This document shows positions 1-61,799 of a stretch of 61,799 nt of DNA, one piece after another. The notes beneath the pieces are model-generated. The model worked only from the letters and a program-made list of their open reading frames with translations, was not told the DNA's origin and made no database searches. Position numbers and translations under genes: made by a program. Each line of letters starts with the position of its first letter. Positions within the stretch are counted from its first letter, which is position 1. The stretch is from Patescibacteria group bacterium (GTDB taxonomy: Bacteria; Patescibacteriota; Microgenomatia; UBA1400; MFAQ01): NCBI GenBank assembly GCA_943355005.1, contig CALRDV010000007.1:1-61799 (forward strand), read 5' to 3'.

Positions 1-129
1 TGTAAACAAAGCCTGATCTGTCCCAGTCTCATTAAATATTGCCAGCGCTTTCCCTGTCACCGCTCCACTCAGATGTAGTTTACTCGTCGGCGCCGTCGTC
101 CCAATCCCGACATTGCCGGTAGCTCCATC
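1..129. repeat. Module repeat, copy 1 of an exact 129-bp pair
   Basis: Identical by eye to 1555-1683. A third, slightly diverged copy begins at 373. All lie inside the surface-protein gene and in the same reading frame, so they are duplicated protein modules rather than independent elements. Confidence 0.9.
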
Positions 130-3100
130 AATTCTCAATCTTTCGGATGGTCCGGCGGAAAAAAGAATACTACCTGTAGTCGGACCAGAAGTTAAACTTA
201 AATTAGCACTATTGGAAAAATATCCAGCAGTTATGCCATAAGCTGCCAAACCGTAGGCATTATCTTGTCGAATTATTCCTGTGACATGAAGGCTAGTACT
301 TGGATTTGTAATTCCAATCCCCACATTACCGGAATGGTCGATGATAAATTTGGAAACTCCGGATGCCGATGCTGTAAACAAAGCCTGATCTGTCCCCGTC
401 TCATCAAATATTGCCAGTGCTTTCCCTGTCACCGCTCCACTCAGATGTAGCTTACTCGTCGGCACCGTCGTCCCAATGCCGACATTACCGTTTATATCAA
501 TTACTAACTTGCTAATATTATCGACTTTTATATTCATCAAATTACCTGATGATTTAGATGTTCCTAATAGTGTAAGCATTTCTGTAGTGTCAGTAAAGCC
601 TGTTGAAGGAGTGACGACGTGCTCTAATTTGAGCACTGAACCGCTGATGGTATAACCTGTTGGGTTTGCGGATAAAGAATCAAGTTTTTTAATATACATT
701 GTGTCGTTAGTATCAGAATTGTCATTTTGACCATTAAGTAGATTATGAAGAAAGTAAAAATTGGCATAACCTCCAGTGTTATAATACTGAGGATTGTGTT
801 GAAAGTAATATGGATATTCTGCAGTTTGTGAGTTGCCAGCATAAGTAAATGATCCGTATTGAGAAATAGTTTGTCTGGCACTTCCTGCTGTGGATAAAGC
901 GAAACTGTTGGTGCCAACACGATACACACCGTTATCAGGATCTGATGAAAATGAAATTGATGGGGTTGAAGCGTTACCATCACCCATCAAAGTAGTTAAT
1001 CCTTTTACTGTCCCATTTATTTCAAGGGCAGTGCTTGGATTTGTTGTACCAATTCCCACAAACCCATTGGCTGCAATATTTAAGATCGATGTACCCGATG
1101 ATGACGCCACATTAAATGGCGAAAGGCCAGCAGATCCAAGAATATCAAGTTTGTAGCCAGGAGCAGTGTTTCCTATACCCACCAAACCATTTGGATCCAC
1201 CCTCATCCTTTCAACACCATCAGTTACAGTCACTATTGTATTAGCATTTAGTCCTGTATCAAAAAAGCCGGTATTTGAATCTCCATTAAAAGCTATTGCC
1301 GGAGCACTTATCGAACCATAAGCATAAGCTCTAATTTGATTATTCATCGTAAATAAACCATTAACTGTAAAACTATCATCTGTCCTTAAAGAATCAGCAG
1401 CACCTCTGTAAATATTAGTGTCTCCACCAAAATCAATTCCATCGGCAGCAGTTGTTCCGGCAACAAAGCTTAATTTTGCCCCCGGACTCGTCGTCCCAAT
1501 CCCCACATTACCGGAATGGTCGATGATAAATTTGGAAACTCCGGATGCCGATGCTGTAAACAAAGCCTGATCTGTCCCAGTCTCATTAAATATTGCCAGC
1601 GCTTTCCCTGTCACCGCTCCACTCAGATGTAGTTTACTCGTCGGCGCCGTCGTCCCAATCCCGACATTGCCGGTAGCTCCATCTAAACGCATTTGGGAAA
1701 CTGAGTTCTTTGTAAAATCTATATAACTTCCTGCTTGTTCTAGGTTGATACCCACATAACTTCCACCACCAATTTTTGTTCCAGTCGCATCAAAAGTTAC
1801 TCCACCCGAACCGTTGGAAGTACCGTAAATTTTACTCCCACCGGAAAGTAATATATTGCCTGTAACTTCTAATTTTTGACTCGGGTTCGTCGTCCCAATC
1901 CCCACATTCCCATTCGCGGCAACATTAAAAATTGAAGTCCCCGATGACGATGCCACATTAAATGGCGAAAGGCCAGCAGACCCCAATACATCCAGTTTTG
2001 ATGCAGGGTTGGTTACCCCTATCCCCACGTTTCCATTTACACCAGGCATCAATGAAAGATGCCTATTCGCGGCTGTCGATATACGCTTCACACCAGCAGT
2101 GGCATCAACCGTACCAGTAAGATAAATATCACCGTAATACCCATCTATATAGCCTCCGTTACCCAATTTAAATAGTCCATTTGAAGTGTCTACAATAAAA
2201 CCCGTCCCCCCGGTCCCAAAAAGAGTATTAGTTGTTGAACTCCCTGCCACATGCAAAGTCCCCCCAGGACTCGTCGTCCCAATCCCAACAAAACCACTAT
2301 TTAAGATTCTCATTGCTTCTGTTGCTCCATTATTTCCAACTTGAAAAATAATATCTGCTCCTGTTGTACCTACACCACTAGTTGATTTAAGAATTAGTTG
2401 ACTTGTTGTTTTTGCTCCACCAAAAACAGTTACATAGTTAGTTGCTGCTCCACCACCCACATATGGGGCAGTTTGACCCATGGTGAGCCCTCCAGTATTT
2501 AGAGTAGATCCTCCAAACGCATATGAAATTGATCCTTGTGAATTAACAGTAAAGACGTCTAAACCACCAGCTTTTATAACAAATGGCGAGCTTGGGGTTG
2601 TCGTCCCAATTCCCACGTTCCCAGCAAAGTATCCATTCCCAGAGGTATCCACCGAAGATACCATTGTTCCACTATGTCCATAAATATTGAGTGGATTATC
2701 CGTCGCCGGAGCAGATGTGAGTGAGTTGTATCCCAGTACCATATCACCATCTTCATCAATGAGTGCTCTCTGATATCCGGCAATACCCAAACCCAGCAAT
2801 TGACCATTAGCAACAGAAGTCGTCGGATTTATCAGCACACTAGCATCAGTCAATAGCGTATTAGTTGGTGGATATGAGAAAGTTGTCTGTCCGGAAAACC
2901 CTTGCGACGAGTTCGAATTAATCGTTCCCACCCACAAATTATTAAACCTGTGACCACTCGACCCCAAGTCGGATCCCAAATCTGTATCAGGCAATATCGA
3001 TTTCCCGTTGGTTACCGTAGCATTACCAAAGGTGATTGTGTCCAAAACAACTGAGTCAGTTGTTGTGGTTAGCCCCACACTTGTCCCCGTTCTGGTCCAA

Positions 3101-3639
3101 CCTCCTTGGGTATAGTCGGGAGTAAAGGAATACGTATTGGAAATTTTGTTACCGTCGACACTAATTCCATTCCCCGCCTCCAAACTCCTTATCCCCGTAT
3201 TTATTATTTTCAGTCCATCCAGAGATATTCCGTCCCCTGCTGTCATCGTCACTTTTCCGACCAAGCCATTTAGTGATAGTACGCCGGCATTCGAGATTGT
3301 GGGTATCTGACCATTTGTTATATCTATTCCTATTCCGGCAGTTACACTGTAGACCACATTTGGCGCCACAATATCCCCAATAAATTCAACCGTGTCATAG
3401 AACTTAGACTTTCCTTTGAAGTTTGCGGGAACATTGATACTGAATACAAAATCTTTTGAAGGGGTTGTGGCAGCCAACACCATTCCGGAATTACCATTTT
3501 TTTGGTTGGTTGTGGTACCAAGAACCTTACTTTGTTTCTCCAGTACAGACGCTCTTACGACATTTGCCGAGATGAATACACCAAGTAACAGCAACGGCAA
3601 AGACAACCAAGATGGAAGTTTTACAAACAATCTATTCAT
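1..3639 (-). CDS. Giant secreted surface protein with GNVGIGTT repeats (C-terminus outside window)
   Basis: Reads from an ATG at 3639 to the window edge without a stop, so it has at least 1213 residues and lacks its C-terminus here. The N-terminus is a signal peptide: basic MNRLFVK, then a hydrophobic LSLPLLLLGVFIS core. After about 250 unrecognised residues the protein is built of modules with the motif GNVGIGTT-x-P followed by KL-x-V-x-G, seen near 2620, 2275, 2020, 1905, 1660, 1500, 1175, 470 and 105. This motif is known from tail-fibre-like and adhesin-like surface proteins, whose C-terminus often carries a self-cleaving chaperone domain; that part would lie outside. A role in attachment is inferred. 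Some modules are identical in DNA (1-129 and 1555-1683), which suggests recent duplication or gene conversion. Confidence 0.85.
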   Translation of the reverse strand, partial: MNRLFVKLPSWLSLPLLLLGVFISANVVRASVLEKQSKVLGTTTNQKNGNSGMVLAATTPSKDFVFSINVPANFKGKSKFYDTVEFIGDIVAPNVVYSVTAGIGIDITNGQIPTISNAGVLSLNGLVGKVTMTAGDGISLDGLKIINTGIRSLEAGNGISVDGNKISNTYSFTPDYTQGGWTRTGTSVGLTTTTDSVVLDTITFGNATVTNGKSILPDTDLGSDLGSSGHRFNNLWVGTINSNSSQGFSGQTTFSYPPTNTLLTDASVLINPTTSVANGQLLGLGIAGYQRALIDEDGDMVLGYNSLTSAPATDNPLNIYGHSGTMVSSVDTSGNGYFAGNVGIGTTTPSSPFVIKAGGLDVFTVNSQGSISYAFGGSTLNTGGLTMGQTAPYVGGGAATNYVTVFGGAKTTSQLILKSTSGVGTTGADIIFQVGNNGATEAMRILNSGFVGIGTTSPGGTLHVAGSSTTNTLFGTGGTGFIVDTSNGLFKLGNGGYIDGYYGDIYLTGTVDATAGVKRISTAANRHLSLMPGVNGNVGIGVTNPASKLDVLGSAGLSPFNVASSSGTSIFNVAANGNVGIGTTNPSQKLEVTGNILLSGGSKIYGTSNGSGGVTFDATGTKIGGGSYVGINLEQAGSYIDFTKNSVSQMRLDGATGNVGIGTTAPTSKLHLSGAVTGKALAIFNETGTDQALFTASASGVSKFIIDHSGNVGIGTTSPGAKLSFVAGTTAADGIDFGGDTNIYRGAADSLRTDDSFTVNGLFTMNNQIRAYAYGSISAPAIAFNGDSNTGFFDTGLNANTIVTVTDGVERMRVDPNGLVGIGNTAPGYKLDILGSAGLSPFNVASSSGTSILNIAANGFVGIGTTNPSTALEINGTVKGLTTLMGDGNASTPSISFSSDPDNGVYRVGTNSFALSTAGSARQTISQYGSFTYAGNSQTAEYPYYFQHNPQYYNTGGYANFYFLHNLLNGQNDNSDTNDTMYIKKLDSLSANPTGYTISGSVLKLEHVVTPSTGFTDTTEMLTLLGTSKSSGNLMNIKVDNISKLVIDINGNVGIGTTVPTSKLHLSGAVTGKALAIFDETGTDQALFTASASGVSKFIIDHSGNVGIGITNPSTSLHVTGIIRQDNAYGLAAYGITAGYFSNSANLSLTSGPTTGSILFSAGPSERLRIDGATGNVGIGTTAPTSKLHLSGAVTGKALAIFNETGTDQALFT
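1555..1683. repeat. Module repeat, copy 2 of an exact 129-bp pair
   Basis: Second copy of 1-129. The sequence just before it (about 1510-1554) also matches the sequence before the third copy (about 328-372), so the duplicated unit is longer than 129 bp in that pair. Confidence 0.9.
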
Positions 3640-3781
3640 GGAGAATGCTTAAAATTATCCATGCTAAACTCAAACACAAAACCGAAAACATCAGCTACCA
3701 CCACAAACACAGGTTGTGACATAACATTCAGTATATAGAAAAACAACTATAAAATACAGCAGGAAGTGAATTATTTTTCCC

Positions 3782-4528
3782 CTATTTTGTCGGTGTTGGA
3801 GTGATCTCTGTGGTCGGTGAAACTGATGGAGTTACACTTGGTGTGGCAGGTGCAACCTCGGAGATTTTCAAATTTGCTCCCACAATCACGAGCAAATCGA
3901 TAGTTTGATCTTTTACGGTAGGGAGAATTTCTCCTGCCGGCAAAGTCGACACTTCTCCTCCGATTAAGCTCGCCATCTGTTTCGCCAGCTCTGCCTTCTT
4001 ACCGGTCACATCAATCACTACACTTTTTGCATAATCGGTTTTCTTCGCTGTGTCTTCACCTAGTACAGTTACATTGGTAGCCTGGGCCTTAAGAGCGGCC
4101 GAAAAAGTTTTTGCCAGCCCCGCTGTAGAAGTACCATTGAGTACATATACATTTACCATACCTTGGGACTCTCCCAAATTAATTGGAGCAATATCAATTA
4201 TCCTTCCGGTTGAAGGACGATACAAAATTGCCTTGCCGGATTTGGTGTAGATGATCACTTTGTCGCCATTCTCGGCTTTAGCAAAGAAAGGCTGATCTTT
4301 TAATTTCTCCTTGTCCAACACTGTCGCCAAAGTCGGCTCTTCATCGGTCGGCAGATCCATGAACTTTGACAACGCTTTAGCAATTGCTTTAATTTCTTCT
4401 TTAGAAGCACCGGTAGGATCCTTTAACATTTTTTGTGCAATTTGATTTTGATTATAAAAATAAGCCGCACTACCCACAGATCCAAGGACAATCACGAGCA
4501 CCAGCAAGAACAAAATTACTTTTTTCAT
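3782..4528 (-). CDS. Membrane-anchored LytR_C-domain protein
   Basis: A 248-residue protein. Residues 5-27 (ILFLLVLVIVLGSVGSAAYF) form one N-terminal membrane anchor or uncleaved signal. Residues about 120-215 contain V-x-VLNGTSTAGLAKTFSAAL and end in DLLVIVGAN, the pattern of the LytR C-terminal domain found on LytR-CpsA-Psr proteins and alone in many CPR proteins. No LCP catalytic domain is present. The C-tail is a Thr/Pro/Ser-rich linker (TPSVTPSVSPTTEITPTPTK), typical of an extracellular stalk. It lies 142 bp upstream of the surface-protein gene on the same strand and may act with it at the envelope (inference). A second LytR_C domain occurs at 21988-23202. Confidence 0.8.
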   Translation of the reverse strand: MKKVILFLLVLVIVLGSVGSAAYFYNQNQIAQKMLKDPTGASKEEIKAIAKALSKFMDLPTDEEPTLATVLDKEKLKDQPFFAKAENGDKVIIYTKSGKAILYRPSTGRIIDIAPINLGESQGMVNVYVLNGTSTAGLAKTFSAALKAQATNVTVLGEDTAKKTDYAKSVVIDVTGKKAELAKQMASLIGGEVSTLPAGEILPTVKDQTIDLLVIVGANLKISEVAPATPSVTPSVSPTTEITPTPTK

Positions 4529-4615
4529 AGTTACTGCTCATTCTAGTACACTTTTTCATAAAGACAAGTATGGCCTAGCATGAGCACATAAAAAGGATCA
4601 ATCAGTCCTTTTCTT

Positions 4616-4644
4616 TACAAAAAAGCCTCCGGTATCCCGGAGGC
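4616..4644 (-). terminator. Rho-independent terminator
   Basis: Minus-strand hairpin GCCTCCGG-gata-CCGGAGGC followed by a run of T. It lies just after the stop of the 4654-5121 gene and separates it from the LytR_C gene. Confidence 0.85.
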
Positions 4645-4653
4645 ATATATCAA

Positions 4654-5121
4654 TCACGACTCTCTATAAAGCTTGTATCCTTGCCTATCTTCGACCCACT
4701 CATCTGTACTGTTGGGTCCCTTGCGACAGCCATCGACAATTGGCACCAAACCACTTCTGGCAACTTCAAGAGCTTCCTCTTCACTTATTTGGACATTCAA
4801 TCCACAATTAAAGCTTTCGCACTGACAAACAATGCACGGTACGTTCCCGGTCTCATCCGGCAAATTTACCATCACTCTTTCGATTAACATGGATATCGGA
4901 TTCGGCCCAATGTACCAATTTATTTCAGGATTGTGAGTTCTTAAAAACTCAATATCCGACAGTTCCTGACAAACATACAGCGTTTCCACACCCTGGCTTT
5001 TAACACCGGCAATTAGTACTTGTGGCAATTCCACAGGAAATACATCAAGAGTCTGCTCCAGAAGAAAATCCGTCATCGACAAGGATCCAATCCAATCCAT
5101 TTTCAATCCGAGTGTATACAT
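4654..5121 (-). CDS. Hypothetical cysteine-cluster protein
   Basis: A 155-residue protein of no family I recognise. It has no signal peptide or membrane segment, so it is probably cytosolic. Residues around 95-108 hold a cysteine cluster (CIVCQCESFNCG), which could bind a metal. The start is the ATG at 5121; another ATG lies seven codons in (MDWIG). It is a single-gene unit with its own terminator directly after the stop. I cannot assign a function. Confidence 0.7.
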   Translation of the reverse strand: MYTLGLKMDWIGSLSMTDFLLEQTLDVFPVELPQVLIAGVKSQGVETLYVCQELSDIEFLRTHNPEINWYIGPNPISMLIERVMVNLPDETGNVPCIVCQCESFNCGLNVQISEEEALEVARSGLVPIVDGCRKGPNSTDEWVEDRQGYKLYRES

Positions 5122-5179
5122 CTTTACCGCCTTTCAAATTTAAAGTTCTAGGATATTATACCTCAACCAAAACTACCCC

Positions 5180-5208
5180 TTGACACCCCTTTGGATAAAG
5201 TATATAAA
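5180..5208 (+). promoter_or_regulatory. Sigma-70-type promoter with no downstream gene
   Basis: TTGACA at 5180-5185, 17-nt spacer, TATAAA at 5203-5208. Transcription should start near 5215. The next signal on this strand is the terminator at 5269-5296, and no credible plus-strand gene lies between. Confidence 0.6.
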
Positions 5209-5214
5209 TATAAA

Positions 5215-5296
5215 CAGACAAGACGCAAGTTTTGTTTAGAAATACTAGCAATAGTAAATCTGTGAAAAGACACCGCAAGGTGTCCTTTTCATTTTT
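5215..5296 (+). ncRNA. Candidate small RNA (about 80 nt)
   Basis: Defined only by a near-consensus promoter at 5180-5208 and an intrinsic terminator at 5269-5296. A reading frame opens at a TTG at 5232 but runs on through the terminator and into the antisense of the ATPase gene, so it is unlikely to be a gene. The RNA would end about 7 nt before the stop of the convergent ATPase gene. It is not a family I recognise. Confidence 0.4.
5269..5296. terminator. Bidirectional terminator
   Basis: Hairpin GACACC-gcaa-GGTGTC. On plus it is followed by CTTTTCATTTTT; on minus by TTTTC, so it also ends the ATPase gene that stops at 5303. Confidence 0.75.
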
Positions 5297-5302
5297 AGAC
5301 CA

Positions 5303-5863
5303 TCAGACATCTCCTTCATCAAACAATCCATTCGCATCCTTATACTCCCAAACCATAGATTCCGACATTGTGCTAGGTGGAGTCTGGAGGTTTATCACGA
5401 CAGGGAACATGGGTTTCAGGGAATCGATCTGATTTTCTATTCCCCCACCCACGACAATCACCACAACCCCTTTTAAGTTGAACTTTTTGACTATTTTTAG
5501 AAAATCTTCCAAGCCTCCAAGATCGTCTATCTCATCCCCAATTTCATCAATTACCAATACTGCGGACTTCAAGCCTTCAATATAGCTCAGTTCTTTTTCG
5601 GACGTCGAACCTCCTTCAATAAAATCTTTAGCATGCACGTAGGCACAACTTACGATTTCACCATCCCAAATCTTACCTGCGTCTGCCATATTTGAAATCT
5701 CATCTGCCAACATAGTTTTCCCTGTAAAAAACCTTCCGGTAATTAGTACATTCTCATTTTTTCTCAACGCTTCCGAGATAATTGCGATTTCCTTGGGTCG
5801 ACTAAACTGAATCATCTCAGAAAGTGACATTTGTTTTTGTTTTTCATTTCCCATAGCCACCAT
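5303..5863 (-). CDS. Small P-loop ATPase (AAA-like)
   Basis: A 186-residue ATPase from the start chosen here. A GTG at 5881 is possible, but AGGAG lies 7 nt before the ATG at 5863, so that ATG is preferred. Walker A is GRFFTGKT near residue 42 and Walker B is VLVIDEIGDE near residue 95. No extra N- or C-terminal domain is present, so this is a bare ATPase core, possibly a partner of another protein. It is divergent from the ArsR-YHS gene and shares a 53-bp intergenic region that holds the copper-island promoter and operator, so co-regulation is possible. The substrate is unknown. Confidence 0.75.
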   Translation of the reverse strand: MVAMGNEKQKQMSLSEMIQFSRPKEIAIISEALRKNENVLITGRFFTGKTMLADEISNMADAGKIWDGEIVSCAYVHAKDFIEGGSTSEKELSYIEGLKSAVLVIDEIGDEIDDLGGLEDFLKIVKKFNLKGVVVIVVGGGIENQIDSLKPMFPVVINLQTPPSTMSESMVWEYKDANGLFDEGDV

Positions 5864-5874
5864 TATCTCACTCC

Positions 5875-5903
5875 TTGACACTAATCTATAATTAGTATAT
5901 ATT
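5875..5903 (+). promoter_or_regulatory. Promoter of the copper island
   Basis: TTGACA at 5875-5880, 17-nt spacer, TATATT at 5898-5903. The predicted start is near 5910, only about 7 nt before the ATG at 5917, so the mRNA would be leaderless or nearly so. The -10 box overlaps the ArsR-type palindrome. Confidence 0.75.
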
Positions 5904-5918
5904 CGAATAATCGAATAT
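5899..5918. promoter_or_regulatory. ArsR-type operator palindrome
   Basis: Perfect inverted repeat ATATTCGA-ATAA-TCGAATAT covering the -10 box, the predicted transcription start and the first bases of the arsR start codon. Size and base pattern resemble SmtB/ArsR operators. Binding here by the adjacent repressor would block both RNA polymerase and the start codon. Confidence 0.75.
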
Positions 5919-6441
5919 GTACCAACAAATCTTTGAACTCCACACAGACATCCTCAAAGCCCTGTCTCACCCCAAGAGGCTAGAAATCATCCACCTTCTC
6001 CGAGATCAATCACTTTCGGTTCGTCAGATTCAGGATATGCTTGGCCTGCCTCAAGCCAATCTTAGTCAGCACCTTCAGATTCTCAGAGAGAACCAGGTAG
6101 TGATCACTTCCAAGAAAGGCAAACAAATCTTCTACAAAGTATCAAACCCCAAACTTCTGAAAGCCTGTGATCTCATCCGGGAAGTCCTTTTGGATAGATA
6201 CGAAAATTCGAATATGAAAGATGATCTTGGCAAAGACCTGTCAGACCTCCTTCCTGTCGGCATAGACCCTATTTGTGGCATGAAATTAACTCCGGAAACT
6301 GCAGCCTACGCCTTCGAGTTCCAGAATACCACTCACTACTTCTGCGCCTCAGGTTGTCTCGAAAAATACAAATCCTCTCGTCATTGCGAGGAGCAAGGCG
6401 ACGTGGCAATCCAGGAGCAATCCTTGTCATGCCGGACCTGA
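5917..6441 (+). CDS. ArsR-family metal-responsive repressor with C-terminal YHS domain
   Basis: A 174-residue two-domain regulator. Residues 8-95 form an ArsR winged helix (LKALSHPKRLEIIHLL, then the recognition region LGLPQANLSQHLQIL). Residues about 113-150 are a YHS/TRASH-type metal-binding domain (DPICGMKL, later HYFCASGC), a fold often linked to copper handling. It heads the copper genes and has an operator over its own start codon, so autoregulated copper or silver derepression is likely (inference). The C-terminus after KYKSS is read from a palindromic repeat (6379-6415), giving an alien tail RHCEEQGDVAIQEQ; the original end has been replaced. Confidence 0.85.
   Translation: MYQQIFELHTDILKALSHPKRLEIIHLLRDQSLSVRQIQDMLGLPQANLSQHLQILRENQVVITSKKGKQIFYKVSNPKLLKACDLIREVLLDRYENSNMKDDLGKDLSDLLPVGIDPICGMKLTPETAAYAFEFQNTTHYFCASGCLEKYKSSRHCEEQGDVAIQEQSLSCRT
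6379..6415. repeat. Class A palindromic repeat
   Basis: CGTCATTGCGAGG...GTGGCAATCC type, with an internal GAGCAAGGCGAC. It supplies the last codons of the ArsR-YHS gene. Relatives lie at 8553, 11141 and 39988. Confidence 0.85.
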
Positions 6442-6500
6442 TCCGGCATCTATAAACATTGAATAATTTATATAGATTCAGGGTCAAGCCCGGAATGACA
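6425..6500. repeat. Class B palindromic repeats, two copies head to head
   Basis: TGTCATGCCGGACC...GGCATCTATAAA followed by the inverse-oriented TTTATATAGATTC...CCCGGAATGACA. The two copies form one long inverted repeat between the arsR stop and the DUF305 gene. Confidence 0.85.
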
Positions 6501-6540
6501 ACAAAAAAGTAATAAAAAAATTAATAATCAAAACTAAAAA

Positions 6541-7101
6541 ATGTCCAAACCACTCACCTTTTCCATAGTCGTCGTTACTTTCATTCTCGGTATGGGTACG
6601 GGGTTTATTCTTTCCCCTGAATATGCCGTCAGAATGTCGGACAAGAAATCAGCAATGGTCGAACTTGGTCGGGCTGACAAGTTTATTGATCTCCGTTACA
6701 TCGATGGCGTCATTGCTCACCATTTAAACGCCATCTACATGGCCAAACAAGCCGAAACCAATTCTCAGAGAAAAGAAATCAAAGAGTTAGCCAAAGAAAT
6801 TATCGCTGTCGACACCAAAAGTATCGAAGAGCTATATGGCTGGAAAAAATCCTTGTTCAACAACACTAAACAAATCACCCAATACGAAAAAATCAATCTG
6901 GGCATATACGACGAAAAGTTTGACCTCCGCTTCCTGAATGCTCTCATCGCCCATCACGAAGAAGCGATCAAAACCGCCAAAGAAATCAGAACTAAATCTC
7001 AGAGAAATGAGATACTAAATTTAGCTGACACCATCATCAAAAATCTTTCCTCCGGAGTCACCACATTATCTGGCTGGAGAACCAATTGGTACAAGATTTA
7101 A
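6541..7101 (+). CDS. DUF305 (CopM-like) exported copper-binding protein
   Basis: A 186-residue protein. Residues 5-27 (LTFSIVVVTFILGMGTGFIL) are a signal anchor. Two similar histidine-rich segments follow, IDGVIAHHLNAIYMAKQAE near 59 and LNALIAHHEEAIKTAKEIR near 140, each a D/N-x4-AHH-x4-MA or KTA helix characteristic of DUF305. Members such as cyanobacterial CopM bind copper outside the membrane. The copA gene follows after 7 nt, so co-transcription is likely. There is no clear ribosome binding site. Copper buffering at the cell surface is inferred from family and neighbours. Confidence 0.85.
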   Translation: MSKPLTFSIVVVTFILGMGTGFILSPEYAVRMSDKKSAMVELGRADKFIDLRYIDGVIAHHLNAIYMAKQAETNSQRKEIKELAKEIIAVDTKSIEELYGWKKSLFNNTKQITQYEKINLGIYDEKFDLRFLNALIAHHEEAIKTAKEIRTKSQRNEILNLADTIIKNLSSGVTTLSGWRTNWYKI

Positions 7102-7108
7102 ACACAAA

Positions 7109-9352
7109 ATGAAAAACACTTCAGTCACCCTTCCCGTAATCGGCATGGACTGCGCCTCATGTTCAAATATTGTTAACCGTGCCATCAAAAAAACCCCTGG
7201 CGTCACCCAATCCCAAGTAAATCTCGCAACCGAAAAAGCAGAATTTACATACGATCCCTCAATTGTTTCACTCGAACAAATTAATGAGAATGTCAAAAAA
7301 TTTGGATACTCTTTAAATATTGAAGCTAATGCAGATTCAGATTCTAAGCCAACGGACAAAATCACTTTACTGAAGAATCAAGTCGAAGTTCTTTTTCCCC
7401 TCGCCCTTCTTTTTTTCTTCCTGATGATTTACGACGCTTTAAGTCAATATGTTACATCGCTACCACCTTTTCCCTTTCCCATGTCGGTTTTTAACATCAT
7501 CGGTCTAGTTTTGGCTTCCATCACCCTTTTTATCTTTGGTCAGGAATTTTTAAATGCCATTCCTCGCTTTATCCGAACTAGGGTAGCAAACATGGATACC
7601 TTAATTGGTATCGGCTCTCTCACAGCTTATCTGTACTCTTTATTTATTGTTGTCTTCCCATTTGTCTCATCTAGACTTAATCTTCCTGAAACCACCTACT
7701 TCGACGTCGTTATCGTCGTAATTGGTTTTATTAAGTTCGGTAAATATTTAGAGGCCAACTCCAAACAGAAGACCGGCGAAGCTATCAAGAAACTCTTAAA
7801 CCTTTCTGCCAAAGTTGCGCTAGTCGAGAGAAAAGGCAAAGAAATTGAGATCCCCGTTTCGGAAGTAGTTGTTGGAGACATTATTATCGTGAAGCCCGGT
7901 GCCAAAATCCCTGTCGACGGCAAAATCATTGAAGGCAACACTTCCATTGATGAATCTATGATTACGGGCGAACCTATTCCTGTCGACAAAACCATTGGTG
8001 AGCTAGTTACCAGTGGCACTATAAATAAACAAGGCTACATCAAGTTCCGAGCCGAAAAAGTTGGTGCTGATACCTTACTTTCTCAAATCATCAAGATGGT
8101 TGAAACGGCTCAAGGTTCCAAAGCTCCCATTGAGAAGATGGCTGATACAGTCTCCGCCTATTTTGTCCCGACCGTTCTCATTCTTTCAATCCTTTCATTT
8201 ATTATCTGGTTTGCTCTAGGCAATCTCTCACTCGCCATTTCTTCTTTCGTAGGAATTTTAGTTATTGCTTGTCCTTGTGCTTTAGGGCTAGCCACTCCTA
8301 CCGCCATCATTGTCGGCGTCGGCAAAGGCGCCGAGAATGGGATCTTGGTCAAGGACGCCACTGTCTTAGAAAAACTACACGCCATCAACACCGTCGTCTT
8401 CGACAAAACCGGCACCATCACCATGGGCAAACCCCAAGTCTCAGAAGTAATTTCCAAATCCGATCTAAACGAAACCGAAATTATTTCCATCCTCGAATCT
8501 TTAGAAAAACGCTCCAGCCACCCCCTCGCCCAAGCCATCGTCGACTACTATTCGTCATTGCGAGGAGCGGAGCGACGCGGCAATCCAGGCAATGTGCTTC
8601 AACACTTCAAAGAAATCCCCGGTAAAGGTGTCTCGGGTCAAATCAAATCCAAAAAGTATTTAGCCGGCAATCTCACTTTACTCAAAGAATCAAAAATTGA
8701 CTTTGATTCCAAAGAAATTCAGGAATTTACCAAAAAGGGCATGACTCCCGTATTTCTTTTCTCAGAGAAAAAACTCCTTGGTATTGTCGCCATTTCCGAC
8801 ACCATTAAGCCTGAATCCAAACAAGCAATTTCAGATTTACACAGCATGGGAATAAAAACCGTCATGCTTACGGGTGACGATCAGAACGCCGCCGCTTTTA
8901 TCGCCGAGCAGGCCGGAATTGATCGAATCTATGCCCAAGTCTTACCGACCGAGAAAGCTAACATTATTGAAAAATTAAAAGCCGAAGGCAATAAGGTCGT
9001 CATGGTTGGAGATGGTATAAACGATTCCCCCGCCTTGGCCACCGCCGATGTTGGCATTGCCATGAGTACAGGAACCGATGTCGCCATCGAATCTGCAGGC
9101 ATTACATTACTTCATGGAGATATCGCCAAAGTCGCCAAAGCCATCAAGCTTAGCAAAGCCACTATGCGAACCATCAAACAAAATCTTTTCTGGGCTTTCT
9201 TCTACAATGTTATCGGTATCCCTGTCGCCGCCGGCCTTCTTTACCCCCTCTTCGGCATCATTCTAAATCCCGCCATTGCCGGCGCCGCCATGGCCTTCTC
9301 CAGTGTCTCCGTTGTAACCAATTCCCTCAGACTAAAAACATTCAAGTTATAA
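7109..9352 (+). CDS. copA: Copper-translocating P1B-type ATPase
   Basis: A 747-residue pump that exports Cu(I) using ATP. One N-terminal HMA domain carries GMDCASC (Cys15, Cys18). Transmembrane pairs follow, with the actuator motif TGEP near 289, the metal-site CPC near 388-390 (IACPCALGLATP), the phosphorylation motif DKTGT near 431, a SHPLA-type HP motif near 469 and GDGINDSPA near 635. Length and motif order match CopA. Within the nucleotide-binding domain, after VDYY, a palindromic repeat (8553-8586) is translated in frame as SSLRGAERRGNPG. It lies in a region of natural length variation, so the pump is probably active. It sits in an operon with copper-binding proteins. Confidence 0.95.
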   Translation: MKNTSVTLPVIGMDCASCSNIVNRAIKKTPGVTQSQVNLATEKAEFTYDPSIVSLEQINENVKKFGYSLNIEANADSDSKPTDKITLLKNQVEVLFPLALLFFFLMIYDALSQYVTSLPPFPFPMSVFNIIGLVLASITLFIFGQEFLNAIPRFIRTRVANMDTLIGIGSLTAYLYSLFIVVFPFVSSRLNLPETTYFDVVIVVIGFIKFGKYLEANSKQKTGEAIKKLLNLSAKVALVERKGKEIEIPVSEVVVGDIIIVKPGAKIPVDGKIIEGNTSIDESMITGEPIPVDKTIGELVTSGTINKQGYIKFRAEKVGADTLLSQIIKMVETAQGSKAPIEKMADTVSAYFVPTVLILSILSFIIWFALGNLSLAISSFVGILVIACPCALGLATPTAIIVGVGKGAENGILVKDATVLEKLHAINTVVFDKTGTITMGKPQVSEVISKSDLNETEIISILESLEKRSSHPLAQAIVDYYSSLRGAERRGNPGNVLQHFKEIPGKGVSGQIKSKKYLAGNLTLLKESKIDFDSKEIQEFTKKGMTPVFLFSEKKLLGIVAISDTIKPESKQAISDLHSMGIKTVMLTGDDQNAAAFIAEQAGIDRIYAQVLPTEKANIIEKLKAEGNKVVMVGDGINDSPALATADVGIAMSTGTDVAIESAGITLLHGDIAKVAKAIKLSKATMRTIKQNLFWAFFYNVIGIPVAAGLLYPLFGIILNPAIAGAAMAFSSVSVVTNSLRLKTFKL
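8553..8586. repeat. Class A palindromic repeat inside copA
   Basis: CGTCATTGCGAGG...GCGGCAATCC, nearly the same as 6379-6415. It preserves the copA reading frame and adds about 12 residues to the nucleotide-binding domain. Confidence 0.9.
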
Positions 9353-9387
9353 TAATAATTACCTTAAAAATAGAAATTGTTTAAAAT

Positions 9388-9476
9388 GTGGTACAGAAGT
9401 CTAGCCAACAAATGCGCGCAGGGATGCCCCCGTACTCGGAGCGAGCCGAGCACATTTTTGGCGGGCTTCGAACCAC
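9388..9476. repeat. Class D long palindromic element
   Basis: Interrupted inverted repeat: GTGGT, GAAG and GCC...AAATG on the left pair with CACATTT...GGC, CTTC and ACCAC on the right. The middle carries GCGCAGGGATGCCCC, shared with the element inside dus at 53582. It lies just upstream of the 9502 start. Confidence 0.75.
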
Positions 9477-9501
9477 CAAAAACAATTTTCAATTAATCAC
9501 A

Positions 9502-10602
9502 ATGCAAAACACAAACCTACTTTTTATCTTCCTCACAGGTCTGACTACTGGAGGTTTAACATGCCTTGCTTTACAAGGTGGACTCCTCACCTCAGTCTTA
9601 GCCAAACGCGAAGAAAAACTAGTCGACAACCTCGCCAGCTCCAAAAAGAAAATCAAGCAATTACAAAATCGTCATTCCGGGCTTGACCCGGAATCCAGAT
9701 CTTCTTCCACCTCCCATCTCCCCATCCTCTCCTTCCTCACAGCCAAACTCTTCATTCACACTGTCCTCGGCTTCTTCCTCGGACTCTTAGGTACCGCCAT
9801 CACCCTTTCTCCCATCACTCGTGGTTGGTTACAAGTCTTTATCGGCATCTATCTCTTTGGTATCGCCGGCAATCTTTTAAATCTGCATCCTATTTTTAGA
9901 TACTTTGTCATCACTCCCCCCAAATTCCTCGCCAGATTAGCCAAGAACGAATCCAAAAGCGATTCTGTTTTTGCGCCTGCCCTCTTAGGACTCATGACCG
10001 TTTTTCTGCCGTGTGCCGTCACTCAAGCTATGGAGGTCGTTGCGGTTGGTACGGGCAACCCTCTCTATGGCGCCGCCATCATGTTTGCTTTTGTCCTGGG
10101 CACTTCCCCCACCTTCTTACTCTTTGGTTTTCTGATAAACAAAACCGGTTCCGTATTTCAGAAATATTTTCCCGCTATCGCCGGTACTGCCATGCTTGGC
10201 ATGTCTATTTACAGTATCAATGCCAGTGCCGGACTCATGGGCTCTGTTTACACCATTCAGAATTTTGTTCAGGCGGCTACTTCTTCTTCTAATCCCGGCT
10301 CCGACACTGGATCAAACTCCATCCTCGGTGATAATCTTCAAACAGCCACCATCACTGTAAACAACACTTCTTACACCCCCAACTCCATCACTTTGAAAAA
10401 AGGTATCCTGACCAAATTGAAATTAATTACAAACAATGTCCAATCATGTTCCCGCTCCTTCACTATCCCCGCATTAAACATAAACAAACTTCTCCCCTCG
10501 ACAGGTGAAACCACCTTAGAATTCACTCCGACAGAAACAGGCCCACTTGCCTTCTCCTGTTCCATGGGCATGTACACCGGCCGCTTCAACATCGTAAACT
10601 AA
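9502..10602 (+). CDS. UreH/DsbD-like membrane protein fused to a cupredoxin domain
   Basis: A 366-residue protein from the ATG at 9502. The frame is open back to 9388, but that stretch is the class D repeat. Residues 1-270 form about six membrane segments of the sulfite-exporter/UreH-like DsbD type (TGLTTGGLTCLALQGGLL; FLPCAVTQAMEVVAVG; FVLGTSPTFLLFGF). Residues about 275-366 look like a cupredoxin with Cys and Met ligands near the end (FSCSMGMYTGRF). Together they suggest copper delivery or export at the membrane. A class B repeat (9670-9698) is translated in the first cytosolic loop as RHSGLDPESR. The gene lies 149 bp after copA. Confidence 0.8.
   Translation: MQNTNLLFIFLTGLTTGGLTCLALQGGLLTSVLAKREEKLVDNLASSKKKIKQLQNRHSGLDPESRSSSTSHLPILSFLTAKLFIHTVLGFFLGLLGTAITLSPITRGWLQVFIGIYLFGIAGNLLNLHPIFRYFVITPPKFLARLAKNESKSDSVFAPALLGLMTVFLPCAVTQAMEVVAVGTGNPLYGAAIMFAFVLGTSPTFLLFGFLINKTGSVFQKYFPAIAGTAMLGMSIYSINASAGLMGSVYTIQNFVQAATSSSNPGSDTGSNSILGDNLQTATITVNNTSYTPNSITLKKGILTKLKLITNNVQSCSRSFTIPALNINKLLPSTGETTLEFTPTETGPLAFSCSMGMYTGRFNIVN
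9670..9698. repeat. Class B palindromic repeat inside the cupredoxin fusion gene
   Basis: CGTCATTCCGGGCTTGACCC then GGAATCCAG; read in frame as RHSGLDPES near residues 57-66, between the first and second membrane segments. Confidence 0.9.
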
Positions 10603-10605
10603 AGT

Positions 10606-11136
10606 ATGCCCAAGAAAAAGAAATCACCAACTCCAAACCTTCTAATCGCGATCGTGACTTTTTCACTACTACTTCTATTTGTATTTATTGAGAAAAAACT
10701 ATCCAAAAACTTTTCAATAGGTAGTCTCGAGATGACTTATGACAATAGCTGGGTAAGATACGACAGTTCAATTGCAAATGGCTGCCAGCAAATAGAGGTG
10801 GAAAAAATCACACCAGCCCCATCAGATCAAGACCTAAAGGACTACCTTCTCCAGAATGTTCTCGGAAACAGTGAAGAACTTTACAATCAGCTATCACGCA
10901 AAAATCTCACAGTTGAAAACGGTTATCAAATTGAAGGTTTAGATCAAAGTCAGTATCTTATCTTGGGACCCAAAGGAGTAGGTGAAATAGATAATGTTTA
11001 TTTATCAGACCCTTCAGACGGAGCAATATATCGCATAACTGTCTGGGCTCTTGGTCCAAATTCACCCAAACTCTGCGCCGAACCTGCCAGACGCAATAAA
11101 TTCAAAGCAATTCTTTCAACCATCAAATTTAAATAA
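10606..11136 (+). CDS. Hypothetical single-pass membrane protein in the copper island
   Basis: A 176-residue protein with a basic start (MPKKKKS), one membrane segment at about 12-31 (LLIAIVTFSLLLLFVFIE) and an extracytoplasmic remainder. Two cysteines (NGCQQ near 59; KLCAEPARR near 161) could form a disulfide. It starts 3 nt after the cupredoxin fusion stop, so the two are probably translated together. I recognise no family. A copper-linked role is suggested only by position. Confidence 0.7.
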   Translation: MPKKKKSPTPNLLIAIVTFSLLLLFVFIEKKLSKNFSIGSLEMTYDNSWVRYDSSIANGCQQIEVEKITPAPSDQDLKDYLLQNVLGNSEELYNQLSRKNLTVENGYQIEGLDQSQYLILGPKGVGEIDNVYLSDPSDGAIYRITVWALGPNSPKLCAEPARRNKFKAILSTIKFK

Positions 11137-11140
11137 CACT

Positions 11141-11184
11141 CGTCATTGCGAGGCTCGACTTTAGGTCGGCCGTGGCAATCCAGG
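11141..11184. repeat. Class A palindromic repeat, intergenic
   Basis: CGTCATTGCGAGG...GTGGCAATCC with the variable middle CTCGACTTTAGGTCGG. That 16-mer also occurs inside the 23S intron at 34294-34309. Confidence 0.85.
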
Positions 11185-11200
11185 AATTAAAATAAACAAC

Positions 11201-11476
11201 ATGTTCAACTTCTTCAAGCCAAAAAACAAAGTCTCCCTTGTCAAAGGGAGAAACGGCAAAGCCGAGAGGGATTTAACATCCCTCACCCTCCACCTATCCG
11301 GCCTCCACTGCACTTCCTGTGCAGTGAACATCGACCTTGCTCTAGAGGATCTCAATGGCGTTAAGTCCACCACCAACTACGCCAAGTCAGAAACCAAAAT
11401 CGAATACGACCCATCCAAAACTACTCTAGATCAAATCCACTTCACCATCCGCGACCTGGGTTATTCCATACTCTAG
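11201..11476 (+). CDS. copZ: CopZ-like HMA copper chaperone with a repeat-derived N-terminus
   Basis: A 91-residue protein. Residues about 28-91 form one heavy-metal-associated domain with GLHCTSC (Cys pair near 36 and 39) and the usual end DLGYSI. Such proteins carry Cu(I) to CopA. The first 27 residues are unusual: MFNFFKPKNKV followed by SLVKGRNGKAERDLTS, which is the translation of a class C palindromic repeat (11233-11275). The domain itself is complete. It lies at the end of the copper operon before the MFS gene. No ribosome binding site is evident. Confidence 0.85.
   Translation: MFNFFKPKNKVSLVKGRNGKAERDLTSLTLHLSGLHCTSCAVNIDLALEDLNGVKSTTNYAKSETKIEYDPSKTTLDQIHFTIRDLGYSIL
11233..11275. 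repeat. Class C palindromic repeat inside copZ
   Basis: CTCCCTTGTCAAAGGGAG followed by GGCAAAGCCGAGAGGGATTT. It is read in frame as SLVKGRNGKAERDL. Two further copies lie inside the MBL hydrolase gene at 43532 and 43698. Confidence 0.9.
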
Positions 11477-11497
11477 CAAAAGACGTTAAGATAAATA

Positions 11498-12835
11498 GTG
11501 AAAGTAAAAAAGAGAAAAGCCTTCAAGCCGGTCGAAAAATTCCTCATCAGTCAATTTACTTTACCTAGTACTATAAACGGCTTTGGTTGGGTCAAAAAAA
11601 TTCTCCGCGGAGTTCCGGCCCTAAGAATAAAAAATGTCCGCCGGTATTTTTTCGGTCAATTCATTTCTAATATTGGAAGTTGGATGCAAATCGTTGCTCT
11701 TGGTTGGCTTGTCTTCCAGCTTACCGACTCTGCCTTCTGGGTCGGTGTTGTCGCCGCAGCTTCTTCTGTTCCCGCTGTCATTTTTTCCCTTTTCGGTGGC
11801 TGGATTGTAGACCATTTCCCCAAGAAATCCGTCTTGTTCTACTCAAACATGGGATCAATGTTTTTAGCGTTTATTCTTGGCGCCCTCACTCTCTCCGGAC
11901 ATGTCAATATTCCCATAATCATCATCATTTCTTTTCTGGGAGGCGTTTCAAATTCTGTCTGTACCCCTGCTCATTTTTCTTACATCAGCGAAATAGTAGA
12001 GCCGGATAAGCTTACCTCGGCCATGGCTCTAAACTCTAGTATTTCAAATCTTGGCCGGATTCTGGGACCCATCATTACCGGAATTTATATCAAAATTGGT
12101 GGTATTGGAGGAGCTTTCGTTATCAACGGCTTAAGCTACGTTGCTGTGTTATTGGCTCTACATCTCATTAAGTCCAGCAACCAAGTCACCGACCACAACA
12201 TAAATCCTCTCAAAGCCATCCGAGAAGGTATTGTTTACGCTTACGCTAACCCCATGATTAGATCAATCATTACTTATGTCGGCTTTGCATCTATCTTTGC
12301 CTGGTCTTATACCACTATCATTCCGGTACTCGCCAAAGAAATATTTAGCACAGACGCTACGGGTATGAGTTATCTTTATGGCGCCGTAGGCATCGGCGCT
12401 GTTACCGCCACTTTTTTTGCCGCTTTTTTCTCTCACCTGATTTCAAAATTAGCTCTATTTATCGCAGGCAATAGTATTTTTTCCATTTCCCTACTACTCT
12501 TCTCTTTCACCTCAAGCTTATTTTTAGGAACTATCTTACTTTTCTTTGTCGGTCTTGGTTTGGTTACTGTAAATATTGTTTTAGGTACTATTGTTCAGCA
12601 CATGACGGATCCTCATTACCGTGGTCGCGTCTCCAGTATTTATTTTCTTTTCTATGGCGGCATTATTTTCCTGGGGAATCTCGAAATCGGCTATCTTTCG
12701 GACACTTTCAATCCTCAGATGGCCCTCCGCCTCAACACCATCGCCATGTTAGCTGTCGGAGTTTATATTTTCTTAACCAAGAACCGCCTCCGCCAAGCCC
12801 AAAGCGAATACAACGAAACTTTGACACACAATTAG
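11498..12835 (+). CDS. Major facilitator superfamily exporter
   Basis: A 445-residue transporter with about 12 membrane segments after a basic 45-residue N-terminus, starting at GTG 11498. It shows the MFS_3/EntS-like pattern RRYFFGQFISNIGSWMQIVA at about 48-67 and the loop motif GGWIVDHFPKKSVL near 100. It lies 21 bp after the CopZ-like gene and is probably the last gene of the copper unit. Its cargo is unknown: copper complexes, drugs or siderophore-like molecules are all possible for this subfamily. The stop codon overlaps the stop of the convergent 12832-14403 gene. Confidence 0.85.
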   Translation: MKVKKRKAFKPVEKFLISQFTLPSTINGFGWVKKILRGVPALRIKNVRRYFFGQFISNIGSWMQIVALGWLVFQLTDSAFWVGVVAAASSVPAVIFSLFGGWIVDHFPKKSVLFYSNMGSMFLAFILGALTLSGHVNIPIIIIISFLGGVSNSVCTPAHFSYISEIVEPDKLTSAMALNSSISNLGRILGPIITGIYIKIGGIGGAFVINGLSYVAVLLALHLIKSSNQVTDHNINPLKAIREGIVYAYANPMIRSIITYVGFASIFAWSYTTIIPVLAKEIFSTDATGMSYLYGAVGIGAVTATFFAAFFSHLISKLALFIAGNSIFSISLLLFSFTSSLFLGTILLFFVGLGLVTVNIVLGTIVQHMTDPHYRGRVSSIYFLFYGGIIFLGNLEIGYLSDTFNPQMALRLNTIAMLAVGVYIFLTKNRLRQAQSEYNETLTHN

Positions 12836-14403
12836 ACAACCTTGTCGGTTCTCATACTATCAAGCTTATCTTTAACCAGTATCTGTATCGCCTCGATCTT
12901 TGCCTTTCTGTTGTAATCAAACTCTCCTTCATCCTCTTTTAACAACTCACCCAAGACTCTAGCAATTTCCGGCATGTTTAGCTCAGCGGTATAAGCGGTC
13001 AGAGGATTTTTATTAGCCTCACCCACACCACTAGTTATGCTTCTGTCTTTTGGAACAATTCTAGCAAGACTTCCTTCTCTGCCATCTATCATATCTCCAA
13101 GCTCTCTCATCACACTCCTAGCAAAATCTTTAATATGCGAAGAATACTTCTTTTCTTCCAAACTTCTCAGTAATAGCATGCTGTTTTCCGATGAGTTTTT
13201 AGGATTCATCTCAAGCAGGGATTTTATCAAAAGCTTCAAATCTTTACATTCCATAAATTCTCCCACAGCCCACTTCTCTATTTGAATCTTTTCTCTTTCT
13301 TCTCTTAAAACCTTCTCCCTCTCATTTCTGTCATTCTCCTCTCTCAGGCGCTTAGCTTTCTCCTCATTTACCAGCCTAGTTTCTTCCTCAGCTCGCACTT
13401 TTACGATTTCAGCGCTTCTCGCTTCCCAAATCTGTTTAGCAGCCCCATTCTCCAATTTATCAATCACTATATTTTGAAGTACATTTACAAGTGGGTCACC
13501 TTGTTTAACCTTAAATTCTTCTGCTGTGTACTCTCCTATAACCGGCGTAACGATATCAACAAACTTTTTATACACTTCCGATTCATCACCCACTCCACTT
13601 TCTTTTATCTTTTTGATCTCATTTTGAGTAGCCTCCCATGCCACCCCCAAAACAATCCCTTTATATTCTGTAACCAATTTAATCGTATTTACCGCCTCAC
13701 CAATCTGCCTTAGTACTTCCAAATTATTCATTTCACCTGCATTAATTTCCACCCCACGGACTAATCTCATCGGTTTTTCCCTTCCAGTCTCCCTTGCAAT
13801 ATCCACTCCTGAAATCAGACCATTTAAAACCGCCAGTCTTCCATCAGGGTTTCTATAACTCATCTCCTCAAGCAACTTCCTCTGGTTCTCTCCTATCCCC
13901 ACAATCTTCTTATCCTCACCTTCTAAAAATTTATTTACCACACTTATCAAGTTTTTTTCACCGCCTTCGACCCCTACCAGTTTATCCTCAATTTCTTTTA
14001 CAAACGCATCATCCAAAATTCCCGGCTGTCTCTCCACTATTGCCAGCATCTCACCAGCTTTCTCATCGACCATCAAATCACTCTCAGACGCCAGCTGTTT
14101 GGCTAAAAGTAGTTTTGCTAGCTTCCTTGGCTCATCGTCACCAATCTCAGACTGCAAAAACGATATTTTTCCATCACTCACAAAACCAGCCCTCATAGAA
14201 TCAAATTCTCCGGCAACCTTCTCACCTAAAAGCACCATCTCACTCTTTTTTATTTCGTTACCATTAGCATCTACTCTTTTTTCCACATTGGCTTCACCCC
14301 CACCGGCATCAGTCTTCCATAGCTTCACAGCCCTCATTGCCGACTCGGCTTTTGCCATCGGTTCCTCTGGATCAATTCTTGGAAATTCTATTTGTTCTGC
14401 CAT
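12832..14403 (-). CDS. Hypothetical cytosolic protein with a charged coiled-coil segment
   Basis: A 523-residue acidic protein without signal peptide or membrane segment. Residues about 325-375 are very rich in Glu, Lys and Arg (RAEEETRLVNEEKAKRL, EKVLREEREKIQIEKW), a likely coiled coil. The rest is predicted mostly helical by eye. I recognise no family. It is the last of three minus-strand genes of similar character (12832-17002), which may be one unit. Its C-terminus (NRKAKIEAIQILVKDKLDSM) resembles that of the 15233-17002 product (ERRAKIEALRKVAQLG), so the two could be distant relatives. Confidence 0.75.
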   Translation of the reverse strand: MAEQIEFPRIDPEEPMAKAESAMRAVKLWKTDAGGGEANVEKRVDANGNEIKKSEMVLLGEKVAGEFDSMRAGFVSDGKISFLQSEIGDDEPRKLAKLLLAKQLASESDLMVDEKAGEMLAIVERQPGILDDAFVKEIEDKLVGVEGGEKNLISVVNKFLEGEDKKIVGIGENQRKLLEEMSYRNPDGRLAVLNGLISGVDIARETGREKPMRLVRGVEINAGEMNNLEVLRQIGEAVNTIKLVTEYKGIVLGVAWEATQNEIKKIKESGVGDESEVYKKFVDIVTPVIGEYTAEEFKVKQGDPLVNVLQNIVIDKLENGAAKQIWEARSAEIVKVRAEEETRLVNEEKAKRLREENDRNEREKVLREEREKIQIEKWAVGEFMECKDLKLLIKSLLEMNPKNSSENSMLLLRSLEEKKYSSHIKDFARSVMRELGDMIDGREGSLARIVPKDRSITSGVGEANKNPLTAYTAELNMPEIARVLGELLKEDEGEFDYNRKAKIEAIQILVKDKLDSMRTDKVV

Positions 14404-14461
14404 ACAAATATCCTACACTACTTGAAACGACCAAAACTAGCACATCACAAACCAATTATTT

Positions 14462-15205
14462 TTACTCAACATCTCCAAATATTTTATCCACGGTATCCGC
14501 AACCCACTCACCCAAACAATTATTTTTCTCCCATTCACTCATTTTCCCGGAAAAACTAGCTAAGTCTATATGAGCAAAGTAATTACTTCTTTGTCTATCA
14601 TTCACCAGTACATTTACCCTATGTCCTCTAATTTCAGATCGACTTCCTTGCTTTCCAAAGATACCACCATCTTCCAATAGGACAGCCTTGTCAAAAAGTA
14701 ACTCAGCCCATTTTCTTTGCCTTGTCTCACGAATGTTCACACTTCTTTCCTCTTCAGAATAACTTCCATAGTCTCTTATTAAATCTCTAAGCTGTTTTTT
14801 ATCTTCTCCAAATCGTTCCCGGTCGCTATAATTTTCATTAGCAATTGCAAAATCAGCCAAGTCAACAAACTTTTGGCTCTTTTCCTTCAACCATTTCCGA
14901 TTAGCAGAAGTCCAAATCACTACCATATAGCCTTTTTCTTTTAATTTTTTTAAAACATTCTCCGCTTCAGGATTTTCATCATCTTCAGATAAATTTGACC
15001 TCAATATCCCATCTACATCAACCACTACAACCTTTCTTCCTTCACTAGCTGTTTTTATTTTATCTACCAGGTAGGGGCTCCATAACCACTCACCTTTTTC
15101 TAGTCTGTCACCAATCTCTTTCATCGTTATCTCGTTGGTCTCTTTTTCACTACCATTTCCGGAAGCTATTACCATCATGTTTGATTCAAAGTTATCAAAG
15201 CTCAT
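14462..15205 (-). CDS. HAD-superfamily-like protein
   Basis: A 247-residue protein. Residues about 54-66 read KVVVVDVDGILRS, a HAD motif I with both aspartates. VVIWTSANRKWL near 94 fits motif II. Later motifs are not obvious (LVNDRQRS near 201 could be the acidic end). The first 25 residues are low in conservation signals; another ATG at residue 28 (MKEIGDR) is possible. HAD proteins are mostly phosphatases; the substrate here is unknown. It lies between two unrecognised genes on the same strand. Confidence 0.65.
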   Translation of the reverse strand: MSFDNFESNMMVIASGNGSEKETNEITMKEIGDRLEKGEWLWSPYLVDKIKTASEGRKVVVVDVDGILRSNLSEDDENPEAENVLKKLKEKGYMVVIWTSANRKWLKEKSQKFVDLADFAIANENYSDRERFGEDKKQLRDLIRDYGSYSEEERSVNIRETRQRKWAELLFDKAVLLEDGGIFGKQGSRSEIRGHRVNVLVNDRQRSNYFAHIDLASFSGKMSEWEKNNCLGEWVADTVDKIFGDVE

Positions 15206-15232
15206 ATCTTTGACTATATCAAGAAAAAGATA

Positions 15233-17002
15233 CTATTCATTGGTCTTTGGGACATTCATCGTGTATACCTTAACTCCCAGTTGAGCCACTTTTCTTAAAG
15301 CCTCTATTTTAGCTCTCCTCTCCATATCGTAATTTTCAGCATCTTCACCTTCAAGTTTTTGGATACGTTCTCTTATTGCATCACCTCTTGCCACAATAGT
15401 AATCTTTACTTGATCCGGGGTTGAAAAATAACCCACAAAACCCTTTCTTCCAGAAATCGGTGTCGAAGTATTAGTAACAACATCCTTATCTTTGCCGTTT
15501 ACCAAAATAGCTATCTCCTCTGCTACCTTCTTCGCAAAATTAGTTGCCTCTGCAGATAAAGCTTGTTTTTCAATTCTATCAGCTACCTCCCCACTCAAAC
15601 CTGCAGTTCGAGGATCTTTACTCATGATTAATTCCAATGCTGCAGTAACACCTGGATTCCTTGATGCTTCTTCAATGATAGCTTTTCTTGCAGCGGTTCT
15701 TGCGTTTTCTTCTGCTGCTAGCCGAACCCGATCCACCTCCTGTACAGCAAGCAATTTGGCTTCACGTTTCTTGTCCCAAACATCGAGATATTGTTTTCGA
15801 TCCATACTAATCAATTGATTAAACACATTCACGTTAGAATAATCGGTCCAAATACTTTTCATTCTTTGCTGTACAACTTTGTTATTGGTTATTCTTTCGC
15901 TTCGAGAAGTATCCTCCCGTACCTTGTTCCCGGTTGCAAAAGCAGCAAGATCCCCATCTTTTTCATGATCGAACATTAGTGCCATCGCGGAAGCTGCGGA
16001 TTTAACTCTATCTTCCCACCTTCTCAAATTTCCACGACCTGAATCCGGATCCGGTAAGTTCTGTAAATTCCCCTCAATCATCCCCATTGCATACCCCCAC
16101 ACTTTATCTTTATCATCCCCTTCATCCATTTGCCTTCCAATTAGCACAAGAACTTTCGGAAGATCCAGCAAAAAACCTTTCCCGTCACCATCCATATTCG
16201 GTTTGCCGTCTAAAGCTCCTGCTGCCATTTCAATAGCACTCTTAACTTGTTCAACAGTGACAGTGCATTTAAGTTTCGCATTTATTTCTTCCGACAACAT
16301 GACTGGACTCATATTCACAGTGGCATACTCATTTGTCACTATATCAGTAACAAATTTCTTATACCCGGATCTTTCTGCTTTAGCCGTATTAAGAGTTTGT
16401 TTTTGTTCAGTGCTTAGTTCTTTTCCTTTTTCATCAAGAAGCACATCAATCATTTTTTCTACCGAAGGACTGTTAAAGGGAACCCCCTTCTCTGTTTTTG
16501 ATGGAGCCTTAGCAACTTCATCAATAACTTTTACCATGTACCCCTCTGCATAATATTTAGCATTTGGTATTTTTTCCAAAATTAAAGCCCCTAAGTTTAG
16601 TTTATCCGCACTTGGGATAAAAGCTCCCATTCTTATTAGCATTGAAGCGGCAATATAAGGACTGGCCTCATCACCATTATCCAGTTTTTTCAGAATAGTA
16701 CTGACCACCTTCTCCGGCAAAGCAGCGCCTTTAACTTCTTCATATTGATCACTAATAGCTTTTTCGAGCTTGCTTTCAGCTCCTATCGCTCTTTCTATTA
16801 TTTTTGCACCCAAAGCCTCCTCTTGAGATCTTTTTGGTTCCGGTCCAACTTCAACACCTAAATTTGTTTTTGCCACGACAACTTGTCTGTCCCACTCAGA
16901 CTTTCTCTTATCATAAGCAGCACTTTGCTCCAACAAAGAGTCAATTTTTTGAACATTAGCTGGCCTTTCGCCTGGCGTTGGCGCAATCTCAGGGGTAGTC
17001 AT
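15233..17002 (-). CDS. Hypothetical large helical cytosolic protein
   Basis: A 589-residue protein. The frame opens at 17053, but the ATG at 17002 is preceded by AGGA at a good distance and gives the hydrophilic start MTTPEIAPTPGE, so it is preferred over a hydrophobic extension. No signal peptide or membrane segment. A charged helical stretch lies near residues 420-450 (EVDRVRLAAEENARTAARKA). I recognise no family. It is probably co-transcribed with the HAD-like and 523-residue genes downstream. Confidence 0.75.
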   Translation of the reverse strand: MTTPEIAPTPGERPANVQKIDSLLEQSAAYDKRKSEWDRQVVVAKTNLGVEVGPEPKRSQEEALGAKIIERAIGAESKLEKAISDQYEEVKGAALPEKVVSTILKKLDNGDEASPYIAASMLIRMGAFIPSADKLNLGALILEKIPNAKYYAEGYMVKVIDEVAKAPSKTEKGVPFNSPSVEKMIDVLLDEKGKELSTEQKQTLNTAKAERSGYKKFVTDIVTNEYATVNMSPVMLSEEINAKLKCTVTVEQVKSAIEMAAGALDGKPNMDGDGKGFLLDLPKVLVLIGRQMDEGDDKDKVWGYAMGMIEGNLQNLPDPDSGRGNLRRWEDRVKSAASAMALMFDHEKDGDLAAFATGNKVREDTSRSERITNNKVVQQRMKSIWTDYSNVNVFNQLISMDRKQYLDVWDKKREAKLLAVQEVDRVRLAAEENARTAARKAIIEEASRNPGVTAALELIMSKDPRTAGLSGEVADRIEKQALSAEATNFAKKVAEEIAILVNGKDKDVVTNTSTPISGRKGFVGYFSTPDQVKITIVARGDAIRERIQKLEGEDAENYDMERRAKIEALRKVAQLGVKVYTMNVPKTNE

Positions 17003-17163
17003 GTAACTTATCCTACCACAAAGGGACCCAGGCAGAATCAGGAAACTAATCAACTTTCCATTTTGTCCACCTTTTGTCCAGCAAACTTATACCAGCTATA
17101 GGATAATAACCCCAGTCAAACATTGACAATTCAACCACGATCAGCCACCCCAAGGAGGTAGCA

Positions 17164-17733
17164 ATGAACTTCAGACCATGCACCAAGTGCAGTTTCCCGG
17201 TCTACGAGGGCGAGAAACGCTGTTCCAACTGCGGCAAAAGCCTGAATAGCCACAAAATGGTCATTCCTGTTCTTGTGATGTTCCTTTCGGTCTTATGTCT
17301 ATGGATTGGATTTTCGCTTCAACAAAGCGCCGATTCAACCAAGATCTCCAAAACCGAAACGATCCAATCCACAACTACAGCCACAACCACTCCAACCTCA
17401 GCACCCGCCACCCAACCCTCCCCCATGCCCTCACCAACGCTAGAACCCGAGTTTCCCAATCCTTCAGGTGATGGCTGGGTCCCCCTTACCAAGGTTGACC
17501 TACTCTACGCACGAAGCCAAGATTGCTGGTTTTTCGATTCCGGCTCTCTTATAGCCTGTGCGGGACAAAAAGTGGAGTTATACGTTCGGTATGGTTATTG
17601 GCACATTGCCTGGGTAAACCCGGACAATACCACCAACTACACCGAAATCACTCCAGGCCAAATTATTACTGTATACATTCCTGCCGACGCAGTCGATGTC
17701 TACTTTGGTACTTTGCGCCCTTCCAAACCCTAA
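17164..17733 (+). CDS. Zinc-ribbon membrane protein with extracellular Thr/Pro stalk
   Basis: A 189-residue protein. Residues 6-27 form a zinc ribbon (CTKC...CSNCGKS), followed by a membrane segment at about 35-54 (VIPVLVMFLSVLCLWIGFSL), a Thr/Pro/Ser stalk at about 65-95 and an outer domain of about 90 residues with two cysteines (QDCWFF and IACAG). The zinc ribbon would sit inside the cell. AAGGAGG lies a few bases before the ATG, a stronger ribosome site than most genes here. It is a single-gene unit ending at the 17755 terminator. Function unknown. Confidence 0.8.
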   Translation: MNFRPCTKCSFPVYEGEKRCSNCGKSLNSHKMVIPVLVMFLSVLCLWIGFSLQQSADSTKISKTETIQSTTTATTTPTSAPATQPSPMPSPTLEPEFPNPSGDGWVPLTKVDLLYARSQDCWFFDSGSLIACAGQKVELYVRYGYWHIAWVNPDNTTNYTEITPGQIITVYIPADAVDVYFGTLRPSKP

Positions 17734-17754
17734 TCGGATAATACCGATATTCAT

Positions 17755-17783
17755 CAGCCCGACTACGTCGGGCTGTTTTTTTT
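17755..17783 (+). terminator. Rho-independent terminator
   Basis: Hairpin CAGCCCGAC-tac-GTCGGGCTG followed by eight T. It ends the zinc-ribbon gene; its last bases overlap the stop of the convergent methyltransferase gene. Confidence 0.9.
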
Positions 17784-18456
17784 ATTTCTTCCCCTTTTTC
17801 ATCTTTACTACCCAGGAGGATTTTGCCGTTTCCGGATGAGTAACTTTTCTGGCCTCTACGATTTCGAGTAGCTTAGAAACTTGCAAATCTTCTTTGGCCC
17901 ATCCTTTTTGCAGTTTAGTCCATAACGTCTTTGCCTTATCCGCTTCTTTCCCTTCCCAAGTCTCCAAAAGCTTTTCCACTCCCACACAGCCTCTCAATTT
18001 TTCCATATGTTCTCCAAGCGAATCTTTCATCGAGTCGGGTGTCGGCACTACCAGAGTAACTTCACCACCGTCGACCAGAATCCTTTCTACTTCCAGAAGC
18101 ATATCCTCCAAATCAATCGGCTCGAAGGGGTAAAGACAAACCATCACGTCTACAGATTTCGGAGCAATAGGTAGATTTTGAACTTCTCCGGCGAGCATTC
18201 CCGCTCTAATTTTTTTATTCCGAAGCATTCTTTCCCAAATCTCCATACCAAAGACTTTTTCCCCAAATTTATTTCGCAGATGGGGCATTACCGATCCTGG
18301 ACCCACTCCTAGCTCCAAGACCCTCTTGCCATCCGAATTAGGATACTTACCAAGAATATCTTCTATGTACACCTCGACGATTCCTGTTATCGGTACTAGA
18401 GCCGACCTTTCACTATACTGTCCGACTCCCAAATGAATTTCAGGTGTATTTGGCAT
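17782..18456 (-). CDS. Class I SAM-dependent methyltransferase
   Basis: A 224-residue protein. Motif I is VLELGVGPGSV near residue 45, the acidic loop is VFGMEIWERML near 68, then SVDVMVCLYPFEPI near 102 and the post-motif GGEVTLVVPTP near 130. This is the UbiE/Methyltransf_11 pattern. The substrate cannot be told. The C-terminal 60 residues are basic and helical. A 50-residue gene lies 5 nt upstream on the same strand and is probably co-transcribed. Confidence 0.8.
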   Translation of the reverse strand: MPNTPEIHLGVGQYSERSALVPITGIVEVYIEDILGKYPNSDGKRVLELGVGPGSVMPHLRNKFGEKVFGMEIWERMLRNKKIRAGMLAGEVQNLPIAPKSVDVMVCLYPFEPIDLEDMLLEVERILVDGGEVTLVVPTPDSMKDSLGEHMEKLRGCVGVEKLLETWEGKEADKAKTLWTKLQKGWAKEDLQVSKLLEIVEARKVTHPETAKSSWVVKMKKGKK

Positions 18457-18461
18457 TAGGA

Positions 18462-18614
18462 TTATTTGTCCTCGCCCTTCACGTCTTTTAAGTATGCTTT
18501 AAATTCTTCCCAAACTTTTTTCCAATCACCACCGGCGGCTTCAATTTCTTTGAATATCATCTCCACATCCACCAGGATTTGATCTTCCTTTACTATCATC
18601 TTTGTTTTAGCCAT
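18462..18614 (-). CDS. Small acidic/basic hypothetical protein (50 aa)
   Basis: ATG at 18614 to TAA at 18462: MAKTKMIVKEDQILVDVEMI then a charged helical half with two Trp residues. It ends 5 nt before the methyltransferase start and has no membrane segment. The tight spacing and balanced composition support a real gene. No family recognised. Confidence 0.65.
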   Translation of the reverse strand: MAKTKMIVKEDQILVDVEMIFKEIEAAGGDWKKVWEEFKAYLKDVKGEDK

Positions 18615-18676
18615 ATTTATTTTAATTTTAATTAACTGCTAATCTATATCATACAACCTCACTACCCCTCTTTACC

Positions 18677-18702
18677 GGAAGCGAGCCCGCAGGCTCGCTT
18701 CC
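18677..18702. repeat. Perfect palindrome, intergenic
   Basis: GGAAGCGAGCC-cgca-GGCTCGCTTCC between the small gene and the ribosomal protein S1 gene. There is no T run on either side, so it is more likely a palindromic repeat than a terminator, though it could protect mRNA ends. Confidence 0.7.
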
Positions 18703-18711
18703 CAACCACCA

Positions 18712-19839
18712 CTATTTGTATGCTACGGGCACTTCCGTAAGCACTACACCTAGTGACATCCTTCGAGCCTTGACATCCAAGTTCTCGACGAACACTTCCA
18801 CTTTATCTCCGACCTTAAATTCTTTATCGGCTGGTTTCTTGGAAATATGAATTAAACCATCTATACCTTTATCGAAGTTTACGAAGATTCCGTAAGGAGC
18901 GATTCTAAAGACCTTGCCGGAGTGTTTGGTTCCAATGGCAAACTTGGTTTCAATCTCGGACCATGGATCTCCACTCATCTGTTTGATAGACAAGTTAAGT
19001 TTCCCGACAGCCTTATCAATTCCAATTACCTGTACATGTACTTCTTGACCAACCTTGAACATGACATTTGGATCCTCGACCTTCTCCCATGAGATTTCGG
19101 AGATATGGATTAGTCCTTCGACCTTAGCAACCTCATCTGTACCCTTCATAGGCACATTGACGGTTACAAAGACTCCAAAAGGCATAATACCGGAGACGGT
19201 TCCTTCAAATTTGTCCCCTACACTGACCATTTCCAAAGCCTCACCTTTTTTGGCCAAAGCCTCAAAGTCCGAAACTAATTTCTCAGAGAAAATAAGTCTG
19301 TTTTGATCCTTATCTACTTCAATCACACGAACCTTAAAAGTCTTATTTAGCAAATCGTCCATGTTTCCCAAGAACTTCTCACCAAACTGGGAGGTAGGCA
19401 CAAATCCGCGAATATCGCCAATTTTGACAACCATTCCACCTTTATTGACTTCAAGACCGGTAACTTCGACTTCCTTCTCCTCATCCATGATCTTCTTAAA
19501 CTTATACCAGCGATTTTCATCGGCAGCCTGTTTCAGAGTTAGGATAATTTGACCTTGATCATTTTCTGGGAACTTGACGTAAGCACTGACTTTTTCGCCT
19601 TCTTTGAGGTCTTTTAGCACATCGTAAGCCTCGGCCAAGTCTTCTCCTGAGACCACACCTTCTGTTTTGGCTCCTATGTCAATCAAGACCATCTTTTTAC
19701 TGATGGCAGTGACTGTACCTTCTACTTTTTGGCCCTTTTTCAAGGCGCCAGGGAAGCTAGAAACTCCCTCCATAAGCTTGTCCATGGCGGACATGCCTCC
19801 TAATTTTTTAATAACATCTGATTTTTGAGTTTTTCCCAT
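18712..19839 (-). CDS. rpsA: Ribosomal protein S1 (four S1 domains)
   Basis: A 375-residue RNA-binding protein with four S1/OB domains at about 33-105, 120-190, 207-283 and 298-368 (GTVTAISKKMVLIDIGAKTE; GMVVKIGDIRGFVPTSQFGE; GTVSGIMPFGVFVTV; GKVFRIAPYGIFVNF). It binds mRNA and helps it onto the 30S subunit. Proteobacterial S1 has six domains; four is common elsewhere. AAGGAA precedes the ATG. Single-gene unit. Confidence 0.9.
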   Translation of the reverse strand: MGKTQKSDVIKKLGGMSAMDKLMEGVSSFPGALKKGQKVEGTVTAISKKMVLIDIGAKTEGVVSGEDLAEAYDVLKDLKEGEKVSAYVKFPENDQGQIILTLKQAADENRWYKFKKIMDEEKEVEVTGLEVNKGGMVVKIGDIRGFVPTSQFGEKFLGNMDDLLNKTFKVRVIEVDKDQNRLIFSEKLVSDFEALAKKGEALEMVSVGDKFEGTVSGIMPFGVFVTVNVPMKGTDEVAKVEGLIHISEISWEKVEDPNVMFKVGQEVHVQVIGIDKAVGKLNLSIKQMSGDPWSEIETKFAIGTKHSGKVFRIAPYGIFVNFDKGIDGLIHISKKPADKEFKVGDKVEVFVENLDVKARRMSLGVVLTEVPVAYK

Positions 19840-19975
19840 TTATCATAAATTCCTTTCTTGTCTTTTAGACTCGTAAATTGTACCACATTTCCAGCCTGAT
19901 TAGGTTCAAACTCGACAACCAATTAGACCGTGATAAAATAAGCTAGTTCACTGACAAAATCAAACAGGAGTCCGT

Positions 19976-20170
19976 ATGCCTAAAAAATTGTTAAACCAGA
20001 AGATCGATCGACTGATCAATAGCTTCATTTCACTCGGCCCGGCCCTCATTGTTCTGGCTGTAGCCACTCAACTTGGTTGCTCCGAAGTAGTTCAGGCCCT
20101 TGTATTTTTCTGTACCCTCTTCGCTTTCATTCTAATCACGAAGAAATTCAAGTTCAACATCCTCAAATAA
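19976..20170 (+). CDS. Small hydrophobic protein (64 aa)
   Basis: One or two membrane segments (about 17-33 and 38-55) between a basic N-terminus and a basic end KKFKFNILK. AGGAG lies 5 nt before the ATG. The next small membrane gene follows after 22 bp, with its own AGGAGG. No family recognised. Confidence 0.65.
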   Translation: MPKKLLNQKIDRLINSFISLGPALIVLAVATQLGCSEVVQALVFFCTLFAFILITKKFKFNILK

Positions 20171-20192
20171 ATTCAGCCCCTTAGGAGGTTCC

Positions 20193-20519
20193 ATGCTCGG
20201 ACACACCATACTTTCTTTTCTTATTTGCGGCCTCGCCTTGGCATTTATCGGTGGCATAGTGCAAGTGATCAGCATCTTTTGGTTAAAAAACCGCAAGGAA
20301 GATTTTACCAGCCTATTCGTCTTTGGACTTTTGGTTGCCCTAACCTCGATACCTGTCGCAGGGTACGTCCTTTCCTTTCTCGCTTCATGTTATCTGATTT
20401 ACCGCGAACATCCCACCTACAAACTCGCAGGCGCAGCTTACCTGCTTGCCCTACTAACCACCTCTTTTATCCTTTATGTTGGCAAGCATGTGGTCTTTAT
20501 AGCCCACATCGGGTGGTAA
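20193..20519 (+). CDS. Small multi-pass membrane protein (108 aa)
   Basis: About three to four membrane segments (7-30, 44-68, 78-100). TTAGGAGG precedes the ATG. It is probably co-transcribed with the 64-residue gene upstream and ends at the 20541 terminator. I cannot assign a function. Confidence 0.7.
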   Translation: MLGHTILSFLICGLALAFIGGIVQVISIFWLKNRKEDFTSLFVFGLLVALTSIPVAGYVLSFLASCYLIYREHPTYKLAGAAYLLALLTTSFILYVGKHVVFIAHIGW

Positions 20520-20540
20520 TCCATAACACTCTTTCAATAA

Positions 20541-20566
20541 CTCCGGCTTCTCGCCGGAGTTTTTTT
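20541..20566 (+). terminator. Rho-independent terminator
   Basis: CTCCGGC-ttct-GCCGGAG followed by seven T. It ends the small membrane operon and abuts the stop of the convergent response regulator. Confidence 0.9.
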
Positions 20567-20933
20567 ACGCCCCTGCGTAATTTCGGATTATATCTACGAC
20601 TTCCATAATCGATAGTTTATCTTTTTGAATAAACTCCACGGCTCCCAAATCCAAGCAAGTTTTCTTGTCCTCCTCGGAGTTCAAAGAAGTTAGTATTATT
20701 ACCGGCACTTTCTTTGTCATTTCGTCGGACTTTAGTCCTTTAAGCGTCTCGAAACCATCTCTATTTGGCATGACCATATCTAGAATAATCACATCAGGTT
20801 TCTCTTTCCGAGTCACCTCCTCCGCGTTTATTCCATCCCCCAAGAATACGGTTTCAAATCCTTCCTTCTTAAGCTTTATTGCATACACTCTGACCAGGAA
20901 CTTATCATCTTCGATCAATAATACTTTTTTCAT
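20565..20933 (-). CDS. Single-domain response regulator (REC)
   Basis: A 122-residue receiver domain. Acidic pair IEDD near 8-10, phospho-acceptor Asp in VIILDMVMP near 52, Thr in IILTS near 81 and Lys in FIQKDK near 104. There is no output domain, so it works by protein contact, as in CheY-like or pilus-control systems. It starts 1 bp after the FMN-binding gene stop at the end of the pilus operon, which suggests a role in pilus control (inference). Confidence 0.9.
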   Translation of the reverse strand: MKKVLLIEDDKFLVRVYAIKLKKEGFETVFLGDGINAEEVTRKEKPDVIILDMVMPNRDGFETLKGLKSDEMTKKVPVIILTSLNSEEDKKTCLDLGAVEFIQKDKLSIMEVVDIIRNYAGA

Positions 20934-20934
20934 A

Positions 20935-21390
20935 TTAGATTATTTGACTAAATTGCTGTTCATTGTGAATAGCTACGTTAGAGAGATCCAGCGCCCTCAT
21001 CCAATCAATTTTAATCTCGTACACCACGTAATCACTTCCCTTTACCTGCAATATCGGTGGCCAAAAATCCTCAACCGTAGTCGTAGACTCGGCCAGTTTA
21101 TCCAGAACAGATTCCAGCTGATTACTATCTGTAACTTCCCTTGTCGCTCCGCTGGCCTGGATTAGCATCTCGTGATTTCTCCATACAGAAAAGCTAATCT
21201 TAGGGTCTATTGCTAGAGATTTAGCCTTAATGGTACTACGGTGTGTAGCGAAGTACATCGTGAAGTCATCATCGATTGCATACAGTAGTACAGTTGCCAC
21301 CGGTCTTTCTGCATTATTAATCGCCGCCGACATAATCCGTTCTTTCCTCAAAAATGCCAACGCCTTGCTTTTGCTGTCTAAATCACTCAT
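20935..21390 (-). CDS. FMN-binding split-barrel (pyridoxamine-5'-phosphate oxidase-like) protein
   Basis: A 151-residue protein. The pattern LRKERIMSAAINNAERPVAT, then YAIDDDFTMYFATHRSTIKA, then FSVWRNHEMLIQASGATREV and a C-terminal Y-x-IKIDWMRAL matches the pyridox_oxase-like split barrel. These proteins bind FMN or F420 or act as simple stress proteins; the true pyridoxine-phosphate oxidase signature is absent. It lies between the pilin and the REC gene on the same strand. Confidence 0.8.
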   Translation of the reverse strand: MSDLDSKSKALAFLRKERIMSAAINNAERPVATVLLYAIDDDFTMYFATHRSTIKAKSLAIDPKISFSVWRNHEMLIQASGATREVTDSNQLESVLDKLAESTTTVEDFWPPILQVKGSDYVVYEIKIDWMRALDLSNVAIHNEQQFSQII

Positions 21391-21477
21391 ATCTTTATGA
21401 TATCACTGTTAAATTTGCTTTACGGTACAAAAACAACCCGATCTTATTCAGGTTGTTATCGTAATATTTTAATATTA

Positions 21478-21981
21478 TTATCTTGAAGCCGAGATTTGAG
21501 CCGTCGCAGATTCGGACGAGCAAGCAGACACGGTCACAATTCCGTTTGCATCCTGAACGATTTTATATCCGGTAATAGCCGCAGTCCCCACTCTTGGATC
21601 TACAGGCATCTTCTTCAAATATGCAGCTAAAGTAGTCGACAAGTCTAGACAAGCAGCAGCAGTTGGTGGTGTCGTGCAGTTAGTGGTGTTACAAAGTGTG
21701 GCGCTAGTACCCAATTGCTTTTCGGTGGTTGTAATACCTGCGGGCACAGTACCGCCGTTATCTACGATAGATTCATGAACAGCCGTCAAAATTGTTTCAA
21801 CATCAGTATATCTTTTACTATCTCTTGCATCTGCAAATCTTTTAACCGGATTCAAAGCTACAAATACCGTTACAGCTAGGATTGAGATAATTAGGATTAC
21901 GATTAATAGTTCAATAAGCGTAAATCCTGCCTGCCGGCCGGCATGGCCTTTTTGTATTCTTTTCATTTTATTTTTTAACAT
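21478..21981 (-). CDS. Type IV major-pilin-like protein
   Basis: A 167-residue prepilin. The cleavage and methylation site is G-FTLIELLIVILIISILAV with Glu at +5, followed by RFADARDSKRYTDVETILTA typical of pilin helix 1. Two Cys pairs lie in the globular part (LCNTTNCTTPPTAAACLD and SACSSE). The leader MLKNKMKRIQKGHAGRQA is longer than usual, and its GHAGRQAG part is encoded by a palindrome (21926-21948), apparently an insertion that left the FTLIE site intact. It is the last pilin of the operon and may be the main subunit. Confidence 0.9.
   Translation of the reverse strand: MLKNKMKRIQKGHAGRQAGFTLIELLIVILIISILAVTVFVALNPVKRFADARDSKRYTDVETILTAVHESIVDNGGTVPAGITTTEKQLGTSATLCNTTNCTTPPTAAACLDLSTTLAAYLKKMPVDPRVGTAAITGYKIVQDANGIVTVSACSSESATAQISASR
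21926..21948. repeat. Class F palindromic repeat in the prepilin leader
   Basis: CCTGCCTGCCGGCCGGCATG, with a relative at 59887-59906 (CCTGCCTGCCAACAGGCTGG). It is translated as GHAGRQAG just before the prepilin cleavage site. Confidence 0.6.
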
Positions 21982-21987
21982 TACTAA

Positions 21988-23202
21988 TTATCTTTTTTCC
22001 GTCCCCACTACTATAACTAAATCATATTTATTATCTTTAGTCAAAGTTTCGGTTTCATTTATTACATAGCCGGAGATGCTTTCTTTTGCCTTATCCTTTA
22101 CGGTCGCTGGAATACTAGTCTTGGCTTGCAAAAATCCACTAATTGTCGCTTCGGCATTCCCGGTATCCACTATTACAAATCCTTCCGCCAGGAGAGTATC
22201 TTTAATTCCTGCCGCCACTCCGGTCACACCACTTCCATTGAGTACTTGAATCGAATACTTACTAAAATCCAACACCACTGTCGTCGGAGTCGGAGTCGTA
22301 GCCGGTGCCGAAACTGTCTTATCGCTCGCTTTCTCGTTTGCTGAGTTAGGTTTACTTCTTTGGTAAGACAAAGAAAACCAACCCACTCCCCCAATTAAAG
22401 TTATCAGAAGTATCACCAATAATATTTTTGACCACTTCTTTGCACTTACCTTATTATCCTCAACCACAGCCACTTCACCTGCAACCGGACCAGTAGTCGC
22501 GCTCTGTGTTCTCACATCAAGATCCACATCCTTAATTAGTTGCAAACTCAATATATCTGCATCTGAGCCTTTATTTTTTTCATTATAAACTTCGTCGTCA
22601 ATTTTAAAGTTCTTATCATCAAGCAATAGAACTTTTGGCTCTGCTTTGAGAGACCACTTAACCTTTGCCAGATCCAGTATCTCCTGATCCTCAACCTCAG
22701 AAAACACAGAATCCACTAAACCTCGGACAGCGAGAACTTTCAGTTTTTCTTGTCCTGACCACTTCACCAGAACAGGAGATTTTTCCAAGATAGACTTTTC
22801 GCCCATCAATATTCCAACAGGAATCAGTATACCCACTTTAATCTTGTTCAGTTTTATCGCTTTAGAAAGTAGATTCAAAAAAGTCATCTCCACTGCCACT
22901 GACTGCACCCAAGCATCTTCTCCGATTTTTACCATTTTCCAGTCAAAGTTTTCATTGCCGATTTCTACCGGGAAAAAGCTCTGAGTTTTTATCTGAATTT
23001 CCTCCCGGCTTAGTATCTCTACCTCACTGGCAGGAAAAGAGCACAAATAACTCACATCATTTCCGAGAACGATACGAAGATCATTAGAATTAATTTTCTC
23101 TGAGTTGGTTTTAAAAATATCAATTAGCTCATCTTCTTTCCAAGGGAAAGCCGAACTCCCAATCCAAACTTTATTTTTTGTAATATAGATAATTTTCTTC
23201 AT
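21988..23202 (-). CDS. PilM/PilN-like pilus assembly protein with LytR_C tail
   Basis: A 404-residue protein. Residues 1-235 are cytosolic and start MKKIIYITKNKVWIGSSAF, resembling the degenerate PilM/GspL-type halves seen in Gram-positive and CPR pilus loci. One membrane segment lies at about 258-278 (ILLVILLITLIGGVGWFSL). A Thr/Pro linker follows, and residues about 312-404 are a LytR_C domain (IQVLNGSGVTGVAAGI; KYDLVIVVG). The start overlaps the PilX-like gene stop by 4 nt. It probably links the cytosolic pilus platform to the cell wall or polymer layer (inference). Confidence 0.7.
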   Translation of the reverse strand: MKKIIYITKNKVWIGSSAFPWKEDELIDIFKTNSEKINSNDLRIVLGNDVSYLCSFPASEVEILSREEIQIKTQSFFPVEIGNENFDWKMVKIGEDAWVQSVAVEMTFLNLLSKAIKLNKIKVGILIPVGILMGEKSILEKSPVLVKWSGQEKLKVLAVRGLVDSVFSEVEDQEILDLAKVKWSLKAEPKVLLLDDKNFKIDDEVYNEKNKGSDADILSLQLIKDVDLDVRTQSATTGPVAGEVAVVEDNKVSAKKWSKILLVILLITLIGGVGWFSLSYQRSKPNSANEKASDKTVSAPATTPTPTTVVLDFSKYSIQVLNGSGVTGVAAGIKDTLLAEGFVIVDTGNAEATISGFLQAKTSIPATVKDKAKESISGYVINETETLTKDNKYDLVIVVGTEKR

Positions 23203-23579
23203 ATCTCCAGCCAGCTATTAATCGTTACAGTTGTAGTTCTAGTCGCCACAACTTTCACACTTTTTGTGTACCCACCCAAAGTTACCGAATAAGTCACATC
23301 CCAATCATTACCCACTTGAGAATTAATTGTAACAGTACAAGTTCCTTCAGGCAAAACGATAGTTCCCGGTATGGAATTATTTTTACTTAATCGGATAAGC
23401 CCATCCTGAGCACATGCATTTACTAGTCCCAGCGCCACTTCACTTTTTGTATCAGCGAGTGCCGATTGAGACTCGTTTATTCCATTAAGAATCACCGAGA
23501 TCCCTATAGTCAAGACTACCGCTCCCACCACCAATACGGTAGATATTGCGACATAACCATTACCTTTTTTTGTCATCAT
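23199..23579 (-). CDS. PilX-like minor pilus protein
   Basis: A 126-residue protein with a short basic leader (MMTKKGNG), hydrophobic helix YVAISTVLVVGAVVLTIGIS and an extracytoplasmic domain with two Cys (NACAQDG; EGTCTV). This fits PilX-type minor pilus proteins, which lack the classical FTLIE motif. It overlaps its neighbours by 4 nt on both sides. Confidence 0.7.
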   Translation of the reverse strand: MMTKKGNGYVAISTVLVVGAVVLTIGISVILNGINESQSALADTKSEVALGLVNACAQDGLIRLSKNNSIPGTIVLPEGTCTVTINSQVGNDWDVTYSVTLGGYTKSVKVVATRTTTVTINSWLEI

Positions 23580-24112
23580 TTGCCTCTTATTTCCGCGCTC
23601 CCTATCGCGGTCTTAGTGTAGTTCCACTCTTCACGACCTCCATTATTCAAATTACTAATTGTTAAATCATATTTTATTGAAGCAGATTTATTCCCTGCAT
23701 CGCTCATACTAACAAAGTTTAATTGGTTCACCACCAAATCACTACTGGTCAAGTCACACGGACTAGCTACGGCACAAGTAATTCCTCCCGTCCATCCAAT
23801 TGTTATTTTGTTTCCCGTCTTTGTTATTACTACCGGATTTCTGGTCGCATCCGCAGTAGCCAGAGAAATACTCTGCGGGGTCATACTGTTTATGGCTGAT
23901 GCGTTTCGAATCTCATAGGCTATTCGCTTCATTACTTGTCTCGAAGAGGCCACCACATTCTGTCCCACTCTAGTTTTTACTCTTACCGTAATCAGCTCAA
24001 CCCCAATAGACACTACCCCTCCGATAAATATCATAAACAAAGCTACATACAGGATAAGCTCCACCAATGTCATTCCTTTATGATTTTTTAGGGTCATTCT
24101 CATTGTTTCCAA
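23576..24112 (-). CDS. Prepilin-like protein (PilW/PulJ type)
   Basis: A 178-residue minor pilin. Cleavage site after KG in NHKGMTLVELILYVALFMIF with Glu at +5. The segment RQVMKRIAYEIRNASAIN is typical of PilW/PulJ-like subunits. It overlaps the following gene by 4 nt and the preceding one by 13 nt, so it is translationally coupled. Confidence 0.85.
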   Translation of the reverse strand: METMRMTLKNHKGMTLVELILYVALFMIFIGGVVSIGVELITVRVKTRVGQNVVASSRQVMKRIAYEIRNASAINSMTPQSISLATADATRNPVVITKTGNKITIGWTGGITCAVASPCDLTSSDLVVNQLNFVSMSDAGNKSASIKYDLTISNLNNGGREEWNYTKTAIGSAEIRGK

Positions 24113-25914
24113 TAGGTAAAATAAAACGGACTATTGATTAGTTGTGGCAAAGTAGTTTCCAGAGCAGCACCCCCATCAGCGTTACTCCAAGTAAATACCG
24201 GGGTAGACGTCATTATCAATCTTTTTGCAAACAAGCTCGCAGTACTAGAGGATACCGTAAACATTAGTTGATCCTTACTCACAGGATCAGATTCGACCTT
24301 ATACCATCGCTGTGTCGCATTAAGCGCGGGAGTGGTAGCAAAGTCTGCTTGGACGGTACAGGTTGATGTTGTGCATGCATACCAGCCAATATTTGTAGCT
24401 GCACTATCGTTATAAACGATTATCGATCTTGTTGTTGCTCCGGATATTGTCCACCCTGTCGCCACAAGCTTTGATCCCGCCACCGGAGTGGCACAAGAAG
24501 TATCTACATTTGCCGCACAAGTAAAAGCGGTTCCGGACCAGTAGCATCTCTGCATATCAGATCCAGCATTCCCAATACTAGCAAATACTATTTCGTCTGA
24601 ATTAGGATTACTGGAAATATCCAAATTTGTCGCATCGTCCGATAGTGTCGGTGGCGTCAGGACTCCACTCCAAGTACACCCGGAAGTTCCTCCTGTACAA
24701 GTCGCATACCTCACCCCATTTGTCCCATTGGCACCGACAGCTAGGGCAAACATTATCATTACATCACCGGACGAAGATTCATATGTCACATCAAAACCAT
24801 CGATATCTTGTGCAGCAGCCACCACCTCCAGGGTAGTTGCCAAGGCTGCCGTTGGCTCATTTCCCCAAGCCGTACCGGACCACACCATGGCAGATAAATC
24901 AGAATTACTATCCGCCCAGATAGCCGTAATCAGATTTTGTGCCGACCTTGCATCTCTTGCCATTTTTATCCACTGCACAGTCCCTGTTGTTCTGATTGGA
25001 TCCAAGTTTGTTGCAGCGCTCCAATTAGCTGCTCCGCACGCACTTGAACCAAGTTTTGTTCTGTAAGCAAGCTCATTAGTAGTAGGTGCATTGGTACTGT
25101 AAAGCACGATTGCATCACCGGAATTTGTTTCATAAGATATGTCAAATCTTCTTGTTGTTCCTGTACCCCCAACCGTTACCGAGAAATCATTTGTCCACGT
25201 AGTTCCATCAAAACACATTATCTGAAGTAGCCCTGCAGCAGTAATGTATCCAGCGACTGCTTCATTTTTGGTCGGAGATGTTTCCATTTTGAAGCTAACG
25301 CCCGAAGCTCCGACCAAAGTACTTCCTTCAGTGGAAAATGTATTTGCCGTCCTATCATAAGATCTTGTCTTTGGTGTGGTTGTTCCATCTCCATACACAA
25401 TTAAGCCCCCCGTCAAAGTTGTTATTATCGATCTGGCATAATTTGTTAAATAAGAAACGAGAGAAGCTGTGTTAGTTATCGGTGGCACTCCTCTACTCCA
25501 CGTCACTCTCGACTCGACCTTATACGTATCCGGATCCGAGCTGCCCCCGGAAGTTACCACATTGCCGGACCCATCCCTGTTTACCGGATTTACAAATACT
25601 TGTCTGGTGTATTTTCCATATACATTATTACTACCCGAAAAAGCCCAAGTCCCGGCTGATGTAGCCAGACCACATCCTGAAGTACAGCTAGTAGCAAGTA
25701 GTGGAGTAGCCCAACCTTGCTTTCTCAAAGCACCCACAGCATCAATACCCTCAGCTGCAAAGTGAGTAGCCGTCCCTTGCTCATCAGCCAAGCGGTTTGT
25801 TCTCAAGCTTCCCAAGATAAGAATAGTTCCTGATCCTGCCAGTATAGCCCACAGTCCAATAGCCACCACGATTTCCACCATCCCAAACCCATATTTAACA
25901 TTATTCTCTTTCAT
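24100..25914 (-). CDS. Very large prepilin-like protein
   Basis: A 604-residue protein with a prepilin start (KYGFGMVEIVVAIGLWAI, Glu at +5 after G, PilV-like) carrying an outer part of over 500 residues, far larger than normal pilins (130-200). The outer part repeats a pattern: Y-x-T-x-S-G-D-A/V-x-I/V-x-Y/F, then a W-S or T-W-x-N segment, at least five times (for example SYETNSGDAIVLYS, TYESSSGDVMIMFA), which suggests a beta-propeller. Several Cys pairs are present. It could be a pilus-tip adhesin. It sits 1 bp after the preceding pilin gene. Confidence 0.85.
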   Translation of the reverse strand: MKENNVKYGFGMVEIVVAIGLWAILAGSGTILILGSLRTNRLADEQGTATHFAAEGIDAVGALRKQGWATPLLATSCTSGCGLATSAGTWAFSGSNNVYGKYTRQVFVNPVNRDGSGNVVTSGGSSDPDTYKVESRVTWSRGVPPITNTASLVSYLTNYARSIITTLTGGLIVYGDGTTTPKTRSYDRTANTFSTEGSTLVGASGVSFKMETSPTKNEAVAGYITAAGLLQIMCFDGTTWTNDFSVTVGGTGTTRRFDISYETNSGDAIVLYSTNAPTTNELAYRTKLGSSACGAANWSAATNLDPIRTTGTVQWIKMARDARSAQNLITAIWADSNSDLSAMVWSGTAWGNEPTAALATTLEVVAAAQDIDGFDVTYESSSGDVMIMFALAVGANGTNGVRYATCTGGTSGCTWSGVLTPPTLSDDATNLDISSNPNSDEIVFASIGNAGSDMQRCYWSGTAFTCAANVDTSCATPVAGSKLVATGWTISGATTRSIIVYNDSAATNIGWYACTTSTCTVQADFATTPALNATQRWYKVESDPVSKDQLMFTVSSSTASLFAKRLIMTSTPVFTWSNADGGAALETTLPQLINSPFYFTYWKQ

Positions 25915-25915
25915 A

Positions 25916-26344
25916 TTAATTCACCTGTGTCATTCCGGCTGCGTTTATATTTATCGTATTGCTTCCCAATGCGGTTGTTACAGATATCGTCGTGACCGCA
26001 TCTGGCTCTCCACGACTATTACTAAAAACTACCGAAGTTAGACCGGTGACTGTTACACCATTACCCAAAGTAAAGTCCTCCTTTTGGTTTGGCGATGCAC
26101 AGCTACCATTAAACATTCTAATTATCGAACCCGTCTTGCAGACCCCCCAAACCATACTCCCGGACACACTCTTTCCATCCATGGCATAGTTCTGTGCCTT
26201 TGATATTTCCGAGGCAATCCTATCAACCGTAATATGCCAATTATTTCGCAAAATAAAAGTTGACAAAAATGGTGATGAATATCCGGTAATTATCGAAACT
26301 ATTGCGATTACCAAGATTAATTCAATAAGTGTGAAACCTTTCAT
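25916..26344 (-). CDS. Prepilin-like protein (GspH/FimT type)
   Basis: A 142-residue minor pilin with the site MKG-FTLIELILVIAIVSII and the helix WHITVDRIASEISKAQNYAM typical of GspH/FimT. The start codon overlaps the PilC stop (TAATG), so translation is coupled. Confidence 0.85.
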   Translation of the reverse strand: MKGFTLIELILVIAIVSIITGYSSPFLSTFILRNNWHITVDRIASEISKAQNYAMDGKSVSGSMVWGVCKTGSIIRMFNGSCASPNQKEDFTLGNGVTVTGLTSVVFSNSRGEPDAVTTISVTTALGSNTININAAGMTQVN

Positions 26345-27387
26345 TACCCTCGTATTCCCCCGATCAAAGAGTAGATCGGACTAATAATTGCAATCGCCAC
26401 AAAACCCACCACCAGACCAATCGAAATTAAAAGTATCGGCTCCAGAAGAGTAGTTAGACTTTTACTCAAAGTATCAATATCATCATCATAAAAGTCGGAT
26501 AGATATATCAGCATCTCTTCTAGATTTCCGCTTTTTTCACCCACCTCTACCATTCTCCTGGTTAGCTGGTCAAACTCCGGGTAGTTGCCGGACTCCATCG
26601 ATTCGTAAATAGACTTTCCTGTTTTAATTTTTTCTCTGATCTTTTTTAGATCATCCACAAACACCAAGTTTGACAAAGTATTTCCCGTAATTTCCAAAGC
26701 AGACAGCATGGGAATACCACTTTTTAAAAGAGTACCCAAGTTTCTACTAAATCTTGCCAGTTGACCATCCATCGCAATTTTTCCCATCACTGGGATATGG
26801 AGAGACATTTTATGGCCAAATTTCTTCACCGGTCTCCACTTAAATAAAAGGATCAAAAGAAAGACCAGCAGTATCATTCCCAAGAAAACATAGCCTCCAT
26901 AATCCCTCATAAAGAACGCGAGCCACATAAGAACTCTTGTAGACATAGGTAAAGCCACCTCAAAAGAAGTAAACAAATCGATTAATTTCGGCAACACAAA
27001 CCACGAAATTCCTGAACCCATTACTAGAGTAGCCCCCATGACAAGACCGGGGTAAAGCATTGCTCCCTGAACTTTTTGCTTAAGCGCGTAATCTTTCCTG
27101 GTCTGATCAGCAAGAAAACCTAAATTTTCTTCCAAATTACCGGACTGCTCACCGGCATCCACCAAACTCACAAAAAATCCATCAAAAATTTTAGGATACT
27201 TTGCTACCGATTTAGCCAAACTCAGCCCGTTATCAATATCCAAATTTACTTTTTTTAGGACTTTTTTCAATTCCGGTGTTGATTGATCCGTAATTGTCTC
27301 CAAAGCCTGATCTACCGGCACCCCGGCTTTTATCATAATAGAAAGATGTTTTGCCAAAAATAGTTTTTCTGTTACCGAGACACTCAT
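26344..27387 (-). CDS. pilC: Pilus platform protein PilC/GspF
   Basis: A 347-residue inner-membrane platform protein with two repeated GspF domains (about 10-130 and 210-335) and three to four membrane segments (about 111-133, 160-185, 317-340). FFVSLVDAGEQSGNLEENL and TRRMVEVGEKSGNLEEML are the paired GE-x-SG-x-L motifs. Its start overlaps the PilB stop by one base (TAATG). It acts with PilB to assemble pili. Confidence 0.95.
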   Translation of the reverse strand: MSVSVTEKLFLAKHLSIMIKAGVPVDQALETITDQSTPELKKVLKKVNLDIDNGLSLAKSVAKYPKIFDGFFVSLVDAGEQSGNLEENLGFLADQTRKDYALKQKVQGAMLYPGLVMGATLVMGSGISWFVLPKLIDLFTSFEVALPMSTRVLMWLAFFMRDYGGYVFLGMILLVFLLILLFKWRPVKKFGHKMSLHIPVMGKIAMDGQLARFSRNLGTLLKSGIPMLSALEITGNTLSNLVFVDDLKKIREKIKTGKSIYESMESGNYPEFDQLTRRMVEVGEKSGNLEEMLIYLSDFYDDDIDTLSKSLTTLLEPILLISIGLVVGFVAIAIISPIYSLIGGIRG

Positions 27388-29069
27388 TATGTTTTTACTT
27401 CTCTTAATAATTCTTGAATTGTCGTCATTCCGTTTTTAATTTTCATCATGCCATCTTCGGCCATCGTCACCATTCCTTCTTTGATAGCAATTTCTTTGAT
27501 TGTCGAAGCGTCACTTTTGGCCACAATAGCATCCTTAAGAGCTTCCGTAATCGGCATAATTTCATAAATTCCAACCCTGCCCAAATATCCCGTTTTTTTA
27601 CAAATGTCACAGCCCTGCCCGTGGTAAGTACGAATACCCTTAACTTCTTTGTCGACAAACTTATCCACCAATTCTTTTGGCAATTCCTTAGCCAGTTCTT
27701 CTGCAGCTATTACCTCACTTACTCTACAGCTCGTACAAATTTTCCTCACCAGTCTTTGTGCCACAATCAAGTTCACAGAAGAAGCCACCAAAAAAGGCTC
27801 AATCTTCATCTCCAAAAGTCTGGGAATCGTCGTTGCCGCATCATTAGTATGGAGTGTCGAAAGTACCAAGTGACCCGTGAGAGCCGCATTCACTGCAATT
27901 TCAGCAGTTTCTTCGTCACGAATTTCCCCTACCAAAATTATATTTGGATCTTGTCGAACGATAGATTTGAGTCCGGCAGCAAAAGTCAAATTGGTTTTTG
28001 TGTTTACTTGGATTTGATTTACTCCTCGTATTTGGTACTCTACCGGATCCTCAATGGTCATAATATTTACGTTCCTCTTATTCAAAATCTTCATAAACGC
28101 ATACATTGTCGTTGTCTTTCCTGATCCCGTTGGTCCGGTCGAAAGTATCATTCCATACGGCTTAGAATAAGCACTTCGTACTTTTGATATGTTTTCTTCG
28201 GACAGACCAAGATCAAGCAATGCAAATTGCCTCATGTTACTGGCCAGAAGTCTCATCACTACCCTTTCACCGTTGGTAGCCGGCAAGATAGACACACGAA
28301 CATCTACACTCTCCACCTCTGGCACCATAAAGTTAAACTTCCCGTCAAGTGCTGATGCATGCTCGTCAGTCGGCAAGCTCGCCATAATTTTTATTCTGGT
28401 TATGATCTGACCTTCAATTTTCTTTGGCAAAATTAGAACATCTTGAAGTACCCCGTCAATCCGAAATCTGAACTGCAAAAATTCCTCGAAAGGTTCAATG
28501 TGAATATCCGAAGCTCTGCTCTGATAAGCATAAATCATCAGTGTATCCACTATCTTAATGATTGGTGCCTCCGCTTCCGGCGAACCTTTTATTTCGCTGG
28601 CCGATTTTTCAATTATTTCCTCAAACACTTCAATAGCCTCTTTCCTGTAAGCAAACAAGGCAAAGCGAATATCTCTTTCTGTCGCACTATAAACTACCAC
28701 CTTTTTACCAAATCTCTTTTTTACAAGCTCAATAGTAGCAATATCAGTGGGATTGTTCATCGCCACATGCACTTCCTTATCATCTTCATAAAAAAGCAAA
28801 AGCAATTTTGACCGAGACATCAATTCAGGAATCAAGCTTAATGTCTCTCTCTTGATTGCGGTTCTTTCCAGACGTACAAAGGGTACACCCCACATGTCGG
28901 CAATTAGCATTCCCAAATTTTCATCAGAAATCAAATCTCTGGCTAGTAATATTTTTCCCAAATCATCACCCGTTTCCTTGACCTCTTCAAAAGCATCATC
29001 AAGCAATGCTTGATCAATTACACCCAAATCACTCAGCTGTTTATATACCGAATCGTTATTAACAATCAC
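27387..29069 (-). CDS. pilB: Pilus assembly ATPase PilB/GspE
   Basis: A 560-residue hexameric ATPase. The N-terminal MshEN-like domain is at about 5-145. Asp box DIHIEPFEEFLQFRFRIDG near 190; Walker A GPTGSGKTTTMYA near 313; Walker B ILVGEIRDEETAE near 378; the zinc-binding cysteines are C-x2-C (CTSC near 446) and CDIC (near 484). Length and order match assembly ATPases; no PilT is in the window, so retraction is unproven. First gene of the operon. Confidence 0.95.
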   Translation of the reverse strand: MIVNNDSVYKQLSDLGVIDQALLDDAFEEVKETGDDLGKILLARDLISDENLGMLIADMWGVPFVRLERTAIKRETLSLIPELMSRSKLLLLFYEDDKEVHVAMNNPTDIATIELVKKRFGKKVVVYSATERDIRFALFAYRKEAIEVFEEIIEKSASEIKGSPEAEAPIIKIVDTLMIYAYQSRASDIHIEPFEEFLQFRFRIDGVLQDVLILPKKIEGQIITRIKIMASLPTDEHASALDGKFNFMVPEVESVDVRVSILPATNGERVVMRLLASNMRQFALLDLGLSEENISKVRSAYSKPYGMILSTGPTGSGKTTTMYAFMKILNKRNVNIMTIEDPVEYQIRGVNQIQVNTKTNLTFAAGLKSIVRQDPNIILVGEIRDEETAEIAVNAALTGHLVLSTLHTNDAATTIPRLLEMKIEPFLVASSVNLIVAQRLVRKICTSCRVSEVIAAEELAKELPKELVDKFVDKEVKGIRTYHGQGCDICKKTGYLGRVGIYEIMPITEALKDAIVAKSDASTIKEIAIKEGMVTMAEDGMMKIKNGMTTIQELLREVKT

Positions 29070-29155
29070 ATCTTAATAATAACATTTAAGCCACACAGTC
29101 TATTCAATTACTGAAAATAAATAAAAAAAGGATATGATTAATTAGGCCAAATTTT

Positions 29156-30409
29156 ATGATGACAAATTCAGACAACCAAATAAATTTAGATAGGATTTTT
29201 AAGTCCCGTTTAACCGCCTCGGAAACTGTCGCTGTAGGCGTCAAGAAGTTTACTATTCTACCGGATCGCCCTTTTCCTTTTTTACCATGGCAATATGTTT
29301 GGGTAGAAATTCCGGCGCTTCAATTCCCGGATACTCACGGCAACCGGCGCGCCTTTTCTATTTTTAATGTCATAAACGAATCCAACACTATAGATATTGT
29401 AGCCAGAATTAGCGAAAGCGGTTACAAACAAAGCCTATTTAATCTTTCCCATGGATCGGAAGTCACTATCCACGGCCCCTTCGGCAGCAGTTTTACTACA
29501 CAAGAAGGTTCAAACAAAAATATCATTATGATAGCAGGCGGTGTGGGTATTGCCGCCTTTATCTGCCTCATAAAAACGATGGGAAAATTCTCTTCTCCTC
29601 CCAAATGTTTCTTAGACTATTTAAACAACAGCCAGGAAATTACTCCTTTTCTAAACGAGTTGGAAGACCTCAAAAATCAATATAATTTTTTTGACTACAC
29701 CGTAAACTACGAACCCTTTAAGTTCGAAGATGTTGCCCATGTCAAGAACAAATTTGGTGACAATATCAGGTGGCAAATCACGGGTCCCCAAAGCATGGTA
29801 GATCATGCTTATTCTGTACTAAGCTCAAATAATATAACCCGAGAAAGCATGGAGTTTGAAAACTTCTACCCAACACCACCAAACAATCTTACCGTTTCGA
29901 CGATCAAAGAGCAGCTTTCCAGTGACAATCTTTTTGCAAGAGCTATCCAATATTCCTCAAGCCACACCATTATTACTGATGCTAACGGAGTTGTCCTATT
30001 TGCCAATTTAGCAGCTCAAAAAATTACCGGCTACACAGAAACCGAAATGGTTGGCAATACCCCGAGGCTTTGGGGAGGACTGATGAATCCCGATTTTTAC
30101 AAAGAATTATGGAAACACAAAGCGGAAGGCTCTTATATTAGTCATCAAATAAGCAACCGAAGAAAGAATGGAGAAATTTATTACGTAATAGCACACATTT
30201 CCCAAATTCAGGGTCCGGCAGGTGAAATAATTGGCTACATAGCCACTGAAGAAGACATTTCTGCGCGAGTAGCCTTCGAAAAAGAACTGGAACAAAAAGT
30301 CGCGGAGCAAGAAAGACTGAACAAAGTCATGGTCGGCCGGGAACTAAAAATGATTGAGCTCAAAGAAGAAATCAAAAAGTTAAAAAATCCCTTAACAAAT
30401 TCTAATTAA
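29156..30409 (+). CDS. FNR-like flavin reductase domain fused to PAS
   Basis: A 417-residue protein. Residues 10-110 form a flavin-binding barrel with RAFSIF near 63; residues about 110-245 form a nucleotide-binding half with GPFGSSF near 107, MIAGGVGIAAF near 126 and ITGPQSMV near 208, as in ferredoxin-NADP reductases. Residues about 260-375 are a PAS domain (ITDANGVVLFANLAAQKITG; EIIGYIATEEDIS), then a coiled coil. Such a reductase-PAS fusion is rare to my knowledge. The stop overlaps the kinase start by one base, so it is likely a redox input or partner for that kinase. No haem or iron-sulfur site is visible. Confidence 0.8.
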   Translation: MMTNSDNQINLDRIFKSRLTASETVAVGVKKFTILPDRPFPFLPWQYVWVEIPALQFPDTHGNRRAFSIFNVINESNTIDIVARISESGYKQSLFNLSHGSEVTIHGPFGSSFTTQEGSNKNIIMIAGGVGIAAFICLIKTMGKFSSPPKCFLDYLNNSQEITPFLNELEDLKNQYNFFDYTVNYEPFKFEDVAHVKNKFGDNIRWQITGPQSMVDHAYSVLSSNNITRESMEFENFYPTPPNNLTVSTIKEQLSSDNLFARAIQYSSSHTIITDANGVVLFANLAAQKITGYTETEMVGNTPRLWGGLMNPDFYKELWKHKAEGSYISHQISNRRKNGEIYYVIAHISQIQGPAGEIIGYIATEEDISARVAFEKELEQKVAEQERLNKVMVGRELKMIELKEEIKKLKNPLTNSN

Positions 30410-32385
30410 TGGAAGCCTCTCTTGCTCAGCTTAGTATCTTGACTCTCAGTGTCCTTCTGGTCTTAGGCATCAGTGTTTTTGCCTATTATTATTCATTAAA
30501 GAAAGACAAGGTCTGGTTCTACGGCTATACCATGCTCCTTATTGTTCTGGTGCAGTGGATGTCGGACTCTGGAGCTTTTCTCACCTATCACGACTTTTTT
30601 ATTCATCTGGCTTCAACCATTCTATTTCCCTCTGTTATCTTCTGTTTGTTAGTTGTTTATGTTTTGGAGGGCAGCAAGAATGCCAGGCAACTATTTTATT
30701 TGCTATTACTGGGAGAACTTGGTTATTTTCTATCAGTGGCACTTCTCGCCGGCTTAAACAATTCCCCTTCCTATATTGATTTTGGAATGCCATGGTTTCG
30801 TAACCATTTTTTCTCCACCCTGGCCATCGTTATAGATTATGGAGTACTCTTCCTTTCCTGGCCACTTATTCACAACTCCAAATACAAATTACCGCTGTGG
30901 CTTAAAGTATGGCTTGTTTGCTGGTTGATGTTCGTTACGGACACTCTAGTTTTCAGCCTAGGTACTTTTTGGGGTCAAACTTCCCTTGAAGATATCATTA
31001 CAACAGGTTTGATTCTTCGCTCAATTCTCTCCTTAATTGTTGCCCCGGCTATTACGGTATATCTTGGGTCAATTTCAAGACAAAACAAACAAGATTTATC
31101 CTATCGTCATTGGGGTGAGCTGATCAGTCCGGAGGAGCAAGAAGTCGCCCTTCGGATTTCATCCCAAAAAATTGATGAGCTAGAGAAAGCAAAAGCGAAA
31201 CTCCAACAAAAAAATATTGACTTTGAAAATCAAAGTACAGCCATGCTCAACTTACTCGAGGATGTCGAAACGGAAAAATCAAAACTTGAAAGTTTAAACA
31301 ATAGGTTTAATCTCGCCAAGAATTCTGCTCATATTGGTATTTGGGAATGGGATGTGCCCAATAATATCCTTACCTGGGACGATGAGATGTATAAACTTTA
31401 TGGCATAAATAAAGAAAATTTTAGTGGAGCCTATGATGCCTGGCAAAGCGGTCTTCATCCGGAAGATAAGGAAGTTGGCAACCTAGCTATCCAGCAAGCT
31501 CTAAACGGTGAAAAAGATTTTGACCTAACCTTTAGAGTTTTGTTGCCGAACAAATCAACTAGGTATCTAAAAGCGTTTGCTGAAGTAGAAAGAGATGTAA
31601 ACAATAAACCAATCAAGATGGTTGGCGTAAATTTCGATGTTACTCACGACAAAGAAGTAGATCGTATGAAAACAGAATTTATTTCTCTAGCCTCTCACCA
31701 GCTTCGCACCCCCATTTCCGCCATCAAATGGTTTTCTGGCATGCTCTTAGAAGGTGATGCAGGCAACATGAACCAAGAACAGCTGGACTTTGTCAAAAAC
31801 ATCGCGGATTCAAACGAGAGGATGGTGAAGCTGGTAAATTCCCTCCTAAATATCTCTCGAATTGAATCCGGCAGACTCATGATTTCTCCAACACCTACAA
31901 ATTTAGGCGATCTTATAAATTCCATTACCAAAGAAGTAGACTCGGAAATTAAAACCAAAAATCAACAACTGAATATTTCCTTAGAGCCGAATCTTCCAAT
32001 TATTAATATCGACCCAAGTTTAATTTCGGAAGTCTACCTGAACCTAATTTCCAATGCCATCAAATACTCTCCAATCAATAGCCCCATCAAAGTAACCGCC
32101 TATCCAAAAGAAAACTTTATTATTTCCCAAGTCACAGATAACGGCTGCGGAATTCCGGGAAAAGACCAGTCTAGAATATTTGAAAAATTTTTCAGAACAG
32201 ACAAAAGTGTCAAGGTTAGTACGGATGGTAATGGTTTAGGACTCTATCTCGTCAAAGCCATCGTAGAATCCTCGGGTGGTAAGATATGGTTTGAATCGGA
32301 GGAGGATAAAGGAACTAGTTTCTTCTTTAGCTTACCTCTCAGCGGCTCTCCCGCCAAAGCAGGCGAAGTAACATTAAATAAATAA
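30409..32385 (+). CDS. Multi-pass sensor histidine kinase with PAS
   Basis: A 658-residue kinase. About seven membrane segments at 1-230, a coiled coil at about 240-300, a PAS fold at about 302-415 (GIWEWDVPNNILTWDDEMYK), HisKA with the H-box SLASHQLRTPISAIKW near 428, and HATPase_c with N-box NLISNAIKYSP near 546, DNGCGIPG near 581 and GNGLGLYLVKAIV near 609. It should phosphorylate the REC protein encoded 13 bp downstream. The C-terminal tail SGSPAKAGEV is encoded by a small palindrome-like stretch (about 32347-32363). Confidence 0.92.
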   Translation: MEASLAQLSILTLSVLLVLGISVFAYYYSLKKDKVWFYGYTMLLIVLVQWMSDSGAFLTYHDFFIHLASTILFPSVIFCLLVVYVLEGSKNARQLFYLLLLGELGYFLSVALLAGLNNSPSYIDFGMPWFRNHFFSTLAIVIDYGVLFLSWPLIHNSKYKLPLWLKVWLVCWLMFVTDTLVFSLGTFWGQTSLEDIITTGLILRSILSLIVAPAITVYLGSISRQNKQDLSYRHWGELISPEEQEVALRISSQKIDELEKAKAKLQQKNIDFENQSTAMLNLLEDVETEKSKLESLNNRFNLAKNSAHIGIWEWDVPNNILTWDDEMYKLYGINKENFSGAYDAWQSGLHPEDKEVGNLAIQQALNGEKDFDLTFRVLLPNKSTRYLKAFAEVERDVNNKPIKMVGVNFDVTHDKEVDRMKTEFISLASHQLRTPISAIKWFSGMLLEGDAGNMNQEQLDFVKNIADSNERMVKLVNSLLNISRIESGRLMISPTPTNLGDLINSITKEVDSEIKTKNQQLNISLEPNLPIINIDPSLISEVYLNLISNAIKYSPINSPIKVTAYPKENFIISQVTDNGCGIPGKDQSRIFEKFFRTDKSVKVSTDGNGLGLYLVKAIVESSGGKIWFESEEDKGTSFFFSLPLSGSPAKAGEVTLNK

Positions 32386-32398
32386 AATAAAACACAAC

Positions 32399-32767
32399 AT
32401 GACCAAGATACTAATCACCGAAGATGACAAATTCCTTTCAGCAGCATACAATGCCAAACTTACCAAAGCCGGCTTCGATACTAGAGTTGCCACAGATGGT
32501 GTTATGGCTTTAGACATCTTAAAAAGTTTTACTCCTGAACTCATAATTTTAGATCTGATAATGCCATTAAAAGACGGTTTCTCTGTCTTAGAAGAACTTG
32601 CCCAGAATCAGCAAACTTCAAATATCCCGGTAATTGTCATGACTAATCTAGGTCAAAAAGAAGACATAGACAGAGCCATGAAGCTTGGAGCCAAAGACTA
32701 TGTCATCAAATCGGATATTGATCCAAATCAGCTGGTCGCCAAAATTAACTCCCTCCTCGGTCTCTAG
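32399..32767 (+). CDS. Single-domain response regulator (REC)
   Basis: A 122-residue receiver. ITEDD near 6-10, phospho-Asp in LIILDLIMP near 53, Thr in VIVMTN near 81 and Lys in YVIKSD near 103. There is no output domain. It is probably the partner of the kinase upstream and paralogous to the REC at 20565-20933. Confidence 0.9.
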   Translation: MTKILITEDDKFLSAAYNAKLTKAGFDTRVATDGVMALDILKSFTPELIILDLIMPLKDGFSVLEELAQNQQTSNIPVIVMTNLGQKEDIDRAMKLGAKDYVIKSDIDPNQLVAKINSLLGL

Positions 32768-32790
32768 ACATCCCTTCTAAGGCTCAAATC

Positions 32791-32818
32791 TTGACACCCA
32801 TAACATATTAGGTACAAT
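32791..32818 (+). promoter_or_regulatory. Promoter of the 32870 gene
   Basis: TTGACA at 32791-32796, 16-nt spacer, TACAAT at 32813-32818. A gene with AGGCGAGGAG upstream of its ATG follows at 32870. Confidence 0.65.
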
Positions 32819-32869
32819 ACCCCATTGGTTCACACTAACACATAGCCCAGAGGCGAGGAGAACTTTTAC

Positions 32870-33133
32870 ATGAGCAATTTATATTTATTTTATTTGATTC
32901 TTGGCGGGATTGCCACAATATTCTCTTCATTGCACCTACCAGCGTTCGCAACTAATATGCGCGCTGGAAGTTTTTCAACCCCCTATGAAGCTGAATTCAC
33001 CTGTATTTGTATCATATTCAGCCTCGTAACCCTATTCTCAGTTAACCTATTACCGGGACTACTATTCTCATCATTCTATATTTTCCAATTTTATATGGGG
33101 TGGTATGAAGAAAAAAAAGACCCAAAAGGATAA
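32870..33133 (+). CDS. Small membrane protein (87 aa)
   Basis: Two to three hydrophobic segments (about 4-22, 44-72) and a charged end WYEEKKDPKG. It has its own promoter, a GAGGAG ribosome site and a terminator, so it is an independently controlled gene. No family recognised. Confidence 0.7.
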   Translation: MSNLYLFYLILGGIATIFSSLHLPAFATNMRAGSFSTPYEAEFTCICIIFSLVTLFSVNLLPGLLFSSFYIFQFYMGWYEEKKDPKG

Positions 33134-33148
33134 TCCGTTCAAAAGCAA

Positions 33149-33172
33149 AACTCCGACCCAGGTCGGAGTTTT
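33149..33172 (+). terminator. Rho-independent terminator
   Basis: ACTCCGACC-ca-GGTCGGAGT followed by a T run, after the small membrane protein gene. Confidence 0.9.
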
Positions 33173-33197
33173 TTTATATTAAATCTATCCACTAACA

Positions 33198-33417
33198 AAC
33201 CAACCTTTCGGTTGGTTACTTGGTTGCCCGGCGAGGCTCTGAAATAATTTTCCTCAAAATATTCCTTGCGAAGATTTTGAGATTAGAAAATTAATGAAGT
33301 TTGCCGGAGTCAGTTTCGTAACGAACCTGACGAGGCGGGCACCGCTAACGAAGTAGATCATCGCATTTTAAGCACCAAAAAACCAACCTTTCGGTTGGTT
33401 ACTTGGTTGCCCGGCGA
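33198..33417 (-). repeat. Stable-RNA 3'-end element 1 (at 5S rRNA)
   Basis: A 37-bp perfect direct repeat (33198-33234 and 33381-33417) spans the 5S 3' end plus its terminator hairpin. Between the copies lies a core (about 33238-33340) homologous to 61077-61184 beside tRNA-Ile, with two hairpins: CTCAAAAT...ATTTTGAG (33253-33281) and GTCAG...CTGAC (33309-33331) around a CGTAACG loop. The core also holds an inverted copy of the 5S 3' region (33349-33364 against 33414-33430). It has no ORF. Confidence 0.8.
33379..33400 (-). terminator. rRNA operon terminator
   Basis: Minus-strand hairpin AACCAACC-gaaa-GGTTGGTT followed by TTTT, directly after 5S. A second copy at 33196-33217 belongs to the direct repeat of element 1. 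Confidence 0.8.
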
Positions 33418-33527
33418 TGATCTACTTTCGCAATCAGTTGCCCAATCACTATCATCGACGCTGACCTGTTTCACTTCTCTGTTCGAAATGGGAAGAGGTG
33501 GTTCCAAGTCGCACAGATCACCGGACA
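33408..33527 (-). rRNA. rrf: 5S ribosomal RNA
   Basis: A 120-nt RNA read on minus. The ends pair over about 10 bp (TGTCCGGTGA with TCGCCGGGCA), and the internal CCCATTTCGAACAGAGAAGT is the conserved loop B/C region. It lies after 23S on the same strand. Confidence 0.92.
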
Positions 33528-33624
33528 GGAAAAAATTCCGAGATCAACTTGTGTTGAGCCTGCCGAAACACTTTCCTATCTTGCGATCTGTTATAAACAC
33601 CTTCTCAAATCTAGAATGACACCT

Positions 33625-33660
33625 TGTCATTCCCGACCTGATCGGGAATCTATATAAATT
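33625..33660. repeat. Class B palindromic repeat in the 23S-5S spacer
   Basis: TGTCATTCCCGACC...CGGGAATCTATATAAATT. Same family as 6425-6500, 9670 and 40036. Confidence 0.85.
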
Positions 33661-33733
33661 AATACCATTTTAAAGAGTAATATTACTCCCTGAATAGTGA
33701 ATAGATTTGCAAAAAGATAGCACGTAAATATTT

Positions 33734-36983
<3,250 letters not shown>

Positions 36984-37140
36984 ATATATTCTTTTGCTTC
37001 AAATTTGAATTTGAATTCGTGCGATCTACTTGCATAATCTATTCACTTTTCAAGGAACAACATTCGAAGCTCATTGAGCTCGTGGTTGATTCTAAGGGTA
37101 GATACCTTTGGAGTCAATCACCAGATCAATTTGTAGCTTG

Positions 37141-37167
37141 CCTCGCCGTAGCTTTAGCGAAGGCGGG
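37141..37167. repeat. Small palindromic repeat next to tRNA-Ala
   Basis: CCTCGCCGTAGCTTTAGCGA then AGGCGGG, a hairpin of the CGCC-GTAGC type directly 3' of tRNA-Ala. It may also mark processing of the spacer before 23S. Confidence 0.5.
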
Positions 37168-37240
37168 TGGACCGTGCCGGACTCGAACCGGCCACCTCTA
37201 CATTGCAAATGTAGCGCTCTACCAGATGAGCTAACGGCCC
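37168..37240 (-). tRNA. tRNA-Ala(TGC)
   Basis: A 73-nt cloverleaf on minus. Acceptor GGGCCGT/ACGGTCC, D-arm AGCTC...GAGC, anticodon stem CTACA-ttTGCaa-TGTAG and T-arm CCGGTTCGAGTCCGG. CCA is not encoded. It lies 184 bp upstream of 23S; no 16S gene or tRNA-Ile is present on this side. Confidence 0.93.
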
Positions 37241-37283
37241 AATTCGAACTGCTTTTAACCAATAATGTACGTTTAAAATAAGA

Positions 37284-37306
37284 AAAAATCCGCCTTTTAG
37301 CGGACA
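37284..37306 (-). terminator. Rho-independent terminator
   Basis: Minus-strand CCGC-taaaa-GGCGG followed by ATTTTTTC, after the candidate small gene at 37334. Confidence 0.6.
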
Positions 37307-37333
37307 GATGTCACAACCAAAGCGTCAAAAAAC

Positions 37334-37468
37334 CTAGGGGGCTTTAAGACTCTCTATTTTTGGTGTATTCATATTGTCTGCTAAGGACAAGTGAAAGTAT
37401 ACCAAACATACCCACAATACACAAGCCACAGTTAAGGCTACCCCAGCCTCAACACGTTTAATAATCAA
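37334..37468 (-). CDS. Small membrane peptide (44 aa), TTG start
   Basis: TTG at 37468 to TAG at 37334. GGAGG lies 4 nt upstream, slightly close. The product begins with IIKRVEAGVALTVACVLWVC, one membrane segment, then a short polar tail. A terminator follows 28 bp later. The unusual start keeps confidence low. Confidence 0.4.
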   Translation of the reverse strand: MIIKRVEAGVALTVACVLWVCLVYFHLSLADNMNTPKIESLKAP

Positions 37469-37483
37469 AAAACCTCCATTTAC

Positions 37484-37513
37484 CAATAAAAAACCAGACT
37501 CTAGAGTCTGGTT
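37484..37513 (-). terminator. Rho-independent terminator
   Basis: Minus-strand ACCAGACT-ctag-AGTCTGGT followed by T run. It ends the 37536-37739 gene. Confidence 0.85.
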
Positions 37514-37535
37514 TTATCAATTTTAGCTGTCCTAC

Positions 37536-37739
37536 TTACATTAGCGGACCTAAAACAGAGAGGATTGTCCAGGCGATCAATCCACATACGATCGCGAGAA
37601 AACCACAATCTCTTAATAGTCCGTTATCAGTCTTATCATCTGATCCAAATATCCAACCTGGTAGGTAAAACAATGCAATCATCCCGCTCACTGCTGCAAC
37701 AGCAGCCAAAAGCAATCCTATTAAAAATATAAATTCCAT
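37536..37739 (-). CDS. Small two-pass membrane protein (67 aa)
   Basis: Two hydrophobic segments (about 3-27 and 47-66) joined by a short polar loop FGSDDKTDNGLLRD. GGAGATAG lies before the ATG. A terminator follows the stop. No family recognised. Confidence 0.7.
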   Translation of the reverse strand: MEFIFLIGLLLAAVAAVSGMIALFYLPGWIFGSDDKTDNGLLRDCGFLAIVCGLIAWTILSVLGPLM

Positions 37740-37819
37740 TTCTATCTCCAGAAAATCAAAGGTCTAGCCATTACGACTAGTCAAACAACACAAGTCTACG
37801 GGTTCATACTTATCAAAGC

Positions 37820-38011
37820 TTATTCACCGCATTTAGGACAGTCACCTTCAAGGAATTGACGATGAAATAGATTGAGATCCCGAACTTCGTATTTAACCTT
37901 ACTCGGATCAAATACGTGACCACAATATATACAACATATCCATTCTTTAGGCAGTCCTTCAGGTCGAACATAATAGCCATCAGGATCTTTCACCTTACTA
38001 TCTTCATACAT
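37820..38011 (-). CDS. Small zinc-finger-like protein (63 aa)
   Basis: The frame is open to 38080, but AGGAG lies 7 nt before the ATG at 38011, giving MYEDSKVKDPDG as the start. Residues about 25-62 hold C-x2-C (CIYCG) and a terminal C-x2-C (GDCPKCGE), a zinc-ribbon pattern. Cytosolic. Partner or nucleic-acid target unknown. Confidence 0.7.
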   Translation of the reverse strand: MYEDSKVKDPDGYYVRPEGLPKEWICCIYCGHVFDPSKVKYEVRDLNLFHRQFLEGDCPKCGE

Positions 38012-38229
38012 ATAAGTACTCCTAATATCATGCCTAGATAGGCATAAAATATTTAGATTTTTATTGGGCAAAATACCCAAAGCGATTCGATATTCAGCAT
38101 GATATCATACTATGGGACATAAGTCAAACTCGGGAAGCCTATCTCAGGCTCCAGACACCTGACATTATCTCACCCCCTACCAAATCACCCTCTATTTAAA
38201 CCTAGAACTTTACGAATCAAGACAAACAC

Positions 38230-38258
38230 TTGACATTATAAGACAATTCACATATAAT
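38230..38258 (+). promoter_or_regulatory. Near-perfect promoter of the lipoprotein gene
   Basis: TTGACA at 38230-38235, 17-nt spacer, TATAAT at 38253-38258. The lipoprotein start follows at 38291 with AGGAGG in between. Confidence 0.85.
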
Positions 38259-38290
38259 ACCTTATCCTATTTCATGCCAGGAGGCACACC

Positions 38291-38767
38291 TTGAAATCGA
38301 TTCGCATATTGCAAATAATATTACTCATCACCATCCTTCTTTGTGCTTGTTCCGCAAGTATCTCAACCACACCACAAGCGGCAATTCCAACGCCCGGACC
38401 GATCACAAGCACGTTTGAAGGAGTATCCTCTTTTAAGGGAGGAGCCGGCAGCTATGTGATCAGTTGTGAGAATTGTACCGCAACAGTAGTAAGCACAATC
38501 ATCTGCCAAGCATACAAACACACTGATGGCATTAACGGGACAGGGGAATATTCAAATGTCACCCCTACAATCACTGTGACTCATGACGGAGAGATGTTGA
38601 ACAGCAACGCCGTTTCAAGCCCAAAGGCAAACGGTTCCTGGACTATTACAAACCAATCGTTAGAATATAAATACGATTACGGACAGCCGGAACACAGAGT
38701 CTGCAACTCAGACGCTACTTTTAATGTCATCATGACCGAAGGTGGAACTGTAATCTCGTTTCCTTAA
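38291..38767 (+). CDS. Small lipoprotein
   Basis: A 158-residue protein from a TTG start preceded by CAGGAGG. The signal peptide has a lipobox (ILLCACSAS), so the mature protein would be anchored at Cys20. The outer domain has a Cys pair (ISCENCTATV) and further Cys (IICQAY, RVCNSD), likely disulfides. Strong promoter and terminator suggest high expression. Family not recognised. Confidence 0.8.
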   Translation: MKSIRILQIILLITILLCACSASISTTPQAAIPTPGPITSTFEGVSSFKGGAGSYVISCENCTATVVSTIICQAYKHTDGINGTGEYSNVTPTITVTHDGEMLNSNAVSSPKANGSWTITNQSLEYKYDYGQPEHRVCNSDATFNVIMTEGGTVISFP

Positions 38768-38780
38768 GACTCAATTTCCC

Positions 38781-38811
38781 AAAAAACCTCCCTTCAAAAG
38801 GAGGTTTTTTT
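38781..38811. terminator. Bidirectional terminator
   Basis: AACCTCC...GGAGGTT with T runs on both strands, between the lipoprotein gene and the convergent SIMPL gene. Confidence 0.85.
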
Positions 38812-39583
38812 ATCTCAAACTCCAGACGACCGTCACGGTTTTTGACACCTTGGAAGTACCGGGCTCCATTGGCGCAGGCACGGCAGAAATATCAGATTTC
38901 GAAAATGCCATCATTGGGTAGATATTTGAAGATTGTCCACCTTCTACAATGGACACTACCCTTCCCAACCTTGCCCCACTGGTAGCCGCCATCATTTCGG
39001 CCTTAACTTTTGCATCAGCCACCGCTTTCCCAAGTAGTTCATCCCCCGCTTTTTTACTTGTGTCGAGCTGGAAATTTGGTCCATATACATTGTTGGCTCC
39101 ACTGTTGTTCAAAATATCCGTCAGCTGGCTGGCCTTATCTACATTTCTCAAGGTTATCGAGATACTATTACTCGCACTCCATTGTCCAAGTTTCACTCTT
39201 CCATCATCAATATAGTCAGGCCTCATCATAACAGGCTTGACGGCTCTCTCTTGCATCTGATAGACATTTACCTGCTGAGTTTGGATGTCGGCCTCGGCTA
39301 CTCCAAAGGCTTTTACAGCTTTAATCAAAGCTGCCATCTTGGTATTCACCTCATTCACCGCCACATCCTTTTTATCGGCTATCGCACTTACCCCGGCCGA
39401 GAACTGAGCAATTTGATTTTTTTCATCGGATTCGGCATAGCCGGAGACAGTCACCATTCCCTCGCTCTTCATTACGATTTTTCCCCAAGTTATATCTCCC
39501 CAAGGGAAAAAGTACAAAGCCCCAAGGATCATCAATCCACCCAAAACCCATTTAATCAAAGCATCCAGTTCATTTTTATTCAT
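38810..39583 (-). CDS. SIMPL-domain (DUF541) membrane-anchored protein
   Basis: A 257-residue protein with an N-terminal anchor (about 10-28, IKWVLGGLMILGALYFFPWG). Residues about 38-255 are a SIMPL domain: VTVSGYAESDEKNQIAQFS, then DIQTQQVNVYQM, then a conserved A-x-A-x-AKA-like helix (LLGKAVADAKVKAEMMA) and LGRVVSIVEGG. Members are exported proteins of uncertain role, some linked to outer-surface stress. Single gene sharing its terminator with the lipoprotein. Confidence 0.88.
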   Translation of the reverse strand: MNKNELDALIKWVLGGLMILGALYFFPWGDITWGKIVMKSEGMVTVSGYAESDEKNQIAQFSAGVSAIADKKDVAVNEVNTKMAALIKAVKAFGVAEADIQTQQVNVYQMQERAVKPVMMRPDYIDDGRVKLGQWSASNSISITLRNVDKASQLTDILNNSGANNVYGPNFQLDTSKKAGDELLGKAVADAKVKAEMMAATSGARLGRVVSIVEGGQSSNIYPMMAFSKSDISAVPAPMEPGTSKVSKTVTVVWSLR

Positions 39584-39665
39584 ACCTTTACTTTATCAAT
39601 TTCCGATAAAGCCGTCAAACTAAGTGTAAAATACCTCAAAGAACTTTAAACGAGGACAGGAGGTA

Positions 39666-39974
39666 ATGATGCGTCAAACAAAACCCTTTATCCATCTACA
39701 GATAGACTTCGAATTCTTGAATCCAATCGATTTTGAAATCATAGCTCTAATATTCAATCTTTGGGTTTTAGAGAAAGCAAATAAAGACTGGTTCAGCTAC
39801 GGAATCCAGCAGGATTCCCCAACTCAAGCACATGTTTTAATCAACAGCCATAGCGAAATCAGTGAAGAACAAAGAGTCGATCTTCTTCTTAAAATCACTC
39901 TACCCGAATTACTATCCGCTTCAATCACTTATCGAATCATCGACCCAAACATATCCGCAAGCCCCGCTTCTTAG
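39666..39974 (+). CDS. Hypothetical protein (102 aa)
   Basis: GGAGGTA precedes tandem ATGs at 39666 and 39669. Soluble, with no clear motif; FEFLNPIDFEIIALIFNLWV is an amphipathic start. The stop codon lies inside the terminator hairpin at 39962, so translation and termination may interact. No family recognised. Confidence 0.65.
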   Translation: MMRQTKPFIHLQIDFEFLNPIDFEIIALIFNLWVLEKANKDWFSYGIQQDSPTQAHVLINSHSEISEEQRVDLLLKITLPELLSASITYRIIDPNISASPAS

Positions 39975-39984
39975 CGGGGTTTTT
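39962..39984 (+). terminator. Rho-independent terminator overlapping a stop codon
   Basis: CCCCGC-ttctta-GCGGGG then TTTTT. The upstream gene's TAG (39972-39974) is in the loop. Confidence 0.88.
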
Positions 39985-39987
39985 CAT

Positions 39988-40030
39988 CGTCATTGCGAAT
40001 CACGGTACTCCGAGCTGTGGTAATCTCACC
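39988..40030. repeat. Class A palindromic repeat, intergenic
   Basis: CGTCATTGCGAATC...GTGGTAATCTC, a diverged member with the middle ACGGTACTCCGAGCTGT. Confidence 0.75.
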
Positions 40031-40035
40031 CCACA

Positions 40036-40072
40036 TTGTCATTACGGGCTTGACCCGGAATCTATATAAATT
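40036..40072. repeat. Class B palindromic repeat at the 3' end of the HAD gene
   Basis: TTGTCATTACGGGCTTGACC then CGGAATCTATATAAATT. Its right end (40062-40072) encodes the last residues and stop of the convergent HAD phosphatase gene. Confidence 0.85.
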
Positions 40073-40697
40073 TCTCCATCTCCCCAAAATCCTCAATCAC
40101 AAAAGTCGCTCCCAAATTCAACTGTTTTTCCTTGGCATAATATTCTTCATATCTTTTAGGGAAGTATAGTCCCGTCTTAGTCCCCGCTCTCCTCCCAGCC
40201 ATAATATCATTTTCATTATCTCCCACCATAATTGCTTCTTCCGGTCTCCCTTTCATCATTTCCAGCGCTTTAAATAGTGCTTCAGGATCCGGTTTTATAA
40301 ACTCCACATCTTCTTTACCCAGAAAAACATCCACCAAATCTCTCAAGCCATTACTCCGCAGAGCCGTTTTTACCCATCTTTTTCTGGAAGCTGTCACAAT
40401 TCCAATTTTTCCACCATTCATTTTTATATCCTTCAACATCTCATATGCCCCCGGATTAAGTTTTACTTCGTTTAATTTACCCATAATTTCCTCTTCCAAG
40501 TCGGCAAAAAACTTCCCAGAATTAGTGATACCTAATTTTGCAGGACCATCCCAGTCTCCAATCACATCTTCAGCAAACTGTTTTGTCGTCATTTCAACAC
40601 CATGCTCCGCAAATATTTTTTTAAATCCGTCAAACCATATAGGCAGTGTATCAGCCAAGCTTCCATCCCAATCAAACAAAAAATATTTGTAAGTCAT
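40062..40697 (-). CDS. HAD-superfamily phosphatase (phosphoglycolate phosphatase-like)
   Basis: A 211-residue protein. Motif I FLFDWDGSLADT near 6-17 (DWDGS, with the usual second Asp), motif II IGIVTASRKRW near 102, motif III Lys in EFIKPDPEALF near 139, motif IV MVGDNENDIMAGRRAG near 162. This is the Gph/PPase-like subfamily with a helical cap. The substrate is not determined. The final KFI and stop come from a class B palindromic repeat. Confidence 0.88.
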   Translation of the reverse strand: MTYKYFLFDWDGSLADTLPIWFDGFKKIFAEHGVEMTTKQFAEDVIGDWDGPAKLGITNSGKFFADLEEEIMGKLNEVKLNPGAYEMLKDIKMNGGKIGIVTASRKRWVKTALRSNGLRDLVDVFLGKEDVEFIKPDPEALFKALEMMKGRPEEAIMVGDNENDIMAGRRAGTKTGLYFPKRYEEYYAKEKQLNLGATFVIEDFGEMEKFI

Positions 40698-40743
40698 TAG
40701 CTATATTGTACCCAAAGAATACCAATCTAGATTATTATTAATC

Positions 40744-41460
40744 ATGGCCCTTTTTGGAAAGTATCAATTACCGTTCGCCACAGTTAAAACAACCCACTCA
40801 GAAATCGAACGCTTGCGACAGCAACTCTCAGGTCTCCAGCAGGAATACCGTCAGCTGGAAGATAGAAACGCCGAACTATCCAAAAAATTGGAAATTTCGG
40901 AAAGATATGCTTCCACCGATTTACTAACCGGCATCTCTAACCGACGAATAACTCAAGAAGCGCTTGTCACCGACCTTTCAGACGTAGAAAGAAATTACTT
41001 TGATCTTGTAGTTGCTCAAATTGATCTTGACCACTTCAAAAATGTAAACGACACTTACGGTCACGAGCAAGGCGATGCCGTATTGATCGGTTTTACACGA
41101 GCTATCCAAAAACATCTTCGGAGGTCTGATAAATTTGGACGTTGGGGTGGTGAAGAGTTTATCTTGTGCCTCCCCATGCCACCAGGAACAGAAATTTTAG
41201 GAATTGAAGATCTTTTCGAAAAGTACCAGCACGAATCGTTAACTATCAATCGTGCACCTCAAGAGCTAAGAAAACACGAGCCTCTAACAATCAGCTTAGG
41301 AGCCGTTATCATTAGATCGGGAGCCAAATACCTAGACCACCAGGAGATTCTTCGTCAAGTAGATACTGCTCTTTACGAATCCAAAAAGATTCGAAACACC
41401 TATACACTAAAAACATATCAGAAGAACTCTCCCCACCCAATACAAAAAAAATTATATTAA
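40744..41460 (+). CDS. Diguanylate cyclase (GGDEF domain)
   Basis: A 238-residue cytosolic protein. A coiled coil at about 17-55 precedes the GGDEF domain: DLLTGISNRR near 60, IDLDHFKNVNDTYGHEQGD near 99 and the active site GGEEF near 137. It should make cyclic-di-GMP. There is no sensor domain; the coiled coil may set dimerisation. There is no RxxD inhibitory site before GGEEF (RRSDKFGRW has a partial match). No EAL or PilZ protein is in the window. It may control the pilus or surface proteins (inference). Confidence 0.92.
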   Translation: MALFGKYQLPFATVKTTHSEIERLRQQLSGLQQEYRQLEDRNAELSKKLEISERYASTDLLTGISNRRITQEALVTDLSDVERNYFDLVVAQIDLDHFKNVNDTYGHEQGDAVLIGFTRAIQKHLRRSDKFGRWGGEEFILCLPMPPGTEILGIEDLFEKYQHESLTINRAPQELRKHEPLTISLGAVIIRSGAKYLDHQEILRQVDTALYESKKIRNTYTLKTYQKNSPHPIQKKLY

Positions 41461-41479
41461 TTTTCCTATTACAGATAAA

Positions 41480-41506
41480 AAAACCGGCCCTGTATTGGAC
41501 CGGATG
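41480..41506 (-). terminator. Rho-independent terminator
   Basis: Minus-strand CCGGTCC...GGGCCGG followed by seven T, after the CHAP-like gene. Confidence 0.88.
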
Positions 41507-41507
41507 T

Positions 41508-42242
41508 TCAATTGTTTCTAATAACTATCTTTCGATAAGGATAAGCCCCAAAGACCTCGTCAAAATTAGTCTCATCCACCTCAAATAGGTGAATTCTTCC
41601 ATCTTTAAAATAATTTGCAGAAATCACCAATAAAACTGTCTTACCATCAATCATCTTTTTGCTTACCACAGCAAATACATGACCCGTCCTTGTTGAGTAA
41701 GTTACAAACAAATCACCTATATTTACCTGCTCAATTTTCTTGATTACTAAAGTGCGATACCCTCGAACCGAAATGTCAGCCCAAAGTCCGGATTTAATTT
41801 CAGAAGGAATTAAGTCTTTTGCAATTTCTATCGGCTGTCCACTAATTTCGTAGAAACGCTCGTCCATGCCGGCAATCAAAGAAACAAAGCCGACACACTG
41901 AATTTTTTGACCAGGAACCCGGTTAGACAAATTATTTAGATGTCTAAGTGCTCCGTCAAATTTATTAATCAAGTTAGTATTGTTACCTATCAGCCCTAAT
42001 TCATAGTTATACCAATCCGAATTTTTCAAGTACTCACCGACTTCAGTTTTGCTTTGCGGATCGATACTATTTCCCAAATCTCTCAATTCCAACAAACTTA
42101 ATAGGAATGGATCAGATGCCAACTCTACCAAGAATCTATTCGTATCGTCCTTTTGATCAATTAACGCACTAGCTTTATGAACAGGCAAAAGCCCAACCAA
42201 GATAACTAACGAGACAATAAAAGTAATTGCTTTTTTCATCAA
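41508..42242 (-). CDS. Secreted CHAP-like amidase domain protein
   Basis: A 244-residue protein with a signal peptide (MMKKAITFIVSLVILVGLL). The C-terminal 130 residues fit a CHAP/NlpC-like cysteine hydrolase: Cys in KIQCVGFVSLIAGM near 127, then NIGDLFVTY near 176, His in RTGHVFAVVSKK near 187 and an acidic or Asn third residue downstream. It may cleave peptidoglycan. The N-terminal 100 residues are helical with no known domain. The assignment rests on the Cys-His spacing and the GDL...GHV pattern. Confidence 0.6.
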   Translation of the reverse strand: MMKKAITFIVSLVILVGLLPVHKASALIDQKDDTNRFLVELASDPFLLSLLELRDLGNSIDPQSKTEVGEYLKNSDWYNYELGLIGNNTNLINKFDGALRHLNNLSNRVPGQKIQCVGFVSLIAGMDERFYEISGQPIEIAKDLIPSEIKSGLWADISVRGYRTLVIKKIEQVNIGDLFVTYSTRTGHVFAVVSKKMIDGKTVLLVISANYFKDGRIHLFEVDETNFDEVFGAYPYRKIVIRNN

Positions 42243-42303
42243 ACCTCTTTTCGAAATAAGTTTGTTTTAAAAGAACCTAACCATTATATAAGGCCAACCC
42301 AAT

Positions 42304-43188
42304 CTATTTAATTTGAAATTTTGTATACACAAACTTTATTAGTAAGCCCACTCCGCCAATTATAAGAAGTACAGGCAAATATACAAACATCCAAATTACT
42401 ACATCAACAATACTTCTCAGAGATCCAATCATTGATCTTACGGCGGTTTTAAATACTACAGCCGGTCTCCAAGCGTCATCCGGAGCATAAGGTAAGGCCA
42501 GTTCATCAGTCGACAAACTTACTGTAATTTTAGAAAGTTTAGCCGTTTGTGACAAAAAGTTTTGTTGACCTTTCAAATTATCGATTTGCTCCTGAATATT
42601 ATTTAACTGCATTTGAATCTGCATCAAATCTTGTACTTGTTGAGCCTGGTCTTGAATCCCCTCCATTTTAGCTTTTACTTTTTGCAGGTTTGCAATCCGG
42701 GTATCTATATCCACATATTGGTCTGTTACATCATCCCCAAAAACATTTTCAGAAACTACTTTTACCCCAAGGGTCCTAATTTCGTCCAATGCCGATTCAC
42801 GTTTTTCTGTTGGTACTCTCAATGTAATATTTCCACTGGCCGCTCCCTCCGGTTTCGATACTGACCTATTCACCATATAGCCACCCATTTCTGTCGCCAC
42901 TCTTTCAACGCTCTTTATTGTTACAGCTACATCTTTTACCAGCATAGACATATTTGTATCTTGGACTACCATTCTTTGAGTAGTTATAGTCGGTGCTGAT
43001 CCTCCCCCATAAAAGCTTCCCGAAGCAATCCCTTTGTCCATCATTGGATAAGCAATAGTACTGGATTCAGAATTTCTGACCCCGGCAGACATCATAGTCA
43101 CACTTTTCTCTTTTCCAACTAGGCCCAAAACAACAAGCACAAGCACGATCACCAACCAGTTCTTCTTCATCCAGTTTAGTGTATTCAT
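42304..43188 (-). CDS. DUF4349 membrane protein
   Basis: A 294-residue protein with an N-terminal anchor (about 12-24) and a C-terminal membrane segment (about 262-285). Between them is the DUF4349 pattern: NMSMLVKDVAVTIKSVERVA, GYMVNRSVSKP, ITLRVPTEKRESALDEIRTL, then a coiled coil (about 160-205) and KITVSLSTDEL. The family is widespread in envelopes with unknown function. Single gene with no obvious terminator. Confidence 0.88.
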   Translation of the reverse strand: MNTLNWMKKNWLVIVLVLVVLGLVGKEKSVTMMSAGVRNSESSTIAYPMMDKGIASGSFYGGGSAPTITTQRMVVQDTNMSMLVKDVAVTIKSVERVATEMGGYMVNRSVSKPEGAASGNITLRVPTEKRESALDEIRTLGVKVVSENVFGDDVTDQYVDIDTRIANLQKVKAKMEGIQDQAQQVQDLMQIQMQLNNIQEQIDNLKGQQNFLSQTAKLSKITVSLSTDELALPYAPDDAWRPAVVFKTAVRSMIGSLRSIVDVVIWMFVYLPVLLIIGGVGLLIKFVYTKFQIK

Positions 43189-43235
43189 AAAGATACTTTA
43201 CCACATTCAATTCTCAACCTAAGTTAGAATATCTT

Positions 43236-43910
43236 ATGCAAATAATATCTCTCAAAGTTGGCGAAATGGGCACCAATTGTTACCTAGCCGTCGACGAAGC
43301 TACTCAAAAATGTTTAATTATCGACCCAGGCGACGAAGGTGATTTTATTACTACTTCAATATTAGAAAACAAGCTTTCCTCGGTAGGTATTCTTCTCACC
43401 CACGGTCATTACGATCACTGTCTTGCCGCCTTAGAATTGAAGCTGAACTTCAATATTCCAATATATCTCCACCAAAAAGACCTTTTTCTTTACAAAAAGG
43501 CGCACATCTCCGCTTCATATTGGAGTACTATCTCCCTTGTCAAAGGGAGAAGCGGCGTAGCCGAGAGGGATTTAAACTTTCATCTTCCCCCCATCGACAT
43601 TTTTCTGACAGACAAACAAAACATTCCTTTTGGTGACTCCTCTCTTATGGTTCTTCACACTCCCGGGCACACCCCCGGCTCCTGCTGTTTTTATATCTCC
43701 CCTGTCAAGGGGAGAAGCGGCGAAGCCGAGAGGGATTCTAGTCATTTATTCACCGGAGACACCCTATTTGCTACCGGCTCAGGCAAAGCCGATCGATCCT
43801 ACTCCTCACTTCCCGCCCTCAGAAAATCCATCTCAGGCATCAAAAAAGACTTCCCGGACGCCCTCATCTACCCCGGCCACGAAGATTTCGGAGTCTTCAT
43901 CAGGCGCTAG
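43236..43910 (+). CDS. Metallo-beta-lactamase-fold hydrolase (glyoxalase II-like) with two repeat insertions
   Basis: A 224-residue protein. Zinc site THGHYDH near 54-60, His in LHTPGHTPGS near 139, Asp in LFTGDTLF near 172 and the last His in YPGHEDFG near 213. This is the short YcbL/GloB-like family, which splits thioesters such as lactoylglutathione or related metabolites. Two class C repeats are translated in frame as SLVKGRSGVAERDL (near 100-113) and SPVKGRSGEAERDS (near 155-168); both lie in loops between conserved motifs, so activity is probably kept. Confidence 0.92.
   Translation: MQIISLKVGEMGTNCYLAVDEATQKCLIIDPGDEGDFITTSILENKLSSVGILLTHGHYDHCLAALELKLNFNIPIYLHQKDLFLYKKAHISASYWSTISLVKGRSGVAERDLNFHLPPIDIFLTDKQNIPFGDSSLMVLHTPGHTPGSCCFYISPVKGRSGEAERDSSHLFTGDTLFATGSGKADRSYSSLPALRKSISGIKKDFPDALIYPGHEDFGVFIRR
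43532..43574. repeat. Class C palindromic repeat inside the MBL hydrolase, copy 1
   Basis: CTCCCTTGTCAAAGGGAG then GCGGCGTAGCCGAGAGGGAT. In frame. Confidence 0.92.
43698..43740. repeat. Class C palindromic repeat inside the MBL hydrolase, copy 2
   Basis: CTCCCCTGTCAAGGGGAG then GCGGCGAAGCCGAGAGGGAT. The stem differs from copy 1 by a paired change (CCCTT/AAGGG to CCCCT/AGGGG), so it is not a simple local duplication. Confidence 0.92.
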
Positions 43911-43943
43911 ATTACCAAAATCACCACCATTTATGCCTATAAT

Positions 43944-43972
43944 TTGACTTATAACATTGTTTAGGATATAAT
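43944..43972 (+). promoter_or_regulatory. Promoter of the 44019 gene
   Basis: TTGACT at 43944-43949, 17-nt spacer, TATAAT at 43967-43972. Confidence 0.8.
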
Positions 43973-44018
43973 ACGGATGGTAAAGTAACACACCACGAAC
44001 AACCAAGGAGTGAAATTT

Positions 44019-44516
44019 ATGGATCTTTCAAATCGCATCAAAATGATCGAGGCTTTTAAGGAAGGGTATTTGAGTATAAGTGCATCGTACTCTGCCCATT
44101 TACCGGAAATCATCGAACAGGCAGAAAAGATTCTCGCCTGGACTGGTGAGACTTCAGAGCTATCACCCACAGCAGGAAATTTCGGGAAATTCATCGAAGC
44201 ACTAACAGTAAGTGCACTAGTCTCAGCTCTCGAATCCAAGTCCAAAGATCTTTCCGAGGCAGGGGCAGCTGTTCTGAAGCGTTCATACGACGAAATGCTT
44301 TTAAAGATTCCTGAAGAAACCAATCAAAACGTCGCGATGTTCGAAAACGATAAAGAACTAACCTCAGATCTGGATCGTGCCGCAACTTATATGTGCAGCA
44401 TTATCGCGAACCGCAAGGGTGGCGCGGCCGCTGACGCAGCCTATCCAAAAATTATGGAAAGTAATCCGCAAACTATCTGGGACATGTTCTGCAAGTTTCC
44501 CATGATGTTGGGTTAG
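44019..44516 (+). CDS. Hypothetical helical protein (165 aa)
   Basis: AAGGAG lies 8 nt before the ATG at 44019; the in-frame GTG at 44010 overlaps that ribosome site and is rejected. Soluble, mostly helical, with a few Cys and Met near the end (DMFCKFPMMLG). It has its own promoter and terminator. No family recognised. Confidence 0.7.
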   Translation: MDLSNRIKMIEAFKEGYLSISASYSAHLPEIIEQAEKILAWTGETSELSPTAGNFGKFIEALTVSALVSALESKSKDLSEAGAAVLKRSYDEMLLKIPEETNQNVAMFENDKELTSDLDRAATYMCSIIANRKGGAAADAAYPKIMESNPQTIWDMFCKFPMMLG

Positions 44517-44523
44517 CACAAAA

Positions 44524-44551
44524 ACGGTCGCCCAAGGGTGACCGTTTTTTT
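44524..44551 (+). terminator. Rho-independent terminator
   Basis: ACGGTCGCCC-aa-GGGTGACCGT followed by seven T. Confidence 0.88.
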
Positions 44552-44572
44552 ATTGGAAAAGTGCCCTCAAAT

Positions 44573-44601
44573 TTGACTTAACAGTCTACCCATAGTAAAC
44601 T
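44573..44601 (+). promoter_or_regulatory. Promoter of the 44616 gene
   Basis: TTGACT at 44573-44578, 17-nt spacer, TAAACT at 44596-44601. The start codon follows 14 nt later, so the mRNA would be nearly leaderless. Confidence 0.55.
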
Positions 44602-44615
44602 TATCACGCTTATTT

Positions 44616-45419
44616 ATGCCTATTTCAACCGCCTTATCAGACTACCTCACAACACTCTCACCGGAGCGAAGCATATTGGCACAAGCTCTGCTCAAGCACG
44701 ACTGGTTCAAAAATACTGATGTTGTTCTCCTGCAAGAGATTCTTTCCCTTCCTGAAGATTATCAGGGCTTTTTAGAAGATCTTGCTTCACGCCCTGACGA
44801 AATCGGAGAGCTTGATGTACTCAAGCTTACCAAAATCGGCCATGGCCATTTCTTAATCCTCCTGGTATTTGAAGTCCGTTCAAACATCACCAACCAAATC
44901 TTTACTTACGAATATGCATCCTGGAAGACGGGTAGTCGCCCCGGTGCCAGAGGCATCATTTTCCTTGAGACAGACGGCATCATTTCCCATTTTTTAGTTT
45001 CCAAGATGCACAAATTCTCCTCCACCGAAGAAGTTTTAGAGTCTATTGGTGGACTTTATCTACACATCTTCGAAAACAAGATGCAAAATCTTCCGAAGAA
45101 AATTGAGGAAGAAATCTGTTTTCACTTAGGTATAGAAAATTTAAAATTCAAAAAAATCTTTGATTTAGGCAAGGCACACCCTGACTTTGGAATGACCAAC
45201 AACGTCTCCGATCTCTACGCCGCCATTATCGATATTTCAAACCTTCCCAACCTCACCACCAAAAAAGATTTTCGCGAAACTCACAAGCCCATGGGTTTTG
45301 AACTCCAAATAATCCACATCAGTGAATTTAAAGATTATTTAAATAAAATCGAAGACAACTACTTTCTAAGCGCGGCCGCAAGAGTAATCGCCAACCCTGA
45401 AATAGATATCCCACTCTAG
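44616..45419 (+). CDS. Hypothetical protein, possibly a degenerate Nudix fold
   Basis: A 267-residue soluble protein. Residues about 145-205 read SIGGLYLHIFENKM, then IEEEICFHLGI, then HPDFGMTNNVSDLYAAII. The order (GG, E-rich helix, G, then an exposed loop before a strand) resembles a Nudix domain, but the GX5EX7REUXEEXGU box is not complete, so catalysis is doubtful. The N-terminal 120 residues are unrecognised. It opens a cluster of unknown genes to 48926. Low certainty of fold. Confidence 0.65.
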   Translation: MPISTALSDYLTTLSPERSILAQALLKHDWFKNTDVVLLQEILSLPEDYQGFLEDLASRPDEIGELDVLKLTKIGHGHFLILLVFEVRSNITNQIFTYEYASWKTGSRPGARGIIFLETDGIISHFLVSKMHKFSSTEEVLESIGGLYLHIFENKMQNLPKKIEEEICFHLGIENLKFKKIFDLGKAHPDFGMTNNVSDLYAAIIDISNLPNLTTKKDFRETHKPMGFELQIIHISEFKDYLNKIEDNYFLSAAARVIANPEIDIPL

Positions 45420-45583
45420 TTTGATATAGGTCTTGCTTAATGTATCACGCACCGTTAAGATTCTCCTTGACTTACAAGGTTCGACCTTAAAATCTATATT
45501 TTCCCCGAAGCCACATTTAAGGCAGGCGAACCTTCCCCGCAACTCTTTCCCCTTTTTTACACAGTTTATATACTGTTTTCTTT

Positions 45584-45612
45584 TGTCATCCTCGCGTATG
45601 CGGGGATCCATC
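45584..45612. repeat. Class B-like palindromic repeat
   Basis: TGTCATCCTCGCGTATGCGG then GGATCCATC, in the 215-bp gap between the 44616 gene and the HD gene. The rest of that gap shows no feature I can support. Confidence 0.7.
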
Positions 45613-45730
45613 TTAAGACTAGGAGATTATTTTCATGTATTCAAATCTCGGTTCGTCTCTGCTCACTTATTGGGCAGATTTTTTGCAATTTGTTTTACCC
45701 AAATCCCATCCCCAGAAGGAGACACCACTC

Positions 45731-47029
45731 ATGATAACCAAGTTTTACACTCCGGAAGAATTGACAGAAAAAATTAAGGAACGTGCTTTTCAACTTGAAA
45801 TGATCGACTGGGTCGATACTTATCTTCGTCCTTTGGAAAACGACGCAATCTATCTGCAAGTATGCCAAGATCGTCGATCCACAGTTCAACCATTCACCAC
45901 AATCGCCATCAAAAAGATTCTCGATGTTATGGAACCATTTGTTATTCTCGGCACCCCTGCTCACGAACTCGGTCACCATGTTTTTGATGGTTTTGGTGGT
46001 TCGGCTATTATCAGCAATGATCCGTTCATCGCCAAAGCGTATCACAATGAAATTGACTCAGCTTTTTTTGGAGCCATGCTTCATGACAGTTCAACCGGGA
46101 TTCAACATCGCTACATCGACAACGAATGGGAACTAAATCACGGAGAGATCGCTGCTTGGATTTTCTACCACATCACCGAGGGTCTTGCTATTGAACCGAT
46201 TCGTCGACTGACTGCATATGCCATCGCCGCCCACCCCCACATGTTAAAAGAAATGACAGTAAAGAATGGTGGTGTTCGCAAACCATGGAATGACAAACTT
46301 TTCTTCTATGGCGACCATCCGATTCGTATCGCTGTGTGGGTCACTCGCTGGACGGACCGTCTTGAGAATGGTGGTGACGCAGCTGCCATGCTCCCTCGTC
46401 ACGCCTTAGCTTCTCTTGATGGTGCCAGAATAAACGGTCTCGATTTGACTGGTGTCAATTGGTACTCATTCAAGGACTCAATCAAATATTTGTTTGTACC
46501 AAATGCTTCCATCATGGAAGATCAAGTACTAAACCAGGATGGTAGTCCCCAAATCAAAGACGGTCAGCCGGTAATCATGAAGTCTCCTTCAATGCTGAAA
46601 CATCTTCAGAACTATGCCAATAGTGCGACAGCCTACCCATACTCGGCTTACAATCAGCATGATCATCGTTCACCAAATATGGTGTCACTCATGGGTTGGA
46701 AAACAGCTAACTCAGCTGAGTTAATTTCCAAAGTCACCAATCGCACAGAAATTCCTGACTTCGAACTCTTTGTTCAGCAAATGAAGATGAAGTCTGGCTA
46801 TCCAAACACCCAAATGACTTTGGATACCATCGAAATGGTTCGCGAACTATGGAACCACAGCTCACCGGAAGACCAAGCTCATTGGGCAGCGGGATTTGAA
46901 TTCGCTTACGTTTCTTACTTTGATTGGTTGCATTTTTTGACCAATCAAATCGCTAAAGCTACAAATCCAACCATCATTGCCTTCCAGCCTCTCATCCCCG
47001 AGCTCATGGCTCGTGTCACCAAGATCTAA
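45731..47029 (+). CDS. HD-domain phosphohydrolase-like protein
   Basis: A 432-residue protein from the ATG at 45731 (AAGGAG 9 nt upstream). An ATG at 45635, also with AGGAG, would add 32 residues of low-complexity appearance. Residues about 75-205 show the HD order: His in TPAHELGHHVF, HD in GAMLHDSSTG, His in NHGEIAAWIFYHI, His in AIAAHPHML and a final Asp in VTRWTDRLENGG. This argues against a zinc protease despite HELGH. HD proteins hydrolyse phosphate esters or nucleotides. The C-terminal 200 residues are unrecognised. Three further unknown genes follow. Confidence 0.65.
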   Translation: MITKFYTPEELTEKIKERAFQLEMIDWVDTYLRPLENDAIYLQVCQDRRSTVQPFTTIAIKKILDVMEPFVILGTPAHELGHHVFDGFGGSAIISNDPFIAKAYHNEIDSAFFGAMLHDSSTGIQHRYIDNEWELNHGEIAAWIFYHITEGLAIEPIRRLTAYAIAAHPHMLKEMTVKNGGVRKPWNDKLFFYGDHPIRIAVWVTRWTDRLENGGDAAAMLPRHALASLDGARINGLDLTGVNWYSFKDSIKYLFVPNASIMEDQVLNQDGSPQIKDGQPVIMKSPSMLKHLQNYANSATAYPYSAYNQHDHRSPNMVSLMGWKTANSAELISKVTNRTEIPDFELFVQQMKMKSGYPNTQMTLDTIEMVRELWNHSSPEDQAHWAAGFEFAYVSYFDWLHFLTNQIAKATNPTIIAFQPLIPELMARVTKI

Positions 47030-47036
47030 AGCTTTC

Positions 47037-47071
47037 GAACCACCGGTCATCACTCGATCGGCCGGTGGTTC
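47037..47071 (+). terminator. Hairpin after the HD gene, weak terminator
   Basis: GAACCACCGG...CCGGTGGTTC followed by ATCTTTTATT. The T run is imperfect, so it may attenuate rather than stop transcription into the next gene. Confidence 0.5.
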
Positions 47072-47090
47072 ATCTTTTATTAGGAGAAAA

Positions 47091-47594
47091 ATGCATACCA
47101 TCCAGACTATTTACGATTCAATTGCAAAAGATCACCCACAGCTCTCTGCCGAGCATTTGGACGACATTCTTGCCACCCTTGAAGAATTGGAAAAATTATT
47201 TGGTGCTGAGTATTTCAACCAAGCTACGACTCTCCAAAACGTCATCAGACTGGTAGGATTAAAGTTCGAAGTTACCAACGGTATTCTCTTTGACATGATC
47301 GAAGAAGAATTGCACGGTGATGTCGAACTTCTAGATTGGGCCATGAGGAACAAAGTTAAAGTTTCAAATAAAATTGAAGCCCTAAAAAAACTTCAAGGTT
47401 CTTTCCCAGACTACCCAAACACCCACCTGAATCCATTCGTTGAAAAACTGCTTACTTTGACCATCACCACCATGACGAAGAAAGGTAATTCGGTGATAAT
47501 GAAGGGAAATTCCGTCGGAGATTTGATTATTGCCGATCCGGAAAACATGTACTACCTCATGCCAAAGCAGAATTTGAAAAAGGAGAATCCATGA
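47091..47594 (+). CDS. Hypothetical protein (167 aa) in the HD cluster
   Basis: AGGAG lies 4 nt before the ATG at 47091. The frame extends upstream to 46977, but that overlaps the HD gene. Acidic and helical, no signal peptide. The stop overlaps the next start by 4 nt (ATGA), so the two are coupled. No family recognised. Confidence 0.75.
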   Translation: MHTIQTIYDSIAKDHPQLSAEHLDDILATLEELEKLFGAEYFNQATTLQNVIRLVGLKFEVTNGILFDMIEEELHGDVELLDWAMRNKVKVSNKIEALKKLQGSFPDYPNTHLNPFVEKLLTLTITTMTKKGNSVIMKGNSVGDLIIADPENMYYLMPKQNLKKENP

Positions 47595-48349
47595 AATATA
47601 TTCGAGTTGGTTTTGCTTACGCTTTTTTCTCAAACCCGTCAGTAAGTCAAGGTTTTGTTGATATCAAAGAAGGAGATAGTTACAAAACTAACGGTATCGA
47701 GATTAAACCCGACCACAAACACATCTTTGTGGAACCATTCGACAGTATGAAATGTCGAGTGACATTCAAAGAGAATTGGTTAGTAAAACTCTTCAGACTG
47801 CGTGATCTCTACTACTATTTTTTCCACGAGCCAATTCCCTATTTGACCTATCGGAACATCACCCAAAGAACCCGTCTAGTCCTAAGCAAAATCAATAGCG
47901 TAGGGTTCGATGATGGTTGGGACGACTCTTCCCATAGTTTCACCGAAATATCCGCCGACGAGTATGTGCCGGACAATCGTACCAGACGTATTTTTGACGA
48001 GCACCAGATCCTCTCCCCTGACGAATTGATTAGAGGAAAAGTCATTACCTATCACCGCTGGCACTCAGGACTTGAAAAAACAGTTCCAGAAAGGATGATT
48101 GTTCTCCAAGGCCAATTCTTCGATGAAGATTATGGATTCTCGACCTTTAAGGGGCTTATCTTACAGGAAGATGGTTTTTCTGGAGAGTTTTGGCCTACTT
48201 TGGGAGATTGCAGCGTTACACCATACGACAGCGGTTACTACAACAATCTCAGTTATCTCGTAGACACAGGTGAAACCATGACCGAGGAAGGAATAATAGA
48301 CGCGCTCCTCAGAATTAAGCCAGTTGTTGACCTTACAAAATTAAACTAA
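47591..48349 (+). CDS. Hypothetical protein (252 aa) in the HD cluster
   Basis: A soluble protein with many aromatic residues and no motif I know. AAGGAG precedes the ATG, which overlaps the upstream stop. The conserved-looking stretches DDGWDDSSHSF and YHRWHSGLEK hold acidic and His residues, but there is too little to claim an active site. Third gene of the cluster. Confidence 0.75.
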   Translation: MKYIRVGFAYAFFSNPSVSQGFVDIKEGDSYKTNGIEIKPDHKHIFVEPFDSMKCRVTFKENWLVKLFRLRDLYYYFFHEPIPYLTYRNITQRTRLVLSKINSVGFDDGWDDSSHSFTEISADEYVPDNRTRRIFDEHQILSPDELIRGKVITYHRWHSGLEKTVPERMIVLQGQFFDEDYGFSTFKGLILQEDGFSGEFWPTLGDCSVTPYDSGYYNNLSYLVDTGETMTEEGIIDALLRIKPVVDLTKLN

Positions 48350-48359
48350 AGGAGAAAAA

Positions 48360-48926
48360 ATGAATTCAATACTTAATCAAATCAACTCTTTGTTATACCC
48401 CTACGTCCTCGGCTTCCGCTCCGAAAACAATTGCGGCAGCTTCGTCGTCACCAACACCGAATGCACCCAGATGCGCTGTTTTGGCGAACGGAAGTGGTAT
48501 GCGTTCCTAACAACACCGGATGACAAATACAACAACCGTCTTGATGTAGTTAGTCATACTGTTGAGTTCGGCGACGACTACATCGCAGGAATGCTACCCG
48601 GCTTTCTCAAAGACGAAGGCATTGAAGACCACGTTAAAGCTTTAGTCATTCTTGACGAATGTAATCCCTACTTCCTCGCACTTCGAGGCGATCCTCAAGG
48701 TCAGTATCACTACTGCCTTACAGTAACTGATCCGATGGAAAACGTAGAGCAAAAAGTTTCATACATCTTCCCGGAGACTCAGTTTGATCTTTACGATCTG
48801 CTTCCAGAGTCCGAAACCACCAATCCGTCCCCAATGGTCGGTGGCTCACTCGGCTGGCTCGCCCATCTCTCACCTTTCGACAAAACCTTGTCGAACATCG
48901 AAGCCGCCAAAAAACGTCTCGAATAA
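48360..48926 (+). CDS. Hypothetical protein (188 aa) in the HD cluster
   Basis: AAAGGAG precedes the ATG. Soluble, with several Cys (NNCGSF, TECTQMRCFG, DECNPYF). It is the last gene of the cluster and is followed at once by a strong terminator. No family recognised. Confidence 0.75.
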   Translation: MNSILNQINSLLYPYVLGFRSENNCGSFVVTNTECTQMRCFGERKWYAFLTTPDDKYNNRLDVVSHTVEFGDDYIAGMLPGFLKDEGIEDHVKALVILDECNPYFLALRGDPQGQYHYCLTVTDPMENVEQKVSYIFPETQFDLYDLLPESETTNPSPMVGGSLGWLAHLSPFDKTLSNIEAAKKRLE

Positions 48927-48940
48927 ATTATCGATTATTA

Positions 48941-48964
48941 CCCCGCCACTAGGCGGGGTTTTTT
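48941..48964 (+). terminator. Rho-independent terminator
   Basis: CCCCGCC-acta-GGCGGGG then TTTTTT, ending the HD cluster. Confidence 0.92.
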
Positions 48965-48980
48965 AGCTTCTCGTTTACGA

Positions 48981-51020
48981 TTATTTTGTCCTCTTTATTA
49001 CTTTATCTTTCAAACCCAGAATTTCAAGACCCTGAAGTAGCATCAGTGCATCGTGTATATATTCAGTCTCTTCGCGACTCACAGTTGGAAACTGCAAAAA
49101 GTCTTGTTGGGTCTTACCCGGAATAAAGATAATCGCTTGACCGGGTTCTGCCCCTGGCTTGACGTTACCTTTGCCCAAAGTATCAACTGCTTTTGCCCAC
49201 CAACCGGGCTGTAGTAAAACTGGATTATTTGTAAAAGCATTACTGCCATCAAAGATGGTTGCTGCTCCTGCATTTGCCATATGAGTTCCCACAACAGCAC
49301 CAGGTTTCTCATGAATATGTAAATCGTAAAGTCGTTGCAACGCCCACTCAGGCTTTGAACCTGATCCATGACCCTCAGCCTTATCAGCGGTTACAACTGG
49401 GTAAATGGTCTTTGGACCATTTCCTGGACCAATTGAAAGTTTCAAAAGCGACAAATGATGTATTAATGGAATCCCTGTTTCAGATGCCACATAGGACCCA
49501 GGGGCTACAGGTAAATACTCTTCACCCTTACCAACACTACCTTTCCAAGCACCTTGACGCATTGATTCACACATCATAATAGCCAAAGTTTGATAATTCG
49601 ATTTTTCACCTTTCCTACCTACTATATTGACGAATTTATCTAAAACATCAACTCTATTAGGCAGCCTACCAGCTTCTTTATCAATCATGTTGCGGAGAAA
49701 CACCATTAATCTATGTGGATTCTGTGCTACCTCCTTGACAAAACCTTGTAAATCTTTATATCCTTCAAGTGTTGACCCAATTCTTGCATTTTGAATCCAC
49801 TCGATTGCAATTGGTAATTGAGATTTAATTTCATAGGACAGGACGCTATACGGCACTTTCATCTCCATGTGGGAATATGGATTTTTGATATCTTCTCCTC
49901 CAACTCTTACCTTATCGACAGGTCGCCCTTCTTTATAATTTGACCCCAACCTACTCGATGACGATTCATAAGAAATTATGGGTCCCTCCTCGACACCACC
50001 CTTATTCTTTGGTTGGTGAATCAATTCCAACAATTCAGTTCTTTGTCCGAGTTGTTCAACTCTATCTAATAGGTTTACTGCATCACCCATCATTTTACCT
50101 TGCCTTAAATTAGCAAAGGGAATATTCATGGCCTCTCGACGTCCTTTTTTAGGTACATTGATAAAGCCCTCACCTTGCGGGTGGGGTCTTGATAGTCCAA
50201 GTTGAGTTCCAAATAAATCAGGTGCTAACTTGGGATTGCTTCCCTTGACTGTTCCTGCTGACACAAAAAACACTTTACGTTTGGCACCGGCCCAAACCTC
50301 TTCACCTACTTGCATCTGGTGAATATGTCCGGCAACTGACCCATCGGGCCTGGCACTTTCGGAAGTATTCTGCATTACCACTCTTTGTCCATCCAATTCA
50401 TCCCACCGACTTCCTTTCGGAGGATTATGCCAAACTTTCGTTGTTTCCATGTATCCGTTTGGATACTTAACCACCAAGTTGCCTCCATTTTGAATAATTT
50501 TGATATCTAAGTCACCAATCATAGATCTCCACACATTTAAAGTTTTTTCTGCCAACCATCCCGGGTGACCCCAATACTCAGACACCATACCCAAAATTCT
50601 TCCTGCGTCAGCTAAAGGTTGAAAGTACATCATCTTCATGAATTCCAACTGTTGCTGGGCGTCGAGATCGGCTTTTGCATCAATAGATTGAGAGTGTTTC
50701 CCGCCAGACCACCCTTCTATCTCATCCCCGGCAAAAATTACCATCATGTTGGGATCAGCTAATACAGTATCCCTAAGTTCATCCATCATGTCCATGTCCG
50801 AAGATGTACTTCCCAAATGCCAATCAGACAATACCAATATTGTTTTGGGTCTCATGTCGTCAACCTCATGTACGACCAAAAGTTTTCCTCGATTATCAAT
50901 TTCAAGCCTCTGTCCACTCTCCATATGTGTACGGTAATCCCTAATCCTATCTTTTTCAGTTCTATCTGGAGGATAAACACTAAGCGTTCTCAATAGCTTA
51001 CCTGTTTCTTTTTGAGCCAT
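48981..51020 (-). CDS. Calcineurin-like phosphoesterase with long C-terminal region
   Basis: A 679-residue protein. The metallophosphoesterase core is at about 55-270: VLSDWHLGS near 62 (D-x-H), IFAGDEIEGW near 96 (GD) and AGHIHQ near 234 (GH-x-H). The usual GNHD is not seen; SEYWGHPGW near 143 may take its place. Residues about 300-679 are unrecognised and rich in Gly, Lys and Asp. No signal peptide. It may act on nucleic acid or nucleotides. Single gene on minus; no clear terminator. Confidence 0.8.
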   Translation of the reverse strand: MAQKETGKLLRTLSVYPPDRTEKDRIRDYRTHMESGQRLEIDNRGKLLVVHEVDDMRPKTILVLSDWHLGSTSSDMDMMDELRDTVLADPNMMVIFAGDEIEGWSGGKHSQSIDAKADLDAQQQLEFMKMMYFQPLADAGRILGMVSEYWGHPGWLAEKTLNVWRSMIGDLDIKIIQNGGNLVVKYPNGYMETTKVWHNPPKGSRWDELDGQRVVMQNTSESARPDGSVAGHIHQMQVGEEVWAGAKRKVFFVSAGTVKGSNPKLAPDLFGTQLGLSRPHPQGEGFINVPKKGRREAMNIPFANLRQGKMMGDAVNLLDRVEQLGQRTELLELIHQPKNKGGVEEGPIISYESSSSRLGSNYKEGRPVDKVRVGGEDIKNPYSHMEMKVPYSVLSYEIKSQLPIAIEWIQNARIGSTLEGYKDLQGFVKEVAQNPHRLMVFLRNMIDKEAGRLPNRVDVLDKFVNIVGRKGEKSNYQTLAIMMCESMRQGAWKGSVGKGEEYLPVAPGSYVASETGIPLIHHLSLLKLSIGPGNGPKTIYPVVTADKAEGHGSGSKPEWALQRLYDLHIHEKPGAVVGTHMANAGAATIFDGSNAFTNNPVLLQPGWWAKAVDTLGKGNVKPGAEPGQAIIFIPGKTQQDFLQFPTVSREETEYIHDALMLLQGLEILGLKDKVIKRTK

Positions 51021-51192
51021 TTATTTTTTGTTTTAAGTTGGTAAAAACTTATCTACTTTCCGAATTATACCCCAAAAAACCCCAAATCAATCACTGAATA
51101 ACATGACCTATATTAATAGGAATAATCCCCACATTTCACTATGGAAACAAACATCCATAACTACTTTTACAAAAATAGAATAACATATTGCA

Positions 51193-53226
51193 ATGACAGG
51201 ACTATTATTTATCACCACGTTTCTTAGTTCATTTCTTCTTTTCACCATCCAGTTAATTGTCGGAAAAAGAATCTTGCCATGGTTTGGAGGAGCAGCCTCA
51301 GTTTGGACCACTTCAATGCTATTTTTTATGATCGCTTTGTTTTTAGGGTATTTATACGTCAATCAAATCTCCAGATATTCCCAAAAAAGACAGGTCAAAA
51401 TTCACCTAACACTTATTGGTATTTCACTTCTAAGTGTCCTTATAAACTATTTTTGGCACAAAACTCTTATTTTTCCTAGTCCTATATTTCACTCTTTTTC
51501 TCCAATAATACAAATCCTTTCTTTAATATCTTTTAGCGTAGGCATTCCATTTTTTCTACTATCCACTACAAGCACTTTATTACAACATTGGTTTACCTAC
51601 CTGGCACCCAAAAAAAACCCCTACTCGCTTTATGTCGTTTCTAATATTGGTTCCCTCCTTGGCTTGTTGTCCTATCCACTCATAATTGAGCCTGTACTAC
51701 TCACTACAGCACAAGAATCGTTATGGTTAATTTTATTTTGTGTTTACCTTTTTTTAACCCTTAAGATTATCCTTCTTTTTAATAGTCCCCATATAATTGT
51801 TAAGTCCAAACTACCGTCTTTTAAATCAGTAACACTATCGGAGATGATTCCATGGCTTGGCTTGTCTATTGTTTCAAACACAGCCTTGCTCGCCACCACC
51901 AGTAGCATTACCCAAGCGATATCTCCGGTTCCACTGCTCTGGATCTTCCCTTTGGCAATTTTTCTAATCACTTTCATTATCGCCTTTAGCGGAAGCAAGT
52001 GGTACTCCAGAGACTTTCACGGATCCTTGATGATCTTTTCAATCGTCATTATGGCTTTAATTACAAACAATAAAATTATTGTCTCTTACTGGTTTCAACT
52101 AGGCACAATACTCTTTACACTATTTATAATCAATCTAGTTTGTCACGCTGAATTGTATCTTTCCAAACCAAATCCAAAATCATTAGTACCTTTCTATGTA
52201 ACCATCTCATTCGGGGGCGTATTGGCGTCTATCTTATGCGCCGTAGTTGCCCCTTTATACTTCAAAGAATTGTGGGAACTTCCACTGTCTTTAATTCTAT
52301 CCTCTCTTGTTTTTATGTTGGCTATGTTTTTCCAACCTCATAGTCTCTACCTTAAAGCCCAGTATATTTTAATTAGCATCTTAGTCATTATTTTAATTTT
52401 ATTTCAATTCGACGGCATCTTATTAAAATACACAACTGATTTTCAAGGCACTTTGAAAATTATACGAAACTTTTACGGAGTGTTGTACGTAACAAAAACC
52501 GACTATGCTGAAGCAAATCTAGTGTCACTCTTAAATGGCAAAATTCTTCATGGAACGCAAAACTTCAAATCCGGTTTCGAATTCGAACCAACTACTTACT
52601 ACACCCGAGACAGTGGAGTCGGTGCAATCATCGATAATAATGCTAAGAGATTAGCTAAAAAGTCCATGAGGATTGGGGTAATAGGACTTGGTACGGGAAC
52701 TATGTCAGCATACTGTCTTCCAGGTGATTACTTCCGTTTTTATGAAATAAACCCAAATGTTATTGACATAAGTAATATGTATTTTACTTATATCTCTCAT
52801 TGTAAACAGATTGGTGGAGTTGTTGATGTTATAAATGGAGATGCTAGACTATCTCTCCAAAAAGAAAAAAAACTCGGAACTCTTCAGAAATTTGACGTGC
52901 TAATTGTCGATGCTTTCACCGACGACTCAATTCCTGTACATTTGATTACCAACGAAGCCCTCGAGCTCTATCTATCCCACTTAGCTCCTGATGGTGTCAT
53001 TGCTTTTCATATATCAAATCTATACCTAAATCTTAGTATTGTAATTGAGCAGGAGGTCTTCAGCCAAAACCTTTACAGCTACCAATATGACATCCAAGGA
53101 TCACAATGGTATCTAGTTTCTCCATCCCCTCTAAAAAAACCTTTTGAATTTTATCGGATCATTCCGGAAAAAAAATTGAGGCTTTGGACCGACGACTACA
53201 GTAATATTTTCCAAATTATAAAATAA
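51193..53226 (+). CDS. Multi-pass membrane protein with spermidine-synthase-like domain
   Basis: A 677-residue protein. Residues 1-400 hold about 11 membrane segments. Residues about 425-670 form a spermidine synthase-like Rossmann domain: IGVIGLGTGTMSAYC near 497, FYEINPNVIDIS near 516, VINGDARLSL near 547 and FDVLIVDAFTDDSIPVHLIT near 564. This is the fused MFS/spermidine synthase type whose substrate is generally unknown. Its end overlaps the convergent dus gene by 11 bp. Confidence 0.88.
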   Translation: MTGLLFITTFLSSFLLFTIQLIVGKRILPWFGGAASVWTTSMLFFMIALFLGYLYVNQISRYSQKRQVKIHLTLIGISLLSVLINYFWHKTLIFPSPIFHSFSPIIQILSLISFSVGIPFFLLSTTSTLLQHWFTYLAPKKNPYSLYVVSNIGSLLGLLSYPLIIEPVLLTTAQESLWLILFCVYLFLTLKIILLFNSPHIIVKSKLPSFKSVTLSEMIPWLGLSIVSNTALLATTSSITQAISPVPLLWIFPLAIFLITFIIAFSGSKWYSRDFHGSLMIFSIVIMALITNNKIIVSYWFQLGTILFTLFIINLVCHAELYLSKPNPKSLVPFYVTISFGGVLASILCAVVAPLYFKELWELPLSLILSSLVFMLAMFFQPHSLYLKAQYILISILVIILILFQFDGILLKYTTDFQGTLKIIRNFYGVLYVTKTDYAEANLVSLLNGKILHGTQNFKSGFEFEPTTYYTRDSGVGAIIDNNAKRLAKKSMRIGVIGLGTGTMSAYCLPGDYFRFYEINPNVIDISNMYFTYISHCKQIGGVVDVINGDARLSLQKEKKLGTLQKFDVLIVDAFTDDSIPVHLITNEALELYLSHLAPDGVIAFHISNLYLNLSIVIEQEVFSQNLYSYQYDIQGSQWYLVSPSPLKKPFEFYRIIPEKKLRLWTDDYSNIFQIIK

Positions 53227-61414: not shown

Positions 61415-61549
61415 CTAAATCAGAATCGCCACCACGACCATTGCCAAGCCTAGCATCCCCATCAACTTAGCCAAAAACCATTGTTTCTGAACCGCATTTA
61501 CCAAAGATACGATTCCCAACAATCCTGCCAAAAACAAAGCAAAAGCCAT
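61415..61549 (-). CDS. Small membrane protein (44 aa)
   Basis: ATG at 61549 with AAGGAG 8 nt upstream; TAG at 61415. Two hydrophobic stretches (MAFALFLAGLLGIVSLV and MLGLAMVVVAILI) around a short basic loop. It may belong to the many tiny membrane proteins of this window. No family recognised. Confidence 0.65.
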   Translation of the reverse strand: MAFALFLAGLLGIVSLVNAVQKQWFLAKLMGMLGLAMVVVAILI

Positions 61550-61660
61550 AATCCCATCTCCTTCTCCGACTTTTAATCGGAACAAAAAATATCAGCGAAC
61601 AACTACCTATAGGATACATCATTTTTATCTAAAAGTCAAATCTAGCCACAAAATGAACCT

Positions 61661-61699
61661 CCACGGACAGACTCCGCAGTAGCTACGCATTGTCCGTGG
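61661..61699. repeat. Inverted repeat near the window edge
   Basis: CCACGGACA...TGTCCGTGG with an inner CCGC-AGTAGCTAC-GC. No T run on either strand, so probably another palindromic repeat. Confidence 0.6.
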
Positions 61700-61714
61700 T
61701 TTCTGGTTTGTATT

Positions 61715-61799
61715 TCATGAGAATCCCAAGCTTGTCTGCCGAGGAGTATCCAGTTTCCCTTGATACTTGATGTACTTCGTAATGGTACTTTCGTTAAGC
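61715..61799 (-). CDS. Possible C-terminal end of a gene entering from the right
   Basis: A minus-strand frame is open from the window edge to TGA at 61715 and would end with IKYQGKLDTPRQTSLGFS. A second frame is also open, so the choice is uncertain. No family recognised. Confidence 0.25.
   Translation of the reverse strand, partial: LNESTITKYIKYQGKLDTPRQTSLGFS

Follow-up and report, generated by a model that had tools for sequence, protein, structure and literature searches.

A family of gene-free, structured elements at the 3' ends of tRNA and 5S rRNA genes in Candidatus Collierbacteria

We report a family of elements, apparently not described before, that are structured, carry no genes and lie at the 3' ends of tRNA and 5S rRNA genes in genomes of 'Ca. 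Collierbacteria'. They are probably mobile, integrating at the T-loop of a tRNA gene, or at the equivalent place in 5S, and restoring the gene that they enter. The family was recognised from one locus in a 61.8-kb stretch of DNA (the window, by which the whole of the stretch analysed is meant), where an earlier reading of the letters without database searches, hereafter the sequence-only reading, had proposed a tiny element that inserts at the 3' end of an RNA gene and restores it. The proposal is supported by the family as a whole, by empty sites and by the repeats, and the finding is larger than that reading had stated.

Two copies in the window

Behind the 5S rRNA gene, an exact direct repeat of 38 nt brackets 145 bp of DNA (Table 1); the repeat had been described as a perfect one of 37 bp around approximately 146 bp, so that it proved real with both lengths corrected by one. 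It consists of the final bases of 5S and the terminator hairpin, extends to 51 nt at 92% identity, and is the sole exact direct repeat of at least 20 nt with copies no more than 300 nt apart in the whole window. The bracketed 145 bp contained, as claimed, no convincing open reading frame, chance frames of 35–49 amino acids being the only ones. The 5S gene itself is kept intact by the element, its 3' end being the insertion target. The inverted copy of the 5S 3' region (hereafter INV) matched its counterpart at 33414-33430 exactly over 14 nt, and at 16 of 17 positions with one 1-nt gap; it is thus present as described, but is to be understood as a hallmark of the family, corresponding in each copy to the RNA gene that serves as target.

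The stretch 61077-61184, named in the same reading as related, belongs to a true second copy behind tRNA-Ile, near the contig end (61061-61270), whose direct repeat is TTGTGGGCGCTCTTGG (61061-61076 and 61255-61270). The tRNA-Ile 3' region is present in it as an inverted copy, which, together with the tRNA 3' end, forms a terminator-like stem as well. The two hairpins that had been claimed for the core do fold, with z = -2.3 in the 5S copy and z = -3.45 for the whole core of the tRNA-Ile copy; covariation of the hairpin hp1 across copies (below) is more telling. When the two cores were aligned, the stems were kept through paired changes, such as CTT/AAG to CTC/GAG in the hairpin hp2.

Table 1. 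Coordinates of the two copies in the window, and of an apparent integrated island in a related genome
Feature	Position	Strand	Basis
5S rRNA gene, insertion target	33409..33525	-	Rfam RF00001, 82.7 bits
Gene-proximal 38-bp direct repeat (5S end and terminator hairpin)	33380..33417	-	exact match to 33197-33234
INV, inverted copy of 5S 3' region, adjoining the core	33349..33364	-	match to 33414-33430
Core hairpin hp1 (GCC-GGA-stem-CGTAACG-stem-GA-GGC)	33303..33336	+	model R2, 60.1 bits, 1.7e-16 in own genome
Hairpin hp2, found in this orientation of the element	33243..33295	+	fold; paired changes between the two window copies
Distal direct repeat, the original end of 5S with its terminator, now displaced	33197..33234	-	exact repeat; single copy in relatives
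tRNA-Ile (GAT), target of the second copy	61257..61331	-	ARAGORN
Proximal 16-bp direct repeat, tRNA-Ile 3' end	61255..61270	-	repeat comparison
Inverted copy of tRNA-Ile T-loop/T-stem (GACCCCAAGAG on the + strand)	61226..61236	-	sequence comparison, fold
Hairpin hp3 of tRNA-Ile copy	61189..61206	+	sequence analysis
Core hairpin hp1 of tRNA-Ile copy	61144..61178	+	model R2, 50.9 bits, 2.1e-13
Hairpin hp2 of tRNA-Ile copy	61084..61132	+	fold, whole-core z -3.45
Distal direct repeat, displaced tRNA-Ile 3' end	61061..61076	-	repeat comparison
Apparent integrated island L187 (G001, 660-680 kb)	tRNA-Asp fragment, 4302 region; whole tRNA-Asp, 10074-10148		~5.8 kb, integrase gene

Size and distribution of the family

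A first covariance model was made, as had been suggested, from the cores of the two copies in the window; it matched at 15 places, mostly beside tRNA genes, of the genome to which the window belongs. The later model, R2, was built from an alignment of 14 core hairpins (hp1), in which 9 of the 13 base pairs showed compensatory changes and the observed covariation was reached by none of 500 shuffles. With R2, 24 copies were detected in the same genome at E <= 4e-7 (the next match had 0.17), and approximately 104 in the set of relatives, where they were confined to 12 of 54 genomes, all of one family (Ca. Collierbacteria); numbers per genome ranged from 1 to 24 within one genus, and of the near neighbours G014 and G009 the former has 11 copies and the latter none. 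A class-wide search of 373 genomes with R2 returned members of this family only, the other 367 genomes being without matches. From a phylum-wide sample two distant relatives were added, in other families, one behind tRNA-Ile (TAT; L212, genome G622) and one behind tRNA-Arg (TCG; L213:1441-1702, genome G582), which have the same anatomy and a different hp1 loop, GACG and not GTAAC. R2 therefore under-detects, and the element family is probably older and wider than Ca. Collierbacteria. Pattern matches in distant bacteria and in viral contigs were rejected as chance, having low or no R2 scores and no adjoining tRNA. The core matched no Rfam family at gathering score and none convincingly at a relaxed score, in agreement with the reading's failure to recognise a family. 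Short, non-coding, dispersed and present in many related copies, the elements have the properties of miniature non-autonomous (MITE/REPIN-like) elements.

Position and anatomy of the copies

Among 105 copies examined, 65 lay antisense to a tRNA gene, starting 48–67 nt past its 3' end, and 6 more stood beside a tRNA in the opposite orientation; many of the remainder were found after 5S, behind 3' fragments of tRNAs, as distal units of tandem arrays or at contig ends. The target tRNA genes comprise approximately 30 anticodons, to which 5S is to be added. The unit is gene-free, approximately 130–180 bp long, and comes in two arrangements. In the common one (type A) the order on the tRNA strand is whole tRNA, terminator hairpin, INV, hp1, hp3 and displaced tRNA 3' end; in the minority (type B), to which the 5S and tRNA-Ile copies of the window belong, the core is flipped and there is the extra hairpin hp2.

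The complementarity of INV to the tRNA spans positions of approximately -22 to -9, beginning with GTTC in the T-loop and ending near the close of the T-stem. The displaced copy has its start within the T-loop, in most cases at -19 or -18 as counted from the tRNA end. As judged from the sequences, INV can pair with the start of the displaced copy and would thereby close a three-way junction. Tandem G.A mismatches occur in hp1 on the strand that reads GCC-GGA..GA-GGC, and 42 of 102 copies have a tandem-GA hp3, where shuffled sequences gave 0.1; paired changes flank the mismatches at either side. RNA parameters favoured the fold of the GGA/GA strand in 46 of 64 copies, and DNA parameters showed no strand difference (29 of 64).

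Three copies in the genome of the window (L019, L022 and L028, contigs C1 and C5) lie away from RNA genes, inside a dispersed palindromic repeat (GTCATTGCGGGG...GTGGCAATC), and have a longer second hairpin of their own. A separate mini-palindrome resembling CCCGCCTACCGGCGGGCAGG has been inserted repeatedly at the junction of the core and the displaced tRNA end (L054, L061, L079 (3669 copy), L118, L123 and L029).

Arms that match the target

Both target-derived parts of the unit fit the tRNA beside which they stand. INV scored on average 10.0 against its own tRNA and 6.3 against other anticodons, and the displaced copy 13.9 and 6.3, respectively. The comparison was repeated with the 44 copies whose core is at least 80% identical to one at another isotype: INV fitted its own tRNA better in 40, equally well in 4 and worse in none, and the arms therefore follow the target and not the ancestry of the core. 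At tRNA-His the T-stem has GCGGG as its 5' strand and CCCGT as its 3' strand; INV there reads ACGGG, which is complementary to the latter, and is therefore a genuine inverted copy of the 3' strand. The spacer between terminator and INV tracks tRNA isotype (28 of 64 nearest neighbours, 4.4 expected) and the core does so less (14, with 4.5 expected), so that the pattern partly reflects long residence and core exchange, not fresh hops; spacers that track isotype while cores mix point to modular exchange.

The following scheme would fit these observations. The unit would insert in the T-loop of a tRNA after T54-T55-C56, or in the equivalent 3' region of 5S, and would bring a complete 3' end with a terminator, leaving the gene in working order, while the original 3' end would be pushed downstream and remain as the direct repeat. 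A folded single strand, with a three-way junction made of INV and the displaced copy, hp1 and hp3, may be what an enzyme supplied in trans recognises. A simple model of circle integration leaves the change of the carried tRNA end between isotypes unexplained: since one core occurs at different tRNAs with the right arms, plain integration is insufficient, and target copying or later conversion of the arm is needed. Copying or conversion against the new target may thus renew INV and the 3' end when a core reaches another tRNA. It is possible, if somewhat doubtful, that we are dealing with a gene-free mobile element whose target is set by pairing of an arm of 9–14 nt with the T-loop/T-stem of a tRNA (or the 3' end of 5S), and that the arm, carried on a conserved two-hairpin scaffold, is rewritten from each target, so that nearly every tRNA gene could be colonised and would stay functional.

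A different chemistry, copying-in with duplication of the target, shares mobility with this scheme, and where mobility is common ground our confidence in rival explanations overlaps with that in the preferred one. Breaks in the T-loop and downstream of it would be followed by forward copying, giving the direct repeat, and by snap-back, giving INV, the donor contributing only hp1–hp3. Own-target sequence in both orientations in every copy would be explained directly, as would an INV that follows its target in 40 of 44 cases on a common core and is a true inverted copy at tRNA-His, and a few repeats do extend past the terminator and reach roughly as far as INV (64 nt at Gly-ccc, 57 nt at Ser-gga and 38 nt at 5S). 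However, most repeats stop at the tRNA 3' end, the terminator arriving with the insert (tRNA-Gln of genome G004 compared with G007; Pro), and 14 of 16 genomes lack a reverse transcriptase, which leaves this route unlikely.

Evidence for insertion and for loss

Mobility is inferred from the presence and absence of copies at comparable sites and from the repeats. Downstream of 5S, where the sequence-only reading had suggested that relatives be compared, a single 3' end and terminator were found in four genomes (G001, G002, G009 and G015). An ordinary, diverged tandem duplication of 5S, the explanation that it had set against its own, is refuted because of these empty sites and because the core, which is not derived from 5S, recurs after tRNA genes. 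The tRNA-Gln site is empty in genome G007 and occupied in G004, where it is longer by 164 nt; the flank past the displaced copy of G004 is the one that directly follows tRNA-Gln in G007 (52 of 55 positions). Related flanks follow element-free Gln genes in other genomes, and similar pairs of empty and occupied sites were found for Arg-CCG and Pro; in these tRNA cases the terminator comes with the insert. At the Gln gene of G009 the terminator and INV are kept and the core is gone; some of the emptiness is therefore loss, and deletion from one direct repeat to the other could account for some of the empty sites.

Genomes may differ in the core type that they have at a given tRNA, and unlike core types also stand in tandem behind a single tRNA, as at Ser-GCT of the window's genome (G000), where three tandem units have different cores. 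Behind the tRNA-Arg of G582 (L213), two 131-bp tandem units start exactly in the T-loop; the 5 positions at which they differ are confined to their last few bases.

These comparisons also bear on the view that nothing has moved, the copies being an ancestral, vertically inherited 3'-end structure (an extended terminator or processing element) which was lost in places through recombination between the repeats and whose cores were homogenised by gene conversion. Isotype-tracking spacers, the remnant at Gln in G009 and the recurrence in two genera of copies at 5S, at Arg-CCG and at the end of lon would suit it. Yet the native Gln flank of G007 resumes directly past the displaced copy of G004 and has relatives at element-free Gln genes, different cores occupy one tRNA across genomes and in tandem, and 1–24 copies within one genus are hard to fit with an essential structure; we regard it as improbable, and integration at the T-loop with restoration of the gene as the probable course of events.

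Some further loci deserve mention. In three genomes of two genera a diverged copy is situated directly past the stop codon of an apparent lon-type protease gene (L038, L137 and L149), and is therefore probably old and inherited. In L185 (G004:C65) the 5S before a decayed copy apparently has no 3' strand, for which an assembly error or a damaged 5S may be responsible. In the genome of the window, the tRNA-His copy coincides exactly with a break in the assembly (G000 C15:12681-12768 and C11:1-109), which could reflect variation of the site in the population.

Candidate enzymes

The unit encodes no dedicated integrase, and none was found that serves the element. None of the enzymes profiled (tyrosine recombinase, reverse transcriptase, IS110 and Y1) correlated with its occurrence. 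Reverse transcriptase (PF00078), as would be expected with a retroelement or group II intron, was present in only 2 of 16 genomes, which are not the main carriers, and the IS110 transposase (PF02371) of bridge-RNA systems in none; neither is supported as a mobiliser. Nor is Y1/RAYT (PF01797), the transposase of REP/REPIN systems, which is absent from the carriers G002, G012, G013 and G014, although the incompleteness of the genomes makes this absence less telling. In several genomes of the genus a Y1-transposase-like (RAYT-like) gene adjoins a Xer-type recombinase gene (G008:C25:26230-27329, G007:C7:12827-13891 and G003:C17:2715-3804). Inverted pairs of copies 1–3 kb apart were considered as ends of an autonomous transposon and dismissed, each being a separate copy behind its own tRNA, as was L091, where a core at both ends of a contig is a 77-bp assembly overlap around ordinary genes.

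The enzyme acting in trans would be a site-specific recombinase, most likely of the tyrosine type. Such integrases use tRNA genes and T-loops and occur in nearly every genome, with two per genome, and are favoured for these reasons; as genomes without copies have them too, the inference is weak, and we propose a tyrosine recombinase acting on the folded unit tentatively, at somewhat less than an even chance.

That the copies are leftover attachment sites of large tRNA-using elements (prophages, islands) is very improbable. In its favour, tyrosine integrases typically target the T-loop and restore the 3' end (PMC4383910, PMC1762012), and G001 has a tRNA-Asp 3' fragment, with two tiny elements beside it, which approximately 5.8 kb of DNA with an integrase gene separate from the whole tRNA-Asp. 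But remnants would not have one covarying two-hairpin core across dozens of tRNAs, no larger element was found with the core at its ends (inverted pairs being copies of neighbouring tRNA genes), and viral-contig patterns gave chance matches only.

Significance and comparison with known systems

If these elements are what they appear to be, ultra-small bacterial genomes host a gene-free parasite of the order of 100 bp (the unit being ~130–180 bp) at dozens of essential RNA genes, which it leaves unbroken. It has no genes, its core is without an Rfam match, and a search centred on integrases would pass it by. The 3' ends and terminators of tRNAs in these bacteria are often derived from the element, a point of importance to annotation and to work on tRNA processing. 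Should insertion itself write the target-matching arm, the element would amount to an insertion system that occurs in nature, can be retargeted and has no recognised enzyme.

Miniature, non-autonomous elements that target tRNA genes are a kind already known. We know of none that combines this with target-matching inverted arms, and a description of such elements was not found in the open PMC literature. The rtT repeats after tyrT of Escherichia coli resemble the present units in being tandem, non-coding and begun each by a copy of the tRNA 3' end; to our knowledge they belong to one tRNA locus only, and have no common core at other tRNAs and no inverted arm. The bridge RNA of IS110 is likewise a structured nucleic acid with target-pairing stretches, whereas no IS110 transposase was found in the 16 genomes, and direct repeats and restoration of a 3' end are, as far as we know, not part of that system. 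The attC cassettes of integrons are also mobile and very small, and their recognition takes place on a folded single strand with a base left unpaired in the stem; the Collierbacteria element differs in inserting into RNA genes, without a common attachment array.

Elements with tyrosine integrases, such as genomic islands and mycobacteriophage Ms6 (T-loop of tRNA-Ala), have their target in a tRNA gene, often in the T-loop; the incoming DNA rebuilds the 3' end and a displaced fragment marks the far end (PMC4383910, PMC1762012). Insertion inside the tRNA gene, the rebuilt 3' end and the displaced fragment are all found here too, but in a gene-free unit of 130–180 bp, in which a single structured core recurs at dozens of kinds of tRNA and is accompanied each time by the target in inverted form. 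REP/REPIN sequences are miniature non-coding hairpin DNA thought to move with help in trans from RAYT (Y1) proteins (PMC3116915, PMC2817692). The Collierbacteria element is similarly miniature, non-coding, hairpin-based and dispersed; whereas REPs are extragenic and have a short conserved tag, it sits inside RNA genes, between direct repeats and with a match to its target, and several of its carriers lack Y1 proteins.
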